A DNA stretch of 64,000 bases from Bradyrhizobium sp. 190 (GTDB lineage Bacteria; Pseudomonadota; Alphaproteobacteria; Rhizobiales; Xanthobacteraceae). Numbering within the stretch: the first letter of the stretch is position 1; each line of letters begins with the position of its first letter. Both the position numbers and the translations under genes were made by a program. Below are positions 1 through 64,000 of this stretch, piece by piece. Under the pieces are notes generated by a model. The model was given only the letters and a program-made list of their open reading frames with translations, searched no databases and was not told the origin of the DNA. The stretch is taken from positions 62,001-126,000 of the forward strand of contig NZ_JADPJL010000012.1 in assembly GCF_023073415.1 (NCBI RefSeq), written 5' to 3'.

Positions 1-2809
1 AGGCATCGCCGAGCCAATGGTTCTTCTCGGCCGAGATCGCGTTGGCGGTGTCGGAGAAGGTGGCGGTGCCCTTGTCGGCGGCGACGACGAGGTAGGGGTC
101 GTCGCCGTCATGGCGCACGATGGATTCGGGCGGCACGACGATGTCGCCGTCGAGATTGTCGGTGATTTCGAGCAGCGAGCGAATGAAGATGCGATAGGCT
201 TCGGTGCCTTCCGCGAGCCAGGCGTCGCGATTGGAAGGTGGCGGCAGGCGCTTGGGCACGAAGCCGCCCTTGGCGCCGACCGGCACGATCACGGCGTTCT
301 TGACCTGCTGCGCCTTCACCAGGCCGAGGATCTCGGTGCGGAAATCCTGCGGCCGGTCGGACCAGCGCAAGCCACCGCGCGCAACCTTGCCGAAGCGCAG
401 GTGAATACCTTCCACACGAGGTGAATAGACGAAGATCTCGTAGAGCGGTCGTGGAGCCGGCAGGTCGTCGATCCGGCGCGCGTCGAACTTGAAGGAGATC
501 ACCGGACGCGGATGTCCATCCTCGCCGATCTGCCACAGATTGGTGCGGATGGTTGCCTGCACCAGATTGGTGAAGCGGCGCAGGATGCGGTCTTCATCGA
601 GCGAGGCCACGGATTTGAGCTGCTCCTCGATCTCGGCAAGCAGGGCCGTCTCGCGCGCCGAGCGCTCGGCATCCGTCAAGGCGAGGCGTGGATCGAGGCG
701 GGTCTGGAATAGCGCGACGAGGCTGGCCGTGATCGCGGCGTTCTTGCGCAAGGTCTCCCACATATAGTCCTGGCTGAACGGAGCGCGGATCTGGTGCAGG
801 TAGCGCGACAGCGCCCGGATGGCCGAGACTTCCCGCCAGCCCAGGGCGGTGCGCAGGATCAGGGCGTTATATCCATCGGATTCGGCGCGATCGCGGACCA
901 CCGCCATGATCGAGGCTTCCAGGCGATGGCTGAATTCCGGGCTGATCGCAATCGGCTGGCCGTCGCTGGTCTCGATCGTCATGTCGTGGAGCCAGACCGG
1001 CGCCGGCCTGGTGCCAGGCACGATTTGATAGGTGCGTTCGTTGACCACGCGCAGGCCATGATTCTCGATCACCGGTACGCGGTAGGATAACGACAGCGGT
1101 GCCGCGTCCGAGAACACCTTCAGGCCGAAGCGCCTGGGATCGTCCTCGCCCTCGAAGCGGTAAACCGAAATCGTCACCGGGCGGGCCGGCGTGAGCTTTT
1201 CGACGGTCGTGATATCGGCGATCGCCTGTTCCGTCGTGAAGATCTCGGTATAGCCGCCGCTAAAGGCCTGGGCGTATCGGTTGGTGAGCATGCGCGCCCG
1301 CATGCCATCGGTCGATGCCGTGAGCGCGGCCCTCAGCCTGTCGGCCCAGGTCGCGGCAATGGCGCTGATCCCGGCTTCAAGGGTGGCGCGTTCGACGACG
1401 GGAGTTTTGCCTTCATAGCGCCCGATGATGAAGTGGACGCGGGCAAGCGCCCCTTCAGGGAATGATACGTAGGATGCAGCCAAGGTCCCCTTGTAGGCCT
1501 GCGCCAGGAAGGCTCCGACGCGTGTGCGGACGTCAGTGTCGTATTTCTCACGCGGAATGAAGGTGAGGATGGAGACGAAGCGATCAAACTTGTCCACCCG
1601 CGCCAGCGCCCGGACGCGGGGGCGCTCGTAGAGGATCAGGATCTCTATGACGAAATTGTTGAGAGTGTCGATGTCGATCTGGAACAGTTCGTCACGCGGA
1701 TATTCTTCGAGAATATGCATGAGCGCTTTGCCGGAATGGCCGCTCGGGTCGAAGCCCGCGCGCTGCAGCACGCCCGAAATCTTGTGGCGGACATAAGGGA
1801 TCTGTCGTACCGAGCGGGTATAGGCGCCTGACGTGAAAAGGCCGACGACGCGCAATTCGCCCTCGAGCCGGCCGTCGGGCGTATAGAGCTTGATGCCCAC
1901 ATAATCCATCCGGATGCGGCGATGAACGCGGCTGGAGACATTGGCCTTGATGACGATCAGCAGGGCCGGCTCGCGCATGAAGTCGCGAATTTCCGGCGTC
2001 ATCATCACCATTTCGCTGCCGCGGCGCAGGACCTTCACATCGGGATCGCGCAAGATGCCGAGGCCTTCGCCGGTCGTGATGTCGTCGGACGCATCGCGGT
2101 CGGGCGAGAAGCGATATTCGCGCACGCCCAGGAAGGTGAAATTGTCCGCGCAGAGCCATTGCAGGAACTGGTTGGCTTCGGCGACCTCGTCGATCGGCAG
2201 CGGCGGCGGATTGGAAGAGAAAGTCTTGATCGCTTCTTCGACGCGGTCGCGCATGGCGCGCCAGTCGGTGACGCAGGCGCGGACGTCGTTCAATGTCCTG
2301 GTGAGGCCGTCGATCAGCTTCTGGCGATCGGCATCGGCGTCCAGGCGGGCGATGTGGAGGTGAATAAGGCTTTCGCGCGTGCCCTTTGCTCCCTCGGGCA
2401 GTGTTTCGCCGTAGAAGCGCAGCAGCTTGCCCTGGTCATCGCGCTCCACGGCGTTGATCGGGTGAGCGACGAGGGTGACTTCGATGCCCTGTTCGGCCAG
2501 CTCCGCCATGGTGGAATCGAACAGGAAAGGCATGTTGTCGTTGAGAATTTCGAGCACGGAAATCTCGCGCCCGTTGGGCAACATCGGGTTGATGATTCGG
2601 ATATCGGCTTTGCCTGCCGTGCGCCGCTGCACGTGTTCCCAGGCTTGCTCCGCCAGGAGGGCAAGCGAGGCGGCATCGTAATTGGCGAGGTCCTCAATAT
2701 TGGTGTAGCCGAACAAAGGCTCGGCAAAGGCCCGGGGGCTCTTACCCGGCTGCACGTTGCCCGCTGCATCCCGGATCAGGGTTGCCCGGGCTTTGTCGTC
2801 ACGCGCCAT
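1..2809 (-). CDS. NAD-specific glutamate dehydrogenase, large (about 180 kDa) type, 5' part
   Basis: The minus-strand frame is open from ATG at 2809 to the left edge, giving 936 residues with no stop, so the C-terminal part lies outside the window. It begins MARDDKARATLIRDA and has an excellent ribosome site (GGAGG, five bases before ATG). Family members are about 1600 residues, oxidise glutamate to 2-oxoglutarate plus ammonia with NAD+, and carry long regulatory N-terminal domains before the catalytic core. Towards the edge the core signature is readable: GLRWSDRPQDFRTEILGL, then QVKNAVIVPVGAKGGFVPK. The role is glutamate catabolism in the cytoplasm. The family call is firm; the missing catalytic half cannot be checked here. 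Confidence 0.95.
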   Translation of the reverse strand, partial: MARDDKARATLIRDAAGNVQPGKSPRAFAEPLFGYTNIEDLANYDAASLALLAEQAWEHVQRRTAGKADIRIINPMLPNGREISVLEILNDNMPFLFDSTMAELAEQGIEVTLVAHPINAVERDDQGKLLRFYGETLPEGAKGTRESLIHLHIARLDADADRQKLIDGLTRTLNDVRACVTDWRAMRDRVEEAIKTFSSNPPPLPIDEVAEANQFLQWLCADNFTFLGVREYRFSPDRDASDDITTGEGLGILRDPDVKVLRRGSEMVMMTPEIRDFMREPALLIVIKANVSSRVHRRIRMDYVGIKLYTPDGRLEGELRVVGLFTSGAYTRSVRQIPYVRHKISGVLQRAGFDPSGHSGKALMHILEEYPRDELFQIDIDTLNNFVIEILILYERPRVRALARVDKFDRFVSILTFIPREKYDTDVRTRVGAFLAQAYKGTLAASYVSFPEGALARVHFIIGRYEGKTPVVERATLEAGISAIAATWADRLRAALTASTDGMRARMLTNRYAQAFSGGYTEIFTTEQAIADITTVEKLTPARPVTISVYRFEGEDDPRRFGLKVFSDAAPLSLSYRVPVIENHGLRVVNERTYQIVPGTRPAPVWLHDMTIETSDGQPIAISPEFSHRLEASIMAVVRDRAESDGYNALILRTALGWREVSAIRALSRYLHQIRAPFSQDYMWETLRKNAAITASLVALFQTRLDPRLALTDAERSARETALLAEIEEQLKSVASLDEDRILRRFTNLVQATIRTNLWQIGEDGHPRPVISFKFDARRIDDLPAPRPLYEIFVYSPRVEGIHLRFGKVARGGLRWSDRPQDFRTEILGLVKAQQVKNAVIVPVGAKGGFVPKRLPPPSNRDAWLAEGTEAYRIFIRSLLEITDNLDGDIVVPPESIVRHDGDDPYLVVAADKGTATFSDTANAISAEKNHWLGDA

Positions 2810-3146
2810 AATGTCCTCCATTTGCCGCGCCGTCCGACCGAAGCCGCGATCATCAGCTTGATTCTGGAGTGCATCGCTTCGAACGCCGCGATCGAGTGCG
2901 TACGCGAAATCCTCGGTTTCGAAGCTTCGACGGCTGCCGACGACAATACTACGATCCCAGACCGAAAGGGGCACGCTGTCGTGAGGCGTGCTGAAATTCC
3001 CTCCGGCCGCGCGTGAGGCCGATGTCGACGCCGACGACCGTCGAACCATTGTGGATGGAAAAATCACAAGCAATATCAATTGTATATGAGTTCGCGGTTT
3101 TTATTCTGAACGGCGCGCCATTTTCTGATCCGGCATCTGCCATCGC
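2810..3146. other. Intergenic stretch upstream of glutamate dehydrogenase
   Basis: This 337-base stretch should hold the promoter of the minus-strand glutamate dehydrogenase gene. Short open frames exist on both strands, but their composition is arginine/serine-rich and low in family-like character, so no gene is called. The part around 3060-3120 is AT-richer than its surroundings, as expected for a promoter region, but no convincing -35/-10 pair was picked out. Confidence 0.3.
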
Positions 3147-3617
3147 TCATAGTGCCAGCGCATCGGGCTCAAGCTTCACGAAGGTGAAGCGCGCCACTTC
3201 GCCGATCCATCGCTGGCATTCCGAGATCGCGGGCAACGGTAGGTCCGACGGAACAAGGACCCCGTGGTCGGACAGCAGCCTGTAAAGGGACGTGTCCGGA
3301 GCTGAATCGAGGATGCGCTCTCGAAGCTTAGGCCAGTGCACAGGTTCGCTGGACGCGGCGGCAAGCAGCGTCGCGATCGCAGCGGCAGCGTCTCCATTCG
3401 TCTCAAGCGTGGCCACGTCCATTTCCGGCAAGCTCGCGCGGAGCAGCAAGTAGGATCGAGCGAACCTTTAGAGCCGCCGAGGTGTCTCGCCAGCGATCCT
3501 CGCCGCGTTGACGAGGCCTTGAACCTCTGAGCTCTGGAGCGTAACCGATCTCAGGCTCGGAAGCGGTAGAACGGTCGCTTCGGCAATTGTGATACGGCCA
3601 GTGCCGGGCACTCTCCG
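3147..3617 (-). pseudogene. Unrecognised gene remnant with internal stop
   Basis: One minus-strand frame reads protein-like on both sides of a TAA at 3468-3470. Upstream it gives ITIAEATVLPLPSLRSVTLQ and beyond; after the stop it continues in the same frame with LPEMDVATLETNGDAAAAIA and runs to 3147. The downstream part alone is a 100-residue open frame with a TTG start at 3449. Residue use (Ala, Leu, Glu, Asp, few Cys) is that of a real protein rather than a shadow frame. No family was recognised. It could be a decayed gene or a short intact gene from 3449; the remnant reading is an inference. Confidence 0.3.
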
Positions 3618-3736
3618 CGTTGAGGGAGAAGCCCTTCGCGGACCAACTGCGGGGCACCGTTCGGGTCAAATGGACAGTCCACAAGTCAAACGACGACGCG
3701 GTTCTGACATTCACTCCCACCGCAGAACTTCGTGCG

Positions 3737-5056
3737 CTAGACCCGCGTAACCGTATCCCGTCTGATCTGACTGACGTTGAGGGCACCTGCCTGGCGCATG
3801 ATCGTGATGAACTCATCGTCCAGAATCTGGAGAACGCGGTCCACGCCGGTTTCGCCAAATGAGGCAAGACCCCATACATAGGGCCGGCCAATGCCGACGG
3901 CCGCTGCACCGACGGCGAGTGCCTTCAGGACATCGGTACCGCGACGCACGCCGCCGTCAATGAGAACTGGAATGCGGCCGTTTACCGCGTCCACGATCTC
4001 AGCCAGAACACCAATAGTCGCCTGTCCGCTCTCCTCGGCACGCCCGCCATGATTGGAAACCAGAAGGCCGTCTACGCCGTGACGCAGTGCCTCCTTGGCG
4101 TCTTCGCCGGTCACAATGCCTTTCAGCAAGAGCTTGCCTTTGACAATCTTGCGCAGCCGATCGACGAAGCCCCACGTCATGCCGGTGCCGTAAAGGTTCG
4201 TCACCTTTGAAACGTCGATGCCGGCGAAATTGGCCTTGCGGCTGACCTCATTTGCAAAGCCCGGCGTGTGACAGCCCGAACAGTCGCGCTGATCCTGACG
4301 CCGCATACGGAACAGATCCTCAGTGTTGCGGCCGCCCTGCCGATCGACGGTCAGAACTATTGCCGGACAACCAACAGCTTCGGCGCAGCTCACCAGTGTT
4401 TGCGTTACGGTCCAATCGTCTGTCGGATAAAGTTGGAACCAGACTGGCGAGCCGTGCGCCTTGCCCACATCGACGATGTTCGCGTTATCGACTGTTGAGA
4501 GGATCATCTGGTGTCCGCGCTTGCCGGCAGCGCGCGCCGCGGTGACCCCCGCCTCCGGATCGTAGGCGCCAAGACTGCTGACTGGACAGAGAAAAATAGG
4601 GCTACGCCAAGTTTCTCCGAAAATTTTCACGCTAGTATCTGCCTTGCGTGTGTCGATCAGCCGTTTCGCGCGAATCTTGTAACTGGCGTATGCGGTATGG
4701 TTGATATCGCGTGTTACGTCGCCGTCCACTCCGCTTTCCAGATAGCCCCAATGTGCCGGTGCGTCCTGGGCCAGCACAGCTTTCTTTGCCGCTGGCTCGA
4801 ACTCGAACACATTCAGTGCATCCCCCGGTGCAGTGATGATCCCGTCTGGACCAAGTGCCCGGCTCGAGCCGCGCAGCACATCATAGCTTTGCGCCAGCGC
4901 GCGATCCGACCCGGAAACTAGAACCGATGCAATAGCGGTGGTGACCGTCGGAGTCGCGACAAGCGGGCTGGCTGCCAGAAAATTCAGGAATTTGCGACGT
5001 GCGATCATTCCGCGTTCCGAAATCTTGGGCGGATTAGGGGGCGTCGGCTCTTCCAT
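3737..5056 (-). CDS. FMN-dependent alpha-hydroxy-acid oxidase/dehydrogenase with Tat-type signal
   Basis: 439 residues in the lactate dehydrogenase (LldD)/glycolate oxidase family, which oxidise 2-hydroxy acids to 2-oxo acids using FMN. The C-terminal half carries the family signature VSNHGGR with the catalytic His, and the FMN-phosphate region LIDGGVRRGTDVLKALAVGA. The N-terminus is unusual for the family: about 17 polar residues, then ARRKFLNFLAASPLVATPT and a hydrophobic stretch ending in ALAQ, which looks like a twin-arginine signal with a signal-peptidase site near residue 56. That suggests folding with FMN in the cytoplasm and export to the periplasm. An upstream GGAGG lies eight bases before ATG. 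It stands alone, with debris on both sides. Substrate is not determinable; lactate is one possibility. Confidence 0.88.
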   Translation of the reverse strand: MEEPTPPNPPKISERGMIARRKFLNFLAASPLVATPTVTTAIASVLVSGSDRALAQSYDVLRGSSRALGPDGIITAPGDALNVFEFEPAAKKAVLAQDAPAHWGYLESGVDGDVTRDINHTAYASYKIRAKRLIDTRKADTSVKIFGETWRSPIFLCPVSSLGAYDPEAGVTAARAAGKRGHQMILSTVDNANIVDVGKAHGSPVWFQLYPTDDWTVTQTLVSCAEAVGCPAIVLTVDRQGGRNTEDLFRMRRQDQRDCSGCHTPGFANEVSRKANFAGIDVSKVTNLYGTGMTWGFVDRLRKIVKGKLLLKGIVTGEDAKEALRHGVDGLLVSNHGGRAEESGQATIGVLAEIVDAVNGRIPVLIDGGVRRGTDVLKALAVGAAAVGIGRPYVWGLASFGETGVDRVLQILDDEFITIMRQAGALNVSQIRRDTVTRV

Positions 5057-5861
5057 GGAGGTCCTCCGTGATCAATGTAGTTCAAGACAGCGACCCGGCT
5101 AGGCCGATCGTGACAAGGACGAAGTGTAGGTCAAAGCGAAACGGATACAGATTGCGACATCGGATGGCGCGGTATGTTTGCAAGGGGTTTCTCTCACGTT
5201 CCCTTCCTAGCCTGGTCATCCGTTTCCGTCGTCAACGATTGATACCAAGACCGCCTCCTCAATGCTCGTCCTGACGAGACCATCTAGCAAGGCCGCGCAA
5301 TCGCGACTATCTACCCGGTGAGCGTGGAAACCCTATCCGTTCGTATAGTGGCGGATCGTCAATGTGCTGCCAGAAATTCCGGCGTAGCAAGCAAATAGGG
5401 GTGATGGGCGTGGCTGTCAGCAAATGATCGCTAACGATGCGGCGTCTGACACCGTCGCCTTTCGTTCGTCGTAGCTGCACCCTTCCTGGCAGGGATCAAG
5501 ATTCCTTTGTCGAGATTGACGAAATCGCGCCGCACGACTGTAATGCGACGGCCAAAACGTCGATAGCTCAGCTTGGTTGATGCGAGCCACCGAGACTTTC
5601 CCGTGCCTCGGCCTAGGCTGGCGCTTTAGTATCGGCGTTCAAGGGGATGCCGTTGATGTGCTTAAGTTATCGCGCACCAAAAGTACCTGAGCGCGCTGAA
5701 CCACTCCATGGGCCAAACCGCCGCTAGAGCGGTGGGCAGGATTATCCGTCTAGGCATCGATTGCATCTCATGGATTTCCATGAGATGCGGCGGGCAAATG
5801 CCGCGGCTAGGGTAGCGTGTGTTCGCCCGCCCCGATATCGATGGCAGTGCAAAACGAAGCA
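5057..5861. other. Gene-poor 0.8 kb stretch
   Basis: Between the hydroxy-acid oxidase and the beta-lactamase-family fragment no convincing coding sequence was found on either strand. Base composition is less GC-biased than the neighbours and open frames are short and arginine/serine-rich. The only clear structure is the 26-base palindrome at 5763-5788, listed separately. The region looks like decayed DNA. Confidence 0.4.
5763..5788. repeat. Perfect 26-base palindrome (hairpin)
   Basis: Two 12-base arms (GCATCTCATGGA and its exact complement) are separated by only TT. With such a short loop it could form a cruciform or act as a dyad binding site; no T-run follows, so it is not a typical terminator. 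It lies in gene-poor DNA just downstream of the beta-lactamase-family fragment. Confidence 0.6.
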
Positions 5862-6065
5862 CTAAGTCCTCTGACTGTCGAAGCGCCGGAGGCATAGCTG
5901 CTGCTCGATATTGAGCAGAGCGCAGATGTGCGTCCACACATGCCGAATCGTAATAGTCTCCTTACCCGCACCGCCAAATTCCGGTAGATGCACTTTGACG
6001 GGATCATCGAGATCGACGAGGCCCTCTTGCCAAATGCGAGCAAAATGGATCGACGTGGCGATTTT
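5862..6065 (-). pseudogene. Fragment of a serine beta-lactamase-family (class C/EstB-like) hydrolase
   Basis: The minus strand from about 6065 reads KIATSIHFARIWQEGLVDLD, then DPVKVHLPEFGGAGKETITI, then RHVWTHICALLN, and stops at 5862. This matches the stretch that follows the SxxK active site in serine beta-lactamase-like esterases (helix, 'EEG.ldLDDPV..ylPEF', '.TIRHLLTH'). The SxxK itself is not in the same frame: an in-frame stop lies just upstream. The rest of the roughly 400-residue protein is missing on both sides, so this is a decayed fragment. The assignment rests on recall of the family pattern. Confidence 0.55.
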
Positions 6066-6179
6066 CGAACACTAACGCCAAGCGCGTAGTCGTGAAAATC
6101 TCGCGTGGCCGGTCGCGTGACTTGAGCATCCCCTGAGGCTATTCCATATGAAGTCCTGGGAACGGTGTTTGGAAACTTG

Positions 6180-7427
6180 ATGTCGGAAGAAAATGCGGAT
6201 GTCGTGGTGCTCGGCGCGGGCATTGTCGGCGTATCAACAGCCTATGCCGCGCGGCAGCGCGGGATGTCGGTCGTCCTCGTCGACCGGCTCGAGCCGGGCA
6301 GCGAGACCTCTTATGGCAATGCCGGCATTATCAGCAGCGGCTCGATATCGCCGCTCAACAATCCGTCGCTGTGGAAGGCGCTGCCGAAATACCTGACCAA
6401 CCGCCACGCCGCCTTGCGCTGGAATCCTCTCTGGGCGGTCCAGAACGCGGGATGGGTCGCGCGCTTTCTGGCCGATTCGGCTGCGTCGCGTTTCAGGCCG
6501 CGGGCAAGCGCCCTGCACGGATTGATCGGCGCATCGGCAAAACTGCACCGGGAATGGATCGTGAAAGCGGAGGCGGGGCATCGCATCCGTGAAACCGGCT
6601 GGCTGAGGGCGTGGCGGAGCGATGCGGTTGCATCAGCGAAGGACGAGCAGGCCCTGCTGGCCGAATACGGCATCGCCAGCGAATTGCTAGACCGCCAGGC
6701 CATCTCCGCGCTCGAGCCCGGCATCGTGCCTGTCTATAAAGTGGGCCTGCTGCATACGGAGACCGCCTCGGTCGACTCGCCGGGCGCGGTGGTCAAGGCC
6801 TATGCACGGATGTTCGCTCGTGCCGGTGGCGATGTCAGGCAGGCGGACGTCAAGGCGATCGTGCCCAACGGCGATCGCTGGCGCGTGGTGCTGGCCGATG
6901 GCGAGATTTCGGCGCGCCATGTCGTGGTCGCGCTGGGACCATGGTCCGCCGATATCTTGCGGCCGCTCGGCTACCGCGTTCCGCTCGCCTCCGAACGCGG
7001 CTACCATCGCGAATTCAAACCGAACCCGGCACGTCCGTTGCAGCGTCCGATCTATGACATCGACGGCAGTTTCATCATGACCCCGATGGAGCAGGGCATC
7101 CGTGTCACCTCAGGCGTCGAACTCACCGGCCGCGATGCGCCGTCCTCGTTCGCCCAACTCGATCAGGTCGTTCCGCTGGCGCGTGGCGTGGTCGAATTCG
7201 GCGATGCCGTCGGCGATATCTGGCGCGGGGCGCGGCCGACGCTGCCTGACAGTTTGCCGATGATAGGTGCGGCGCCCCGGCATGCCGGGCTTTGGCTTGC
7301 TTTCGGCAACCAGCACATCGGCTTCACGACAGGTCCCGCGACCGGCGCCGCCATTGCCGCCATGATCGACGGTGTGCCGCCGCCTTTCGACGTCGCGCCG
7401 TTCGCGCCGGGTCGCTACATTTCATGA
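6180..7427 (+). CDS. FAD-dependent amine/D-amino-acid oxidoreductase (DadA-like)
   Basis: 415 residues from ATG 6180 (MSEENADVVVLGAGIVGVST); an in-frame GTG at 6165 would add five residues. The Rossmann FAD motif GAGIVG sits at residues 12-17, followed by VVLVDRLEPGSETSYGNAG, the pattern of the DAO/DadA family. The C-terminus has the second FAD-contacting segment (WRGARPTLPDSLPMIGAAP, then GNQHIGFTTGPATG). These enzymes deaminate D-amino acids or related amines to 2-oxo acids and ammonia, feeding electrons to the respiratory chain. It lies 365 bases upstream of a peptide-type ABC importer, suggesting amino-acid or peptide catabolism. The true substrate is unknown. Confidence 0.88.
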   Translation: MSEENADVVVLGAGIVGVSTAYAARQRGMSVVLVDRLEPGSETSYGNAGIISSGSISPLNNPSLWKALPKYLTNRHAALRWNPLWAVQNAGWVARFLADSAASRFRPRASALHGLIGASAKLHREWIVKAEAGHRIRETGWLRAWRSDAVASAKDEQALLAEYGIASELLDRQAISALEPGIVPVYKVGLLHTETASVDSPGAVVKAYARMFARAGGDVRQADVKAIVPNGDRWRVVLADGEISARHVVVALGPWSADILRPLGYRVPLASERGYHREFKPNPARPLQRPIYDIDGSFIMTPMEQGIRVTSGVELTGRDAPSSFAQLDQVVPLARGVVEFGDAVGDIWRGARPTLPDSLPMIGAAPRHAGLWLAFGNQHIGFTTGPATGAAIAAMIDGVPPPFDVAPFAPGRYIS

Positions 7428-7792
7428 TCTGCGCACCGCAACAGGGATGCTGCGGTAGGCTGGAGCTTGTCGGCTTCGATCGCTGGAAAAATGGGCGTCG
7501 AGCCTTGCAAAGGTCAGGCAGGAGGACGCCGAAACCATGCGGCGTCTTGAGCTTCGGACTCCATCCCCAATTTGGTCCGGGAATGGCCCAAATTCTTAAT
7601 CAAGGAGGGTCGGGAGATTACATTCTGCGTTGGCACGCACATTGCAATCATCGCAATCGGGGTTGTCGCGGTGGGTAATCGTCGCAATCGCCAACTCTCT
7701 CTTGCATGGGACAATAGTTTGGTGACACCGTTGCGCTCGCTTCGTCGACCCGAAAATGCGCCTCCGTGCGGGTCGGCGCTGGAGCTTTGTAG
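7428..7792. other. Intergenic region with importer leader
   Basis: The 365 bases between the FAD oxidoreductase and the importer carry no supported gene. They hold the sigma-54 element at 7631-7646 and a leader of roughly 135 bases before the first permease start. Short repeated ATCGCAATC-like words occur just downstream of the -12 element; their meaning is unknown. Confidence 0.5.
7631..7646 (+). promoter_or_regulatory. Sigma-54 (RpoN) -24/-12 promoter
   Basis: The 16 bases TGGCACGCACATTGCA match the RpoN consensus TGGCAC-R-N4-TTGC-W at every fixed position, with the invariant GG and GC at correct spacing. It lies on the coding strand about 145 bases upstream of the first permease gene of the peptide importer. 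It implies activation by an enhancer-binding protein such as NtrC, and hence nitrogen control of the operon. No certain enhancer site was identified upstream. Confidence 0.75.
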
Positions 7793-8710
7793 ATGTTGCG
7801 TCTGATTGCCCGGCGTCTTGCCATCGGTGTGCTGGTCGCGCTCACCGTGATGACGCTCGCATTCCTGCTGACGCGGCTGTCTGGCGACCTCGCCATTTCG
7901 ATCGCCGGCCCGTCGGCGACGCAAGCCGACGTCGAAATCGTGCGCAAGGCCTATGGCCTCGATCGCCCGCTCTACGTCCAGTTCTTCGCCTGGACCGGCC
8001 GCGCCATGGTCGGCGATTTCGGCCAGAGCTATTTCTTCAAGGACAGCGTGGCGAACCTGATCCAGAAGCGCCTGCCGATCACGCTCACGCTCGGCCTCGT
8101 TGGCCTGAGCCTTGCGTTGGTCATCTCGATTCCACTCGGCATCCTGGCGGCGCTGCGCGAAAACACCTGGATCGATCGCAGCGTCACCCTGTTCACGATG
8201 GTCGGGCAGGCGGTGCCGAGCTTCTGGCTGGCGCTGATCCTGATGATCGTGCTCGGCCTGCAGCTCGGAGTGCTGCCGATCTCGGGCACCGGCACCTGGC
8301 AGCATTTTGTGATGCCGGGCATCGTGCTCGCCTTCACGGCGATCCCGGCGCTGACGCGGCTGACGCGCTCGGGGATGATCGAGGCGATGGCGTCGGATTA
8401 TATCCGCACCGCGCGCGCCAAAGGCCTGTCGCGGGCGCGCATCATCTTCAAGCACGCGCTGCGCAACGCCGCCATTCCGGTCGTGTCGATTGCCGCGGTC
8501 CAGCTCGGCTTCATGCTGGGCGGCTCGATCGTGATCGAGACGGTGTTCGCGCTGCATGGCGTTGGCTATCTCGGCTGGGAGAGCATCGCCAAGAATGATT
8601 TCCCCGTCGTGCAGGCGGTGGTGCTGGTGCTCGCCGTGTTCTATATCGGCCTCACGCTGCTGGCCGACATCCTCAATGCACTGCTCGATCCGAGGCTGCG
8701 GACGGGATGA
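7793..8710 (+). CDS. Peptide/nickel-type ABC transporter permease (DppB-like)
   Basis: 305 residues, the usual length for DppB/OppB permeases. It opens with a membrane helix (LAIGVLVALTVMTLAFLLTR), has the family's periplasmic GLDRPLYVQF segment, and further helices to the C-terminus. The cytoplasmic coupling (EAA) loop reads YIRTARAKGLSRARIIFKHA, the contact site for the ATPase subunits. It forms the inner-membrane channel with the next gene, which overlaps its stop codon by ATGA, so the two are translationally coupled. Likely driven by the sigma-54 promoter upstream. Confidence 0.93.
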   Translation: MLRLIARRLAIGVLVALTVMTLAFLLTRLSGDLAISIAGPSATQADVEIVRKAYGLDRPLYVQFFAWTGRAMVGDFGQSYFFKDSVANLIQKRLPITLTLGLVGLSLALVISIPLGILAALRENTWIDRSVTLFTMVGQAVPSFWLALILMIVLGLQLGVLPISGTGTWQHFVMPGIVLAFTAIPALTRLTRSGMIEAMASDYIRTARAKGLSRARIIFKHALRNAAIPVVSIAAVQLGFMLGGSIVIETVFALHGVGYLGWESIAKNDFPVVQAVVLVLAVFYIGLTLLADILNALLDPRLRTG

Positions 8711-9588
8711 GCGAGCCGATTGCCATTCAGGCGCCCCAGCCTTCGAGCACAGGTAGCTCGCGCATCGGCACCGCCGGCTTTGCGATCGGGATCGCCATCG
8801 TCGCGCTGGTCGCGGTGGCTGCGGTCATCGGCAACGCGCTGGTGCCGCAGGATCCGTTCACTCAGGATCTCGGCAACCGTCTCAAGCCGCCGTTCTGGAT
8901 GGAGGGCACCCAGGCAGGGCACCTGCTCGGCACCGACCAGCTCGGGCGGGACTATCTGGCGCGGCTGGTCTATGGCGCGCGCATTTCGCTTTTGATCGGC
9001 ATCATGACGGTGATCACGTCGGGCCTGATCGGCATCACGCTCGGCGTGCTTGGCGGCTTCTTCGGCGGCCGCGTCGACGATGTCGTGCTGTTCGCCATCA
9101 CGACGCGGTTGTCGATTCCGGTCGTGCTGGTCGCGCTCGCGGTCGTTGGGCTGATGGGATCGGGCCTCGGACTCGTCGTGGCGACCCTTGGGCTATTGTT
9201 GTGGGACCGCTTCGCGGTGGTGGCGCGCGCCACCACCATGCAGGTCCGCAACCATGATTATGTCAGCGCCGCCTGGTGCGCCGGCGCCTCGACGTCGCAT
9301 ATCCTCATCCGGGAGATCCTGCCGAACATCGCCAGCCATCTCGCCGTGGTGGCAACGCTGGAGATGGCGCTGGCGATCCTGCTCGAAGCCGCGTTGTCGT
9401 TCCTCGGCCTCGGCGTGCCGCCGCCGCTGCCGTCCTGGGGGCTGATGATCGCCGAGGGCAAGGATTACATGTTCTTTTCGCCCTGGGTGATCATGATCCC
9501 CGGCGTCGCGCTGGCCGTTTTGGTACTCGGCATCAATCTGGTCGGCGACGGACTGCGTAATCTCCTCGGCGCGGAGCGGCTGCGATGA
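8707..9588 (+). CDS. Peptide-type ABC transporter permease (DppC-like)
   Basis: 293 residues. After a short cytoplasmic N-terminus and first helix it shows the DppC hallmark HLLGTDQLGRDYLARLVYGA, then membrane helices with the coupling loop YVSAAWCAGASTSHILIREI. It pairs with the preceding permease. Its start overlaps the upstream stop and its stop overlaps the next start (ATGA in both cases), as in a tightly coupled operon. Confidence 0.93.
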   Translation: MSEPIAIQAPQPSSTGSSRIGTAGFAIGIAIVALVAVAAVIGNALVPQDPFTQDLGNRLKPPFWMEGTQAGHLLGTDQLGRDYLARLVYGARISLLIGIMTVITSGLIGITLGVLGGFFGGRVDDVVLFAITTRLSIPVVLVALAVVGLMGSGLGLVVATLGLLLWDRFAVVARATTMQVRNHDYVSAAWCAGASTSHILIREILPNIASHLAVVATLEMALAILLEAALSFLGLGVPPPLPSWGLMIAEGKDYMFFSPWVIMIPGVALAVLVLGINLVGDGLRNLLGAERLR

Positions 9589-10565
9589 GCGCGCTGTTGG
9601 AGGTCGAGGAGCTTCAGGTGACGTTCGGCGGCCGCACCGCGGCGGTGCGCGGCGCCTCGTTCCGGGTCGAGAAGGGCGAAACCCATTGCCTGGTCGGCGA
9701 ATCCGGGTGCGGCAAGTCGGTCACCGCACTGGCGGTGATGAGCCTGCTCGCGCGCGGCGGCCACCGTTCGGCAAAACGTATGAGCTTTGCCGGCACCGAC
9801 CTTACATCGCTGTCGGACCGCGAAATGGCGCGGCTGCGCGGCAATCGCATGGCGATGATCTTCCAGGAGCCGATGACCAGCCTCAACCCGGCGTTTACGA
9901 TCGGCTCGCAGATGGCCGAGGTGCTGACGCGCCACAAGGGCGGCTCGCGGGCTGCGGCGCTGGACCGCGCTGCCGAACTGATGGGCCGCGTCGGCATCAC
10001 CGCGCCGGGGATGCGGCTCGGCCAGTTTCCGCACCAGCTCTCGGGCGGCCTGCGCCAGCGCGTGATGATCGCGATGGCGCTGATGTGCGATCCTGAATTA
10101 CTGATCGCCGACGAGCCGACCACCGCGCTCGACGTTACCGTGCAGGCGCAGATCCTGCGGCTGCTCGCCAACCTCAAGCGCGAGTTCGGCCTCTCGATTT
10201 TGCTGATTACCCACGACCTCGGCATCGTCGCGCGCGTCGCCGACCATGTGTCTGTCATGTATGCCGGCGAGGTAGTGGAGCGTGCGCCGACCGCAGCATT
10301 GTTCCGCGCGCCGCAACACCCCTACACGCGTGGCCTATTGTCCTGCGTGCCGGTGCCGGGCCGCGTGCAGCGCGACAAGCCACTCGGCTCGATTCCCGGC
10401 GTGGTGCCGGCGATCGGGGCGGGCTTTGCCGGCTGCGCCTTTCGCTCGCGCTGCGCCCACGCCGACGAGACCTGCGCGCGCGCGATTCCGCGGCGAGAGG
10501 CGGGCGACGCGCACGACTATCTTTGCCGGCTCGAGCCGGACTGGGCGGAGTTGCAACCCGCATGA
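9585..10565 (+). CDS. Peptide-type ABC transporter ATPase (DppD-like)
   Basis: 326 residues. Walker A GESGCGKS, signature LSGGLRQR, Walker B ELLIADEPTTALD and the switch His in LLITHDLG are all present. The C-terminal extension has the oligopeptide-ATPase tail with Cys-rich GCAFRSRCAHADETCARA, a pattern known in DppD/OppD. It hydrolyses ATP to power uptake, working with the second ATPase downstream. Confidence 0.94.
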   Translation: MSALLEVEELQVTFGGRTAAVRGASFRVEKGETHCLVGESGCGKSVTALAVMSLLARGGHRSAKRMSFAGTDLTSLSDREMARLRGNRMAMIFQEPMTSLNPAFTIGSQMAEVLTRHKGGSRAAALDRAAELMGRVGITAPGMRLGQFPHQLSGGLRQRVMIAMALMCDPELLIADEPTTALDVTVQAQILRLLANLKREFGLSILLITHDLGIVARVADHVSVMYAGEVVERAPTAALFRAPQHPYTRGLLSCVPVPGRVQRDKPLGSIPGVVPAIGAGFAGCAFRSRCAHADETCARAIPRREAGDAHDYLCRLEPDWAELQPA

Positions 10566-11494
10566 CCGCCGCGATCGAGGTTGAGAACCTGCGGTGTGAG
10601 TTCCGCGTCCGCACCGGGTTGATGTCGGCGGAAAAGCGCGTGGTCGCGGTCGACGATGTGACCTTCAGCGTACCGGCTGGCAGCGTGCTCGGCGTCGTCG
10701 GCGAGTCCGGATGCGGCAAATCCACGCTCGCGCGCATGGTCCTCGGATTGCTCAAGCCGACGGCAGGGACCGTGCTGGTCGACGGCAGGCGCCTGTTCGA
10801 CCTCGACCGGAAGGCGCGCGCCCGGCTGATCCAGCCCGTGTTCCAGGATCCGTTCGCCTCGCTCAATCCGCGACGTCGCATCAAGGACATCGTGGCGCTA
10901 CCGCTGGAAGCCCAGGGTACATTCTCGCGCGGCGAGATCGAGCGCCGGGTCGCAGGCATTCTCGAGCGCGTTGGCCTCTCGGCCGCCATGGGCGAGCGCA
11001 TGCCGGCGCAATTGTCCGGCGGGCAGCGCCAGCGCGCGGCGATTGCGCGGGCATTGGTGCTCGAGCCCAGGATCGTGATCTGCGACGAGCCGACCAGCGC
11101 GCTCGACGTCTCGGTGCAGGCGCAAATTCTCAACCTCCTTGCCGATTTGCGCCGCGATCTTGGGCTGACCTATCTCTTCATCAGCCACAACCTTGCCGTC
11201 GTGGAACACGTGGCGAGCGAAGTCGCGGTGATGTATCTCGGCCGGATCGTCGAGCGCAACGAAACCGATGCGCTGTTTCGCAGTCCCCGGCATCCCTACA
11301 CGAAGGCGCTTCTGGAAAGCGTGCTGACGCCGGAGCCGGGCAAGGGCGTGCCGGACATCGGCCTCGGCGACGCCATGCCGGATCCGGCCAATATTCCGCC
11401 GGGCTGCCGGTTCATCCGCGCTGCCGCATCGCGGTCGAACGCTGCCGCCATGAGGCACCAACGCGCATGGTCCGGCCTCCCCAGGGAATGGTAG
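10562..11494 (+). CDS. Peptide-type ABC transporter ATPase (DppF-like)
   Basis: 310 residues from ATG 10562, chosen because it overlaps the upstream stop by ATGA; a longer GTG start at 10523 is inside the previous gene. It has Walker A GESGCGKS, the DppF/OppF hallmark QPVFQDPFASLNPRR, signature LSGGQRQR and Walker B IVICDEPTSALD. It completes the ATPase heterodimer. The C-terminus is slightly short of the usual Cys-containing tail, ending in an arginine-rich segment. Confidence 0.93.
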   Translation: MTAAIEVENLRCEFRVRTGLMSAEKRVVAVDDVTFSVPAGSVLGVVGESGCGKSTLARMVLGLLKPTAGTVLVDGRRLFDLDRKARARLIQPVFQDPFASLNPRRRIKDIVALPLEAQGTFSRGEIERRVAGILERVGLSAAMGERMPAQLSGGQRQRAAIARALVLEPRIVICDEPTSALDVSVQAQILNLLADLRRDLGLTYLFISHNLAVVEHVASEVAVMYLGRIVERNETDALFRSPRHPYTKALLESVLTPEPGKGVPDIGLGDAMPDPANIPPGCRFIRAAASRSNAAAMRHQRAWSGLPREW

Positions 11495-11557
11495 AGTGTC
11501 ATCTGGCATAAGGCGTGCTTCACGCCACTTCGCAAAACACAGATAATGGAGGGCGAT

Positions 11558-13087
11558 ATGGGTATGCAAAACAAGCTCGGTGCGGCCATTCTGGCGGCGG
11601 TTGTGCTCGGCGCCGGTGCGATGCCCGCGACAGCTCAGAAATCTGCCGACACGCTGCGGATCGTGATGCGCGATGCGCTTCCCAACATCGATCCCTTTTT
11701 CAACAATCTGCGCACCGGCGTGGTGATGCACCATCAGGGCTGGGACGCACTGGTCTACCGCAATCCCGACACCTTCAAGCTGGAGCCGCTGCTCGCCACC
11801 GAGTGGAAGTTTCCGGATCCGACCACGATCGAGTTCACGTTGCGGCCCGGCGTCAAGTTCCACGACGGTAGCGCGTTCACGGCCGATGACGTGGTCTACA
11901 CGATCAACCTCGTGGCCGATCCAGCGAGCCGCGTGTCGACGCCGGCGAACTACAACTGGATCGACAAGGCAGAGAAGACTGGCGAGATGTCGGTGCGGGT
12001 CAAGCTCAAGCGGCCGAACCCCGCGGCGCTGGAATATTTCGCGCTGGTTCTCCCGATCTATCCCAAGGCCTATCGCGAGAAGGTCGGTGCGGAAGGCTAC
12101 GCCAAGGCGCCTGTCGGCGCGGGTCCGTACAAGATCACCAAGGTCGAGCCCGGCGTCTCCATCGATTTCGAGCGGTTTGACGATTACTGGGCCGGCAGCC
12201 CCAAGGGCAAGCCCGCGATCAAGAAGATGAGCGTGCGCTTCGTGCCGGATGCCAGCACCGAGATGACGGAATTGCTCGCCGGCCGCGCCGACTGGATCTG
12301 GAACATGAACCCCGACCAGCTTGAGCCCGTGAACCGGATGCCGCATCTGCAGGCGGTGCGCAAGGAATCGATGCGGATCGGCTATCTCTCGCTCGACGCC
12401 GCCGGCCGCACCGGTGCCGACAACCCCCTGACCAAGCAGAAGGTACGTCAGGCGATCTGGCACGCGATCGACCGCAAGGCGATCGCCGACAAGCTCGTCA
12501 CCGGCGGCAGCCGCGTTCCGGGTGCGCCGTGTTTCCCGTCGCAGTTCGGCTGCGATGCCGAGGCCGCAACGGCCTACGACTACGATCCAGCGAAGGCAAA
12601 GAAGCTTCTCGCCGAGGCCGGCTATCCCGACGGTTTTGATGTGGAGCTAGCAAGCTACGTGCTGCCGCAATGGGGTTCCTCGGTCCAGAACTACCTGCAT
12701 GCGGTCGGCATCCGCGCCAAGCTCAATCAGCTCCAGACGGCGGCGCTGATCCAGCGCGCCAAGGCGGGTGAGTTGCGCGCCTATCTCGGAAGCTGGGGCA
12801 GCTATTCGATCAACGACGTCTCGGCCATCATGCCCAATTTCTTCGATGGCGGCGCCGACGACTATGCGCGCGATCCGGACGTGCAGAAATCGCTGCTCCA
12901 GGGCGGATCATCCATCAATCCGGAAGTCCGCAAGGAGGCCTATTCGTCGGCGATCAAGAAGATTACCGAGCAGGCCTACTGGGCGCCGCTGCATACCTAT
13001 GTGACGACCTACGGACACTCCAAGCAGCTCGACTTCACGCCATATCCGGACGAGCTGCCGCGCTTCTATCTGGCGAAGTGGAAGTAA
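11558..13087 (+). CDS. Periplasmic peptide-type solute-binding protein (SBP family 5)
   Basis: 509 residues from ATG 11558, preceded by GGAGGG four bases upstream; an in-frame ATG at 11546 overlaps that site and is less likely. A Sec signal peptide ends at ATAQ. The mature protein has the family-5 opening (LRIVMRDALPNIDPFFNN), then WKFPDPTTIEFTLRPGVKFH and DGSAFTADDVVYTI, typical of DppA/OppA proteins. It captures the ligand in the periplasm and delivers it to the permeases encoded just upstream. Ligand unknown; peptides or opines are possible. Confidence 0.92.
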   Translation: MGMQNKLGAAILAAVVLGAGAMPATAQKSADTLRIVMRDALPNIDPFFNNLRTGVVMHHQGWDALVYRNPDTFKLEPLLATEWKFPDPTTIEFTLRPGVKFHDGSAFTADDVVYTINLVADPASRVSTPANYNWIDKAEKTGEMSVRVKLKRPNPAALEYFALVLPIYPKAYREKVGAEGYAKAPVGAGPYKITKVEPGVSIDFERFDDYWAGSPKGKPAIKKMSVRFVPDASTEMTELLAGRADWIWNMNPDQLEPVNRMPHLQAVRKESMRIGYLSLDAAGRTGADNPLTKQKVRQAIWHAIDRKAIADKLVTGGSRVPGAPCFPSQFGCDAEAATAYDYDPAKAKKLLAEAGYPDGFDVELASYVLPQWGSSVQNYLHAVGIRAKLNQLQTAALIQRAKAGELRAYLGSWGSYSINDVSAIMPNFFDGGADDYARDPDVQKSLLQGGSSINPEVRKEAYSSAIKKITEQAYWAPLHTYVTTYGHSKQLDFTPYPDELPRFYLAKWK

Positions 13088-13337
13088 AGGCGGATATGGC
13101 TCGCGGGCTTGATCGGCTTTGGCGAGCCTCGTGCGCGCACCGGGCTTCGGACCGGTGCGATGCTCTTAAGCCATGACCGGTCGCGTAGCTGTTTCATTCT
13201 GAGCCAACGTTTCCCGGAAAAACACAACGCCGCACCAGCGGAGTATAATCGCTGGGCGGCGTTGGTAATTTACTGGGCCCTCAAATCCCCAGCACCGATA
13301 TGTCAGCAAGACGCGTGCCGGGTTCGATCACGATCGG

Positions 13338-13703
13338 TTAAACTGCCGGAGCCGAGGGATGATTCATTCCCGCCCTCGTCTTCACCGCCGAGGACGCAGT
13401 GAATTCTTCGACGAAGTCGCGGATGTGTTCGGGAACGCGGTTACCGGCTATGTCGTAACGGCTCTGGATCTCCCAGGCAACCTGCTCGGAAATATCCTCC
13501 GACCAGTGCTCAAGGGTGTTGAACGCGATGACCCGGTGCGGATCGTTGGCAACCCCCGACATCAAATCGTCGATCACGGATTCAAGGTCTGGCCTTTCGA
13601 TTTCCTGAAAGTCGTCCGGGCCTGCCAAACGATCGACAATCACGTAGGCGGTCTGATCTGCGCCATAAGGGACGAACCCCGGCATCCATTTTGATTTGCT
13701 CAT
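13338..13703 (-). CDS. Conserved-looking hypothetical protein
   Basis: 121 residues from ATG 13703 (MSKSKWMPGFVPYGADQTAY), with GGAG eight bases before the start. It is acidic and soluble, with a central VIVDRLAGPDDFQEIERPDL and VIAFNTLEHWSEDISEQVAW, and no signal or membrane segment. The composition is that of a real cytoplasmic protein. No family or function was recognised. It is a single gene facing the importer operon. Confidence 0.65.
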   Translation of the reverse strand: MSKSKWMPGFVPYGADQTAYVIVDRLAGPDDFQEIERPDLESVIDDLMSGVANDPHRVIAFNTLEHWSEDISEQVAWEIQSRYDIAGNRVPEHIRDFVEEFTASSAVKTRAGMNHPSAPAV

Positions 13704-14076
13704 CAATGCCACTCCGGTCGAGCGCCCGCCCACGGATTATCGGAAATCGGCAAACTTTGCGCCGGGACGGCTAAAGCGTCTCGTTGATGAACTCAATTCC
13801 GGGCTACCGGTTCCATTGGAGTAAAATGCCTTGTGCCGACGAATGGGAGCCGAGGTCTGTCTATCACCCGACACTGTTGTGTTCTGACAACCTTTGATCG
13901 GTGAGATCGGGTGATGATGGGCTGAAGTCGCAATTGTGCCTGCACCAATCCGTACCTTGGCGCTCGGAGCCTTTGCAACGGTATGTCAACCAGGGGCAGG
14001 TAGCATTCTCGTCAGGCCTTGATCGTCGCTTACTCGGGCCAGGGCCGTCGTGGCCGGCCCCTTTGGATTTGGACCG
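13704..14076. other. Intergenic stretch between two small hypotheticals
   Basis: Between the divergent small genes no further coding sequence is supported; a long minus-strand frame opposite the downstream gene is arginine-rich and judged a shadow. No clear promoter motif was picked out. Confidence 0.35.
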
Positions 14077-14310
14077 ATGGATTATCAGGCGTTCACCAAC
14101 GATAGCCTCACCATGATGTACGAGGGCATCCGTGGCGCGCTCGCCTCTGATGATGCGCAAAAAGCGGGAGGCGACCAGCCCCGGTTTGGCATTCGGGAAA
14201 CACCCGATTGGAGAAAGCACGCGGCCAATCTGGAGAGCGAGATGCTTCGGCGCGGCATGTATTTCGAGATCATCGACTGGTCGGAGGACCAGGCGCAGCT
14301 TCCGTTCTAG
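14077..14310 (+). CDS. Small hypothetical protein
   Basis: 77 residues from ATG 14077 (MDYQAFTNDSLTMMYEGIRG); an in-frame GTG at 14050 would add nine residues. The sequence is mixed helical and ends in MYFEIIDWSEDQAQLPF. Composition supports a real gene; no domain was recognised and it stands alone. Confidence 0.55.
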   Translation: MDYQAFTNDSLTMMYEGIRGALASDDAQKAGGDQPRFGIRETPDWRKHAANLESEMLRRGMYFEIIDWSEDQAQLPF

Positions 14311-14400
14311 TCCGGCTGAACGCCGAGCTTTTGCCCGGCGTTCCACTTGCCGCGATCGAGCGCCACCCAGGATGATGCTGCCGGGCGCATTCGTGATCTC

Positions 14401-15105
14401 TCAGCCGCCGAACCGCTCGATCACATCCGCGAGCGGGATATGGCCGACACAAGCACCTGTACCCGAGCCGATGTCTCCGCTCTCCAACGCCGTTGCATAG
14501 ATGACGGCAGGCTCGGCCTCGATGCGTCGGCGCAGGGCGGCGAGTTTTGGCCATTGTGCCGGGTCGGCGACCTGATGGAAGTCGAGCCATCGCGCGACGC
14601 CGACCAGAATGCCGTCGGCCAGCGTCGGCCGCTCGCCGATGAGAAAAGGATCATCCCCGATCATGGCCTCGAGCTTGTCGTGCCGCTCGATCACCCGTGC
14701 AGCGCCGAACTCGCGCAGCGATGCCTGCATTTGCGGATTCGGTTCCGCCATCTCCATCGCGACCCAAAGCGGAGAGAAGGCGCCGGTGAAGCCCGTGTTA
14801 ACAAAGGCCATCAACTGGTGCATCCGGTCTGCTTCCGGCGACAGAGGCACGAAGCTGATGCGCCGCTCGCTGTCTCTTGCCTCGAGCCAGCCGGCGATCG
14901 CCATCGTTTCGGTCAGCACTCGCCCCGCATCCGTGATCAGGGCCGGCGTTTCATGCCGGGCATTGATGCGGGCATAGGAAGCGTCACGCATCTCGCCGAG
15001 CATATCGACACGGCAAAGCCGATAGGGTTTGCCAAGCCATTCGAGGGCGGCGACAAGCCCCATCGAGCTTCCGGCCGGGAAGCCATAAACAAGAATCGGT
15101 TCCAT
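14401..15105 (-). CDS. Glutathione S-transferase family protein
   Basis: 234 residues with the two-domain GST layout. The thioredoxin-like N-terminal domain shows ARHETPALITDAGRVL with the cis-Pro loop and LTETMAIAGWLEA, the glutathione gamma-glutamyl contact (here ET rather than the common ES). The helical C-terminal domain contains FLIGERPTLADGILVGV, the N-capping box region. GSTs conjugate or reduce with glutathione in the cytoplasm, often in detoxification. It is divergent from an HxlR regulator across 76 bases holding a perfect palindrome, so it is probably that regulator's target. Confidence 0.87.
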   Translation of the reverse strand: MEPILVYGFPAGSSMGLVAALEWLGKPYRLCRVDMLGEMRDASYARINARHETPALITDAGRVLTETMAIAGWLEARDSERRISFVPLSPEADRMHQLMAFVNTGFTGAFSPLWVAMEMAEPNPQMQASLREFGAARVIERHDKLEAMIGDDPFLIGERPTLADGILVGVARWLDFHQVADPAQWPKLAALRRRIEAEPAVIYATALESGDIGSGTGACVGHIPLADVIERFGG

Positions 15106-15133
15106 TGGTATGTTCTCCGTGATTTCTGCTGAT

Positions 15134-15149
15134 CACGCTGCGCAGCGTG
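15134..15149. promoter_or_regulatory. Candidate operator: 16-base perfect palindrome
   Basis: CACGCTGCGCAGCGTG is a perfect dyad lying between the divergent GST and HxlR genes, where a dimeric regulator would bind. Its position makes it the best candidate for HxlR autoregulation and GST control. GC-rich palindromes can arise by chance, so this is an inference. Confidence 0.45.
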
Positions 15150-15181
15150 GCTGGAATCTACGGATCACAATCGCCGAGTAA

Positions 15182-15568
15182 ATGACGCACCTTTTTGTAA
15201 CCACGAGTGATCGGATGAAAGATCTCGTCTCCCGCTGTCCCATCGAAGAAGTGATGCAGGTCGTGAGCGGTCGCTGGCCCGGTCTGCTGATCTACTACCT
15301 GAAGCAGGGCACGAAACGCTTCAGCGACCTGCGCAGGGACAACCCTGCCATCTCGCACAAGATGCTGACCATGGAGCTTCGCAAGCTGGAGGACGCCGGC
15401 ATTGTCGCGCGCAGTGAATTCGAGGGATATCCGTTGCGCGTGGAATATGATCTGACGCCGGCTGGTCTCCAGCTCGTGCCGCTGCTTGATGCGCTGGGTA
15501 GCTGGTGGGATGCGACAGCCGCTGGCCGGGGTCATGGCAGCACGTTACCGGTCGAGGTGACGGAATAA
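15182..15568 (+). CDS. HxlR-family winged-helix transcriptional regulator
   Basis: 128 residues. The family pattern is clear: SRCPIEEVMQVVSGRWPGLL near the N-terminus, RFSDLRRDNPAISHKMLTME (recognition helix) and EYDLTPAGLQLVPLLDALGSW. Cys19 sits at the position of the redox-sensing Cys of several HxlR proteins, so response to thiol-reactive compounds is plausible and fits the divergent GST gene. The likely role is a repressor relieved by electrophile or oxidant; this is inferred from context. Confidence 0.9.
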   Translation: MTHLFVTTSDRMKDLVSRCPIEEVMQVVSGRWPGLLIYYLKQGTKRFSDLRRDNPAISHKMLTMELRKLEDAGIVARSEFEGYPLRVEYDLTPAGLQLVPLLDALGSWWDATAAGRGHGSTLPVEVTE

Positions 15569-15585
15569 TCGCAGGGCGCGCTACG

Positions 15586-17316
15586 TCAGCCCTCCGGCAA
15601 CCCCGCCGCCGCCATCAACTGCATGATCCGTTCGGCCGCCTCGATATAGACCGGACTGGAATTCTTCCTGGGCGTCGGGACGTTGCCCACGGTCGAACCG
15701 GGTCGTATTTCACGGCCCTTTTCCATCGCCGCTCTGGCTTCATCAGTCTTGCCCAGTTGCTGATAGGCCGCCGCCAGCAGCATATGCGTGCGACCACTGG
15801 CGGCGGTGATCGCGATCGACTTCTGCAGCCACGGCACGGCGTCTTCGGCGCGGCCCATCAGCATGTTGGCCCAACCCGCACCGATCATCCACGTCCAGCG
15901 CGACACTTGCGGCGTGTCGAACCGGTCCGCCTGCTTGAACGTCGCCAGCGCGTCCTCGAAACGTCCGGTCTGGATCTGCGCGAGGCCGACATGATACAGC
16001 GCGATCCCGTTCCACGGATCGAAGCTCAGGGCTCGCGCGCAGGCCACGAGACTTGCGCGAAACTGGTTGGTCGCGTTGAGGAAGCGGCAATAGGCCTCGT
16101 GCGCTGGAATATGATTCGGCTTTGCCCGCAGCGTCTGCTGCAGCATCGCCTCGGCCTTGCTCTCCGCCGTCTCGCGCTCGGGTGAGGTCAGCCAGACCAT
16201 CTGCACGCCGCGCATCAGCAGCGCGGCCAGCGCCACCTGTATGTCGACATTGTCAGGCTCTTCGGCCAGCGCCTTCTCCAGCATGGCCTGCGCCGCCTGA
16301 AAACGTTCCGGCGAGGTCTGGTTGATATGGGCGGTGGCCTGTTCGATCACGACCTTGCTCTTCGCGGATCGCGTGTCGGCATTCAGAAGTTCGTTGATGC
16401 GCAGCGCCAGAGCGTGACCGACGCCCGCCGCGAGCCGGGACTGCTGCATCTGCAGGTCCGTGTCCGCGGGGTTGACCTGATATGACGCGGTCCACTTGAC
16501 CTCGCCGGTTGCCGCCTCCGTCATGCGCGTCCGTATCGTCCAGGCCTGCTCGCTCTTCTGCAGTTCGCCCTTCACCACGAAGTCGGCCTTCGGTGCACCC
16601 GTTTCCGGAGCCAGCACGCGGATGTTTTCGATCTTCGCCAGCCCGTCGGTGAGGCGGCCGCTCACGTCGGCCGCCATCTGGGCAACGAGGGGATCGTTGC
16701 TCGCATCGGCGATCGGCATCACGGCGATACTTGTCGGCCCGCGCGCAAAGATCAGGCCGGGGCGCAGCATCCACACGGCGACCGCCGTGCACAGGATGGC
16801 GAGCCCCGCGACAGAAGCGAACGCGATGCGACGCCGGCTGAAGTCGAAAAACCGCTTCGCGGGTTCACGGTTGGTTGCGACCGCCGCCGTCGTGTCTGGT
16901 GCGACCCGCTCCGGCTGGCTGACGGGCGCAATTTCCGGCGCGGCCGGGGCGGCGACCTCGGTCACGCCGGCCTCGGTCGCTTGGGCTCCCGCCACCTCGG
17001 CCTGGAACAGATAACCGCGCCCCGAAATCACCCGGACCACCTGGCGCTTGTCGTCGCCGAGCGCAGTGCGGATTTCGCGGATGCACTGGAACAGGCTGTC
17101 CTCGCCGACATGGACGTTCGGCCAGGCGGCTTCCATCAACTGTTGCTTGCTCAAGACGCGGCCGGCATTCCCGGCGAGCAGCCGCAATATCTCCAGGGTC
17201 TTGGGCCGGAGCTTGACCGTCTCGCCATCGGGCCGGCGCAGCTCGGCGCGCTCCGAATCGAGCTCGAAACCAGAAAAGCGCAGCACCCGTCCCCTCCCAC
17301 CGGCAGCTGTCCCCAT
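15586..17316 (-). CDS. CadC-like membrane regulator: winged helix, TM segment, FlgO-like and TPR regions
   Basis: 576 residues. Residues 10-110 form an OmpR-type winged helix (ELRRPDGETVKLRPKTLEIL, then ALGDDKRQVVRVISGRGYLF) with no receiver domain. A single membrane helix follows near residues 165-185 (IAFASVAGLAILCTAVAVWM). After it, TSIAVMPIADASNDPLVAQM opens a FlgO/adenylate-cyclase-associated type domain, and the C-terminal half is built of TPR-like helices. Such proteins sense periplasmic signals and bind DNA from the membrane. It is divergent from the autotransporter gene, 202 bases away, and may control it. Confidence 0.85.
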   Translation of the reverse strand: MGTAAGGRGRVLRFSGFELDSERAELRRPDGETVKLRPKTLEILRLLAGNAGRVLSKQQLMEAAWPNVHVGEDSLFQCIREIRTALGDDKRQVVRVISGRGYLFQAEVAGAQATEAGVTEVAAPAAPEIAPVSQPERVAPDTTAAVATNREPAKRFFDFSRRRIAFASVAGLAILCTAVAVWMLRPGLIFARGPTSIAVMPIADASNDPLVAQMAADVSGRLTDGLAKIENIRVLAPETGAPKADFVVKGELQKSEQAWTIRTRMTEAATGEVKWTASYQVNPADTDLQMQQSRLAAGVGHALALRINELLNADTRSAKSKVVIEQATAHINQTSPERFQAAQAMLEKALAEEPDNVDIQVALAALLMRGVQMVWLTSPERETAESKAEAMLQQTLRAKPNHIPAHEAYCRFLNATNQFRASLVACARALSFDPWNGIALYHVGLAQIQTGRFEDALATFKQADRFDTPQVSRWTWMIGAGWANMLMGRAEDAVPWLQKSIAITAASGRTHMLLAAAYQQLGKTDEARAAMEKGREIRPGSTVGNVPTPRKNSSPVYIEAAERIMQLMAAAGLPEG

Positions 17317-17518
17317 TTAGTCTCCGGATCGACCGAAAAAATGTACCCAGACGCACAGGGACGCCGAATATCAGAAAAATTTCAGAATGTCTCGACAGCC
17401 GTTTCAGGACGTTCCCGGCGCGAAATGAGAGGAAAGGGGAGTTGAAGTGGGGAGTCGTGCCGAATGGGGACTGCGATGCCGGACAGGCGCGCGGACCTCT
17501 GACGGCCGGGGGCAGAAC

Positions 17519-20500
17519 ATGTTCGGTACACGTTATTATTACGCCGCCACGCGCGGCATCGGCGGCAGGCGGTTGCGTGCCGCGCTCCTGGCCTCGTCGG
17601 CGCTGGCCTTGGCCTGGACGCTACCGGCGACGCCTTCCCGCGCGCAGGACGCGACCTGGCTGACCAATCCGGGGTCGGGCGACTTCTTCGACGCCAACAA
17701 CTGGAGCCCGAACAGCGTGCCGATCGGCACCGCCACCTTCGGCACATCAGCCACGACCACGCTGACGCTTGGCACCGCCGGCAGCATCGGCGGCTTGACG
17801 CTCAATGCCGGAGCCTCGGCCTACACATTTGACGTCACCGCCAATCAGACCTTCACCGGCGCCGGCATCGTGATCAACGGCGGCGGCGCGACAATCAATT
17901 TCAACTCCGGCACGAACAATTACTTCGAAGGCAGCAGCGCGGCCGGCAATGCCACGATCAACCTCAGCGGCAGCGGCCTGATCTTTCGCCACACGAGCAC
18001 GGCCGGCAGCGCCGCCATCACCAACAGCAGCGGGACCCTCCAGACCGCCAACACGGGTTCGCTCGGCAATGCCACCATCACCAATAACGCCTACCTTTAC
18101 CTCCAGGACAGCAGCACGGCCGGCAGTGCGACGATCACCAATAGCCAAACGATATACTTCTATTACAGCTCGACGGCTGGGACCGCCACGATCGTTAACA
18201 ATAACAGTCTGAATTTGTGGCAAGACTCCAACGCCGGCAGCGCGCACATCACCAACGCCGCCGCAGCCCAGTTCAATATCGAACACAACAGCACACTGGC
18301 CAACGCCACGGTGATCAATAGTGGTCAGATGGCTTTCTGGGGCAGCGGTCCCGGCAACCTCTCGACGGCCGGCAACGCGACGATCACCAACAATGCGGGC
18401 GGCACAATCGAATTCCGCAACGCCAGCACGGCGGGCGGCGCCACGATCACCAATAACTGGGGCCTGCAATTCGTCAACGCCAGCACGGCCGGCAGTGCCA
18501 CCATCACCAACAACCGCGGCATTGGCTTCTATGACACCAGCACGGCGGGCAGCGCCACCATCACCATCACCAACAGTGGCACCCTGGGATTCAACGACGC
18601 CAGCTCGGCCGGCAGCGCCACCATCACCAACAGCGGCAGCCTGGGATTCGGCAACACCGGCACGGCAGGCAACGCCAACGTCACCAACAATAACAACCTT
18701 GTCTTCGGCGGCACCAGCACGGCGGGCAACGCCAATATCACCAACAACAGTCTCCTGAGCTTCTTCGACACCAGCACGGCCGGCAGTGCCGCCCTTGTCA
18801 ACAATTCCGGAGGCACGGTCGATTTCTCGAACAGCACCGGCCCGAACGGCGACGGCAGGCTGAGCGCGGGATCGATCGCGGGGGCCGGCAGCTATCTCCT
18901 CGGTGCCAATGAGTTGACGGTCGGCTCAAACAATCTCTCGACCGAGGTAGGCGGCGTCATCTCGGGCAGCGGCTCGCTGGTCAAGATCGGCACGGGCATC
19001 CTGACGTTGTCGGGCGTCAACGCCTATAGCGGCTCCACGGCGGTCGATGGTGGCACGCTGGCGGTGAACGGCTCGATCCTGTCATCGTCAGGGGTGACCG
19101 TGAATGCCGGCGGCTCGCTCGGCGGCACCGGCACCGTCGGCAACACCACCATCATGAGCGGCGGCAATCTGGCGGCCGGCAATTCGATCGGCACGCTCTC
19201 GATCAACGGCAATCTCACCTTCAATGCCGGCGGCATCTATACCGTCGAGGTCTCGCCCAGCGCCGCCGACCGCACCAATGTCGCGGGCGCCGCGACCCTC
19301 ACCGGCGCCACCGTGCAGGCAGTCCCGCTGATGCCCGCCAGCTTCAAGGCCCAGACCTACACCATCCTCAACGCCAGCGGCGGGTTGGGCGGCACCGAGT
19401 TCGCCGGCCTCGACGTCATCGGGAGCTTCCGTCCAGGCGCACGCAATCCGCACCTGAACTATGATGCCAACAGCGTCTATCTCGTGCTTGATCCCGGCGA
19501 GATCATCCTGCCGTCCGGCACGAACGGCAACCAGTCAAGCGTCGCCGCCGGCATCAACCGAGCCGTGCTCGGCGGCGCCACGCCGCCGGCGGCCTTCGAC
19601 ATCCTGCTCAATCTCGACGGCGCGCCGCTCAAGAATGCGCTGACGCAGATCTCCGGCGAGACGGGGACCGGTGCGCAGCAGAACACGTTCACTGCAATGA
19701 CCATGTTCATGGGGCAACTGACCGACCCGTCCATCGCGGGGAGGGGTGATGCAAACGCACCCGCTGGCGCGTCTTCGTTCGCCGCCGCTGACGCCGGCGC
19801 AGCGAAGCGCGCCGGGACGGCGCGCGACGCCTTTGCCGCAATCGCACCGGCGACGCCGCCTTTGAGCTTCGAACAGCGCTGGAGCGTCTGGGCGGGCGGT
19901 TACGGCGGCGGACAGACCACCGACGGCAACAGCGTGACCGGAACCGGCACCGCGACCAGCCGGATCTATGGCGGCATCGGCGGCGCCGATTATCGCATTT
20001 CACGGGATACGCTGGTCGGCTTTGCGCTGGCCGGCGGTGGAACCAGCTTCAGCGTCGCCAATGGCGGCAGCGGCCGTTCCGATCTGTTCCAGGCCGGCGC
20101 GTTCGCGCGTCACCAACTCGGCGCGGCCTATCTCCTGGGCGCGCTGGCCTATGGCTGGCAGGACGTGACCACGGATCGTACCGTGACAGTCGCGGGCATC
20201 GACCGGCTACAGGCCCGCTTCAAGGCCAATACGTTCGCAGGCCGCGTCGAGGGCGGCTACCGGTTCACAACGCCGTGGATGGGCCTCTCGCCCTACGCCG
20301 CAGGCCAGGTGACGTCGTTCCAACTGCCGGCCTATGCGGAAAGCGTGCTGTCCGGCGCCAACAATTTCGCCCTGAGCTACGGCGCGAAAACCGTCACCGC
20401 CTCGCGCAGCGAATTGGGTTTGCGCACCGACAGATCATGGGCCGTAAACGACGCGATCCTGACACTGCGCGGCCGCGCCGCATGGGCGCATGATTTCAAC

Positions 20501-20713
20501 CCCGATCGCGCAGCCGCCGCGACCTTCCAGACCCTGCCGGGCGCGAGTTTTGTCGTCAACGGCGCAGCCCAGGCGAAAGACGCTGCGCTGGCCACCGCCT
20601 CCGCCGAAATGAAATGGCGCAACGGCTTCTCGGTCGGCGCCACCTTCGAAGGCGAATTCTCCAATGTCACCCGCAGCTACGGCGGCAAGGGCGTCGCGCG
20701 CTATGTGTGGTGA
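17519..20713 (+). CDS. Autotransporter with threonine/alanine-rich repeat passenger
   Basis: 1064 residues from ATG 17519; an earlier GTG frame gives a non-signal-like leader. A long signal peptide ends at PSRAQ. The passenger includes about 15 imperfect repeats of 19-22 residues between roughly residues 138 and 440, with core STAGSATITNN followed by a hydrophobic aromatic strand, as in a beta-helix. A PATR-type segment follows (LTLSGVNAYSGSTAVDGGTL, VNAGGSLGGTGTVGN). From about residue 780 to the end is an autotransporter beta-barrel (WSVWAGGYGGGQTTDGN, ending RYVW). It is predicted to be displayed on or released from the outer membrane. Function beyond surface structure is unknown. Confidence 0.92.
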   Translation: MFGTRYYYAATRGIGGRRLRAALLASSALALAWTLPATPSRAQDATWLTNPGSGDFFDANNWSPNSVPIGTATFGTSATTTLTLGTAGSIGGLTLNAGASAYTFDVTANQTFTGAGIVINGGGATINFNSGTNNYFEGSSAAGNATINLSGSGLIFRHTSTAGSAAITNSSGTLQTANTGSLGNATITNNAYLYLQDSSTAGSATITNSQTIYFYYSSTAGTATIVNNNSLNLWQDSNAGSAHITNAAAAQFNIEHNSTLANATVINSGQMAFWGSGPGNLSTAGNATITNNAGGTIEFRNASTAGGATITNNWGLQFVNASTAGSATITNNRGIGFYDTSTAGSATITITNSGTLGFNDASSAGSATITNSGSLGFGNTGTAGNANVTNNNNLVFGGTSTAGNANITNNSLLSFFDTSTAGSAALVNNSGGTVDFSNSTGPNGDGRLSAGSIAGAGSYLLGANELTVGSNNLSTEVGGVISGSGSLVKIGTGILTLSGVNAYSGSTAVDGGTLAVNGSILSSSGVTVNAGGSLGGTGTVGNTTIMSGGNLAAGNSIGTLSINGNLTFNAGGIYTVEVSPSAADRTNVAGAATLTGATVQAVPLMPASFKAQTYTILNASGGLGGTEFAGLDVIGSFRPGARNPHLNYDANSVYLVLDPGEIILPSGTNGNQSSVAAGINRAVLGGATPPAAFDILLNLDGAPLKNALTQISGETGTGAQQNTFTAMTMFMGQLTDPSIAGRGDANAPAGASSFAAADAGAAKRAGTARDAFAAIAPATPPLSFEQRWSVWAGGYGGGQTTDGNSVTGTGTATSRIYGGIGGADYRISRDTLVGFALAGGGTSFSVANGGSGRSDLFQAGAFARHQLGAAYLLGALAYGWQDVTTDRTVTVAGIDRLQARFKANTFAGRVEGGYRFTTPWMGLSPYAAGQVTSFQLPAYAESVLSGANNFALSYGAKTVTASRSELGLRTDRSWAVNDAILTLRGRAAWAHDFNPDRAAAATFQTLPGASFVVNGAAQAKDAALATASAEMKWRNGFSVGATFEGEFSNVTRSYGGKGVARYVW
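17930..18840 (+). repeat. Array of about 15 degenerate 57-66 base coding repeats
   Basis: Within the autotransporter passenger, the words CGGCAGCGCCACCATCACCA and variants recur every 57-66 bases, encoding STAGSATITNN-like cores. The repeats are most alike between about 18480 and 18780, suggesting recent duplication there. Such arrays expand and contract by slippage or recombination. Confidence 0.85.
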
Positions 20714-20738
20714 ATTTCACAATCGGACCGGTATTTGC

Positions 20739-20990
20739 ATGCTAAAATTAATTCGCCCCGCCCACGAGCAGGCCTTTGAAGCCGCCGATCAGCCCGCAGA
20801 GCAAGGATCGAACAGCATGGACGATGTCCTGAACCTCGCCCGGGTCAAGGCTGAACTGTCCTATCTCAATCGTCTGGACGAAATTCGCGAGATCAATGTG
20901 GCGAGTTTGAAGCGCCTGAAGGAAGCCCGTGACGCTCTCCTTGGCAGGGGAAGTGAAGTCGCGGAGATATCAACCTCACGAAGACTCTAG
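20739..20990 (+). CDS. Small hypothetical protein
   Basis: 83 residues from ATG 20739, starting 26 bases after the autotransporter stop and on the same strand, so possibly co-transcribed. The first part is polar; the rest (MDDVLNLARVKAELSYLNRL, then DEIREINVASLKRLKEARDA) is a strongly helical, charged segment that could form a coiled coil. An internal ATG at 20817 could start a shorter form. No function was recognised. Confidence 0.45.
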   Translation: MLKLIRPAHEQAFEAADQPAEQGSNSMDDVLNLARVKAELSYLNRLDEIREINVASLKRLKEARDALLGRGSEVAEISTSRRL

Positions 20991-21040
20991 AGCCGCCGAT
21001 TCCGCGTCTGCGGACGACGGCCGGGCGGCGGTGTATCCCC

Positions 21041-21116
21041 GTCATTGCGAGCGCAGCGAAGCAATCCATGCCTCGGCGCAGGGAAAGATAGATTGCTTCG
21101 CTGCGCTCGCAATGAC
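21041..21116. repeat. Palindromic intergenic repeat, 26-base perfect arms
   Basis: The left arm 21041-21066 (GTCATTGCGAGCGCAGCGAA and six more bases) is exactly complementary to 21091-21116, with a 24-base loop. A related, less perfect copy is at 35202-35277. It belongs to the class of long extragenic palindromes common in Bradyrhizobium-type genomes. It lies between two convergent transcription units and could also act as a bidirectional terminator. Confidence 0.85.
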
Positions 21117-21124
21117 GGTTGAGA

Positions 21125-22600
21125 TCAGCCGCTCGTCACATGCACGCCTGGCTTCTGCCCCGCATTCCACTTGCCACCGATCGCCCGTTCGATCTGCGCC
21201 GCCAGTTGCAATAGCAACCCGTCATTGGCTTGCTTTCCGATCGCCTGGATGCCGAGCGGCAGGCCGTGCTCGTGGGTGGCGAGCGGCAGCGAGATCGCGG
21301 GGATGCCGCAGAGATTGGCGAGCGGCGTAAAGGCAAAATTGCGCCAGAGATTGCCGAACCAGTCCAGCACGTCGGGATTGTCGCTGATCGTCAGATATTC
21401 CGTGGTGCCGACCTTCGGCGTCGGCAGCGCCGTGATCGGCGTCAGGATGATGTCCCAATCCTCGAAGAAGGCGCCGAAGCCGCGCGAGGTCGTGTTGAAC
21501 ACCGCCTGCATCCGTGCCCGGTCGGCATAGCTCGTGTTCCGGCCATGCTCCCAGATCCGGATGTTGATGGGCTCGATCAGATCTTCCGGCGGTTTCTCCA
21601 GCCCGCGCGCCGCCAGCATGTTACCGATGACGACGGCAAAATTGCTGATGTAGCAGGTGGTCTGCGCCGCAAAGGCTTCGCGATAGTCCAGCTCCGGCAG
21701 GGCGTAGTCGACGTGATGGCCGAGGCCTTCGAGGAAGCGTCCGACCTTCTGCAGCTCGGCCGCGATATGCGGCGTCGCGCGGTAATCGCCCCATTGGTAC
21801 GACAGTGCGATTTTCAGCCGTGCCGGATCGCGCGCGATCATCCGAGTGTAGGGCTCGGGCGGACTCCAGAACGGCATGAATTCGCCGGGCGCCGGACCGC
21901 GGCAGGCGTCGACGAAGGCCGCGGTGTCGCGCACCGTGCGCGACTGGCAGCCCTGGATGGAGACCAGCCCGCTGAGGTCGGACAGAAGCGGCGACAGCGA
22001 GAACACGCCGCGCGAAACCTTCAGCCCGATATTGCCGTTGACCCCAGCGGGAATGCGGATCGAGCCGCCGCCATCGGTGGCATGCGCGATTGGGACCGTG
22101 CCTGCGGCGACCATCGCGGCGCTGCCGGCGGACGAGCCGCAGGTGGTGTAGTCGGTATTCCAGGGGTTGCGCGTGACGTAGACGGCGGGATTGTCCGCCG
22201 AGCTGCAGACCCCGAATTCCGGTGTGGTGGTGCGGCCGATCAGATTGAGCCCGGCCCCGCGCATCTTCCTGGTCATGAACGTGTCGGCGGTGGCGCGATT
22301 GCCGCGCATGTAAAGCGAGCCCATTTCCTGCAGGCGGCCCTTCATTGTCGGGCCGAGGTCCTTCATCAGGAATGGAAGTCCGGCAAACGGCCCGTCGAGA
22401 TTGGTGCCGTCGGTGCCGGGGTCTGCGACCGCATCCTCGAAGATTTCGACGACGGCTGAAAGCGCGGGATCGACTTTGGCGATGCCGGCGGCCGCCTGCG
22501 CGGCCAGCTCCGCGGCCGTCAGTTCACCCTTTGCGACGCGCGCAGCCAGCGCAACGCCGTCGTGATCAGCCCATTCGTCCCAGCTCATCGGCAAGTTCAT
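21125..22600 (-). CDS. Amidase (amidase-signature family)
   Basis: 491 residues, full length for the family. The Ser-cisSer-Lys triad is readable: Lys in LPFLMKDLGPTMKG, cis-Ser and surrounding loop in TTCGSSAGSAAMVAAG, and nucleophile Ser in ATDGGGSIRIPAGVNGN. The C-terminus has GIPAISLPLATHEHGLPLGI, the conserved closing segment. These cytoplasmic enzymes hydrolyse aliphatic or aromatic amides to acid and ammonia. No membrane or signal segment. It is not adjacent to gatB or gatC genes, so a GatA role is unlikely. Substrate unknown. Confidence 0.92.
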   Translation of the reverse strand: MNLPMSWDEWADHDGVALAARVAKGELTAAELAAQAAAGIAKVDPALSAVVEIFEDAVADPGTDGTNLDGPFAGLPFLMKDLGPTMKGRLQEMGSLYMRGNRATADTFMTRKMRGAGLNLIGRTTTPEFGVCSSADNPAVYVTRNPWNTDYTTCGSSAGSAAMVAAGTVPIAHATDGGGSIRIPAGVNGNIGLKVSRGVFSLSPLLSDLSGLVSIQGCQSRTVRDTAAFVDACRGPAPGEFMPFWSPPEPYTRMIARDPARLKIALSYQWGDYRATPHIAAELQKVGRFLEGLGHHVDYALPELDYREAFAAQTTCYISNFAVVIGNMLAARGLEKPPEDLIEPINIRIWEHGRNTSYADRARMQAVFNTTSRGFGAFFEDWDIILTPITALPTPKVGTTEYLTISDNPDVLDWFGNLWRNFAFTPLANLCGIPAISLPLATHEHGLPLGIQAIGKQANDGLLLQLAAQIERAIGGKWNAGQKPGVHVTSG

Positions 22601-22728
22601 GCAATCGGTCCCCTCGGAAAATAGCTCGGACCTTAAAACATGATCGGGGAAAAGGCGGAACTTTTTTCACCGGTCCGCTGACCGGTTCATCGCGGCCTTT
22701 CGTGACGGAAGCTGAGCGGCAGCGTCTT

Positions 22729-23007
22729 TCAGGAACGGAAATCTATGCTGCGTACGATGATGCCGGGGGGAGTGCCTTCGAACTCCCGCGCCTCGAATTT
22801 GCGGGACGCGCACGCCTCGATCCGGTCCCGCAACCGCGCGAACTGTTCCTCGCGCCGGTTGGCCGGCGTCCGCGGCACGTGTTCCAGATCATCCATCGCC
22901 GAGGCGCTGACGGCGCAGGGCACTTCCCGAGCGCCGTCCATCATGGAAAACAGCAGGACCATCCGGTCATCGTCATAGCCCCGGATGTTGCCGCGCGCGA
23001 ACGTCAT
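22729..23007 (-). CDS. Small DUF1488-like protein
   Basis: 92 residues. It begins MTFARGNIRGYDDDRMVLLF and continues SMMDGAREVPCAVSASAMDD, the layout I associate with DUF1488 proteins: a short beta-rich start, 'M.dg...v.C.vs..al', then a helical half. Function of the family is unknown. It heads or joins a group of small minus-strand genes reaching 23884. Confidence 0.6.
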   Translation of the reverse strand: MTFARGNIRGYDDDRMVLLFSMMDGAREVPCAVSASAMDDLEHVPRTPANRREEQFARLRDRIEACASRKFEAREFEGTPPGIIVRSIDFRS

Positions 23008-23054
23008 CAGGCTTTCCTCTCGAAACGGAACGATCTTACCATCGACCCCTCCAG

Positions 23055-23237
23055 TTAGCCCTTCCTTTTTGTTGCCGGCGGCGGATTGATCTCCGCGATC
23101 CTGCGCAGGCAGTCCGCTTCGGAAGAATGCGGGCCCGAGACGAAGGTTCCACTGACCTTGGTCGAGTACCAGCCGGACTCCACCCCGAGACGGAGCGATT
23201 CTTCGGTCATGACGTGACGTGGCGAGAGATTTTGCAT
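23055..23237 (-). CDS. Small hypothetical protein
   Basis: 60 residues from ATG 23237 (MQNLSPRHVMTEESLRLGVE); a shorter start at the second Met (position 10) is possible. The segment SGWYSTKVSGTFVSGPHSSE looks like a small sensory or binding fold found in rhizobial short proteins, but no named family is claimed. The longer upstream open frame is arginine/proline-rich and is not believed. Confidence 0.5.
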   Translation of the reverse strand: MQNLSPRHVMTEESLRLGVESGWYSTKVSGTFVSGPHSSEADCLRRIAEINPPPATKRKG

Positions 23238-23322
23238 CAGGTGCTTTCGGGTTACGCCGTTCGATCCTGGTCGGGACGGCTGGATGAAGGAGGGCGGTGG
23301 TTGCAGCTGAACATTGGTCTGT

Positions 23323-23622
23323 TCAGGTCGATTCTCCCGAGAGCCGGGCGAGGTCCGCAAGCACCGCGGCCACGAGGTCGCGGTGATGGGTGTCGGTCGC
23401 CGGCAGACCGGCGGAATATAGGTTGAGCACGTAACGCGCCTTGGCCACCGCTTCGGGCCACGAGGTGGCTGGCGCGCCGAGGATCTCGATTTCGACAACG
23501 CCCTGCTTGTCACGCAGCAGTTTTGCGTTGGCCTCGACTTCGGCAATCACGCGACGGATATCGGTTGCCTTCTGCGCCGCCATGCCGCGATGCTTGTCGA
23601 GTTCGATCGGGGTCTCAGTCAT
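23323..23622 (-). CDS. Small hypothetical protein
   Basis: 99 residues (MTETPIELDKHRGMAAQKAT...). It is helical and soluble, with VIAEVEANAKLLRDKQGVVE in the middle. Its ATG lies inside the last codons of the upstream gene (eight-base overlap, ATGACTGA), so translation is probably coupled. No function was recognised. Confidence 0.65.
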   Translation of the reverse strand: MTETPIELDKHRGMAAQKATDIRRVIAEVEANAKLLRDKQGVVEIEILGAPATSWPEAVAKARYVLNLYSAGLPATDTHHRDLVAAVLADLARLSGEST

Positions 23623-23884
23623 GCGGCGCGCTCGCGTCGATGCGTCGCGCGTCGGACAGATCGATCGAACTGATCGAGATCATTTCCATCGCGGAACGTT
23701 GCGGCGGCGCACCGGGCACCATGATCATGGTGGCGACACGCCGAAAGCTCGGAAACGAAAGGCCCTCGATCATCTCCTCATCCGTGATGACTTCGTAGGC
23801 TCCCGGTGCGAGCTGCCGGTCGATACCCTTGATGCGGAACGGGTGCCTGAAATGAACCGTTTCCCGTCGCGAGCGCATGGTCAT
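23615..23884 (-). CDS. Small hypothetical protein, first gene of a coupled pair
   Basis: 89 residues from ATG 23884 (MTMRSRRETVHFRHPFRIKG). It has a beta-rich core, HPFRIKGIDRQLAPGAYEVI then TDEEMIEGLSFPSFRRVATM. The longer frame to 23962 adds a doubtful leader. It is divergent from the transglutaminase-like gene and overlaps the next small gene. Function unknown. Confidence 0.65.
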   Translation of the reverse strand: MTMRSRRETVHFRHPFRIKGIDRQLAPGAYEVITDEEMIEGLSFPSFRRVATMIMVPGAPPQRSAMEMISISSIDLSDARRIDASAPHD

Positions 23885-24077
23885 GTCCGCAGCTCGGCGT
23901 ATCTGCGCACGAAGACATGATGTTTTTCGGACATCGTCGAACCGTGCGCGCTTTTGCAGCAATTAGCCATCGTTTTCTCTGCTGCCGGCCGCATTTAATC
24001 GAATAACCCGGCCAAAGCCTTGTATTGGGTGGTTTCGTAGCCATTTCGAGCAGTCAGCAGCCTGAAAGGCATTTCGA

Positions 24078-24884
24078 GTGAAGCTTCGCGTCGGATTCGA
24101 AATGCTCTACGACTTCCCGCAGCCGACGCCGATGATCATGGTGCTGGGCACACACTTCAGCCGTGCGTCCGATGTCATCGTGCCGGACTTCCTCACCACC
24201 GACCCGGTCGTCGAGATCACCCCCTATCGCGACATGTTCGGCAATTGGTGCAGCCGCATGGTCGCGCCGGCCGGCCGCGTGCGTCTTGCGGCCGATGGCG
24301 TCGTTCGCGACAGCGGCCTTCCCGATCCGGTGTTTGCTTCGGCGATTCAGCATGCGGTCGAGGATCTGCCCGCGGATACCCTGGTCTATCTGCTCGGCAG
24401 CCGTTATTGCGAGACCGACCGGCTTTCGGAAATCGCCTGGCAATTGTTTGCGAACACGGCGCCGGGCTGGGCGCGGGTTCAGGCGATCTGCGATTTCGTT
24501 CACCGTCACATCGCCTTCGGATACGAGCACGCGCGCGCCACGCGGACGGCGTGGGAGGCTTACGAGGAGGGTAAGGGCGTCTGCCGCGACTACGCCCATC
24601 TCGCCGTCGCGTTCTGCCGCTGCATGAACATTCCCGCGCGCTATTGCACGGGCTATCTCAGCGACATCGGCACGCCAAAACCCTGGGCCGCAGGCGATTT
24701 CGCCGGCTGGTTCGAAGCCTATATCGGCGGGCACTGGCGCACCTTCGATCCTCGCAACAACGTGCCGAGGATCGGCCGCATCCTGATCGCACAGGGGCGC
24801 GATGCCTCCGATGTGCCGATCACCCAGACTTTCGGGCCCAACACATTGGCCGGCTTCAAGGTCTGGACCGACGAGGTTGCGTGA
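24078..24884 (+). CDS. Transglutaminase-like family protein
   Basis: 268 residues. An N-terminal beta domain (MKLRVGFEMLYDFPQPTPMI) precedes the transglutaminase-like core, with candidate nucleophile Cys169 in EEGKGVCRDYAHLAVAFC and Asp224 in RTFDPRNN. The expected His, normally in an HAW motif, is replaced: here AGDFAGWFEAY. As I recall, relatives in rhizobia read 'FSAWFEAY', so the change is shared by a subfamily. It may be a non-classical cysteine hydrolase or a binding module. No signal peptide, so cytoplasmic. Confidence 0.8.
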   Translation: MKLRVGFEMLYDFPQPTPMIMVLGTHFSRASDVIVPDFLTTDPVVEITPYRDMFGNWCSRMVAPAGRVRLAADGVVRDSGLPDPVFASAIQHAVEDLPADTLVYLLGSRYCETDRLSEIAWQLFANTAPGWARVQAICDFVHRHIAFGYEHARATRTAWEAYEEGKGVCRDYAHLAVAFCRCMNIPARYCTGYLSDIGTPKPWAAGDFAGWFEAYIGGHWRTFDPRNNVPRIGRILIAQGRDASDVPITQTFGPNTLAGFKVWTDEVA

Positions 24885-24927
24885 TACGGATCGTCCCGCG
24901 TGATAACCGCGCGACAGCGAGCTTTTG

Positions 24928-25155
24928 CTAGCTCAACAAGGTGCGCACCTTCATGGCGGCATCGTAGACCTGGACCTGAAGCATCGGATAAGCGGTCTTC
25001 AGCTTTCGGCCGGAGACTTCGGCAGCCTCGGCGGTGTCGAACTCCGACTTGAAATGGCCGTCGACGATCGTCGCGAACCCTTCGGTCGGAGGCCTGTCGG
25101 CCCGCACCGCCTTCTTCGGTTCCGGCTCGTCGATGGATAGCAGTGGCTTCTTCAT
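24928..25155 (-). CDS. Small hypothetical protein
   Basis: 75 residues from ATG 25155 (MKKPLLSIDEPEPKKAVRAD), preceded by AAAGGA eight bases upstream. An alternative ATG at 25161 abuts that site and is less likely. The core TIVDGHFKSEFDTAEAAEVS and LKTAYPMLQVQVYDAAMKVR looks like a small alpha/beta fold. Its upstream region contains a perfect tandem duplication that copies the ribosome site. Function unknown. Confidence 0.6.
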   Translation of the reverse strand: MKKPLLSIDEPEPKKAVRADRPPTEGFATIVDGHFKSEFDTAEAAEVSGRKLKTAYPMLQVQVYDAAMKVRTLLS

Positions 25156-25159
25156 CGTC

Positions 25160-25205
25160 ATTCCTTTCGCGTTCACCGCAATATTCCTTTCGCGTTCACC
25201 GCAAT
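25160..25205. repeat. Perfect 23-base tandem direct repeat
   Basis: Bases 25160-25182 and 25183-25205 are identical (ATTCCTTTCGCGTTCACCGC plus AAT). On the minus strand each copy carries AAAGGAAT, so the Shine-Dalgarno region of the gene starting at 25155 is present twice. This looks like a recent slippage duplication. Confidence 0.9.
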
Positions 25206-25282
25206 TATTCGATCTGCGTGGAAGCTGGTTTCAAAAGCCGCGGCCGGCGCATGCGTGATGCGCATCCCCCGTCACTGCGGAG

Positions 25283-25390
25283 TTACCACTGGACAATAAC
25301 TGCTCCAGCGATCAGGAGGCCAAGAAGCACCGGCACCAGGATCGGAGGTACCAGCCACTCTCGCAGATTGAATGATTGGCTGGTGGACAT
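25283..25390 (-). CDS. Very small single-pass membrane protein (35 residues)
   Basis: From ATG 25390 the frame reads MSTSQSFNLREWLVPPILVP and then VLLGLLIAGAVIVQW, ending at a stop at 25283-25285. A short polar, amphipathic N-terminus is followed by one hydrophobic helix. A GGGCGG lies seven bases before the start. The clean membrane-helix pattern in so short a frame supports a real microprotein. Function unknown. Confidence 0.6.
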   Translation of the reverse strand: MSTSQSFNLREWLVPPILVPVLLGLLIAGAVIVQW

Positions 25391-25722
25391 ACTAACCGCC
25401 CGTCGTGTGGCGGGAGTACGAGACTCTCAGTCACCGATAGCAGCCAATGAAGGGCGGTGATGCATACAGCAGACGCTCTTTTCGTCACGATGTCGAGGGA
25501 AATCCCCGGTGCGGAAGGCAAGGGTCAGCGTTCATGCCGCATTTGATCCGATCGCGATAGCATGGTTGCTATTGGGTGCGGCAGTGCCCATATGACCAAC
25601 AGCGTACCCGGTTCCGCAACAAGGCGTGTCCGGCCGACGCGACGCTTAGCCACACAATCCTACAGACGATATCGACCAACGGCATGTCGCTTCGGCATGC
25701 GCGTTACGGGTCAGGAGACGCT
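25391..25722. other. Upstream region of the mannose cassette
   Basis: 332 bases between the divergent 35-residue membrane protein and the isomerase gene. It should contain promoters for both. A plus-strand frame extending upstream of the chosen isomerase start lacks a ribosome site and is not taken as coding. No clear promoter motif was identified. Confidence 0.35.
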
Positions 25723-26658
25723 ATGTCCATCGAACACGCGTCCGTGCAGGCCATGCGCAAGCCTTGGGGCGTCAGCGATCTCCAGCCATGGAGCCGCGTC
25801 GACGGTACCGGGGATGCCGTGGGAGAGCTCTGGTTCGAGCGCGCCGACAAGAATGCTCCGATCCCGGCGTTGCTCCTCAAGTTGCTGTTCACCGGCGCGC
25901 CGTTGTCGATCCAGGTCCATCCGGACGATACGTTTGCGCGCGCGATGGGGATGCCGAACGGCAAGAGCGAAGCATGGTATATCATCTCGGCGGAGCCGGG
26001 CGCACAGATCGGCGTCGGCCTGAATCGGCGGATCACACCACAGGAATTGCGCGCGGCGATCACGAACGGCTCGATCGTTGAGCTGGTTCAATGGCGTCCA
26101 GTTGCGAAAGGCGATGTCATCTTCATTCCGGCCGGCACCATCCACGCTCTCGGCGCCGGCATCGTGCTCGCCGAGATTCAGCAGCGCAGCGACACGACAT
26201 TTCGCCTGTTCGACTACGGCAGAGCGCGCGAATTGCACATCGACAATGGCGTAGCAGTCGCCAACGTCTTCCCGCTTGGGCCTCCACGTCAACCGACCCG
26301 CCTGACTCTTGAGCGGACGGTTCTGGTCGCGAGCCAACATTTTGTGCTCGAGCTGCTCGATCTGCCCGAGGGTTCAAGCTGGGCGCTGCTCGCCGATTCG
26401 GAAACCTGGGTTCTCGCGCTTGACGGCCATGCGGCGATCGGATTGGCCGCGCTATCCATCGGGCAGGCGATCTTCGTCGGCGGCGGTCGCGCCAGCATCG
26501 AAGTCGGTGCCAACGGATTGACCGCCCTGGTCGCGTATCCCGCAAGCGCTCCGATCGGCTCCCTTTTGCACAGGCTTTCCGGGCGATCGACCCGACCTGT
26601 TCAGGCCGTTGCTGCCGACCTGGCGGAACTCACCGGCCTGGCCGAGGCGCGTACATGA
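25723..26658 (+). CDS. Type I phosphomannose isomerase-like protein
   Basis: 311 residues from ATG 25723, with AGGAG six bases upstream. It is the short (Bacillus ManA-like) form. Zinc ligands are readable: Gln and His in LSIQVHPDD, Glu in NGKSEAWYII and His in FIPAGTIHAL. The family interconverts fructose-6-phosphate and mannose-6-phosphate in the cytoplasm, supplying mannose precursors. Its stop overlaps the next start (ATGA), tying it to a glycosyltransferase and a GH130-type enzyme. It may act on a related sugar phosphate. Confidence 0.87.
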   Translation: MSIEHASVQAMRKPWGVSDLQPWSRVDGTGDAVGELWFERADKNAPIPALLLKLLFTGAPLSIQVHPDDTFARAMGMPNGKSEAWYIISAEPGAQIGVGLNRRITPQELRAAITNGSIVELVQWRPVAKGDVIFIPAGTIHALGAGIVLAEIQQRSDTTFRLFDYGRARELHIDNGVAVANVFPLGPPRQPTRLTLERTVLVASQHFVLELLDLPEGSSWALLADSETWVLALDGHAAIGLAALSIGQAIFVGGGRASIEVGANGLTALVAYPASAPIGSLLHRLSGRSTRPVQAVAADLAELTGLAEART

Positions 26659-28940
26659 CGCCGCTCCGTAGGATCGCGGTGATCGGAAATTCGTTGCCGC
26701 GCCGCTGCGGAATCGCAACATTTTCGACCGACCTGCAACGCGCGATCTCCAATTCACGGCCAAACCTGCAAACCTGCATCGTGGCGATGACCGACCACGA
26801 TCAGAGCTATGACTATCCTGCTTCGGTCGCGTTGCAGATCAAGGATGGCAGCATCGAGGAGTATGCCGGCGCCGCCGCGTTTCTCAACGCCGGGCGGTTC
26901 GACATCGTCTGTCTGCAGCACGAATTCGGAATTTTCGGCGGCGACGCCGGAGCCCATATCCTGGAACTGCTGTCGCGCCTGACCATGCCGGTCGTCACGA
27001 CGCTGCACACGGTGCTGTCCGCGCCGACGTCAGCTCAGCGCGCGGTGATGGGGCGTATCGTCGAGATGTCCTCGAAGGTCGTCGTGATGGCCAGCAAGGG
27101 CCGTGAACTGCTGCGCAACGTCTATCGCGTGCCGGACGACAAGATCGAAGTGATAGCCCATGGCATCCCCGACTTTCCGTTCGTCGCGCCGGATACGGCA
27201 AAGGCCAAACTCGGATTCAGCAACCGGTCGGTCATTCTGACGTTCGGCCTGCTGTCCCCCAGCAAGGGCATCGAGGTCATGATCGACGCCATGCCCTCGA
27301 TCCTGCAAAGGCAGCCGGACGCCGTCTATGTGGTACTCGGCGCGACGCATCCCAATCTGGTACGCGACCAGGGTGAAGCCTATCGCGGCAGCCTTATGGC
27401 GCGCGTGCGCAAACTTGGCGTCGAGGATCACGTCGTATTCCTCGACCAGTTCGTGGATCAGGCCACGCTGCTCGAATTCATTTCAATGTGCGACGTCTAT
27501 GTCACGCCCTATCTCAACGAGGCGCAGATGACGTCGGGCACGCTGGCCTACAGCTTCGGCCTCGGCAAGCCGGTGGTCTCGACGCCTTACTGGCATGCGC
27601 GCGAACTGCTAGCCGACGGCCGCGGCGTTCTCGTTTCCTTTGGCGACCCGATAGAGACCGGCAACGAAATAGCAGGCCTGCTTACCGACGGCCCTCGCCG
27701 GCAGGCGATGCGCGAGCGCGCCTATGCTGCCAGCCGATCGATGACATGGGAGCGCACGGCCGAGCGTTACATCACCGCCTTCGAAAATGCGCGGCACGGC
27801 CACCGGCTGAAGGTGATCGCGCGTGCCGCGCCGGACGCGATCGCGCCGCACGGCCCCGCGGTGCCCGATATGCAATTGGGCCATTTCCTGTCGATGTGCG
27901 ACGATACCGGCCTGTTCCAGCACGCCGTGCATTCGGTGCCTGATCGCGCGCACGGTTACTGCGTGGACGACAACGCCCGCGCGTTGCTGTTGGCTTGCGC
28001 GCTCAATGAGCCGGGCGAGCACCCGCTTTCGGAAAGCCAGACGGGCCGCTTTGCCGCCTTTGTTCAGCATGCGTGGAATCCCGATACCAGGCGTTTTCGC
28101 AACTTCATGGGTTTCAACCGGACCTGGCTCGAAAATGAAGGCTCCGAGGACAGTCACGGGCGAACCCTGTGGGCCCTGGGTGAATGCGCGCGAAAAGATG
28201 CCAGCCGGTCACGGCGGCGATGGGCGGCGGCTTTGTTTGCCGAAGCCCTGTCGACCGCCGCGGCTTTTCGCTCGCCTCGCGCAATGGCCTTCACGCTGCT
28301 CGGTCTGGACGCCTATTGCGCCGTGGCTCCGGATGATCAGCGCGCCCGTGAGATCAGGCATTCTCTTGCCGACACGCTGGTGTCAGCGCTTGCTTTGGTC
28401 GAGACGCCGGACTGGGTGTGGTTCGAGGAGGGCCTGGCGTATGACAATGCGCGTCTGCCGCAGGCCCTGATCGCGACAGGCCTCGCAACGCAAACGTCCG
28501 CCTATGTCGATGCCGGCTTGAAAACGCTGCGGTGGTTGATGACGCTGCAAACGACGTCGACCGGCCATTTCCGCCCGGTGGGTACGACGAGCTTCGGCGA
28601 ACTTCGAAAGCCTCCCGGGGCCTTCGATCAGCAGCCGGTGGAAGCCACCGCCACGATTGCGGCATGCCTGACCGCGTGGCGCGCCGACGGCGATGCCGAA
28701 TGGAAGGCCATCGCGGCCGGAGTTTTCTTCTGGTTCTTCGGCGGCAACGACCTGTCGGTTCCACTCGTCGATTCCGAGACCGGCAGTTGTCGCGATGGGC
28801 TGCATCCCGATCGTGCCAATGAAAATCGCGGTGGCGAGTCGGTCGTGTCCTATCTGCTGGCGCTGGCCGAGATGCGCCAGCTTGCGCGCGCCAATATCAA
28901 TCCGACGAACCCCGTGGCGCTTCGCGCCATCGGGGCTTGA
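26655..28940 (+). CDS. GT4 glycosyltransferase fused to a large helical (glycosidase-like) domain
   Basis: 761 residues. Residues 1 to about 380 are a GT-B, family-4 type transferase: RRIAVIGNSLPRRCGIATFS at the N-terminus, then VILTFGLLSPSKGIEVMIDA and the acceptor/nucleotide-sugar region VYVTPYLNEAQMTSGTLAYS. Residues about 400-750 form a separate all-helical region with HSVPDRAHGYCVDDNARALL and LHPDRANENRGGESVVSYLL, resembling (alpha/alpha)6-barrel glycosidases or epimerases. A retaining mannosyltransferase is likely given its neighbours. The role of the C-terminal domain (processing, binding or phosphorolysis) is unknown. It is coupled to the isomerase gene upstream. Confidence 0.83.
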   Translation: MTPLRRIAVIGNSLPRRCGIATFSTDLQRAISNSRPNLQTCIVAMTDHDQSYDYPASVALQIKDGSIEEYAGAAAFLNAGRFDIVCLQHEFGIFGGDAGAHILELLSRLTMPVVTTLHTVLSAPTSAQRAVMGRIVEMSSKVVVMASKGRELLRNVYRVPDDKIEVIAHGIPDFPFVAPDTAKAKLGFSNRSVILTFGLLSPSKGIEVMIDAMPSILQRQPDAVYVVLGATHPNLVRDQGEAYRGSLMARVRKLGVEDHVVFLDQFVDQATLLEFISMCDVYVTPYLNEAQMTSGTLAYSFGLGKPVVSTPYWHARELLADGRGVLVSFGDPIETGNEIAGLLTDGPRRQAMRERAYAASRSMTWERTAERYITAFENARHGHRLKVIARAAPDAIAPHGPAVPDMQLGHFLSMCDDTGLFQHAVHSVPDRAHGYCVDDNARALLLACALNEPGEHPLSESQTGRFAAFVQHAWNPDTRRFRNFMGFNRTWLENEGSEDSHGRTLWALGECARKDASRSRRRWAAALFAEALSTAAAFRSPRAMAFTLLGLDAYCAVAPDDQRAREIRHSLADTLVSALALVETPDWVWFEEGLAYDNARLPQALIATGLATQTSAYVDAGLKTLRWLMTLQTTSTGHFRPVGTTSFGELRKPPGAFDQQPVEATATIAACLTAWRADGDAEWKAIAAGVFFWFFGGNDLSVPLVDSETGSCRDGLHPDRANENRGGESVVSYLLALAEMRQLARANINPTNPVALRAIGA

Positions 28941-28979
28941 GTTAAGCGTCCACTCACGCAAACGCGAACAGAGGGCACC

Positions 28980-30275
28980 TTGTTGCAAGCCACTTTTGTC
29001 AACCGGCGGGCGCTCCATCTGCGGCCTGATCCCGCGCGCGTGATCGTGCGTCCGTTCAAGCCGGCGACCGAACCGCGCGATCTCAACCCGACCGACAAGA
29101 CGCGCGCCAACCATATTGTCGAGCGCGTTCTCAATCTCGATCCGCAGGCCGCGGCCGGCCAGCTGGCCGACGTGCTGGAGAATTTCCAGGGCCGGCACCG
29201 CAACCTGCTGGAGACGTTCGAGCGCCGGGCCGACGAAATGGAGGAGGCGCTGCTGGCGCACTGTACGTTTTCCGAAGTACAGCGCCAGCTGATCGGCGCC
29301 TACTTCCTGCACGAATACTCATTCGAAGCGTCGGCACTGTTCAATCCAAGCATCGTGCCGCACCCCGACCAGTCGGGAATCCCGAACGGCAGTCTGCGCT
29401 TCATTCTGAGCCTGCGCGCCGTCGGCGAGGGGCACGTATCGTCCCTGACGTTTCGAGCCGGCGCCATCGCGGCGGACGGCAGCATTCGAGTCGATCCGAC
29501 GGCCCGGCTCGCCACGAGTCCCCGCATCGCGCATCGGGCGGCCGGACCGATCGGCGACGAAGTCGAAATCGTTTTCGAGCCGGCACCAGACATCAGCGAA
29601 CGCGTGATCTTTCCGGTGACGGAATCGCAATCGAACGGCATCGAAGACGCGCGCTTCGTCCAGTTCAGCGATGGCGGCCGGACGACCTATTACGCAACCT
29701 ATACCGCCTACAAGGGCACTGCGATCCGATCGGAGCTGATTGAGACCACCGACTTCCTCTCGTTTCGGATGACGCCGCTGCAAGGCGCAGCCGCGCGCAA
29801 CAAGGGCATGGCGCTGTTCCCGCGCAAAATCGACGGCAGGTACGCCATGATCGCGCGGCAGGACAACGAGAATCTCTATCTGGTCTATTCGGAAGACCTC
29901 AACAGATGGGAAGGCGGTCAGCCGATCCTGAAGCCGCAATTCCCTTGGGAGTTCGTGCAGATCGGCAACTGTGGATCACCGGTCGAGCTGGAGGAAGGCT
30001 GGCTGATGTTGACGCACGGTGTCGGCCCGGTTCGAAAATATTCGATCGGCGCAGCACTGCTCGACAAACGCGATCCCTCCAGGGTGCTGGCGCGTTCGAG
30101 CGAACCGTTGTTGCGGCCCGAACCATCCGAACGCGAAGGCTACGTTCCCAATGTGGTCTATACCTGCGGGGCGATGACGCACAATGATCAGCTCATTTTG
30201 CCCTACGCCGTGTCGGATACGTACTCCAACTTTGCAACAATCCAAATTTCCGCGCTCATGCGATCGATGTCCTGA
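28980..30275 (+). CDS. GH130-type mannoside phosphorylase-like protein
   Basis: 431 residues. The start is TTG at 28980 or 28983, behind GAGGG at 28971-28975; no ATG fits. After about 100 helical residues it shows the five-bladed GH130 pattern: FNPSIVPHPDQSG, SNGIEDARFVQFSDGGRTTY with the likely catalytic Asp, RNKGMALFPRKIDGRYAMIA and GWLMLTHGVGPVRKYSIGAA. Known members phosphorolyse beta-1,4- or beta-1,2-mannosides to mannose-1-phosphate, or run in the synthetic direction. With the upstream isomerase and GT4 it forms a three-gene mannose cassette. Linkage specificity cannot be read from sequence here. Confidence 0.87.
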   Translation: MLQATFVNRRALHLRPDPARVIVRPFKPATEPRDLNPTDKTRANHIVERVLNLDPQAAAGQLADVLENFQGRHRNLLETFERRADEMEEALLAHCTFSEVQRQLIGAYFLHEYSFEASALFNPSIVPHPDQSGIPNGSLRFILSLRAVGEGHVSSLTFRAGAIAADGSIRVDPTARLATSPRIAHRAAGPIGDEVEIVFEPAPDISERVIFPVTESQSNGIEDARFVQFSDGGRTTYYATYTAYKGTAIRSELIETTDFLSFRMTPLQGAAARNKGMALFPRKIDGRYAMIARQDNENLYLVYSEDLNRWEGGQPILKPQFPWEFVQIGNCGSPVELEEGWLMLTHGVGPVRKYSIGAALLDKRDPSRVLARSSEPLLRPEPSEREGYVPNVVYTCGAMTHNDQLILPYAVSDTYSNFATIQISALMRSMS

Positions 30276-30320
30276 ACCGGAAATCGCTCGGTGCGGCCTG
30301 CGTCCTCAAAGGAGAGCCCC

Positions 30321-30563
30321 ATGGTTCGCGAAACAAGCTATTTCGTTCAAGCCTTCGACGCCGGCCGGGGAGGAAACCTGAAAGCGGCCGCTCCGATCGC
30401 CTGCAAAACGGCTACGGGCGCGCTGCGAACCGCGGAGCGGCTAGCCTTGAGCAAGCTCGGGGTTGTTGCCTTTTCATCCACCGGCGACCCTGAGATGGGC
30501 GACTATGATGACGAGCCGACGGTCATCTTCCGCAAGGGAGAGCTGCCATCGGCCTTCGATTGA
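30321..30563 (+). CDS. Small hypothetical protein following the mannose cassette
   Basis: 80 residues from ATG 30321 with GGAGAG five to ten bases upstream. The sequence (MVRETSYFVQAFDAGRGGNL...) has a helix TATGALRTAERLALSKLGVV and a polar end DPEMGDYDDEPTVIFRKGEL. It resembles many short rhizobial proteins of unknown function. It lies 45 bases after the GH130-type gene and before a probable terminator, so it probably belongs to the same transcript. Confidence 0.65.
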   Translation: MVRETSYFVQAFDAGRGGNLKAAAPIACKTATGALRTAERLALSKLGVVAFSSTGDPEMGDYDDEPTVIFRKGELPSAFD

Positions 30564-30565
30564 GA

Positions 30566-30600
30566 CAGGCCCGGCAACTTCCGCGGACCGGGCCTGCTTT
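30566..30600 (+). terminator. Probable terminator of the mannose cassette
   Basis: CAGGCCCGG at 30566-30574 pairs perfectly with CCGGGCCTG at 30588-30596, with a 13-base loop, followed by CTTT. The stem begins three bases after the preceding stop codon. The T-run is short, so strength is uncertain. Confidence 0.6.
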
Positions 30601-30927
30601 CGGACCGAACAAGTGGATCTGCTTCGGGCGGAAGCGACGGAATTGCGTCAGCGATCCTTCCGTAGTCGCGATTGAGGTTGGGGTAGGTTAAGTGCGAGCA
30701 TGGCCGCCGGAAGGGCGGTCGCGATTGTCTCCGCGGCGTTTTAGCGCTCGCTATTCCCGCGACGCGCGCCTAGGGTTGATCATCACCGCGTAACTGAGGG
30801 TCAGGAACGCTCCCGTCGCGACGGACGGAGCTTCTGGTGTCCGAGTTTTGCTTGGCCGGCTGGATCGTCGCGCCGCTAATCGTCCCGCAGTTCCATTCTT
30901 TGTTGGTGTCGGCCGTGGCATCCCTGC
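30601..30927. other. Intergenic stretch
   Basis: No coding sequence is supported in these roughly 330 bases. A minus-strand frame here is proline/arginine-rich and has no ribosome site. The stretch presumably contains the promoter for the small genes that follow. Confidence 0.35.
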
Positions 30928-31125
30928 ATGGATAGGACGACCGAGCTGCATTGCCTGATCAGCGGCAACAATCAATTTGGCCGGGTCAATCTCAGCCGTG
31001 TGGCGGCTGGGGCGGCCGTCAAGAAGGCAAAGGAGCTTTTGCAGGAAGGTTATTTGGACGTGAGGATATCCACGCCCCGGGGCCGGATCCTGTTGTCTGA
31101 TGAGTTCGATCAGCTTGAAGGATAG
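30928..31125 (+). CDS. Small hypothetical protein
   Basis: 65 residues (MDRTTELHCLISGNNQFGRV...). The middle LSRVAAGAAVKKAKELLQEG is a helix and the end DVRISTPRGRILLSDEFDQL is beta-like, a layout common in short alphaproteobacterial proteins of unknown role. The ribosome site is weak. It is first of three small same-strand genes. Confidence 0.55.
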   Translation: MDRTTELHCLISGNNQFGRVNLSRVAAGAAVKKAKELLQEGYLDVRISTPRGRILLSDEFDQLEG

Positions 31126-31157
31126 CGGAGCGCCACAAGAGGTCCAGGAGGCAAGCC

Positions 31158-31397
31158 ATGAGCGTCAGAGCCTTCAAGACCGCCGATGAGCTCCAGGATA
31201 TGATTGTCGAGCAGGCAAAAGTCCTCCATGGTCCCTGGCCTTCGGGGATGACAATGTTTGTTTTCGACGATGCTTACGGATGGAGCGCGAGCATCAGTCG
31301 GCCAATGTCGGAGGCCGACAATTTCTTTCGCACCCGCACGCTCGATCTGATCAGGACGTTGAAGGTCAGATATGATCTGGACGCGCCTCGCCTCTAG
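31158..31397 (+). CDS. Small hypothetical protein
   Basis: 79 residues from ATG 31158, with a strong AGGAGG seven bases before it. It reads MSVRAFKTADELQDMIVEQA, then WPSGMTMFVFDDAYGWSASI and ends DLIRTLKVRYDLDAPRL: an alpha-beta-alpha small protein. No family recognised. It lies 32 bases after the previous small gene. Confidence 0.65.
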   Translation: MSVRAFKTADELQDMIVEQAKVLHGPWPSGMTMFVFDDAYGWSASISRPMSEADNFFRTRTLDLIRTLKVRYDLDAPRL

Positions 31398-31448
31398 TCG
31401 ACGAGTCTGCAAGAGTTCCGGCATCACCAGCAACCAAGGGAGATCGAC

Positions 31449-31583
31449 ATGGCTAAAGGCGAGCAAAGAGGCAATCGGGAGACCAAGAAACCCAAGAAAG
31501 AGAAGATCAAGGTGATTGCCGCGGCGCCAAGCCAGAAGGGCGCAGGCTGGCAGCCGACCTTGGGTTCCGGCAAGAAGAAATAA
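31449..31583 (+). CDS. Lysine-rich microprotein (44 residues)
   Basis: From ATG 31449, with AGGGAG seven bases upstream, the frame reads MAKGEQRGNRETKKPKKEKI, then KVIAAAPSQKGAGWQPTLGS and GKKK, and stops at 31583. It is strongly basic (about a quarter Lys) and likely disordered, as in small nucleic-acid-associated proteins. Good ribosome site and biased composition support reality. Function unknown. Confidence 0.6.
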   Translation: MAKGEQRGNRETKKPKKEKIKVIAAAPSQKGAGWQPTLGSGKKK

Positions 31584-31685
31584 ATGTTTGATGCCCCCTG
31601 GCGGGGATGGCCCTGATCTTTCGCCCGCGGTCGCGTGGTCTACCGCGGTCTGCTGAGCAGGGCTAATCGACGATTGCTGCCAGCA

Positions 31686-32648
31686 TCAGACTTTGATCAG
31701 CCGCAGCTTCGTACCCCAGGGATCGGCGGTCTCGATGCCGTTCTCGATCGCGACGGCCGGCTTGCCCGCTTGCCGCAGGCGTAGCGTTTGGGCCTGCAGG
31801 ATCTCCTGCGTCGCGACCTCCAGCGAAAACCACGCAAGCCCGGTGGCTGTGTCGTCGCGCGGGCCGGCGCCGGCGCTCTGCCAGACGTTGATCCCGAGGT
31901 GATGGTGATAGCGCCCGGAGGAAAGGAACGCGGCGCCGCTTCGCTTGCGGGTCGGGTCGAAGCCGATGGCGCCGCCATAGAAGCGGTCGGCCTCTTCGAG
32001 GTCGCCGACGCGCAGGTGCATGTGGCCGATGCGCAAGTCATCGGGGGCCTTGGCATAGTTGGTCGTGCGCGTATCCGTCAGCGCCAGCAGGCCGTCGATG
32101 TCGAGCTGGTCGGTTGCCATCGCGACCGAGCCACCATCCCATTTCCACGTTTCGGGCGCGCGATCGGCGTAGACCTCGATGCCGTTGCCTTCGGGGTCGT
32201 CGAGATAGACGGATTCGCTGACGAGGTGATCGGCGAAGCCCGACAGCGGAATCTTGTTCTTCGCCGCGTGCACCAGCCAGCGCGCGAGATCCTTGCGCGT
32301 AGGCATCAGGAACGCGGTGTGATAGAGCCCCGCCGCGTTGCGCGCCTCGCGGGTCGCGCCTTCGCGCCGTTCGAGCTCGAGCAGCGCCGCGCCGCCCGAG
32401 CCGAGACGCGCGCTTGTGGCCGAGCGTTGCATGACGGTGAGTCCGATCGCGTCTCGATAATAATCGGTCACCTTGTCGAGATCGCGCACCCGCAGCGTCA
32501 CCATGCCGATCCGCATCGGCGTCCGGTTGGCGAAGGTCGGCCCTCCGCCCGCCGTGCCCTCGGCCTGGGCCGCGGCGACGGCCGCAGCGGACAATGAGGA
32601 GGCGCCGGCGAGGTGGAGCAGGGTGCGCCGTGTCAGGTCGATGGTCAT
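31686..32648 (-). CDS. VOC-family (catechol dioxygenase/glyoxalase-like) protein with Tat signal
   Basis: 320 residues from ATG 32648 (MTIDLTRRTLLHLAGASSLS). The twin Arg, hydrophobic run and AAQAEG end look like a Tat signal; the longer frame upstream has no signal and no ribosome site. Two VOC modules follow. MRIGMVTLRVRDLDKVTDYY opens the first and RIGHMHLRVGDLEEADRFYG the second, with candidate metal ligands in GLYHTAFLMP, the His of GHMHLRV and NGIEVYADR. The layout resembles CatE-type extradiol dioxygenases. Export of such an enzyme is unusual. Activity is not proven by sequence. Confidence 0.82.
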   Translation of the reverse strand: MTIDLTRRTLLHLAGASSLSAAAVAAAQAEGTAGGGPTFANRTPMRIGMVTLRVRDLDKVTDYYRDAIGLTVMQRSATSARLGSGGAALLELERREGATREARNAAGLYHTAFLMPTRKDLARWLVHAAKNKIPLSGFADHLVSESVYLDDPEGNGIEVYADRAPETWKWDGGSVAMATDQLDIDGLLALTDTRTTNYAKAPDDLRIGHMHLRVGDLEEADRFYGGAIGFDPTRKRSGAAFLSSGRYHHHLGINVWQSAGAGPRDDTATGLAWFSLEVATQEILQAQTLRLRQAGKPAVAIENGIETADPWGTKLRLIKV

Positions 32649-32822
32649 GTTGGCTCCCTTTGACGACCGGTTGAGCGAAGCAAATCTTGCGCCAATCTGA
32701 TCGCTGCCATGGCCCAACATACGGCCTGACGGCCGGTTATCGCAATGTCGCGATGGCCCTAACGGAACCATCGTTGCGGCAGGACGTTTGCTCCGGGCAA
32801 GCCATTACGATTGGAGATCACA

Positions 32823-33107
32823 ATGACGCGCGTCGCGGCAGCGATTATCGCCGGGCTGTTGAGCGTGAGTGCGGCAGCCGCCCAGTCCACCGGGACATCA
32901 GGCGACAAGCCGGAAACGGCTTGCACCACGTCGCCGGCGGCAACGACGGGCAAGGGTGAGGAGAAGACAGCCAATTCAATGGCGGTCGGAAAAAGCGCGG
33001 TGCTGCCCGATGCCGGCGGCGCCAACTCCGCCGCGCCGACGGTGCAGAGCGGCGACAAGCCGATGAAGGTCAGCCCGGACTGCCCGCCGGACTCGAAGCC
33101 CAAGTAA
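32823..33107 (+). CDS. Small secreted hypothetical protein
   Basis: 94 residues from ATG 32823, with GGAG six bases upstream. A Sec signal peptide (MTRVAAAIIAGLLSVSAAAA) is cleaved probably after AAAAQ. The mature part is Ser/Thr/Pro/Gly-rich and likely unstructured, with two Cys (ETACTTS and SPDCPPD) and a repeated SGDKP word. Periplasmic or secreted; function unknown. Confidence 0.65.
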   Translation: MTRVAAAIIAGLLSVSAAAAQSTGTSGDKPETACTTSPAATTGKGEEKTANSMAVGKSAVLPDAGGANSAAPTVQSGDKPMKVSPDCPPDSKPK

Positions 33108-33164
33108 AGCCCAGTCGCGCCAGCGCCTGACGCTGCTTCGAACGGTGTCGACGTCTCAGTCCGT

Positions 33165-34907
33165 TCATCCATTGATCATCTCTGGCTTAGCTTCTCGCGC
33201 CCCTCCGAGCAGTTTGATGTTGAGCTTACCGCTCGCGAACAACATGTCATCGAGTGCTTCGCCGAGGTCGGCCGAGCTGATTGTCGCGCCGCCATCGCGG
33301 CCGATACCGGCTTGTGCGGTGCGCCGCATCAACTCCTTGATGAAGGCGGCGCTGACGCCTTTGGTCCGCCGGACGGCCTCGTCGATCAGGGGTTCGTCGA
33401 GCCGCAAACCCTTGCCGTAGAGCTGAACCAGCTTCCGTCGGCCGGCATCATCCGGCAGCGGAATCTCGATCGCCTGATCGACCCGGCCAGGTCGGTTGGC
33501 CAGTGCGCCTTCGAGCTGTTCGGGCCGGTTGGTGGTGAGGACAAACAGAATGTCCGCATCCTCTTTCAATCCGTCCATCTCGTTGAGAAGCTTGTTGAGC
33601 ATGGACTCTTCGCAAGGCCCCATCATCTCGCGATCGGTTGCGATGAGATCGACGTCCTCGATGATCACCATGGCCGGCTGCAGCAGGCGAGCAAGGTTTG
33701 TGTAGGCTCCGAGCAACTCAACCTGCTCGGCCGCGATGATCAACGTCGTATGGCCGGGCAGGTTGCTGGCCAGGTAGCGAATGGTATGGGTCTTTCCGGT
33801 GCCGGGCGGCCCGTACAGCAGGATTCCCTTGCGGGTCGATTGACCGAGCTGGCGCAGCTGTGCGCGATGCTGCACAAAGTCCAGGATGTTGCGGTCGAGC
33901 AGCTTCAGTGTTGCGTCGGGTAGAATCACGTTCGCGCGTTCAATGGGCGGCAGCTTGTGGACCATAAGGCCTCGCGACCTTCCACGATAATTCGCGCCGC
34001 CGTCGAACGACAGGATCTTGCCCCGGTAGCTATTCGCGGCGTTGACTGCGTCCTCGATAGCGATGAAGCAGCGCCTCACGAACTCCGCGCCCGCCGCTCC
34101 GGAAGGCGCCGCGATTTCAATGCGAACACCCGTTTCTTCGCCATGTTCGCGATGAGCAGAGAGCAAGACCGCATATCGCAGGTCTTCGGCGCCACACAGC
34201 CATAATCCATTGTCGAGGCATTTGACCGGCTCGGCTTCGCCAATCTCCACATCATGGTATTGCGCTGGCGCGATGGCATGAGCGGCCTGTCCAGCACTCG
34301 TCAGCGAGGCGAAGGTGAGGGTCTCGTAGCGGTGGCGCTCCTGAATGCCGAAGAACCTGATGCGCTGGATGGAGAACAACTTGTCCACCGCAGCCTGAAC
34401 GTCGGCACGCATGTGCCCGGGAAACTGCCGCGACGTTGCGACCAACCGATCCCGAGGGATACCGGCGAAATGCCATTCAATCGCGGTACAGGCAAAGTCA
34501 AACCGCTTTGTTTCCGTGATGGCGCCGAGATTCTCCGCGGCCGCAAGAAGGCAGTTGTCGCAGACCAACGCCGCCTTGCCGACCAAACGGAGCGGGTTTT
34601 CGGAAAAACTGCCGCACAACTTGCAGCGATCATTGCTGATGTCATCACCGGCTTGGGCCGTCATCGCCAGTTGATGGCCCGACGCCCGGATTCGCTCCTG
34701 TGCAGCCTGCAAGAGCGCCTCAGCGACAGCGCGCGGATACGTGCCGCAAACCGCTTTGCCCCTCTTTTCGATTGTGATCATCACTTCAAAGGCGTCGGTT
34801 GACGATAGACTGAATACTGAACGGAGCAGGCCGATCACAAAATCCTGCGGGGTATTCTTGTCATCATGAAGAACGAGTTGAACGTGACCAGGCTGAACGC
34901 GGTCCAT
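33165..34907 (-). CDS. Fusion protein: ClpS adaptor domain, ClpX-type zinc finger, AAA+ ATPase
   Basis: 580 residues from ATG 34907 (GGAG seven bases upstream). Residues 7-84 align by eye with ClpS: HVQLVLHDDKNTPQDFVIGL then EVMITIEKRGKAVCGTYPRA. Residues 93-130 are a ClpX-like zinc finger with Cys95, Cys98, Cys116 and Cys119 (CKLC, VCDNC). Residues 130-310 are an unassigned middle region. From about 320 to 545 is an AAA+ module of Cdc48/FtsH/BCS1 type, not ClpX type: Walker A GPPGTGKT (366-373), Walker B VIIEDVD (414-420, ED instead of DE) and arginine-finger region NRPGRVDQ (471-478). No protease domain is visible. It is predicted to be a cytoplasmic unfoldase with a built-in substrate-recognition domain. 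In the ClpS part the two Asp of the amino-terminus pocket remain, but the usual Asn before them is His and the usual pocket His is Glu, so specificity may differ. Confidence 0.85.
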   Translation of the reverse strand: MDRVQPGHVQLVLHDDKNTPQDFVIGLLRSVFSLSSTDAFEVMITIEKRGKAVCGTYPRAVAEALLQAAQERIRASGHQLAMTAQAGDDISNDRCKLCGSFSENPLRLVGKAALVCDNCLLAAAENLGAITETKRFDFACTAIEWHFAGIPRDRLVATSRQFPGHMRADVQAAVDKLFSIQRIRFFGIQERHRYETLTFASLTSAGQAAHAIAPAQYHDVEIGEAEPVKCLDNGLWLCGAEDLRYAVLLSAHREHGEETGVRIEIAAPSGAAGAEFVRRCFIAIEDAVNAANSYRGKILSFDGGANYRGRSRGLMVHKLPPIERANVILPDATLKLLDRNILDFVQHRAQLRQLGQSTRKGILLYGPPGTGKTHTIRYLASNLPGHTTLIIAAEQVELLGAYTNLARLLQPAMVIIEDVDLIATDREMMGPCEESMLNKLLNEMDGLKEDADILFVLTTNRPEQLEGALANRPGRVDQAIEIPLPDDAGRRKLVQLYGKGLRLDEPLIDEAVRRTKGVSAAFIKELMRRTAQAGIGRDGGATISSADLGEALDDMLFASGKLNIKLLGGAREAKPEMING

Positions 34908-35201
34908 TGAAAACTCCAGAAAGGGAACTGAAACAGCCTGCCTGATGTACTAGAACAAAGCAAGAACAATTTTAAGTAACCCGCGGAGGTTGTCAGGAGT
35001 AAATAAGGAGGGGACCGACCGAGCCTGATGTCGCACTGGTGCAGCAGGATTTTGGACGTGATTCCCTGTCGGGCAAATCATCTTCGTCAGACCGCGGGTG
35101 CAGCGCACACCCGTCTTCCCGGCGCCCTCTATCTTTGAGGAGGCGAACGGGGAGGCAAACCTCGTGCAAAAACATGTGGCGAAAACGCGAAACTATTTCC
35201 T

Positions 35202-35277
35202 GTCATTGCGAGCGCAGGCAAGCAATCCATGGCTCCGCGCGCGGCTAGATGGATTGCTTCGCGGCGCTCGCAATGAC
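35202..35277. repeat. Palindromic intergenic repeat, second copy
   Basis: The left half GTCATTGCGAGCGCAGGCAA and the right half ending CGGCGCTCGCAATGAC pair imperfectly around a GC-rich loop. It is the same element family as 21041-21116, with a few substitutions in the arms. Confidence 0.8.
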
Positions 35278-35313
35278 GTGGCGAGAGCCGTGCCACGAGG
35301 CTGCAGCTTTTTC

Positions 35314-35392
35314 GTAGGATGGGTGGAGCGAAGCGATACCCATCGCCACACGCCCGGCGCTGATGGGTATCGCTTCGCTCCACCCATCCTAC
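35314..35392. repeat. Palindromic repeat of a second family, 30-base perfect arms
   Basis: Bases 35314-35343 (GTAGGATGGGTGGAGCGAAG and ten more) are the exact reverse complement of 35363-35392, with a 19-base loop. A half copy of the same family lies at 39198-39228. Perfect 30-base arms suggest recent insertion or gene conversion. Confidence 0.87.
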
Positions 35393-35533
35393 GGCACCGC
35401 AGATATTATCTCGCCCACCCAGCCTTTCAATTTCGCGATACAAGCCATGCTCACATTCAAATTCCTTAAGCCGCGGCGGCGACCTATGGTTTGGGCCCAA
35501 TCAAACTAGGAATCGCAGAGGAAATTGAGCCCG

Positions 35534-36100
35534 ATGGCAGAAGCAGCAAAATCACGCGGCGAGGCCCCTGCGGCGCTACCGACGTGGCCGGACGAGATCT
35601 ATCGCGTGCTGAAGGACGCCGGCATTCGCCAGGTCGCGATGGTACCGGACGCCGGCCACAGCCGTCTGATCCGTTCCTTCGAGGCCGATCCCGAAACCCG
35701 CGTCGTGACGCTGACGACGGAAGAGGAAGGCGTGGCGATGCTGGCGGGCGCATGGCTCGGCGGCGAGCGCGGCGTTCTGCTGCTGCAGTCGAGCGGCGTC
35801 GGCAACTGTATCAACATGCTGTCGCTGCCCGTCATCTGCCATATGCCGCTGTTGATGATCGTCACCATGCGAGGCGATTGGGGCGAGTTTAACCCGTGGC
35901 AGATCCCGATGGGGCAGGGGACGCGACCCTCGCTGGAGGCCATGGGCGTGATCGTGAACAAGGTGGACGAGCCCGATCTCGTCGCCTCCGCCGTGCAGGG
36001 CGCGGCGCACCTCGCCTTCAATACCTGGAAGCCGGTTGCGGTCCTGCTCGGCCAGCATGTGCTCGGCGCCAAGAATTTCAAGGAGCTTGCCCGCAAATGA
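35534..36100 (+). CDS. TPP enzyme N-terminal (alpha) subunit, sulfopyruvate/phosphonopyruvate decarboxylase type
   Basis: 188 residues from ATG 35534; a TTG at 35525 would add three. The pyrimidine-binding domain of thiamine diphosphate enzymes is evident: VAMVPDAGHSRLIRSFEADP, the activating Glu in TLTTEEEGVAMLAGAWLGGE and LLLQSSGVGNCINMLSLP. In this family (ComD-like) the two domains of the decarboxylase are separate polypeptides. The next gene supplies the other domain and overlaps by ATGA. Likely reaction: non-oxidative decarboxylation of a 2-oxo acid with a sulfonate or phosphonate group. Exact substrate inferred only. Confidence 0.83.
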   Translation: MAEAAKSRGEAPAALPTWPDEIYRVLKDAGIRQVAMVPDAGHSRLIRSFEADPETRVVTLTTEEEGVAMLAGAWLGGERGVLLLQSSGVGNCINMLSLPVICHMPLLMIVTMRGDWGEFNPWQIPMGQGTRPSLEAMGVIVNKVDEPDLVASAVQGAAHLAFNTWKPVAVLLGQHVLGAKNFKELARK

Positions 36101-36699
36101 CCACCAATCCGAACGCGCTTCTGCATCGCCGCGACGTCGTCAACGAATTGCTGCGTGACCGCGCCGATCTCCTCGTCATCGCCGGCCTCGGTGCGCCGAA
36201 CTGGGACGTCTCGGCCGCCGGCGATCATCCCAACAATTTTCCGCTCTGGGGCGCGATGGGCGGCGCCTCCATGATCGGGCTTGGGCTGGCGCTGGCGCAG
36301 CCCAAGCGAAAAGTGCTCGTGATTACCGGCGATGGCGAAATGCTGATGAACATCGGCTCGCTCGCGTCAATCGCGGTGGAAGCGCCGAAGAATCTGACGA
36401 TCGCCGTCCTCGATAACGAGCGCTTCGGCGAGACCGGCATGCAGAAAACCCCGACCGCTTTCGGCGTCGACCTCGCCGCCATCGCCACCGCCTGCGGCAT
36501 CCGCACCTCGCGCATCGTCCGCACACAGGCCGAAGTCACCGAGCTGCGCGACCTCGCGCATGAGGGAAGGGGAACGGCCTTCGCGCAGATCAAGATCAAT
36601 CCCGAGGCGCTGGCGTTCGTGATGCCGCCGGCGGACGGCGTCATCCTGACGACGCGCTTCCGGCAATCGGTGCTGGGAGATGAGGCGCTGTTTAATTGA
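36097..36699 (+). CDS. TPP enzyme C-terminal (beta) subunit, sulfopyruvate/phosphonopyruvate decarboxylase type
   Basis: 200 residues from ATG 36097, which overlaps the upstream stop. It holds the diphosphate-binding motif GDGEMLMN and, 24 residues on, VLDNERFGETGMQKTP, the GDG-N signature. WGAMGGASMIGLGLALAQPK precedes it, as in ComE-like subunits. It assembles with the alpha subunit into one active site across the interface. A LysR gene faces it and a rhodanese gene lies beyond, suggesting organosulfur metabolism. Confidence 0.86.
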   Translation: MTTNPNALLHRRDVVNELLRDRADLLVIAGLGAPNWDVSAAGDHPNNFPLWGAMGGASMIGLGLALAQPKRKVLVITGDGEMLMNIGSLASIAVEAPKNLTIAVLDNERFGETGMQKTPTAFGVDLAAIATACGIRTSRIVRTQAEVTELRDLAHEGRGTAFAQIKINPEALAFVMPPADGVILTTRFRQSVLGDEALFN

Positions 36700-36721
36700 G
36701 GCTGGGTGCTACGACCGAACT

Positions 36722-36837
36722 CGTCATGCCCGACCTTGTGCCGGGCATCCACGTGCCATCTGCCATTGTGCGAGAAGACGTGGATGGCCGGGACATCTGC
36801 GCGAAGACGCGCTTCGCGCTTTGGCCCGGCCATGACG
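36722..36837. repeat. Palindromic repeat, CGTCATG-type family
   Basis: A 116-base element bounded by CGTCATGCCC at the left and GGCCATGACG at the right, with internal complementary blocks (CCGGGCATCCACGT against ACGTGGATGGCCGG). A relative is at 48957-49046. It sits between the convergent TPP-enzyme and LysR genes. Confidence 0.75.
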
Positions 36838-36855
36838 GCGAGAGAGTGTGCTCCC

Positions 36856-37779
36856 CTACGTCGTCATGTTGATCTTCCAGAGCCCTTCCTTCGAAAGCTG
36901 CTGAATCTCGGTCACGATCAGCGTCGCAATCGTCGTCGTTGCGATCGACGGCGGATGGGCGATCGGCGAGGCCAGGATCAGTTCGCGCGACACCGACGGA
37001 CTGACGGCGGCCATCTCCAGGCGTTTCGCCGCCACCTCGGTGCGGATCGCGGACGGCGGCAGCAGCGTATAGCCGAGCCCTTCCTCCATCAGGCTGATCT
37101 GGGCGCGGTAGGAATCGACCTCGATCATCGCGTCGAGCTTCAACTTCTCGCGCGCCAGCGCCTTCTCAAGCAGCGCCCGCAAGCCATGCGAAACGCTCGG
37201 CAGGATCAGCTTCTGCTTCACCAGCCATTTCAGGTCGACCTGCTTCCGCTTGCCGAGGCCCGACCCCGGCGGCCCGACGGCGACGATATCCTCACGGCCG
37301 ATCGACTGGACCTGAAGATGCAGGTCGACCGCGGGGCCGTAGATGATCGCGAGATCCATTTCGCCGCGGTGCAGCCACTCGACCAGATGCCCGCCATAGC
37401 TCTCCACGATGCGCAGCGAGACGTCGGGAAATTCGCTGATGACGCGGCGGGCGAACCGTCCGGACAGCACCGCGCTCACCGTCGGCACCAGCCCGAGGAT
37501 GACGCGGCCCGACGGATTGCCGTTCGCCGACTTGAGATCATCGCTGACCTGTTCGATCTGGCGGATCAGCCCGGTGGTGCGGTCGAGCAGCATCCGGCCG
37601 GCGCTGGTCAGGAGCATGCCGCGGCCGTTGCGGACGAACAGCTCGACGCGAAGTTCGTGCTCGAGCAGCTTGATGTGCCGGCTGAGCGCGGGCTGGGCGG
37701 CGCGCAGCCGGTCGGCCGCCTTGCTGAGGCTGCCGAGTTCCGCGACGGCGCGGAAGGTGCGCAATTGTTTGAGGTCCAT
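36856..37779 (-). CDS. LysR-family transcriptional regulator
   Basis: 307 residues. N-terminal winged helix: MDLKQLRTFRAVAELGSLSK, then AADRLRAAQPALSRHIKLLE, the classic LysR recognition segment. The effector domain has GLVPTVSAVLSGRFARRVIS and IVESYGGHLVEWLHRGEMDL, as in CynR/CbbR-like members. It is divergent from the triple-rhodanese gene (168 bases apart) and convergent with the TPP enzyme. It probably responds to a small acid or sulfur compound and controls the rhodanese gene. Confidence 0.93.
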   Translation of the reverse strand: MDLKQLRTFRAVAELGSLSKAADRLRAAQPALSRHIKLLEHELRVELFVRNGRGMLLTSAGRMLLDRTTGLIRQIEQVSDDLKSANGNPSGRVILGLVPTVSAVLSGRFARRVISEFPDVSLRIVESYGGHLVEWLHRGEMDLAIIYGPAVDLHLQVQSIGREDIVAVGPPGSGLGKRKQVDLKWLVKQKLILPSVSHGLRALLEKALAREKLKLDAMIEVDSYRAQISLMEEGLGYTLLPPSAIRTEVAAKRLEMAAVSPSVSRELILASPIAHPPSIATTTIATLIVTEIQQLSKEGLWKINMTT

Positions 37780-37947
37780 CGGATGCCTAGGTGCTCATTC
37801 AGCGGGCATCATACGCGGTTTCGGGCAAGTCCGTGCAATTAGAACAATGCTCCCATGACATGAGAGTTAATGGGTTGCCGGGCGTGACGGGCCGCGCGCG
37901 ATACTGCTATTGACGGAAGTACGGTCCACACCTGGAATTTCCGATTC

Positions 37948-39180
37948 ATGACCTTCCCGTCCGTCACCCCATCCGAAATACGCACCGCGCTGCTGCTGCG
38001 CGAGGAAATCGCGCTGCTCGATGTCAGGCACGAGGCCGTCTTCGCCACCGGCCATCCCCTGTTTGCCGCCAACATGGCGGCTGACAGGATCACGCTGGAG
38101 GCCGAAGCGCGGATGCCGCGTAAGGACCTTCCGATAGTCCTTTACGATGACGGCGAAGGCCTCGTTGCCATGGCGGCGGACCGCCTGAAAGCCTTGGGCT
38201 ACACCGATGTCCGTTTACTCGAAGGCGGGCTGCAGGGCTGGAAACAGGCCGGCTACGAACTGTTCCAGGACGTCAATTCCTATGCCAAGGCGTTCGGCGA
38301 ACTGGTGGAGGCACGCCGACACACGCCTTCGCTGGCTGCCGAGGAAGTCGGCGCCTTGATTGCGAATAACGCCAACATTCAAATCCTCGATGTTCGCCGG
38401 TTCGACGAATACGCGACCATGAATATCCCGGGCTCGATCAGCGTGCCGGGCGCGGAGCTGGTGCTGCGCGCGGGCCGCGCTGCGCCGGATTCCGAAACCA
38501 CCATTATCGTCAATTGCGCCGGCCGCACCCGCTCGATCATCGGTACCCAGTCGCTGATCAATGCCGGCGTCACCAACAAGGTGCGGGCGCTGCGCAACGG
38601 AACGATCGGCTGGACATTGGCTAAACAGGATCTCGAACACGGCTCCAACAGGCGCGGCGAGATCGGCACCATCGCGGGCGGTGAAGCCAGCGCGCGTGAT
38701 GTCGCCTATCGCGCGGGCGTCCGGCACATCGGCCTCTCGGAAGTCGCGGCACTGCAGGCGCAGGCCGATCGCACGCTGTATCGCTTCGATGTGCGCTCGG
38801 AAGAGGAATACACCGCCGGCCATCTCGCAGGCTTTCGCCATTACCCCGGCGGGCAACTGGTGCAGGAGATCGACATGGCGGCCCCGGTGCGCGGCGCGCG
38901 CATCGTGCTGACGGACAATTTGCGTGTCCGCGCCGACATGACCGCGTCCTGGCTCGCGCAGATGGGATGGGAAACCTATGTGCTCGAAGGCGGCTATGAC
39001 CGCGCGCTGGAGATCGGGCCGCCGCTTGCGATCCCAAAGCCCGACCCGTCACACCGCTACCGCCGTCCCTATGAGGGCACCGATATCAAGGAAAGCGCGA
39101 TGCAGGCCTATCTCGACTGGGAATACGGTCTCGTCGAGCAGCTCCGCCGCGACGCCACGCATGGATTTTTCGTGATCTGA
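37948..39180 (+). CDS. Multi-rhodanese protein (three domains, one with active Cys)
   Basis: 410 residues with three rhodanese-like domains. Domain 1 (residues about 5-110) reads LLDVRHEAVFATGHP but has Asp in the active loop (VLYDDGEG). Domain 2 (about 125-235) reads ILDVRRFDEYATMNIPGSIS with catalytic Cys about residue 190 in IIVNCAGRTRS. Domain 3 (about 265-350) reads RFDVRSEEEYTAGHLAGFRH with no Cys (VLTDNLRVRA). The C-terminal 50 residues are unassigned. Active rhodaneses transfer sulfane sulfur through a Cys persulfide; the outer domains may be structural or bind substrate. No signal peptide. Divergent from LysR. Confidence 0.88.
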   Translation: MTFPSVTPSEIRTALLLREEIALLDVRHEAVFATGHPLFAANMAADRITLEAEARMPRKDLPIVLYDDGEGLVAMAADRLKALGYTDVRLLEGGLQGWKQAGYELFQDVNSYAKAFGELVEARRHTPSLAAEEVGALIANNANIQILDVRRFDEYATMNIPGSISVPGAELVLRAGRAAPDSETTIIVNCAGRTRSIIGTQSLINAGVTNKVRALRNGTIGWTLAKQDLEHGSNRRGEIGTIAGGEASARDVAYRAGVRHIGLSEVAALQAQADRTLYRFDVRSEEEYTAGHLAGFRHYPGGQLVQEIDMAAPVRGARIVLTDNLRVRADMTASWLAQMGWETYVLEGGYDRALEIGPPLAIPKPDPSHRYRRPYEGTDIKESAMQAYLDWEYGLVEQLRRDATHGFFVI

Positions 39181-39197
39181 CGGGCCGGCGACGATGC

Positions 39198-39228
39198 GTA
39201 GGATGGGTGGAGCGCAGCGATACCCATC
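39198..39228. repeat. Half copy of the GTAGGATGGG palindrome family
   Basis: GTAGGATGGGTGGAGCGCAG and the following bases match the left arm of the element at 35314-35343 with one difference. The right arm is missing. It lies between convergent genes and reaches the stop codon of the glycosylase gene. Confidence 0.75.
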
Positions 39229-39946
39229 ACTCGTCCGTGCCCATCATGCTCTCAAGCTTCTCCGCCGCATAATTCTCTCCGATCGACAGCGCGCAAATCC
39301 GCGAGAGCTGCACGTAGGAAAGTCCCGTCTCCTCAGCCCATTCGTTGAACTGCGCCTGCACCTTGGCGAGATCGCGCTTCGAAGTCACGGTCTCCGCAAT
39401 GTCGAGCCCGGCATCGCGCAGGCACAGCACCACGTCCCTTGACGTGACAAATCCGTCCCAGCCGAGGAAGCGCAGCATCATCTGCCCGGTATTGCCGCCG
39501 AGCCGGCTGCCGCGCTTGGCCAGCAATTCGAGCAGCCCGACCTCATTGGGTGAGGGCCAGTTCGCGAGGAACTTGCCGAAACTGCCGTGCTCCCTGGCGA
39601 TGTCCCGGACGAAGCTCGCATTGGCGCGCACCGACATGATCTTGGCGCCGTTGCGCACGATGCGCGTGTCCTTCATCAGATCGTCCCAGAACTCGTCCGG
39701 CTTCAGCGACAGCGGGCCCGGCCTGAAGCCGAGAAACGCCTTCTCGAAACCAGGCCATTTGCTCTCGATCACGCTCCAGGCAAACCCCGCCGAGAACACC
39801 CGCTTGGTCATTTCCGCGAGAATCCGGTCGTCGCCGAGCCTGGCGAGCGCCTTCGGGTCCGGCTTTGCCGGCAGCAGCTTGGCGAGCGCCTTGGGGCCGC
39901 CCTTGCGCTTCTCGGCCCGGGCACGAATGGTCCTGAACGCGGTCAC
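39227..39946 (-). CDS. tag: DNA-3-methyladenine glycosylase I family protein
   Basis: 239 residues from GTG 39946 (then TAFRTIRARAEKRKGGPKAL); the longer frame upstream lacks protein-like character. The family's helix-hairpin region is visible: RILAEMTKRVFSAGFAWSVI, ESKWPGFEKAFLGF, then DTRIVRNGAKIMSVRANASF. These cytoplasmic enzymes excise 3-methyladenine from alkylated DNA. It represents the rhizobial variant with a longer C-terminus. The GTG start is preceded by a G-rich stretch, not a strong ribosome site, so the start is moderately sure. Confidence 0.8.
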   Translation of the reverse strand: MTAFRTIRARAEKRKGGPKALAKLLPAKPDPKALARLGDDRILAEMTKRVFSAGFAWSVIESKWPGFEKAFLGFRPGPLSLKPDEFWDDLMKDTRIVRNGAKIMSVRANASFVRDIAREHGSFGKFLANWPSPNEVGLLELLAKRGSRLGGNTGQMMLRFLGWDGFVTSRDVVLCLRDAGLDIAETVTSKRDLAKVQAQFNEWAEETGLSYVQLSRICALSIGENYAAEKLESMMGTDE

Positions 39947-40266
39947 AGTGTACGGCCCCCTTGAACGCGGGCTGATGTGAAAAACATGCGCGAAACGCCT
40001 CAAAACCGCAGTGTAGCCGATCGTTCCGGGATTCCCAGCGTCGCGGTGCATGCGGCGTGAAAGGTTAACCGTCGCAGAAGTGATCGGCTGATCTGCAAAG
40101 AATGGATGGCGTATTGGCTGGTTTTCGCCTAAAGCATCCGCAACCTCAGTGAAATCGGTCAGGCCGTACGGCTGCGCTTCGTGAAACGCGCAGCTTCGAG
40201 CCATTTCGGTTCGGGGCGGTATTCAACATTTCCGGCTGATAGAGCCAACCTAAGGTCTGACATCTC
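39947..40266. other. Intergenic region between divergent glycosylase and helicase genes
   Basis: 320 bases. An upstream extension of the glycosylase frame covers most of it but reads as His/Arg/Pro-rich non-family sequence. The region should contain both promoters and a leader of the DEAD-box helicase gene, where cold-responsive leaders are known in other bacteria; no specific structure was resolved here. Confidence 0.35.
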
Positions 40267-42135
40267 GTGACATTATTGCCCACCCATCCGCCGCTCGCCC
40301 GAGCTTTGGCGGAGCGTAACTTCGATCGGCTTACACAGGTCCAGACCGCGGTGCTGGCCGATGATGCCGCCGGTCGTGACCTGCTGGTTTCCGCGCAGAC
40401 CGGTTCCGGCAAGACGGTTGCCTATGGTCTGGCACTTGCGAACAACCTGCTTGATGGCGCGGAGCGGTTCGAGCGCGCCGCGGCCCCCTTGGCATTGATC
40501 GTCGCGCCGACCCGCGAGCTGGCGCTGCAGGTGCATCGCGAACTCGCCTGGCTCTATCAATATGCGGATGCGCGCGTCGTTTCCTGCGTCGGCGGCATGG
40601 ACCCGCGCCGCGAGCAGCGTGAGCTTGCCGCGGGCGCCCACATCGTGGTCGGCACGCCCGGGCGGCTCTGCGATCATTTGCGGCGCGGCCGGCTCGACGT
40701 TTCGGAACTGAAGGCGATCGTGCTCGACGAGGCCGACGAGATGCTCGATCTCGGCTTTCGAGAGGATATGGAATTTATCCTTGAGGCGACGCCGGAGGAC
40801 CGGCGGACGCTGTTGTTTTCGGCGACATTGCCGCGCGGCATCGTCGCGCTGGCGAAAGAGTATCAGCAATCGGCCTTTCGCGTCGAAGTCGCGGGCGAGG
40901 AAGGCGGCCACGCCGACATCGAGTACCGCGCCATCCGGATTGCTGCCGGCGATGTCGAGCACGCCGTCGTCAATATTTTGCGGTTTTTCGAATCGCCGGG
41001 CACGCTGGTGTTCTGCAACACGCGCGATGCCGTCCGGCATCTGCAGGCGACGCTGCTGGAGCGCGGCTTCTCGGTGGTGGCGCTGTCGGGCGAGTTGACC
41101 CAGAACGAGCGGACGCTGGCGCTGCAAGCCCTGCGCGACGGCCGCGCCCGTGTCTGCGTCGCCACCGACGTCGCGGCGCGTGGCATCGATCTGCCGAACC
41201 TCGATCTCGTCATCCACGCCGATATTCCGAATGATCCGGAAGTCATGCAGCATCGCTCCGGCCGTACCGGGCGCGCCGGCCGCAAGGGTGTCAGCGTCTT
41301 GCTGGTGCCGCCGGCACGCAAGCGCCGAGCCGAGATGCTGCTCAATCTGGCCGGCATCGATGCCGCCTGGGGTTTGGCACCGCAGCCGGATGAAATTCGC
41401 AAGCTCGATCAGGAGCGCATGCTGCGCGACGATCTGTTCGCGGCGGAGACGACGCCTGAGGATCTGGCGCTCGCGCAGGCGCTGCTTGCCGAACGGTCGG
41501 CAGAGGATATCGCCGCGGCGCTGGCGCGGCTCTATCGCGCGCGGCTTCCGTCGCCCGAGGACATTGTCGGTCCCGGCGAAGATCGCGTCAAATCGCGCGC
41601 GGAACGTGCGCGGGAGAGGGCCGATCGCGAGGCCGGACGGGGGTCGAAGCCTGCGAAATCATCGCCGCGCCATCGCATGGCGGAGGATTCTGTCTGGTTC
41701 AGCGCGGCGATCGGACGCCGGAAGAATGCCGAAGCGCGCTGGCTGCTGCCGATGCTGTGCCGTCGCGGCGGCATCAAGAAGGAAGACATCGGCGCTATCC
41801 GCATTCTCGATACCACCACCGAGTTCGAGATTTCCGCGCGCACGGCTGAACGTTTCGCCGCGCAAATTCGCCGTCCCGACAAGGAAGACAGTATCCGCAT
41901 CGAGGCGCTCGCAGGCGCCCCATCGCGCGAGCCGGTTCGCGACGCGCCGGCGCCTAAGCACTTCGCCAAGAGGGCTGAAGGCGCCGACAGAGCGGGGTTT
42001 GACAAGAAACCGCGTTACGATACCAAGAGGCGGGATCGAGGCGAGCAGGCACACGCGGGAAAGCCGCGGCATGAAAATGGAGCGTCTGCAAAGCCCGCAT
42101 TCGGAAAGAAGAAAAAGAAGAAGTTTCGCGATTGA
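40267..42135 (+). CDS. DEAD-box ATP-dependent RNA helicase with DbpA-type C-terminal domain
   Basis: 622 residues. Helicase motifs in order: AQTGSGKT (I), PTRELA (Ia), GTPGRL (Ib), VLDEADEM (II), SAT (III), VATDVAARGIDLPN (V) and HRSGRTGRAGRKG (VI). The C-terminal part contains a DbpA RNA-binding fold, WFSAAIGRRKNAEARWLLPM then IGAIRILDTTTEFEISARTA, and a basic tail ending KKKKKKFRD. It unwinds structured RNA, probably in ribosome assembly or mRNA turnover. In this position a DeaD/CsdA-like role is likely. The start matches the first conserved residues (LPTHPPLARALAERNFDRLT). Confidence 0.92.
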   Translation: MTLLPTHPPLARALAERNFDRLTQVQTAVLADDAAGRDLLVSAQTGSGKTVAYGLALANNLLDGAERFERAAAPLALIVAPTRELALQVHRELAWLYQYADARVVSCVGGMDPRREQRELAAGAHIVVGTPGRLCDHLRRGRLDVSELKAIVLDEADEMLDLGFREDMEFILEATPEDRRTLLFSATLPRGIVALAKEYQQSAFRVEVAGEEGGHADIEYRAIRIAAGDVEHAVVNILRFFESPGTLVFCNTRDAVRHLQATLLERGFSVVALSGELTQNERTLALQALRDGRARVCVATDVAARGIDLPNLDLVIHADIPNDPEVMQHRSGRTGRAGRKGVSVLLVPPARKRRAEMLLNLAGIDAAWGLAPQPDEIRKLDQERMLRDDLFAAETTPEDLALAQALLAERSAEDIAAALARLYRARLPSPEDIVGPGEDRVKSRAERARERADREAGRGSKPAKSSPRHRMAEDSVWFSAAIGRRKNAEARWLLPMLCRRGGIKKEDIGAIRILDTTTEFEISARTAERFAAQIRRPDKEDSIRIEALAGAPSREPVRDAPAPKHFAKRAEGADRAGFDKKPRYDTKRRDRGEQAHAGKPRHENGASAKPAFGKKKKKKFRD

Positions 42136-42163
42136 CCGGCGCGACCATCGCTGAACGCGCCGG
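42136..42163 (+). terminator. Possible terminator hairpin after the helicase gene
   Basis: CCGGCGCG at 42136-42143 pairs with CGCGCCGG at 42156-42163 around a 12-base loop, directly after the helicase stop codon. No T-run follows, so it may only protect the 3' end or slow transcription. Confidence 0.35.
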
Positions 42164-42194
42164 CGCTCACCTGCCACGCAGATGAGGAGCTATC

Positions 42195-42290
42195 ATGAGC
42201 GTCTACATTATCGCCCAGTTGAAGTTCACTCGCCGAGAACTCTACGAGGTGGCGCCGCTCAGCCCGGGACTGTCGCTGCCATTCGACTAG
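42195..42290 (+). pseudogene. Truncated DUF1330-type gene start
   Basis: An intact ribosome site (GAGGAG) and ATG lead into MSVYIIAQLKFTRRELYEV, a typical beginning of DUF1330 proteins, which are about 95 residues. After residue 19 the similarity is lost and the frame ends at residue 31 (APLSPGLSLPFD). The rest of the gene appears deleted. A 31-residue peptide may still be made. Confidence 0.6.
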
Positions 42291-42292
42291 AA

Positions 42293-42415
42293 GCAGCGTT
42301 GTTTGCAGGTTCCATGCTCGGCATTGTTGCATTTCGGAACATCACCGAGGCCGGGTTTCGCCGGACCATTCTTGTGCTATTGCTGTTGTCAGGGGCTTCG
42401 CTCGCGTTGGCTTGA
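42293..42415 (+). pseudogene. C-terminal fragment of a TauE/SafE-type membrane permease
   Basis: The frame reads ALFAGSMLGIVAFRNITEAG, then FRRTILVLLLLSGASLALA, and stops. This matches the last segment of TauE/SafE (sulfite exporter) family permeases: a helix, a short 'i.e..fRr.vl' link, then the final helix. No N-terminal part exists upstream; the fragment starts almost directly after the truncated DUF1330 gene. A deletion joining two genes explains both. Confidence 0.5.
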
Positions 42416-42478
42416 TGGTTTGATCACGGCCGAAGGCAGCTAGGCCGGAAAAACCAAGAGCATTGGCCAAAGAGAATC

Positions 42479-43735
42479 ATGACCGCACATCAGCGCGACG
42501 TCTCCGTCTCGATCGATCCCGTGAAACTCGACCGCCTCGCCGAAGTCGCGGTCAAGGTCGGCTTGCGGCTGCAGCCGGGACAGGACTTGCTGCTGACCGC
42601 GCCCTCGGTCGCGCTGCCGCTGGTGCGCCGGATTGCCGAACATGCCTACAAGGCCGGCGCTGGAATCGTGACCCCGTTCCTGTCGGATGAGGCGATCACG
42701 CTGGCGCGCTATCGCTACGGCCAGAACGAGAGTTTTGATCGCGCCGCCGGCTGGCTCTATGAGGGCATGGCGAAGGCGTTCACCGCCAACACCGCGCGGC
42801 TGGCCATTGTCGGCGACAATCCGATGCTGCTGTCGGGCGAAGATCCGGTGAAGGTGGCGCGCGCCAGCAAGGCCAACTCGGTCGCCTATCAGCCGGCGCT
42901 CGAAAAGATCGTCAATTTCGATACCAACTGGAACATCATCGCCTATCCGAGTCCGTCCTGGGCGAAGCAGGTTTTCCCCGATGTTCCGGAGGACGTCGCG
43001 GTAGCAAAACTGGCGGACGCGATCTTTGCGGCGTCGCGCGTCGATCAGGACGGCGCCGTCGCCGCCTGGGAAAAGCACAACGCCGTGCTGCGCGAGCGGA
43101 CCGAATGGCTGAACGGCCAGCGCTTCCACGCGCTGAAATATTCCGGCCCGGGCACCGACCTGACAATCGGCCTCGCCGATGGCCACGAATGGGAAGGCGG
43201 CGCCTCGACCGCCAGGAACGGCATCACCTGCAACGCCAACATCCCGACCGAGGAAGTCTTCACCACGCCGCATTGCCGGCGCGTCAGCGGGCACGTCGTC
43301 TCCTCGAAGCCGCTATCCTACCAGGGCACGCTGATCGACAACATCGCGGTGCGGTTCGAGGAAGGCCGCATCGTCGAGGCAAAAGCCTCGCGCGGCGAGG
43401 AGGTCTTGAAGAAGGTGCTCGACACCGATGAGGGCGCGGCCCGTCTCGGCGAGGTGGCGCTGGTGCCGCATTCCTCGCCGATCTCCAAAAGCGGCCTGCT
43501 GTTTTTCAACACCCTGTTCGACGAGAACGCCGCCTCCCATATCGCGCTGGGCCAATGCTACTCGAAATGCTTCGTCGGCGGCGACAAGCTGACCCCACAG
43601 CAGATCGCGGCGCAAGGCGGCAACAAGAGCCTCATTCACATCGACTGGATGATTGGATCAAGCGAGACCAATATCGACGGCATTCACGCCGACGGAAGCC
43701 GCGTGCCGGTGTTCCGCAAGGGCGAGTGGGCGTAA
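42479..43735 (+). CDS. M29-family aminopeptidase
   Basis: 418 residues, full length for the family (thermophilic aminopeptidases AmpS/T). Start at MTAHQRDVSVSIDPVKLDRL. Metal ligands of the two-metal site are visible: Glu in NIPTEEVFTTPHCRRVSG, Glu in ARLGEVALVPHSSPISKS, His in DENAASHIALGQCY, and His/Asp in SLIHIDWMIGSSETNI. It cleaves N-terminal residues from peptides in the cytoplasm. It may handle peptides or related amides; here it stands beside a group of hydrolases. Confidence 0.93.
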   Translation: MTAHQRDVSVSIDPVKLDRLAEVAVKVGLRLQPGQDLLLTAPSVALPLVRRIAEHAYKAGAGIVTPFLSDEAITLARYRYGQNESFDRAAGWLYEGMAKAFTANTARLAIVGDNPMLLSGEDPVKVARASKANSVAYQPALEKIVNFDTNWNIIAYPSPSWAKQVFPDVPEDVAVAKLADAIFAASRVDQDGAVAAWEKHNAVLRERTEWLNGQRFHALKYSGPGTDLTIGLADGHEWEGGASTARNGITCNANIPTEEVFTTPHCRRVSGHVVSSKPLSYQGTLIDNIAVRFEEGRIVEAKASRGEEVLKKVLDTDEGAARLGEVALVPHSSPISKSGLLFFNTLFDENAASHIALGQCYSKCFVGGDKLTPQQIAAQGGNKSLIHIDWMIGSSETNIDGIHADGSRVPVFRKGEWA

Positions 43736-43760
43736 GGTCGCGGCTCCACGCGGGCCGTGA

Positions 43761-44813
43761 TCAATCGAGTTTCAGCTTGTAGAATTCCCTCGCGGTCCCG
43801 GAGAACAGCGCGGTCTTCTCGGCTTCGCTGTATTGCGCGGCCAGCCGCTTGAAGGCGTTGAAGATCACCTGATAGCTGCACTGGCCTTTATCCGGCGGAA
43901 AATTGCTTTCGAACATGCATCGATCGGGCCCGAACGCCTCGATGCAGGTTTCGATATAGGGACGCCACGCGGCTGCGGCTTCCTCGGAAGATGGCGGCTT
44001 GGGCCGCAGATGAAAATCGTAGCCGAGCAGGCACATCGCGAGCCCGCCGAGCTTGACGACGACGTTTTCACATTTGGCGATTTCCTGGATCGAGGCCTTC
44101 CACACTGGAAAGACTTCCTCGCGCCGGTTGGCGTAGCTGCCGATACCGGCAGGACCACCACAATGATCAAGCACGATTCTCGTGTCCGGAAAGGCGCGGG
44201 CGAGATCGGTGAGTTCGCCGATCTGCGGATGAAACAGCCAGGCGTCGAAGCTCAGGCCCAATGGTGCGAGGCAGGCAAAACCCTTGCGGAAGGTGCTGTC
44301 GAGCAACAGCCCTTTCGGCCGCGTCGTATACATGCCGGCCACGTTGGGATCGGCATCCCAGGCGGAGGAATGCCGGATGCCGCGGAAGCGGCCGTTGCCG
44401 GCAACGATCTCCGCCTCCAGTACCGCCTTGGCGCCTTCGCCGAGCAGCAGGTTGACGTGACTGACGATGCCGGCGCAGATCGCGGCCTTGCCGTAGCCGC
44501 CGCTCGCGGCCATCGCCGCCACGCCATTCGCAAACTCGACCTCACCGACGGGCCGGAACGCCTCGGGGCCGTGCGCGCGGTACATCGAGCGGCAATCGAC
44601 ATAGACGGTGGCGACGATGTTGTGGCCGGAGGCAATGTCGGCCGCCATCTCCTCGATCATGTAGCGCAGACCGCCGCGGTCCCAGAGATGGTGATGCGGG
44701 TCGACGATCGGGCGGGCGGGATCGATGATCTCCTCGGTGTGCTGCGCGAGCCAGTCCTCGCGCGGATCGGCGTAGAGCCCGCTTCTGGAGGCGGGTGCAG
44801 TGCTGGCGGCCAT
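43761..44813 (-). CDS. Amidohydrolase-superfamily hydrolase (COG3618/lactonase-like)
   Basis: 350 residues from ATG 44813 (MAASTAPASRSGLYADPRED), with AGGAG eight bases upstream; the longer frame to 44966 overlaps the next gene and lacks a ribosome site. The TIM-barrel metal motif IVDPHHHLWDRGG is near residue 40, DTRIVLDHCGG in the middle and RCMFESNFPPDKGQCSY with the final Asp-type site near the end. The family includes lactonases and decarboxylating hydrolases of cyclic acids. It is 50 bases downstream of an epoxide-hydrolase-type gene in the same direction, so probably one operon. Confidence 0.87.
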   Translation of the reverse strand: MAASTAPASRSGLYADPREDWLAQHTEEIIDPARPIVDPHHHLWDRGGLRYMIEEMAADIASGHNIVATVYVDCRSMYRAHGPEAFRPVGEVEFANGVAAMAASGGYGKAAICAGIVSHVNLLLGEGAKAVLEAEIVAGNGRFRGIRHSSAWDADPNVAGMYTTRPKGLLLDSTFRKGFACLAPLGLSFDAWLFHPQIGELTDLARAFPDTRIVLDHCGGPAGIGSYANRREEVFPVWKASIQEIAKCENVVVKLGGLAMCLLGYDFHLRPKPPSSEEAAAAWRPYIETCIEAFGPDRCMFESNFPPDKGQCSYQVIFNAFKRLAAQYSEAEKTALFSGTAREFYKLKLD

Positions 44814-44862
44814 GAGTTTCGCTCCTCTGATTTTGTTATTGGTGGCCGTTGTCGTGAGCGCT

Positions 44863-45879
44863 TCAGTCCGGCAGGCCGCGGATGAAATCGATGATCGCGG
44901 CGCTGACCTCGCTCGGGCGTTCCTGCTGGGTCCAGTGTCCGCAGCCGGACAGAATTCGCACGTCACGCAGCGTCGTGACGAACTGCCTGAGGTTGGCGAG
45001 ATGCTGGTCCATGCCAGGAGGAGCAGCCATCACCATGTCATGGTCGCCGGCGACAAAGAGCGCGGGGACCTTCACGGTGACGTCTGCAAACGCCGCCATC
45101 AGCTCCCAATTGCGGTCGACGTTGCGATAATAGTTGAGCGGACCGCGGAAACCGGTGCGCTTGAATTCGCCGGCATAGAAATCGATGTCCGCGTCGGTGA
45201 GCCACGCCGGCAACGTCGTCGTCGTCGATCCTTGCAACATGCCTCCGCCGCGCGGAACCATGCCGGGCGTTCGCGTGATGCCGCCGCGCGCTGCGGCGTC
45301 CCGGAATGCCGCCGCGCCTTCGCCCGCCGCGCCGTAGAGCATGCGGAGCACGGTGACCCGTGGATCCCGCTCCATCTCGGCCTCCGCTACGCCCGGCTCC
45401 TGAAAATAGAGTTGGTAGAATTGCGCGTCCGCCGTCTGCGGCATCACGCTGGTCGGGCGCGCCGGGCCACGCGGCCGAAGCGGCACGCTGAGGCTTGCAA
45501 CGGCGCGGAAGCGATCGGGGCGCAGGCGTGCCGATTGCCAGGCGATTTGCGCGCCCCAGTCATGGCCGACGATAACGGCAGTTGGCGCTTCGAGGGCATC
45601 GAGCAGCCCCACCAGATCACCGATTAGATGGAAGATCGTGTATTGATCGATTGCCTCCGGCCGGTCGCTCTTGCCGTAGCCGCGCATATCAGGAGCGACG
45701 GCGTGGAAGCCGGCGGCGGCCAGCGCGGTGAGCTGATGGCGCCAGGAATACCAGGACTCCGGGAATCCGTGACACAGGATCACCGGCGGCCCGTTGCCTT
45801 GCTCGGCGATATTGAGGCGGATACCGTTGCTCTCGATGGTTCGCTGTGTCGGTCCGCTCAAGTTTCTCTCCCCTTGCAT
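44863..45879 (-). CDS. Alpha/beta hydrolase, epoxide-hydrolase type
   Basis: 338 residues. The oxyanion motif HGFPESWYSWRHQL, nucleophile elbow VIVGHDWGAQIAWQSA (Asp nucleophile) and C-terminal LSGCGHWTQQERPSEV with catalytic His are all clear. The Asp nucleophile and HGFPE pattern are those of soluble epoxide hydrolases, which open epoxides to diols; dehalogenases share part of it. No signal peptide. It precedes the amidohydrolase gene and follows an exported MBL gene. Confidence 0.9.
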   Translation of the reverse strand: MQGERNLSGPTQRTIESNGIRLNIAEQGNGPPVILCHGFPESWYSWRHQLTALAAAGFHAVAPDMRGYGKSDRPEAIDQYTIFHLIGDLVGLLDALEAPTAVIVGHDWGAQIAWQSARLRPDRFRAVASLSVPLRPRGPARPTSVMPQTADAQFYQLYFQEPGVAEAEMERDPRVTVLRMLYGAAGEGAAAFRDAAARGGITRTPGMVPRGGGMLQGSTTTTLPAWLTDADIDFYAGEFKRTGFRGPLNYYRNVDRNWELMAAFADVTVKVPALFVAGDHDMVMAAPPGMDQHLANLRQFVTTLRDVRILSGCGHWTQQERPSEVSAAIIDFIRGLPD

Positions 45880-45906
45880 CGTCTTCGCTGCGAAATTCCA
45901 CCGCGA

Positions 45907-46734
45907 TCACACCCCATCCAGAATGATCACCGTCGGCGTGCCCGGCAGTGTATCCCGTGAAATCTTCAGCGTCCGCTCGGTCCGCTGGTCGATGACGAAT
46001 TGCTGGCCGATCAGCCGCATGAATTCATCGAGCGGGGTGGCGAAGCGGTGCATCGGCAGCACCACGGCAGAGCGCAGCCGTTTGGTGATCTCGGAGACAC
46101 CGTCGAGGGACATCGTATAGGTGCCGTCGATCGGCACCATGACGATGTCGAGCCGGCCGATCGCCGCGAAATGCGTATCGTCGAGCTTGTGATGCAGATG
46201 GCCGAGATGGCCAATGCAGAGGCCGGCGACCTCGAAGATGAAGATCGAGTTGCCGTCCTTGATCATCGCGCCGGAGCCCTCGCCGTAGTAGCGGCGGATG
46301 TCGGTAGGGACGTTGCGGATATAGACGTCGCCGATCCGCGTTGAGACATGCGCCGCCTGTCCGTTCTCTCCCCAGCCATGCAGGACGTGCGGGATCTTGG
46401 GATCCGGAAACAGAGTGTAGTGCGTCGAATGCGCCCGGTTCATGGTGACGACGTCGGGCAGGCGGCCGGTCCGGTAGACACCGTTGAAATCGGTCCCGAT
46501 CCGCACGCCCTCGGGCGTGTCGATATAATAGGTGGAATGTCCGACATAGGTGATCGCGACTTGTTCCTGCTTCGCAGCGACACGCCGAAGACTGACCGGC
46601 AACGCGCGCGGCGGCCCGTTCGCCATCGCGAGGCATTCGCTGCGCAAAGGCTGCTGCTGGGCGGCCGCCGGCACGATCAGCGAAGTGAGGAAGGCAAGGG
46701 CGACAGCAAGGGATACATTAAGCGATCGCAACAT
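45907..46734 (-). CDS. Exported metallo-beta-lactamase-fold protein
   Basis: 275 residues from ATG 46734 (MLRSLNVSLAVALAFLTSLI), giving a clean Sec signal cleaved near AAAQ; longer starts at 46746 and 46755 are possible. The fold is recognised from ITYVGHSTYYIDTPEGVRIG, then GTDFNGVYRTGR, IGHLGHLHHKLD and VVLPMHRF, as in UPF0173/UlaG-type proteins. The usual HxHxDH motif is replaced by NRAHSTHYTLF, so the metal site is altered. Periplasmic; substrate unknown. It is upstream of the epoxide-hydrolase gene on the same strand. Confidence 0.8.
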   Translation of the reverse strand: MLRSLNVSLAVALAFLTSLIVPAAAQQQPLRSECLAMANGPPRALPVSLRRVAAKQEQVAITYVGHSTYYIDTPEGVRIGTDFNGVYRTGRLPDVVTMNRAHSTHYTLFPDPKIPHVLHGWGENGQAAHVSTRIGDVYIRNVPTDIRRYYGEGSGAMIKDGNSIFIFEVAGLCIGHLGHLHHKLDDTHFAAIGRLDIVMVPIDGTYTMSLDGVSEITKRLRSAVVLPMHRFATPLDEFMRLIGQQFVIDQRTERTLKISRDTLPGTPTVIILDGV

Positions 46735-46886
46735 GGCATGACCCATCCGCGGCAAAGGCCGCAGGCCGCACTGTATCGCCGAATTCCGTGGACGTCATGA
46801 TGGCATTCGCGCACGGCAGCGTGCCGGATTTGCTTCATTGGGGGCGGACAAATGCCGTATTGTAATATGCACCCAAGGAGTTCGCC

Positions 46887-47831
46887 GTGACTGAAAAGGC
46901 CGCCGCCTCGCCCCCGCGCACCCCGTCATCGAAGCGGCTGGAGCCGTTGCGCCAGGTCGATGCCGGTGTCCTCAGTATCGCCTATTACGAGGCGGGTCCC
47001 GCCGATGGACCGGCCGTGATGCTCATGCATGGCTTCCCCTACGACATCCATTCCTATGTCGACGTCGCGCCGCAACTGGCGGCCCAAGGCTGCCGCGTCA
47101 TCGTTCCCTATTTGCGCGGCTATGGGCCGACCCGGTTTCGTAGCTCCGCGACGCCGCGCTCGGGCGAGCAGGCGGCGGTCGGCGCCGACATGATGGCGCT
47201 GATGGATGCGCTTGGCATCCGCCGCGCGGTGTTAGCGGGCTATGACTGGGGTGGCCGCGCGGCCTGCGTCGGTGCCGCGCTGTGGCCGGAGCGTTGCATC
47301 GGGCTTGTCTGCGTCAACTCTTACCTGATCCAGGATATCGTCAACGCCATGGCGCCGATGCGCCCCGAACGCGAGCTGGCGCTGTGGTACCAGTATTATT
47401 TCCAGCTCGAGCGCGGCCGCGCCGGCCTTGCCGCCAACCGGCGCGAGATCGCCAGGATACTGTGGACACAATGGTCGCCGAACTGGCCGTTCGACGATGC
47501 CTGTTTCGATCGGACGGCAGTCGCCCACGACAATCCCGACTACGTTGATGTCGTGATCCACAGCTATCGCCACCGCTTCGGCCTTGCCGAGGGTGATCCG
47601 CAATATGCTGATATTCAGCGCAGGCTGGCGGCGCTGCCTCCCATCACCGTATCAACGATTACATTGGACGGGGCAGGCGACGGCGTTGCGCTGGCAACCG
47701 ATGGCACCGCCAGCGCGCCAAAGTTTACCGGCCATCGCGTTCATCGCGTGGTGCCGCGCGCCGGGCACAATCTGCCGCAGGAAACGCCCGAAGCGTTTGC
47801 GGAGGCGGTGATGGAGCTGATCCGCGGCTAG
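46887..47831 (+). CDS. Alpha/beta hydrolase
   Basis: 314 residues from GTG 46887, with AAGGAG six bases upstream. The fold is clear: MLMHGFPYDIHSYVDVAPQL, then VIVPYLRGYGPTRF, nucleophile elbow VLAGYDWGGRAACVGAALWP with Asp as nucleophile, and the catalytic His in VPRAGHNLPQETPEAF. The Asp suggests epoxide hydrolase or haloalkane-dehalogenase type chemistry rather than a serine esterase. Followed by a TctC-type binding protein on the same strand, 94 bases on. Substrate unknown. Confidence 0.88.
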   Translation: MTEKAAASPPRTPSSKRLEPLRQVDAGVLSIAYYEAGPADGPAVMLMHGFPYDIHSYVDVAPQLAAQGCRVIVPYLRGYGPTRFRSSATPRSGEQAAVGADMMALMDALGIRRAVLAGYDWGGRAACVGAALWPERCIGLVCVNSYLIQDIVNAMAPMRPERELALWYQYYFQLERGRAGLAANRREIARILWTQWSPNWPFDDACFDRTAVAHDNPDYVDVVIHSYRHRFGLAEGDPQYADIQRRLAALPPITVSTITLDGAGDGVALATDGTASAPKFTGHRVHRVVPRAGHNLPQETPEAFAEAVMELIRG

Positions 47832-47925
47832 GTCGACTTTGCCGCATGGCAAGTCGTGCCAAAAATCGTCATCCTCGCCGCGCAAGTCCTCTTCAGAAGG
47901 ACAGAATTTTACGGGGCGAAATTCC

Positions 47926-48909
47926 ATGGCAAAGCGTCACGTCTTGCTTGCGATCTGGCTGGTGTCCTTTGCCTCGATCACATCGGCCTCCACGTCGGCC
48001 TCGGCCGAGGAGTTCCCCAGCCGTCCGATCACCTGGGTCGTGCCATTCGCGCCGGGCGGCATCACCGACACGACGTCGCGCATCGTCGCCGAGGAAATGT
48101 CGAGGACGCTTGGCCAGTCGGTGGTGATCGATAACCGTGCTGGCGGCGGCGGGGCCGTCGGCACCGAGCAGGTGGCGCGTTCCAAACCCGATGGCTACAC
48201 GATGATCTACGGCACGCAGGGCACGATGGCGGCCAACGTCACGCTGCGCAAAAATCTGTCGTACGATCCGCTGGCGAGTTTTCTGCCGGTGCATCTGGTC
48301 GGCGAGAGCCCGAACCTGTTCGTCGCCTATCACGGCGCGCCCTATAATTCGGTGCCGGAGTTCATCGCCTACGCCAAACAGAATCCGGGCAAGGTGACGT
48401 TCTCCTCTTCGGGCGTCGGCACCGCGACGCATCTGGTCGCCGAATTGTTCAAGACTGTCGCCGGCATCGAGATGCAGCACGTGCCTTACCGAGGCAGCGC
48501 GCCGGCGCTGAACGACATGATCGCCGGCCGCGTCGATGTCATGTTTGACTATCCGGTCTCGGTCGGCCCGCATGTCGAGGCCGGCAAGCTGAAGGTGCTG
48601 GCCACGACCGCGCCGGAGCGCTTGCGTGCATTCGCTGATGTGCCGACCATGGCCGAACTCGGCATGAAGGAAATGACCACCCAGAGCTGGTCCTCGATCA
48701 TGGTGCCCGCAGGCACGCCTGCGCCGGTCGTCGACCGGCTGGCGGCAGCCGCGCATGCCGCGCTGACGTCGGAACGCGTGCGCACGCATTTCGAGAAGCT
48801 CGGCACCCGCCCGATGACGCTGCAGAAGGCCGAGATGATCCCGTTCATCGAGAAGGAAATCGTGCGCTGGCGCGACGTGATCGAACGGGCGGGGCTGGAG
48901 AAGCAGTAG
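47926..48909 (+). CDS. Bug/TctC-family periplasmic solute-binding protein
   Basis: 327 residues from ATG 47926. A Sec signal peptide ends at SASAEE. The mature start FPSRPITWVVPFAPGGITDT is the Bug-family signature, followed by TSRIVAEEMSRTLGQSVVID and NRAGGGGAVGTEQVARSKPD. These proteins bind carboxylates or other small acids for tripartite tricarboxylate transporters, or act as orphan sensors. No tctA or tctB genes are nearby, so it is an orphan here, as is common for this family. Confidence 0.92.
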   Translation: MAKRHVLLAIWLVSFASITSASTSASAEEFPSRPITWVVPFAPGGITDTTSRIVAEEMSRTLGQSVVIDNRAGGGGAVGTEQVARSKPDGYTMIYGTQGTMAANVTLRKNLSYDPLASFLPVHLVGESPNLFVAYHGAPYNSVPEFIAYAKQNPGKVTFSSSGVGTATHLVAELFKTVAGIEMQHVPYRGSAPALNDMIAGRVDVMFDYPVSVGPHVEAGKLKVLATTAPERLRAFADVPTMAELGMKEMTTQSWSSIMVPAGTPAPVVDRLAAAAHAALTSERVRTHFEKLGTRPMTLQKAEMIPFIEKEIVRWRDVIERAGLEKQ

Positions 48910-48956
48910 CTTCCGTATGGTCCGTCTCGGCTTGTCAACGGCTTGGGCAGCTAGCT

Positions 48957-49046
48957 CGTCATGGCCGCGCTTGTCCCGGCCATCCACGTCTTTCTCGCCC
49001 AAGTGAACCGAAGACGTCGATGCCCGGGACAAGCCCGGGCATGACG
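48957..49046. repeat. Palindromic repeat, CGTCATG-type family
   Basis: A 90-base element from CGTCATGGCC to GGGCATGACG with internal complementary blocks (GTCCCGGCCATCCACGTC against GACGTCGATGCCCGGGAC, imperfect). It is related to 36722-36837. It lies between the convergent TctC-type and AbrB-type genes and may end transcription from both sides. Confidence 0.75.
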
Positions 49047-49052
49047 GAGAGG

Positions 49053-49310
49053 TCAGTCGCCTTTGTAGCCCCACCTTCGCGCAATGACGTCGTTCATTTC
49101 ATTGATCGAAAGCGACTTGCCCTTTCGCTTCGTTTTTAGGAGCCCGAAAACATCGGAAATCTTGCCGGTCGATCGAGCTGCCTTAATCTCTATTGTCCCG
49201 TTGGGAAGCTTGCTTATGGTGACTTTGCCGCCTGGACGCACGCCTATGTGCTCAAGCAAGTCCCTGCGCAGGGTGACCCGACCTTTGGCGGTGACGACAA
49301 GTGTGCCCAT
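49053..49310 (-). CDS. AbrB/MazE-type antitoxin-like DNA-binding protein, no toxin partner
   Basis: 85 residues from ATG 49310 (MGTLVVTAKGRVTLRRDLLE). The swapped-hairpin AbrB pattern is clear in residues 1-45: KGRVTLRRDLLEHIGVRPGG then KVTISKLPNGTIEI. The C-terminal part (SINEMNDVIARRWGYKGD) resembles tails of antitoxins that block PIN-type toxins. The next sequence downstream is a palindromic repeat and then a convergent gene, so no toxin gene follows. It is either an orphan or a stand-alone regulator. Confidence 0.78.
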   Translation of the reverse strand: MGTLVVTAKGRVTLRRDLLEHIGVRPGGKVTISKLPNGTIEIKAARSTGKISDVFGLLKTKRKGKSLSINEMNDVIARRWGYKGD

Positions 49311-49398
49311 AGGAAATCTCAGAATTGATCTCTGAACAGTGAGGCAGGAGAGGCTAACATTCAAGGTCAACTGGGATAGCATCGCCCCGGACGAGCCT

Positions 49399-50918
49399 TT
49401 AGTCCCGCCGCGGACTGATCTTCCACGTCGCAGCCAGAATGCCGACGGTCAGCGCGCCGCTGATCAAGGCGGCGATCGGAATCGTGACCGCGAGCGCCGC
49501 AGTCGCAGCCCAGCCGATCGAGCAGAAGGCTTCCGCGAATGTCGCCAGCCGCGACGAGGTCTGGCGGCGGCGGAATTGGCTGCGCTTGGCCTGCACGCGA
49601 AACCAGAGCTGGATCGCAGCCGCCGAGACGGTTGCGACGATGACGCCGAGCGCGGTGACGATTGCCTGCGTTACGGAAGCAAACGCCAGCGCTGCAATCA
49701 GCGGTGCGAAGATGGCACCGATCGAGAGAAGCACCACCTCGACCTTGGCGCGGATCACGCGCGACGGCGGCAGCGGTGCGGTCGCGACCAGGTCGGCAGC
49801 GTCCTCGCCCGAGATCGTCAGCCAGGCGAGGCCACCGGCAAGCTGACCGGCCGCCATCACGATCACGGGCGTTATCAGTACGATCGCGTCCGAGCTTTCG
49901 GAAAAACTTCGCCACAGCATCAGGGCCGGCGGCACCAGATAGAGCAGTTGCATCAGGCTTTGCGACAGCAGCCACGGGTCGCGCCGCAACAGCAGGAATT
50001 CCTTGGTGCGCAGCGCCTGTTGCCGCGTACCGCCGCGAAATGCCGTCGCGCGCGGCCCGCGACGGACGGTGCGGGCGGTTGCGGCGACGCTGACGACGGT
50101 ATCGGCAAATTTCGGCGAGAAGACTGCCATCACGACGCCGAGCAGCAGGAGCCCGCCGGCCATCAGCCACGACAGTACCATGCCATCGCCGATCGCCGCG
50201 CGCGCCGGCCACCACAGCGGGCTGTCGAGCGCCGGCGCATAGGCTGACGCGGCATCGGAGGTCAGCACCGTAAAGCGAGACAACGTCCCGTAGGAAAGGA
50301 TGGCAGCGACCTGGAGCGCGATGACGAAGCCGGCGCCGATGATGGCCGCCACGATCTGCGCGACGAGGCGGGTACGGCTTGGACCGATCAACCTGAACAG
50401 CGCGACCGTGATTGCGATCGCAACGGCCGCGGCTGAAAGGCCGATGGCGATGACGACGCCGAACGCAGAAAGCCATCGGATGCCGCCGCCGATCACGAGA
50501 ACGTCGACAAAGGGCGTCGACAGCAACAGCGCCATCCCGATCACGGACAGCCCGATCGCCGCGATTCGTACCGAGAACACGTTGGCGAGGTTCGCCGGCG
50601 ACGACATGATGAGATCGAGATCGGCGCGGGCGTAGAACACCCGCGTCACCGATTCGATGGCCTGCGACAGCATCAGGGCCCAGGCGAGGAAGATGGTCGC
50701 CGTGATGACGATCAGTTCCGGCTTGCCGAGCGGGGCTTGCAGATCGGCGAAGCGGCCGATCACGGCATAGGCCGGCAGGTGCATGATGGCGACGAACACG
50801 GTCAGGGCGATGATCGCGCGCTTTCGCTTGCCACGTCTGCCGGCAATCATCGCCAGCCATTCGCGCCAGGCCAGACGGATCTCGTGGCGGGCAAACCAGG
50901 TGAGCGCCGCGGCCGAGC

Positions 50919-50922
<4 letters not shown>
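49399..50922 (-). CDS. ABC transporter permease (export type)
   Basis: 507 residues with about ten to twelve hydrophobic segments, for example IIALTVFVAIMHLPAYAVIG, VVIAIGLSAAAVAIAITVAL and AIVTALGVIVATVSAAAIQL. The N-terminus MSSAAALTWFARHEIRLAWR is typical of ABC-2-like export permeases. Its start overlaps the stop of the ATPase gene (ATGA), so the two form one exporter. Inner-membrane. Substrate unknown. Confidence 0.83.
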
Positions 50923-51671
<749 letters not shown>

Positions 51672-51823
51672 GACTTCCGGGCGATCCAGTTGTTCCTTGC
51701 GGACCATGCACCGAAGAGCTTTCGGCGCGGTGAATCTTGCACGCCAAATCGCAGCAAACCCCGCAACTTCCCGGACTGCGGCATTTCTCCGCAATTGTTA
51801 ACGGCGCGGCACGCAGCGCTTTG

Positions 51824-51852
51824 TTGACAGGGCTCGGCGCTTTGGGCTCAAT
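51824..51852 (+). promoter_or_regulatory. Candidate sigma-70 promoter for the liv operon
   Basis: TTGACA at 51824-51829 is a perfect -35 hexamer. Seventeen bases later CTCAAT (51847-51852) is a weak -10. It would start transcription about 100 bases before the livH start. The -10 match is poor, so this is tentative. Confidence 0.4.
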
Positions 51853-51957
51853 GCAGCGGGACATATGCAGCTGTTCGGCATCGTGGATGCCGGGTAGCGT
51901 GTAGACACAAGATGCAGAAAAGGCGGTCGAAAGAATCGCCTGGCATCGGGGAGGGAA

Positions 51958-52836
51958 ATGATGCTGGACTTCGTTCAGCAGCTGGTGAGTGGCATCGCGC
52001 TCGGCTGCGTTTACGGCTTGATCGCGCTCGGTTTCGTGCTCGTTTACAAGGCAACCGAGGTCGTCAATTTCGCCCAGGGCGATTTGATGATGCTGGGCGG
52101 GTTCTTCGCCTTCACATTTATCGGCATGCTCGGCCTCAATTACTGGCTCGGATTCGCCGGCGCAGTCGCGGCTATGGCGCTGTTCGGCATGCTGGCCGAA
52201 CGCGTGGTGGTGCGGCCGATCCTCGGCTATCCGCAGTTTTCGATCATCATGGCGACGATCGGGCTCGGATACTTCCTGCGCTCCGTGGTCGGCATGATCT
52301 GGGGCACCGACGATTTCAAGATCGATACGCCGTTCAGCGATGGCGTGTTGCGGATCGGCTCGCTGGTGCTGGCATACGACAAGCTCTCGGTGATCGCCGC
52401 AACCATCATCCTTTGCGCGCTGCTTTATCTCTTCTTCAACCGCACCACGCTCGGCACCGCGATGCGTGCCAGCTCCGAGAACATGTTGGCCGCCTATTAC
52501 ATGGGCATTCCGGTCAAGCGCGTGGTGTCGATCGTGTGGGCGATCAGCGCGGCGGTCGCGACCGCTGCCGGCGTGCTGCTGGCGCCGATCACCTTCATTC
52601 ACTCCAATGTCGGTCTCGTACTCGGCCTGAAGGCGTTTCCCGCCGCGGTGCTCGGCGGCTTCGGCTCCATTCCCGGCGCCGTGGTGGGCGGCGTGCTGAT
52701 CGGCGTGATTGAGAGCATGGCCGGCTTCTATCTGCCGCAGGGCTGGAAGGACGTCGCGCCCTACATCGTTCTTCTGGTGGTGCTGTTGCTCAAGCCCGAA
52801 GGCCTGTTCGGTATTCATACGCGGAAGAAGGTCTAA
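51958..52836 (+). CDS. livH: Branched-chain amino-acid-type ABC permease LivH
   Basis: 292 residues. Start at ATG 51958 (or 51961) behind GGGAGGG. The family opening is classic: QQLVSGIALGCVYGLIALGF, VLVYKATEVVNFAQGDLMML. The coupling region is AMRASSENMLAAYYMGIPVK, with AVLGGFGSIPGAVVGGVLIG near the C-terminus. It forms the inner-membrane channel with LivM, whose start overlaps this stop (TAATG). The substrate may be an aromatic or fatty acid rather than an amino acid, given the acyl-CoA synthetase in the cluster. Confidence 0.93.
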   Translation: MMLDFVQQLVSGIALGCVYGLIALGFVLVYKATEVVNFAQGDLMMLGGFFAFTFIGMLGLNYWLGFAGAVAAMALFGMLAERVVVRPILGYPQFSIIMATIGLGYFLRSVVGMIWGTDDFKIDTPFSDGVLRIGSLVLAYDKLSVIAATIILCALLYLFFNRTTLGTAMRASSENMLAAYYMGIPVKRVVSIVWAISAAVATAAGVLLAPITFIHSNVGLVLGLKAFPAAVLGGFGSIPGAVVGGVLIGVIESMAGFYLPQGWKDVAPYIVLLVVLLLKPEGLFGIHTRKKV

Positions 52837-53987
52837 TGCGCTTCCTCTTCAAGACGGATTACGAAGACGACATCAGGCTGTTTCCGCACAGCGGATACGT
52901 CGTTTCCTACGGCATCCTGCTGGCGTTTCTTGTGATCGCGCCGTTCGTGCTGTCGAGCTATCTGGTCAGCCAGCTGGTGTTCGTCTGCATCTACGCCACG
53001 GTGGGCGTAGGCTTGATGATTCTCACCGGCTTCACCGGGCAGGCCTCGCTCGGCCACGCCGCCTTTCTGGCGATCGGCGCCTATACGGCGGCCTATCTGC
53101 AGCAATACAACGTTCCGTTTCCGGTCTACTTCCTGGCCGGCGGCCTGTTGACCGGCGTGGTCGGTGCGCTGGTCGGTTTCCCGGCGCTGCGGCTGACGGG
53201 CATCTACCTCGTCATCGCGACGATCTCCTTTGCCTTCATCGTCGAGGAGGTGCTGGCCCGCTGGGAAAGCGTGACCCACGGCAATGAGGGCATGCGCGTC
53301 AAGACCTTGAGCCTGTTCGGGCAGGCGGTACCGCAAAACGGCTCGGCCTTCTACTTCCTCTGTCTCGGCGTGTTGATCCTGACCATCGTCGGCACGCTCA
53401 ATCTGTTGCGCTCGCCCACGGGGCGCGCCTTCGTCGCGATCCGCGACAGCGAAACCGCGGCGCGCAGCATGGGCGTCAACGTCTCGCTCTACAAGGTGAA
53501 GTCGTTTGCGATCAGCGCGGCGATTACCGGATTGGCCGGTGTGCTGTTCGCGCACAAGCTCTCCTTCATCAGCCCGGAAATGTTCACGCTGCAGCTCTCG
53601 ATCGAGTTCATCATCGTGATCCTGATCGGCGGCACCTTCAGCCTGCACGGCGCGGTGCTCGGCGCGATCTTCCTGGTCATGATCGATCCGTTCCTGACCT
53701 ATCTGAAGGACGACTTGCCCGGCATCATCGCGGGAATCTTCGCAACGTTCGGCGCGGACAGCGTGACCGCGTCGAAGATTCACAGCAACGTCGCCGCCAT
53801 TGCCTCCGCCAACGGATTGAAGGGCGCGATCTACGGGGTGATCATCGTGCTGTTCGTGCTGTTCGAGCCGCTCGGTCTGTACGGTCGCTGGCTGAAGATA
53901 AAACTCTTCTTCCAGCTATTCCCGCTCTGCAAGCGCGCCACCTTCAAGCGCCAGAAAATCTATGTGAAATCGGAGCGGAACCGATGA
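52836..53987 (+). CDS. livM: Branched-chain amino-acid-type ABC permease LivM
   Basis: 383 residues. Hydrophobic helices and the LivM hallmarks are seen: VGLMILTGFTGQASLGHAAF, FPALRLTGIYLVIATISFAF and the coupling loop FVAIRDSETAARSMGVNVSL. LIGGTFSLHGAVLGAIFLVM follows. Its start overlaps LivH's stop and its stop overlaps the LivG start, showing a tight operon. Confidence 0.93.
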   Translation: MRFLFKTDYEDDIRLFPHSGYVVSYGILLAFLVIAPFVLSSYLVSQLVFVCIYATVGVGLMILTGFTGQASLGHAAFLAIGAYTAAYLQQYNVPFPVYFLAGGLLTGVVGALVGFPALRLTGIYLVIATISFAFIVEEVLARWESVTHGNEGMRVKTLSLFGQAVPQNGSAFYFLCLGVLILTIVGTLNLLRSPTGRAFVAIRDSETAARSMGVNVSLYKVKSFAISAAITGLAGVLFAHKLSFISPEMFTLQLSIEFIIVILIGGTFSLHGAVLGAIFLVMIDPFLTYLKDDLPGIIAGIFATFGADSVTASKIHSNVAAIASANGLKGAIYGVIIVLFVLFEPLGLYGRWLKIKLFFQLFPLCKRATFKRQKIYVKSERNR

Positions 53988-54742
53988 GCTATTTCCGTGC
54001 GGAAAACCTGTCTTTGCATTTCGGCGGCCTGAAGGCGGTCGATTCCGTCAGCTTCGCGGTGGAGAAGGGCGAGATTCTCTCGATCATCGGTCCCAACGGC
54101 GCAGGCAAGAGTTCAATCTTCAACCTGATCTCGCGGATCTATCCGCCCACGTCAGGCAGGATCTTTTTCGAAGACCAGGACATCACCGAGCAGCCGGCCT
54201 ACGACATTGCCGGCCTCGGCATCGCCCGCACCTTCCAGAACATCGAATTGTTCGAGAATGCGACCATGCTGAGCAATCTGCTGGTCGGCCGTCACCGGCA
54301 CTCCGCCACGCAGCTCTGGCAGGAATTGTTGTTCCTGCCGAGCGTGCGCGCGGGGGAAAAGGTCCATCGCCGCCGCGTCGAGCAGGTGATCGAATTCCTC
54401 GATCTCGAAGCCTATCGCGACAAGCTGATCTCCGGGCTGCCCTACGGCGTCCGCAAGGTGATCGAGCTTGCGCGTGCGCTGTGCTCGGAGCCGAAACTGA
54501 TCCTGCTGGACGAGCCGTCGTCCGGGCTGAATGTCGAGGAGACCGACGACATGTCGTTCTGGATCCGCGACATGAAGACCGAGCTCGGCATCACCGTGCT
54601 GATGGTCGAACACGACATGACGCTGGTCAATCGCGTCTCCGACCGCGTGATTGCGCTCAACTACGGCCGTGTGCTTGCGATGGGCTCGCCGTCCGAGGTG
54701 CAGCGCCATCCCGACGTCGTCGCCGCCTATCTCGGCGCATGA
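53984..54742 (+). CDS. livG: Branched-chain amino-acid-type ABC ATPase LivG
   Basis: 252 residues. Walker A GPNGAGKS, family motif GIARTFQNIELFENATMLSN, a signature region degenerate to ISGLPYGVRKVIELARALCS, Walker B LILLDEPSSGLN and switch His in MVEHDM. This degenerate signature (LPYGxRK) is normal in LivG. It pairs with LivF and powers the LivHM channel. Confidence 0.94.
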   Translation: MSYFRAENLSLHFGGLKAVDSVSFAVEKGEILSIIGPNGAGKSSIFNLISRIYPPTSGRIFFEDQDITEQPAYDIAGLGIARTFQNIELFENATMLSNLLVGRHRHSATQLWQELLFLPSVRAGEKVHRRRVEQVIEFLDLEAYRDKLISGLPYGVRKVIELARALCSEPKLILLDEPSSGLNVEETDDMSFWIRDMKTELGITVLMVEHDMTLVNRVSDRVIALNYGRVLAMGSPSEVQRHPDVVAAYLGA

Positions 54743-54752
54743 GGGTGATGCC

Positions 54753-55532
54753 ATGAGCGCTTCCGACACCATCCTCAAGCTCAGCAATATTGAGAGCTAT
54801 TACGGACCGATCATGGCCATCAGAGGCATCAGCCTCGAGGTGCCGCGCGGCCGGATCGTCACTTTGCTCGGCGCCAACGGCGCCGGCAAGACCACGGTGC
54901 TCAAGACCATTTCCGGCATTCTCGATCCCCAAAAGGGCTCGATCGAATTTCTGGGCAAGCCGATCCAGCGCATGGAGGCCGACAAGATCGTGCGGCTGGG
55001 CTTAAGCCATGTGCCGGAGGGGCGCGAGGTGTTTCCGTTCCTCTCGGTGCGTGAGAACCTGATGATGGGCGCCTATCCGCGCAAGGACCGCGACGGCGTC
55101 GCCCAGGATATCGAACTTGTCTACGGCTATTTCCCGCGGTTGAAGGAGCGCATCAACCAGCCGGCCGGACAGCTTTCCGGCGGCGAGCAGCAGATGCTGG
55201 CGATCGGGCGGGCGTTGATGAACCGTCCGACCCTGCTACTTTTGGATGAGCCGTCGCTCGGGCTGTCGCCGATCCTGGTGAAAGAGATTTTCACGATCAT
55301 CAAGCGCGTCAACGAGGAGCAGGGCATGTCGATCCTGCTGGTCGAGCAGAACGCCAAGGTCGCGCTGGAGACCGCCCATTACGGCTATGTGCTGGAAATC
55401 GGCCGGGTCGTGATGAACGATACCTGCGACCGGCTGATGAATTCAAAGGATATCCAGGAATTCTATCTCGGCGCCAAGGAAGAGGGCGCCCGCGGCGAAC
55501 GGCGCTGGAAAAAGAAGAAGACATGGCGTTAG
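54753..55532 (+). CDS. livF: Branched-chain amino-acid-type ABC ATPase LivF
   Basis: 259 residues from ATG 54753, eleven bases after LivG's stop. Walker A GANGAGKT, LivF motif VPEGREVFPFLSVRENLMMG, signature LSGGEQQMLAIGRALM, Walker B LLLLDEPSLGLSP and switch region ILLVEQNA. The C-terminus is extended by a basic tail (RRWKKKKTWR), and its stop codon falls inside a threefold 15-base tandem repeat. Confidence 0.94.
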   Translation: MSASDTILKLSNIESYYGPIMAIRGISLEVPRGRIVTLLGANGAGKTTVLKTISGILDPQKGSIEFLGKPIQRMEADKIVRLGLSHVPEGREVFPFLSVRENLMMGAYPRKDRDGVAQDIELVYGYFPRLKERINQPAGQLSGGEQQMLAIGRALMNRPTLLLLDEPSLGLSPILVKEIFTIIKRVNEEQGMSILLVEQNAKVALETAHYGYVLEIGRVVMNDTCDRLMNSKDIQEFYLGAKEEGARGERRWKKKKTWR

Positions 55533-55568
55533 AAGGCTTGGCGTTAGAAGTCCTGGCGTTAACCTTCG
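55524..55568 (+). repeat. Threefold 15-base tandem repeat at the livF stop
   Basis: TGGCGTTAGAAG begins at 55524, 55539 and (diverging after TGGCGTTA) at 55554, an exact 15-base period. The livF stop codon TAG lies in the first copy, so the repeats after it are untranslated. They look like recent slippage products. Confidence 0.7.
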
Positions 55569-55681
55569 CAGTCAAAAGCATGGCATTTAGAACGAGTTAG
55601 AGCTAGATTCAGGGCCTGCTTCAAGAAAGCAAGACCGGCTGACAAGACCGGCGAAGCAGGCGACAGAGGGAGGAAGAGGGC

Positions 55682-57520
55682 ATGGCCAGACCGGCAGTGC
55701 TGACGGTCGCCGACACGATCGCGAAGAGTTTTCTGAAGTCCGTGGAAACCCGCGGCGACCGGCCGGCGATCCGCGAAAAGAAATTCGGCATCTGGCAGCC
55801 GACCAGTTGGCGCGAGTGGCTGCAGATATCCAGGGATATCGCCTTCGGCCTGCATGCGTCAGGCTTCCGGCCCGGCGACGTCGCCTCGATCATCGCCAAC
55901 GCGGTGCCGGAATGGGTCTATGCCGACATGGGCATCCTGTGCGCCGGCGGCGTCTCTTCCGGAATCTATCCGACCGATTCATCGGTGCAGGTCGAGTATC
56001 TGATCAACGATTCCTCGACAAAAGTGATCTTCGCCGAGGACGAGGAGCAACTCGACAAGATCCTGTCGTGCCGTTCGCGGTGCCCGACATTGCAGAAGAT
56101 CGTCGTGTTCGACATGGAGGGCCTGAGCGGCTTTACCGACCCCATGGTGCTGTCGCTGGCCGAGTTCATGGCGCTCGGGCGCAACCACGCCCAGGGGAAA
56201 GACGCGCTGTGGGACGAAATGATCGGAAGCCGCAACGCGAACGATCTCGCCATCCTCGTTTACACGTCCGGCACCACGGGCCCGCCCAAGGGCGCGATGC
56301 ATTCCAATCGCAGCGTGACGCATCAGATGCGCCACGCCAACGATCTGTTTCCGTCGACCGACAACGAAGAGCGGCTGGTGTTCCTGCCGCTGTGCCACGT
56401 CGCCGAGCGGATCGGCGGCTACTACGTCTCGCTGGCGCTGGGATCGGTGATGAACTTCGCCGAAAGCCCGGAAACCGTGCCGGACAATCTGCGCGAGGTG
56501 CAGCCGACCGCCTTCCTCGCGGTGCCGCGGGTCTGGGAGAAGTTCTATTCCGGAATCACGATTGCGCTGAAGGACGCGACCAACTTCCAGAAATGGATGT
56601 ACCGCAACGCGCTCGCGATCGGAAATCGCGTGACGGAATACAAGCTGCAGGGCGATACACCGCCATTGTCGCTGCGGCTCGCCAACGGCGCCGCCTACTA
56701 TCTGGTGTTCCGCAACATCCGCCGCATGCTCGGTCTCGACCGTTGCCGGCTGGCCTTTACCGGCGCGGCCCCGATCGCACCCGATCTGATCCGCTGGTAT
56801 CTCGCGCTCGGCATCGAGATGCGCGAGGTCTACGGCCAGACCGAGAATTGCGGTGTCGCCACCGTGATGCCGCCCGATCGCATCAAGCTCGGCTCGGTCG
56901 GCAAGGCCGCGCCCTGGGGCGAGGTCGCGATTTCACCGCAGGGCGAAATCCTGATCCGCGGCGATTTCCTGTTCATGGGCTATCTGAATCAGCCGGAAAA
57001 GACCGCCGAGACCATCGACGCCAAGGGATGGCTGCATACCGGCGATGTCGGCTCGATCGACAATGAAGGCTTCGTCAGGATCACCGACCGGATGAAGGAC
57101 ATCATCATCACGTCGGGCGGCAAGAACGTCACGCCGTCGGAAATCGAGAACCAGTTGAAGTTCTCGCCCTATGTGTCCGACGCCGTGGTGATCGGCGACA
57201 AGCGGCCGTATCTGACGTGTCTGCTCATGATCGACCAGGAGAATGTCGAAAAATACGCCCAGGATCACGACATTCCCTTCACCAATTACGCCAGCCTGTG
57301 CCGCGCGCCCGAGATCCAGGACCTGATCCATCGTGAGATCGAGGCGGTCAACGTCAACTTCGCGCGCGTCGAAACCATCAAGAAGTTCTACCTGATCGAA
57401 CGTCAGCTCACGCCTGAGGACGAGGAGTTGACGCCGACCATGAAGCTGAAGCGCAGTTTCGTGAACAAGCGTTATGCCGCCGAAATCAACGCCATGTATG
57501 GCGAGCGGGCGGTGGCGTGA
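55682..57520 (+). CDS. Long-chain/aryl acyl-CoA synthetase (AMP-forming)
   Basis: 612 residues, the FadD15-like length. The AMP-binding motif is VYTSGTTGPPKGAMHSNRSV; further A5-A8 motifs are VYGQTENCGVATVMP and GWLHTGDVGSIDNEGFVRIT. It activates a carboxylic acid to its CoA thioester using ATP. It lies between the liv ATPase genes and the cluster's binding-protein gene on the same strand, suggesting that the transported ligand is a carboxylic acid that is activated on entry. Cytoplasmic or membrane-associated. Confidence 0.92.
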   Translation: MARPAVLTVADTIAKSFLKSVETRGDRPAIREKKFGIWQPTSWREWLQISRDIAFGLHASGFRPGDVASIIANAVPEWVYADMGILCAGGVSSGIYPTDSSVQVEYLINDSSTKVIFAEDEEQLDKILSCRSRCPTLQKIVVFDMEGLSGFTDPMVLSLAEFMALGRNHAQGKDALWDEMIGSRNANDLAILVYTSGTTGPPKGAMHSNRSVTHQMRHANDLFPSTDNEERLVFLPLCHVAERIGGYYVSLALGSVMNFAESPETVPDNLREVQPTAFLAVPRVWEKFYSGITIALKDATNFQKWMYRNALAIGNRVTEYKLQGDTPPLSLRLANGAAYYLVFRNIRRMLGLDRCRLAFTGAAPIAPDLIRWYLALGIEMREVYGQTENCGVATVMPPDRIKLGSVGKAAPWGEVAISPQGEILIRGDFLFMGYLNQPEKTAETIDAKGWLHTGDVGSIDNEGFVRITDRMKDIIITSGGKNVTPSEIENQLKFSPYVSDAVVIGDKRPYLTCLLMIDQENVEKYAQDHDIPFTNYASLCRAPEIQDLIHREIEAVNVNFARVETIKKFYLIERQLTPEDEELTPTMKLKRSFVNKRYAAEINAMYGERAVA

Positions 57521-57645
57521 GCGGCGTGGACTTGAAGGCAACGGAACTTGAATCGGAATTTTTCGAACGGATTTTTTTGGAAACGGCGAAGGATTGAGAA
57601 GGCCCCACCCTTCGCTCAACACGGGCCAACGAAGAGGAGACTGCA

Positions 57646-58845
57646 ATGTCGAAATCGTTTAGGGCGTTGGGCCTTGCGGTGAGCGCCCTTGCGCTGACCC
57701 AACTGCCGGCCGCAGCCCAGACCAAGGTTACCGATCAAGGCATCTCGGCGAGCGAGATTGTCATCGGCACCCATCAGGACCTGTCCGGCCCGATCAAGGT
57801 CTGGGGCGTTCCGGTTTCCAACGGCATGAAGATGGCGGCTGAGGAAGTCAATGCCGCCGGTGGTATCCACGGCCGCAAGATCAAGCTGATCCTCGAGGAC
57901 AGCGGCTACGATCCGAAGCGCGCCGTGCTGGCGTCGCAGAAGATGGTCGAGCGCGACAAGGTCTTCGCCATGGTCGGTCCGATGGGCTCGCCCACCGTGC
58001 TCGCCGCACAGGACATCCTGTTCGATGCCGGCGTCTTGCAGCTGTTCCCGCTGACGGCGGCCGAATTCACCTTCAAGTTTGATCCGGCCAAGCCGCAGGA
58101 GCGACTGAAGTTCAACAATTTGCTGCCTTACGTCGAGAGCACGCGTGCGGCCGTCAAATACATGGTCGAGGGGAAGAACTTCAAGAAGCCCTGCATCATG
58201 CATCAGGACGACGAATACGGAAAGAACGTGCTTGACGGCTTCACGCAGCAGGTCACGGCGATGAAGCTGACGCCCGCTTCGGTCACGAGCTACAAGCGCG
58301 GCGCTTCCGACTTCAGCGCGCAGATCGCCAAGATGAAGTCCGACGGCTGCGACATGGTCGTGCTCGGTACGGTCATTCGCGAAACCATCGGTGCCATGGG
58401 CGAGGCCAAGAAGCTCGGCTGGGACGTCACCTTCCTTGGCGCCACGCCGACCAACGTGCTCGAAGTGCCGGCGCTCGGCAAGGACGCGGTCGAAGGCCTC
58501 TACGCGGCCTCGGGTTTCGAAATCCCGTACGAAGACACCGCAAAGGGCAAGGTCAAGGACTGGCTCGCCAATTACAAGAAGATGTTCGGTACCGACGCCA
58601 ACACGCAGGCGATCATCGGCTACAACGCCATGATGACCTTCGCGTTCTACGCCGAGAAGGCAGGCAAGGACCTGACCGGCCAGAAGATGATGACCTCGCT
58701 GGAGTCAGGCGAGAAGTTCATGGACATCTTCAACTCACCGCCCACCAAGTTCTCCAAGACCGACCATCTCGCCAACACCATCACCCAGGTCCAGCAGGTC
58801 AAGAACGGCCGCTGGGTGCTGGTGAAGGAAGGCCTGATGTTCTGA
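57646..58845 (+). CDS. Periplasmic binding protein of the liv-type importer (Peripla_BP_6)
   Basis: 399 residues. A Sec signal ends at PAAAQ. The mature protein starts with ISASEIVIGTHQDLSGPIKV, then GMKMAAEEVNAAGGIHGRKI, the family-6 pattern (LivJ/LivK relatives). It has AGGA five to eight bases before ATG. It delivers the ligand to LivHM. The ligand is unknown; the neighbouring acyl-CoA synthetase hints at an aromatic or aliphatic acid. A strong terminator follows. Confidence 0.93.
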   Translation: MSKSFRALGLAVSALALTQLPAAAQTKVTDQGISASEIVIGTHQDLSGPIKVWGVPVSNGMKMAAEEVNAAGGIHGRKIKLILEDSGYDPKRAVLASQKMVERDKVFAMVGPMGSPTVLAAQDILFDAGVLQLFPLTAAEFTFKFDPAKPQERLKFNNLLPYVESTRAAVKYMVEGKNFKKPCIMHQDDEYGKNVLDGFTQQVTAMKLTPASVTSYKRGASDFSAQIAKMKSDGCDMVVLGTVIRETIGAMGEAKKLGWDVTFLGATPTNVLEVPALGKDAVEGLYAASGFEIPYEDTAKGKVKDWLANYKKMFGTDANTQAIIGYNAMMTFAFYAEKAGKDLTGQKMMTSLESGEKFMDIFNSPPTKFSKTDHLANTITQVQQVKNGRWVLVKEGLMF

Positions 58846-58885
58846 GAGGGCGCTTCGCCCTTACGGTGAAGGCTTAACGACATAG

Positions 58886-58920
58886 GGGCTGCGCGAGATG
58901 ATCGCGCAGCCCTTTCTTTT
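58886..58920 (+). terminator. Rho-independent terminator of the liv cluster
   Basis: GGGCTGCGCGA at 58886-58896 pairs perfectly with TCGCGCAGCCC at 58902-58912 around a five-base loop, followed by TTTCTTTT. This is a textbook intrinsic terminator 40 bases after the binding-protein stop codon. Confidence 0.9.
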
Positions 58921-58999
58921 GCGCTGTCCCGGATTGCGCTTCGCTCCATCCGGGCTACGTTGCTCTGCGCGCCGCGGCGAGGTGACCTAGGCAACGACA

Positions 59000-59030
59000 A
59001 AGGGCTGCGCGATCGTCTCGCGCAACCCTT
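59000..59030 (-). terminator. Probable terminator of the alcohol dehydrogenase gene
   Basis: Read on the minus strand, GGGTTGCGCGA pairs with TCGCGCAGCCC (one G-T pair) around a five-base loop and is followed by TTTGTCGTT. The stem is nearly the same as the liv terminator, in the opposite sense, so the two elements appear to be related copies. Confidence 0.6.
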
Positions 59031-59087
59031 CTGCTTCGCCATGTGCTGCGGGGTTCGCGCTTGCGCGCGCGCCCCGCGATGACTTCG

Positions 59088-61268
59088 TCACTTCGGCCGG
59101 ATCGCGTCCGCCGTGCCCTGGATAAAGGCCTGCAGCTTCGGGATATCCTCTTCCTTCAGCTTGCCGGTGAAGTCGGGCATGCCGCGGTCGCGGAACGGGC
59201 CCTTGAACACGATGTCCTTCAGGTTGGTGATGGTTTCCGGCGCGACATAGCCAAGGTTGCGGATGTTGCCGCCGTTGTCGACGCCGGGCACACTGTGGCA
59301 GGCGGCGCAGGCGGCGACATAGATGGCGGTGCCTTCAGGGATATCCTTCGGGTCGTACTTCACGCCCTTCAACAGGCCTTCGGTCTGGTACTTCACGAAG
59401 GCCGGCAGCGGCGCTTTGCCGTCGATCGCAAAGGTGTAGACCGTGCCCGGGCTCGACAGCTCGGTGACCCGTATCCATTGACCGATCACGCCGCCCCAAC
59501 CGACCGCGATCGAGACATATTGCTTGCCGTCGAGCATGTAGGTCGAGGCCGCCGCGACCACGCCGGTCCCCGTCGGGCTTTCCCAGAGCTTCTCGCCGGT
59601 CGTGGCGTTGTAGGCGACGAAGCGGCCGTCGGCCGTGCCCTGGAACACCAGATTGCCGGCGGTGGTGAGGGTGCCGCCATTCCACGGCGCCACGTGCTCG
59701 ACGCGCCAGGCTTCCTTTTGCTTGACGGGATCCCAGGCCAGCAGACGCCCGAATGCCGGATTTTTCGGTGGCGTGGCATTCAGCGCGAAGCCGAGATTCC
59801 AGCCCGTCGCGCTGGCGAACTTGCCGGGCTCGACGGCATTGTGCTTGAAGGCCTTTTCCGGCGTGAGGTTGGTGGGTATGCCCTGTGCCGGCAAATAAAC
59901 CAGACCGGTCTGCGGATTGAACGACATCGGATGCCAGTTATGGGCGCCGGCCGGGCCGGGAATGCTGTCATAGGCTTCGTCGCCGCGTGCCTCCTTTATC
60001 TCGATGGGCCGGCCGTTGGCGTCGTAGCCGGTCGCCCAGTTCACATCGACGAAGTTCTTCGCCGAGATGAACTTGCCGTTGGTGCGGTCGATGACGAAAA
60101 AGAAGCCGTTCTTCGGCGCGTGCAGGATCACCTTGCGCGGCGCGCCCTCGATATTGATGTCGGCCAGGATCATCGGCTGGGTGGCGGTGTAGTCCCAATG
60201 GTCGCCGGGCGTTTCCTGGTAGTGCCAGGCGTACTTTCCGGTGTCGGCGTTGAGCGCGACGATCGAAGATAGATAGAGGTTGTCGCCGCCGGAGGGGCTG
60301 CGGACTTTCTGATTCCAAGGCGCGCCGTTGCCGGTGCCGATATAGACGAGGTTCAGATCGGGATCGAAGGTGATGGTATCCCACGCCGTACCGCCACCGC
60401 CGTTGATCCAGTATTTGCCGGCCGGATCCCAGGTCTTGGCCGCGGCCGCCATCGATTCATCCTCGAATGGCTTTGACGGATCGCCGGGTACGGTGAACCA
60501 GCGCCAAGCCTGGTTGCCGGTCTCGGCGTCATAGGCGGTGACATAGCCGCGCGCGCCGAATTCGGCGCCGCCGTTGCCGATCACCACCTTGCCGTTGAAC
60601 ACGCGTGGTGCACCGGTGATGGTGTAGGAGTGCTCCTTGCTGGCGACGGTGTCCTTTTCCCAGACCACCTTGCCGGTGACGGCGTCGAGCGCGAACAGCC
60701 GGCCGTCATAGGCGCCGAAATAGACCTTGCCCTTCCAGAGCGCGACGCCGCGGTTGACCACGTCGCAACAGCCCCGATAGCCCTTCTCGCGGTCGACCTT
60801 GGGATCGAAGGTCCAGAGCTGCTTGCCGGTGCGGGCGTCGATGGCGTGCACCACGCTCCATGACGCGGTCTGATACATGATGCCGTCGACCACGACCGGC
60901 GTCGCCTCGACGCCGCGGGATGATTCGAGCGGATAGCTCCACACCAGCCCGAGCTTCTTGACGTTGTCGGCATTAATCTGGTTGAGCTTGGAAAAGCGCG
61001 TCTCGGCATAGTCGAGGCCGATGGTCGGCCAGTCGTTCGAGGTCGCGGTATTGGCCTTGATCGACGCGCCGTCGACCGCCGAGGTGACGGCCTTGATGTG
61101 TTCGGGCGATCCCTTGGCTGGGCTCTGCGCGAACGCAGCGCTGCAGGATAGCGTCAGGCCCAGCCCGATGGCGATCGCGGCCTGCGCAAGGCGCGCCGAT
61201 CGATGGGAAGTAACGGCAATTTCAGGAAGCAAACGGCAAGCGGAATCAACGCGCGGCGAACGTATCAT
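59088..61268 (-). CDS. Quinohemoprotein (PQQ plus cytochrome c) alcohol dehydrogenase
   Basis: 726 residues from ATG 61268 (GGGAGGG eight bases upstream). A signal peptide ends at AAFAQ. The PQQ propeller includes DWPTIGLDYAETRFSKLNQI, the vicinal disulfide Cys167-Cys168 (YRGCCDVV) and WDYTATQPMILADI in the active-site region. The C-terminal 90 residues are a cytochrome c domain with CAACH (654-658) and the likely axial Met697 in DRGMPDF. Such type II enzymes oxidise alcohols or aldehydes in the periplasm and pass electrons to the respiratory chain. No pqq synthesis genes are in the window. Confidence 0.94.
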   Translation of the reverse strand: MIRSPRVDSACRLLPEIAVTSHRSARLAQAAIAIGLGLTLSCSAAFAQSPAKGSPEHIKAVTSAVDGASIKANTATSNDWPTIGLDYAETRFSKLNQINADNVKKLGLVWSYPLESSRGVEATPVVVDGIMYQTASWSVVHAIDARTGKQLWTFDPKVDREKGYRGCCDVVNRGVALWKGKVYFGAYDGRLFALDAVTGKVVWEKDTVASKEHSYTITGAPRVFNGKVVIGNGGAEFGARGYVTAYDAETGNQAWRWFTVPGDPSKPFEDESMAAAAKTWDPAGKYWINGGGGTAWDTITFDPDLNLVYIGTGNGAPWNQKVRSPSGGDNLYLSSIVALNADTGKYAWHYQETPGDHWDYTATQPMILADINIEGAPRKVILHAPKNGFFFVIDRTNGKFISAKNFVDVNWATGYDANGRPIEIKEARGDEAYDSIPGPAGAHNWHPMSFNPQTGLVYLPAQGIPTNLTPEKAFKHNAVEPGKFASATGWNLGFALNATPPKNPAFGRLLAWDPVKQKEAWRVEHVAPWNGGTLTTAGNLVFQGTADGRFVAYNATTGEKLWESPTGTGVVAAASTYMLDGKQYVSIAVGWGGVIGQWIRVTELSSPGTVYTFAIDGKAPLPAFVKYQTEGLLKGVKYDPKDIPEGTAIYVAACAACHSVPGVDNGGNIRNLGYVAPETITNLKDIVFKGPFRDRGMPDFTGKLKEEDIPKLQAFIQGTADAIRPK

Positions 61269-61513
61269 CTCATTCCCTCCCCAGTGATCTCTAGCGGATC
61301 TGGTGGAATGCTATGCCGGTGAGAAGGATCGCGTCAATCAAAGCGGAGCGCGAAATGAAAAAGAGAAAATTTGTCTCGGCATGTTTTCGCCGAGCGAATG
61401 CAAGCTGGTATACCGGCTGCAGCGCACCATCCGCCACGATGGGCAAGGAGATCAGGCAAGGAAAGCAGATTGTTGTCAGCCGTCTCCGCGCAATATTTGC
61501 GCGCCGTCATTCG

Positions 61514-62314
61514 TCAGTCGGCGCGTTCGAATGGCGGTGACGCGGAGGTGGCCAGAGAACTCACGACGAGTGAAGCCACAGAATTGTTGCCCGAGGCGTC
61601 GGTGAGCAGGGGGGCATCGGCGTATCGCATCACGCCGTGCTGGCCGATCACAAATGTCGGCCGGAAGTTCCTGACGTCGGCATCTTCGACCATCGCCATG
61701 CGGCGGTTGTCGAGTGTCAGCCAGCGCCCGTCCAGCCGCGCGGCAGCTACCGCATGGTCCTCGCCGTGGATGGTATCGCGCAGGACCACGATCCTGAGAT
61801 CGTCGGGCGCGAGGCCGGCGCGGCGCAGGGCGACGAATTTCGCAATCGCATAATCCTCGCAATCGCCGCCGCCACGCGCGAGCGTTGCGAGCGGCGAGGT
61901 CCAGACGTCGATCTGGCCGTGTTGGGCGAGGTCGCCCATCGGCCGGATGGCGAGATTGATGGCGCGGTTGATTTCACCGAGGCGAGCGCGGCCTTCGCGC
62001 AGCCGGGCGGCGTCCACGATGTCGAGGAATTTCAGCGCGGCGGGAGACACGCAGCCGTCACGATCGCCTTCGCAGAGCGCAAGCTGCACCATTTCGTCGT
62101 CGAGCCGGCGTTGCACGCTAGTCCATTTGTCGCGCAGTCCGCCGCTTGAAAGGGAAGATGCGGCAAGCCCGAACGGCTCGGGCGATTGAAGGGGCATCTC
62201 CACCGGCGCGGATCGCTCCGGCGTCTCCGCGCGCAGGTCGGCTGGCCCGAACCAGGCCAGGCCGCACGCGACGATGCCCGCACGCCATGCGCGCGCATAG
62301 GGTGATAGTCCCAT
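61514..62314 (-). CDS. Periplasmic transglutaminase-like cysteine protease (BTLCP/LapG family)
   Basis: 266 residues with an N-terminal signal (RAGIVACGLAWFGPADLRAE). The catalytic triad is readable: Cys152 in ARGGGDCEDYAIAKF, His187 in HGEDHAVAAAR and Asp202 in WLTLDNRR. The conserved WTSVQRRLDDEMVQLALCEG region near residues 64-83 also fits. LapG proteases cut large surface adhesins near their N-terminus under cyclic-di-GMP control. It is divergent from a gene for a FecR-domain protein that could be its target. No LapD-like gene is in the window. Confidence 0.88.
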   Translation of the reverse strand: MGLSPYARAWRAGIVACGLAWFGPADLRAETPERSAPVEMPLQSPEPFGLAASSLSSGGLRDKWTSVQRRLDDEMVQLALCEGDRDGCVSPAALKFLDIVDAARLREGRARLGEINRAINLAIRPMGDLAQHGQIDVWTSPLATLARGGGDCEDYAIAKFVALRRAGLAPDDLRIVVLRDTIHGEDHAVAAARLDGRWLTLDNRRMAMVEDADVRNFRPTFVIGQHGVMRYADAPLLTDASGNNSVASLVVSSLATSASPPFERAD

Positions 62315-62996
62315 CTGACGCCCCTTGTCCGGGCATCGGCTGGCTTTGTTCTGCCTGCGCGTGACCGGATCATTTCGGAATGGGCAGGATGGGCAAGGGT
62401 TCTTTTGATCTGTCTAAAACGATAGGGGGCGAGCCGGGAGTTTGCGAAACAGCCTGAACGTGGCCTTGTCAGTTACAGCTAATTTTATCGATCCACTCGA
62501 ATTGGCGCTCATCAAAGCGGCTCGGTTATCCGGCAAGGGCTGCGGGATACGGGCAACGTTTACGGTTGCGAAAGGGTCACAGGTCATCGGAATTAACCTT
62601 GCCCGGGGGATCGCTTGGTGCGCGATTGCAACCTGTTCCAGACGGCTTGAAGGGCGGCGGCCTCTACTGGACCTTGGGAAGTGATCAGCCTTGGACGGCT
62701 GTCGCTTCCCTCAGGAAGCGCTAGGCGGTGCACTGCGGCAAAGATAAAGTATTATGACTGCTTATCTTTCTGCCTTGGGGAGGCGGTGCCCATTGTTCGA
62801 TCAGTCCGAATTAAATCCGGCCTTTCCCTCGCCACACTCTCGCCCGACAATTTTTCCGGACCTTTTCGGTCCTGTTGCAGACTTACCCCATATTAAGGGT
62901 GTTTTCGGCGTACCTGCTTTTGTGTTCCTTACCTGCGTGGTATGAAAACCTCGCAGGGAAATTTCATACTTCTTAACCATTTAGATCGGTATCCCA
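62315..62996. other. Intergenic region between protease and FecR-domain protein
   Basis: 682 bases without a supported gene. The right half is AT-richer, with T-rich runs near 62850-62930, and should hold the promoter of the FecR-domain gene. The inverted repeat at 62740-62769 is the only clear structure. Short plus-strand frames here lack ribosome sites and protein-like character. Confidence 0.4.
62740..62769. promoter_or_regulatory. Inverted repeat upstream of the FecR-domain gene
   Basis: AAAGATAA (62740-62747) and TTATCTTT (62762-62769) form an 8-base dyad with a 14-base spacer in an AT-rich island. It lies about 230 bases before the FecR-domain start. It could be an operator or part of the promoter; nothing more can be said. 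Confidence 0.35.
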
Positions 62997-64000
62997 TTGA
63001 ACTACGCCGGCAAATTCGGATCGGGTGAACTCGACCCTTTTTCCGGCGCGGATAGTGGCCTCGGGCCTCTGCTGTCATCGCACGGCCATCTTTCGACTCC
63101 CGGCAAGGTCCATGTCGACAAGGTTTCGACACATGCGCCGTCCGACGCCATCATTATTTCTGATGCCCATCTGCTGTTCCATGGCGACTTCAAGCGGTCC
63201 GGCGTCGACCTGGTCCTCACCAGCGGCGACCGCGAGCTCGTGCTGCACGATTACTTCAAGGGCGAGAAACGCGCCGCACTGGCCTCGCCCGACGGCGCCC
63301 ACCTCACCGGTGACATCGTCAACGCGCTGGCCGGGCACACCCAGTTCGCGCAGGCCGACGGCAGCGCCAGCGTCGCGCCTGCGATCATCGGCCATGTCAC
63401 CAAGCTGACGGGCAACGCGACCGCGATCCGCAACGGCGTGTCGATCATCCTGAACCAGGGTGACACCGTCCACAAAGGCGACGTCGTCCAGTCCGGCTCC
63501 GATTCGACACTCGGCATCACCTTCATTGATGGCACCGTGTTCGGTCTCGCATCGAACGCCAAGATGGTGCTGAACGAAATGATCTACGACCCCAACGGGT
63601 CGGACAACAAATCACTGCTCAGCCTGGTGCAGGGCACGATCTCGTTCGTCGCCGGCGCCACCGCCAAGAAAGGCGACATGAAGGTCGACACCCCGGTCGC
63701 GACCATGGGCATCCGCGGCACCGCGGTGCTGGTCGAGATCGATTTCGAGGTGCCTGGCCAGGGCGGTGCGCCGCCGGCGAAATTCCAGGTGCTGGTCGAG
63801 CCCGACGGCACCACCGGCTCCTACATCCTGTTCGACAAGACCACGCTGACGCAGATCGCAACCGTCAACCGGGCCGGCACGCAGACGATCATCAATGGCC
63901 AGGGCGCGGTCAGCTTCCAGTCATCCGTGCAACTGTCGCCCGACGCGCAGAAGATCATCAGCGACGTGTTCTCGCTGAAGTTCACCGACCTGAACAACCC
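62997..64000 (+). CDS. FecR-domain protein, 5' part (probable large surface protein)
   Basis: The frame is open from TTG 62997 to the right edge, giving 334 residues so far. No ATG occurs early and an in-frame TAG lies at 62982-62984, so TTG (reading NYAGKFGSGELDPFSGADSG) is the best start, though its ribosome site is weak. After about 140 residues comes a FecR-type domain: GDVVQSGSDSTLGITFIDGT, LVQGTISFVAGATAKKGDMK and VDTPVATMGIRGTAVLVEID. In rhizobia such N-termini precede very long repeat proteins exported by type I secretion; here the remainder is cut off. The neighbouring LapG-type protease fits a surface role. Confidence 0.8.
   Translation, partial: MNYAGKFGSGELDPFSGADSGLGPLLSSHGHLSTPGKVHVDKVSTHAPSDAIIISDAHLLFHGDFKRSGVDLVLTSGDRELVLHDYFKGEKRAALASPDGAHLTGDIVNALAGHTQFAQADGSASVAPAIIGHVTKLTGNATAIRNGVSIILNQGDTVHKGDVVQSGSDSTLGITFIDGTVFGLASNAKMVLNEMIYDPNGSDNKSLLSLVQGTISFVAGATAKKGDMKVDTPVATMGIRGTAVLVEIDFEVPGQGGAPPAKFQVLVEPDGTTGSYILFDKTTLTQIATVNRAGTQTIINGQGAVSFQSSVQLSPDAQKIISDVFSLKFTDLNN

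Follow-up and report, generated by a model that had tools for sequence, protein, structure and literature searches.

ClpS is an adaptor that takes N-degron proteins to ClpAP (abstract of PMC9663308). One gene of Bradyrhizobium sp. 190, located in the 64,000-nucleotide stretch of DNA analysed here (the window), seemed to join a ClpS domain to a ClpX-type zinc finger and to an AAA ATPase of a clade outside the Clp system, and an initial annotation proposed that the product is a self-contained recognition-plus-unfolding machine. The locus therefore raises the question of whether these domains really form one protein, whether its ClpS part can still do what ClpS does, and what the attached motor is likely to do to its clients.

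A ClpS domain, a zinc finger and an AAA module on one chain

The gene is a single 580-amino-acid open reading frame that begins with ATG and runs from 34907 to 33165 on the minus strand, with GGAG starting 10 bases upstream of the ATG. Its coordinates had been given correctly in the initial annotation, from which the strand was missing. The features are:

33165..34907, minus strand: whole gene, ClpS - C4 zinc finger - middle domain - AAA ATPase, 580 aa
34659..34892, minus strand: ClpS domain, residues 6-83 (Pfam, PDB ClpS, model)
34551..34625, minus strand: ClpX-type C4 zinc finger, residues 95-119, CxxC-x17-CxxC
33918..34514, minus strand: middle region, residues 132-330, part of it an alpha/beta domain with no assigned fold
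33198..33947, minus strand: AAA ATPase module with lid, residues 321-570 (Pfam, p97 D1 superposition)
33789..33812, minus strand: Walker A, GPPGTGKT, residues 366-373
33645..33668, minus strand: Walker B, VIIEDVDL, residues 414-421, with ED instead of DE

Pfam searches placed ClpS (PF02617, E = 6.7e-16, 58.3 bits versus a cut-off of 23) at residues 6-83, where residues 7-84 had been proposed, and AAA (PF00004, E = 1.1e-19) at residues 362-484, both far above their cut-offs; the finger was recognized at the level of the family. Searches of the PDB matched E. coli ClpS at 1.1e-9 with the window fragment alone and Caulobacter ClpS at 3.4e-17 with a family profile. An AlphaFold model of the protein (pLDDT 84.6) contains the beta-alpha-alpha-beta-alpha-beta order of ClpS, an alpha/beta middle domain, and an AAA module with its lid, and it is surer elsewhere than at the finger and linker (block pLDDT 59-72, residues 91-130). 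The one-chain arrangement, the domain order, the mixed origin of the parts, and the absence of a fused protease all hold as originally proposed. The architecture of the 580-residue protein is certain; its function is not.

The ClpS head keeps its pocket wall and loses its ligands

Two things set the register of the ClpS domain, a gap-free HMMER alignment with E. coli ClpS and the HND found here in relatives; they equate E. coli Val33, Asn34, Asp35, Asp36, and His66 with His14, Asp15, Asp16, Lys17, and Glu47 of the window protein. The change of His to Glu that had been reported is correct in this register, whereas the reported change of Asn to His was off by one position (the Asn is replaced by Asp), and only one of the two Asp residues thought to be kept is an Asp, the other being Lys. 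Caulobacter ClpS, according to passages of PMC12493166, holds the alpha-amino group of its substrate via Asn47, Asp49, and His79, corresponding to E. coli positions 34, 36, and 66; these are Asp, Lys, and Glu in the window protein, which thus lacks the Asn-Asp-His set.

The same is true across the family. All three alpha-amino ligands are kept in 0/43 fusion ClpS domains (those rows of our 52-row core alignment whose ClpS slice has 75 residues or more), compared with 33/33 stand-alone ClpS proteins of the relatives (obtained from 34 loci tried, mostly ClpS1-type, and many of them near-identical). Position 15 is Asn in 24 of the 43 fusion domains, while the His66 equivalent is found in 4/43 (33/33 in the stand-alone set) and an acid, Glu or Asp, takes its place in 25. 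None of the 43 has the gatekeeper Met40. The hydrophobic wall of the pocket, by contrast, is retained (Thr38 in 42/43, Val43 in 39/43, and Leu99 in 42/43), so the fused domain could still have a peptide-binding role. On another face of ClpS than the pocket lie Glu79 and Lys84, which we take to be the residues that dock onto ClpA, although a search of paper passages for confirmation of these contacts found none. Their equivalents are kept in 1/43 and 0/43 fusion domains, respectively, versus 32/33 and 31/33 stand-alone proteins, and the window protein has Ala60 and Leu65 instead. For M. tuberculosis, ClpC1-ClpS contacts are given at other positions, in that protein's own numbering (passages of PMC6274998).

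The fused domain thus resembles ClpS in its fold, its PF02617 match, and its pocket wall, with the equivalents of Asp35, Thr38, and Pro39 mostly kept, and departs from it in being attached to its own ATPase and in its alpha-amino ligands, its gatekeeper Met, and its Glu79/Lys84 face. Fold and greasy pocket persist; judging from the residues at these positions, it is doubtful that the domain binds N-degrons in the classical way or docks onto ClpA. The N-degron role first suggested is weakened by the changed alpha-amino ligands, while the conserved pocket wall speaks for it.

Encoded in the same genome are two ordinary stand-alone ClpS proteins, ClpP, and, beside clpP, a ClpX-sized zf-C4 protein, so the fusion is not the housekeeping adaptor. 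The host ClpS2, which our search pattern missed and which stands outside the stand-alone counts, retains Asn34, Asp36, His66, and Lys84 when inspected by eye, and it also lacks the gatekeeper Met. Two further ClpS arrangements were observed. Genomes G031 (L157:2426-2842) and G025 (L158:2008-2310) carry a third, divergent stand-alone ClpS with Thr for Pro39 and no Lys84 equivalent, and a different in-genus fusion, in G019 (L153:1995-3728) and G022 (L154:686-2398), consists of a beta-lactamase-family hydrolase (PF00144, 9.4e-54 in the G019 copy) with a C-terminal ClpS domain (9.1e-26).

The zinc finger is of the ClpX type at the family level

The window protein alone did not match PF06689 (zf-C4_ClpX) among the best 25 of 27 Pfam families at E<=1. 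The proposed ClpX-type finger is nevertheless real, as its relatives show: PF06689 was matched by 11/52 aligned members at E<=0.1 (best 1.6e-10), and a profile built from 35 finger-bearing rows found ClpX first in the PDB (E = 5.7e-7), with ClpX in all of the top seven rows. The only invariant columns of the finger are the four Cys (95, 98, 116, and 119), which agrees with the initial annotation that all four are kept. They are present in 35/35 rows, a figure conditional on having a finger, since two of the 37 slices that were long enough (L084 and L105) have no Cys pattern and were dropped. The segment is therefore like the ClpX zinc-binding domain in its four Cys, its profile, and its top PDB relative, and unlike ClpX in that it sits on a classical AAA module rather than the ClpX AAA+ and is absent in several lineages. 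One relative (L106) lacks ClpS but carries a clear ClpX finger. Elsewhere in the genome of Bradyrhizobium sp. 190 (L118:1180-1971, contig C31), we noted a protein of 263 aa that has a strong C4 finger of the ClpX type and is too short to contain the ClpX motor.

A classical AAA motor with BCS1-like traits

The assignment of the AAA module to a non-Clp clade held up. It is nearest to Cdc48/p97 by sequence and to FtsH (5.2e-29) and PAN (1.3e-28) in NCBIfam, where the scores lie far below the cut-offs, and the matches listed (PF00004, FtsH, PAN, and Cdc48) include no ClpX model. Unlike Cdc48/p97, the protein has one AAA stretch and not two cassettes. The FtsH match is limited to positions 176-403 of the 598 in that model, and the chain ends after the AAA lid, so that, unlike FtsH, it has no zinc metalloprotease domain. 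Walker B reads IIEDVD, confirming the ED for DE that had been pointed out, and Glu417 and Asp418, like Arg475, are invariant in the 52 aligned rows. ED in Walker B is a BCS1 motif. Aligned to Cdc48/p97, pore loop 1 is shorter by two residues, and about six more are missing in the helix 2 that follows. Because residues are lacking at pore loop 1, the word unfolding in the original description is uncertain.

Structural comparisons pointed in two directions. VIA-align placed p97 D1 first (Z 21.5, rmsd 2.5, 239 aligned), over the AAA part only. Foldseek with the whole model ranked YjoB, a bacterial chaperone-like AAA ATPase, 1-3 and Bcs1 4-5, over 428-481 columns, close to the full length of those proteins, at rmsd 8.8-11.3. 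The match to Bacillus subtilis YjoB (PDB 7w46 and 7w42), the best over the whole chain, spans 428-474 columns, with an identity of 18-20% and an rmsd of 8.8-10.3 setting the two proteins apart. Similarity to BCS1 lies in the Walker B ED, the whole-chain Foldseek match, and a hydrophobic N-terminal segment in three relatives; the window protein differs in that ClpS and a zinc finger stand where BCS1 has a transmembrane segment (passages of PMC11143374). Given a sequence nearest to Cdc48/p97 and whole-model ranks for BCS1 and YjoB obtained at high rmsd, we refer to the core as a classical AAA with BCS1-like traits and not as BCS1.

The middle region (residues 132-330) had no PDB sequence relative at E<=1. 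Its domain was modelled at pLDDT 82 and gave weak fold matches of a helix-grip/START-like kind (best Foldseek E 2.1e-4; best VIA Z 7.9). With the middle domain alone, YjoB and Bcs1 fell outside the top 50 of the Foldseek and VIA lists, which is not evidence of absence, and the Bcs1-specific middle domain was not among the best 25 of 27 Pfam matches, although Foldseek does match Bcs1 with the whole model.

The fusion recurs and is under purifying selection

A search for homologues with the same domain order found that the fusion recurs beyond Bradyrhizobium, in Mesorhizobium, Aestuariivirgaceae, and Sphingomonadaceae; the finger is absent in six Mesorhizobium rows of our tree. A GTDB genome scan gave 137 relatives, of which 80 were kept, mostly from Bradyrhizobium and Mesorhizobium, the others being from Taklimakanibacter, Aestuariivirga, a Rhizobium MAG, Novosphingobium, Sphingomonas, and a few other MAGs. 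Relatives in Planctomycetes, Verrucomicrobia, an unplaced proteobacterium, and a Kiloniellales MAG match only from about residue 95-146 on. Within the genus, 31/60 genomes (including that of Bradyrhizobium sp. 190, as in all counts that follow except that for other families) had a match at E<=1e-30. The order sample gave 8/297 genomes in three genera, the class sample 2/385 at 1e-40 (both in the genus), and the phylum sample 7/398 at 1e-50 with a bare-core query (all in the genus), all three being lower bounds because three or four candidates were scored per genome. Other families of the order yielded one match in 40 genomes, to the AAA part only, and none of 161 phage matches or 925 plasmid matches reached 80% protein coverage.

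For the core alignment, 108 copies that reach residue 560 were reduced to 56 at 88% identity and, with the fragments L036, L007, L032, and L111 set aside, to 52 rows; five plasmid copies were added for a tree of 57 cores. N-terminally, 34 of these have ClpS and the finger, 11 ClpS only (two incomplete N-termini, L039 and L012, were labelled ClpS by hand), one the finger only, three a hydrophobic segment, and eight none of these. The labels are clustered on the tree (9 changes versus a shuffled mean of 21.5), the five plasmid copies form a branch of their own, and the deeper forks are weakly supported. The three hydrophobic segments, which precede the core and were identified by eye, belong to planctomycete relatives. 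Comparison with six relatives gave dN/dS values of 0.07-0.49 by region, indicating purifying selection in all four regions (one value was undefined, and dS was near saturation for the three more distant relatives). At least 4 of the 31 in-genus matches (G001, G004, G011, and G021) are decayed, being interrupted by a stop or a break or reduced to a fragment.

Genomic context

The window gene seems to be on its own: one side has a protein of glyoxalase fold whose start is Tat-like and a small ORF with no match in Pfam, the other a divergent gene for a TPP enzyme, and there is no Fe-S enzyme among its scanned neighbours. We looked for an operon partner by an all-against-all comparison of ORFs from 81 loci (top 60 clusters), outside the in-genus sample with its flanks of ~1.5 kb, and found no neighbour theme; with the focal gene and shadow ORFs set aside, the repeated neighbours (up to 23 loci, with at most 12 loci shown per cluster) look like close Bradyrhizobium synteny. 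Pfam matches at E<=1e-5 for 20 flanking proteins from thirteen loci, out of 82 such proteins listed, were to unrelated families (MFS, CorA, abhydrolases, NuoK, NuoL, and others), with no subtilase and no ClpP among those 20. Proteins with S58 and M78 peptidase domains were each found beside one relative's locus. Two sequence features of the window itself were noted by eye: at 35201-35392, before the gene, two long inverted repeats (GTAGGATGGGTGGAGCGAAGC... and CATTGCGAGCGCCGCGAAGCAATCC...), which resemble dispersed palindromic elements, and, at 17447-20713, an autotransporter-like ORF of 1088 aa with many short STAGxATITN-type repeats.

Several ClpS-less relatives have more telling neighbours. 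Eight plasmid copies, rhizobial or from Paraburkholderia and drawn from the best 40 of 925 plasmid records, include four within or close to nif or fix gene regions, another two by genes for cytochrome P450 and isoprenoid synthesis (presumably gibberellin-type symbiotic clusters), one near groESL, hemN, and TlpA genes, and one without such a setting; pitrilysin-family protease genes lie near two of the eight. On a Rhizobium bangladeshense plasmid (L162:1840-4209), TIR-domain and caspase-family genes are located 3-5 kb from such a relative, away from fixABCX-nifA. A verrucomicrobial bare core (L112:5953-7311) sits in a complex-I operon, flanked by nuoK and nuoL, and its end touches the start of nuoL as predicted mechanically. 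We rejected a link of the window-type gene to symbiosis, as it occurs in 20/39 nifH-positive and 11/21 nifH-negative genomes of the in-genus sample (Fisher p = 1.0; nifH being TIGR01287 above its cut-off, counted by hand).

A -24/-12 (RpoN-type) site scored at least 8 of 10 in 19 of 113 upstream stretches, a set in which the window gene is counted twice and many rows are near-identical. Two near-identical loci of Mesorhizobium (L065 and L071) have an exact site (TGGCACAGATATTGC) ~49-50 bases before the ClpS-AAA gene, and an 8-of-10 site occurs together with a TGT-N10-ACA motif in nine rows of one near-identical Bradyrhizobium group. Shuffles for the promoter motifs gave 7.7% (for a -24/-12 score of at least 8) and 5.8%, and the only site of the window gene itself scores 9 of 10 and lies 388 bases upstream. 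These motifs are suggestive at most of RpoN/NifA control. A term search in a paper on the M. loti NifA-RpoN regulon (PMC3538637) returned no mention of such an ATPase.

Discussion

We tentatively favour the view that the protein is a protease-free, soluble, ATP-driven remodelling factor with BCS1-like traits and a re-tooled, Clp-derived head. The C-terminal classical AAA module would form the motor ring, and ClpS and the ClpX-type finger, both from the Clp protease system, would make up a head at the N-terminus for recruiting substrates or a partner. Since its pocket and its partner-side face are both changed in sequence, the ClpS head probably serves its own motor and not ClpAP. The residues missing at pore loop 1 and the ED in Walker B suggest that this motor, like BCS1, is more likely to push or reshape a client that is folded, wholly or in part, than to thread it to a protease. 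The remodelling view draws on the domains themselves, the recurrence of the fusion and the purifying selection on it, the lost ligands, the shortened pore loop, the Foldseek ranks of YjoB and Bcs1, the planctomycete N-terminal segments, and flanks in which neither subtilase nor ClpP was found. Against it stand the AAA sequence, nearest to Cdc48/p97, FtsH, and PAN, and the first place of p97 in VIA-align; the high rmsd of the YjoB and Bcs1 matches, neither of which is in the top 50 for the middle domain alone; and the pitrilysin-family, S58, and M78 proteases near some loci.

One rival explanation is a factor like BCS1 for the assembly or quality control of folded Fe-S enzymes such as nitrogenase and complex I, to which the ClpS head adds selectivity in alphaproteobacteria. 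BCS1 moves a folded Rieske Fe-S protein and departs from the threading model (passages of PMC12219900 and PMC11143374), and the position of the verrucomicrobial copy between NuoK and NuoL genes, the nif, fix, P450/isoprenoid, and groESL-hemN-TlpA settings of plasmid copies, and the exact -24/-12 sites in Mesorhizobium are all consistent with such clients. The nuo placement is a single locus, however, the plasmid copies form their own branch, high promoter scores also arise in shuffled sequence, and the window-type gene, as common without nifH as with it, has no Fe-S enzyme beside it, so that we regard this factor as unlikely. A self-contained N-degron unfoldase, in which ClpS binds N-degrons, the ring unfolds them, and ClpP or another peptidase acts in trans, is decidedly unlikely: the ClpS fold and pocket wall are kept, the genome encodes ClpP, and the acid that often replaces His66 could bind an alpha-amine (Leptospira ClpS1 likewise has Asp there, according to passages of PMC12493166), but the complete ligand set and the gatekeeper Met are gone from every fusion domain (the latter also from the host ClpS2), the AAA is nearest to Cdc48, FtsH, and PAN and not to ClpX or ClpA, and pore loop 1 is shortened.

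We consider a role of the protein in defence, as an ATPase related to IetA from the IetAS anti-phage system, very unlikely. IetA is its best PADLOC match (1.4e-19), the distribution is patchy and includes broken copies, and one relative lies near the TIR and caspase-family genes, another near an AbiEii-like AAA and an M78/HTH protein; yet the PADLOC match spans only residues 320-536, mainly the AAA part, the NCBIfam models for FtsH and PAN beat that for the anti-phage ATPase (NF042959, IetA; 3.9e-18, 65.7 bits versus a curated 510), and the subtilase partner of IetA is absent from the 20 flanking proteins of thirteen loci. The decayed in-genus copies would also fit a relic or an accidental fusion without a selected function, which dN/dS values of 0.07-0.49 wherever a value was defined, along with four Cys that never vary where there is a finger, make extremely improbable.

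As a kind, AAA remodelling ATPases are already known. For the combination of ClpS, finger, and AAA, our literature search (by title and start of abstract, with subscription journals mostly outside it) found no published description, in keeping with the suggestion that it may be undescribed; passages on ClpS in PMC7159879, PMC1779556, PMC7824862, and PMC12419801 concern other contexts. A more specific proposal, which we think unlikely, is that a BCS1-type motor has acquired ClpS and ClpX heads with a changed pocket to select folded clients, for example Fe-S enzymes, for assembly or repair and not for destruction. If the remodelling view is true, a ClpS head on a non-Clp motor, with a changed partner face, would be a recognition module reused outside proteolysis. 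The fusion offers a system for asking what the ClpS fold recognizes once it is free of ClpA, and how a BCS1-like motor picks its clients in bacteria.
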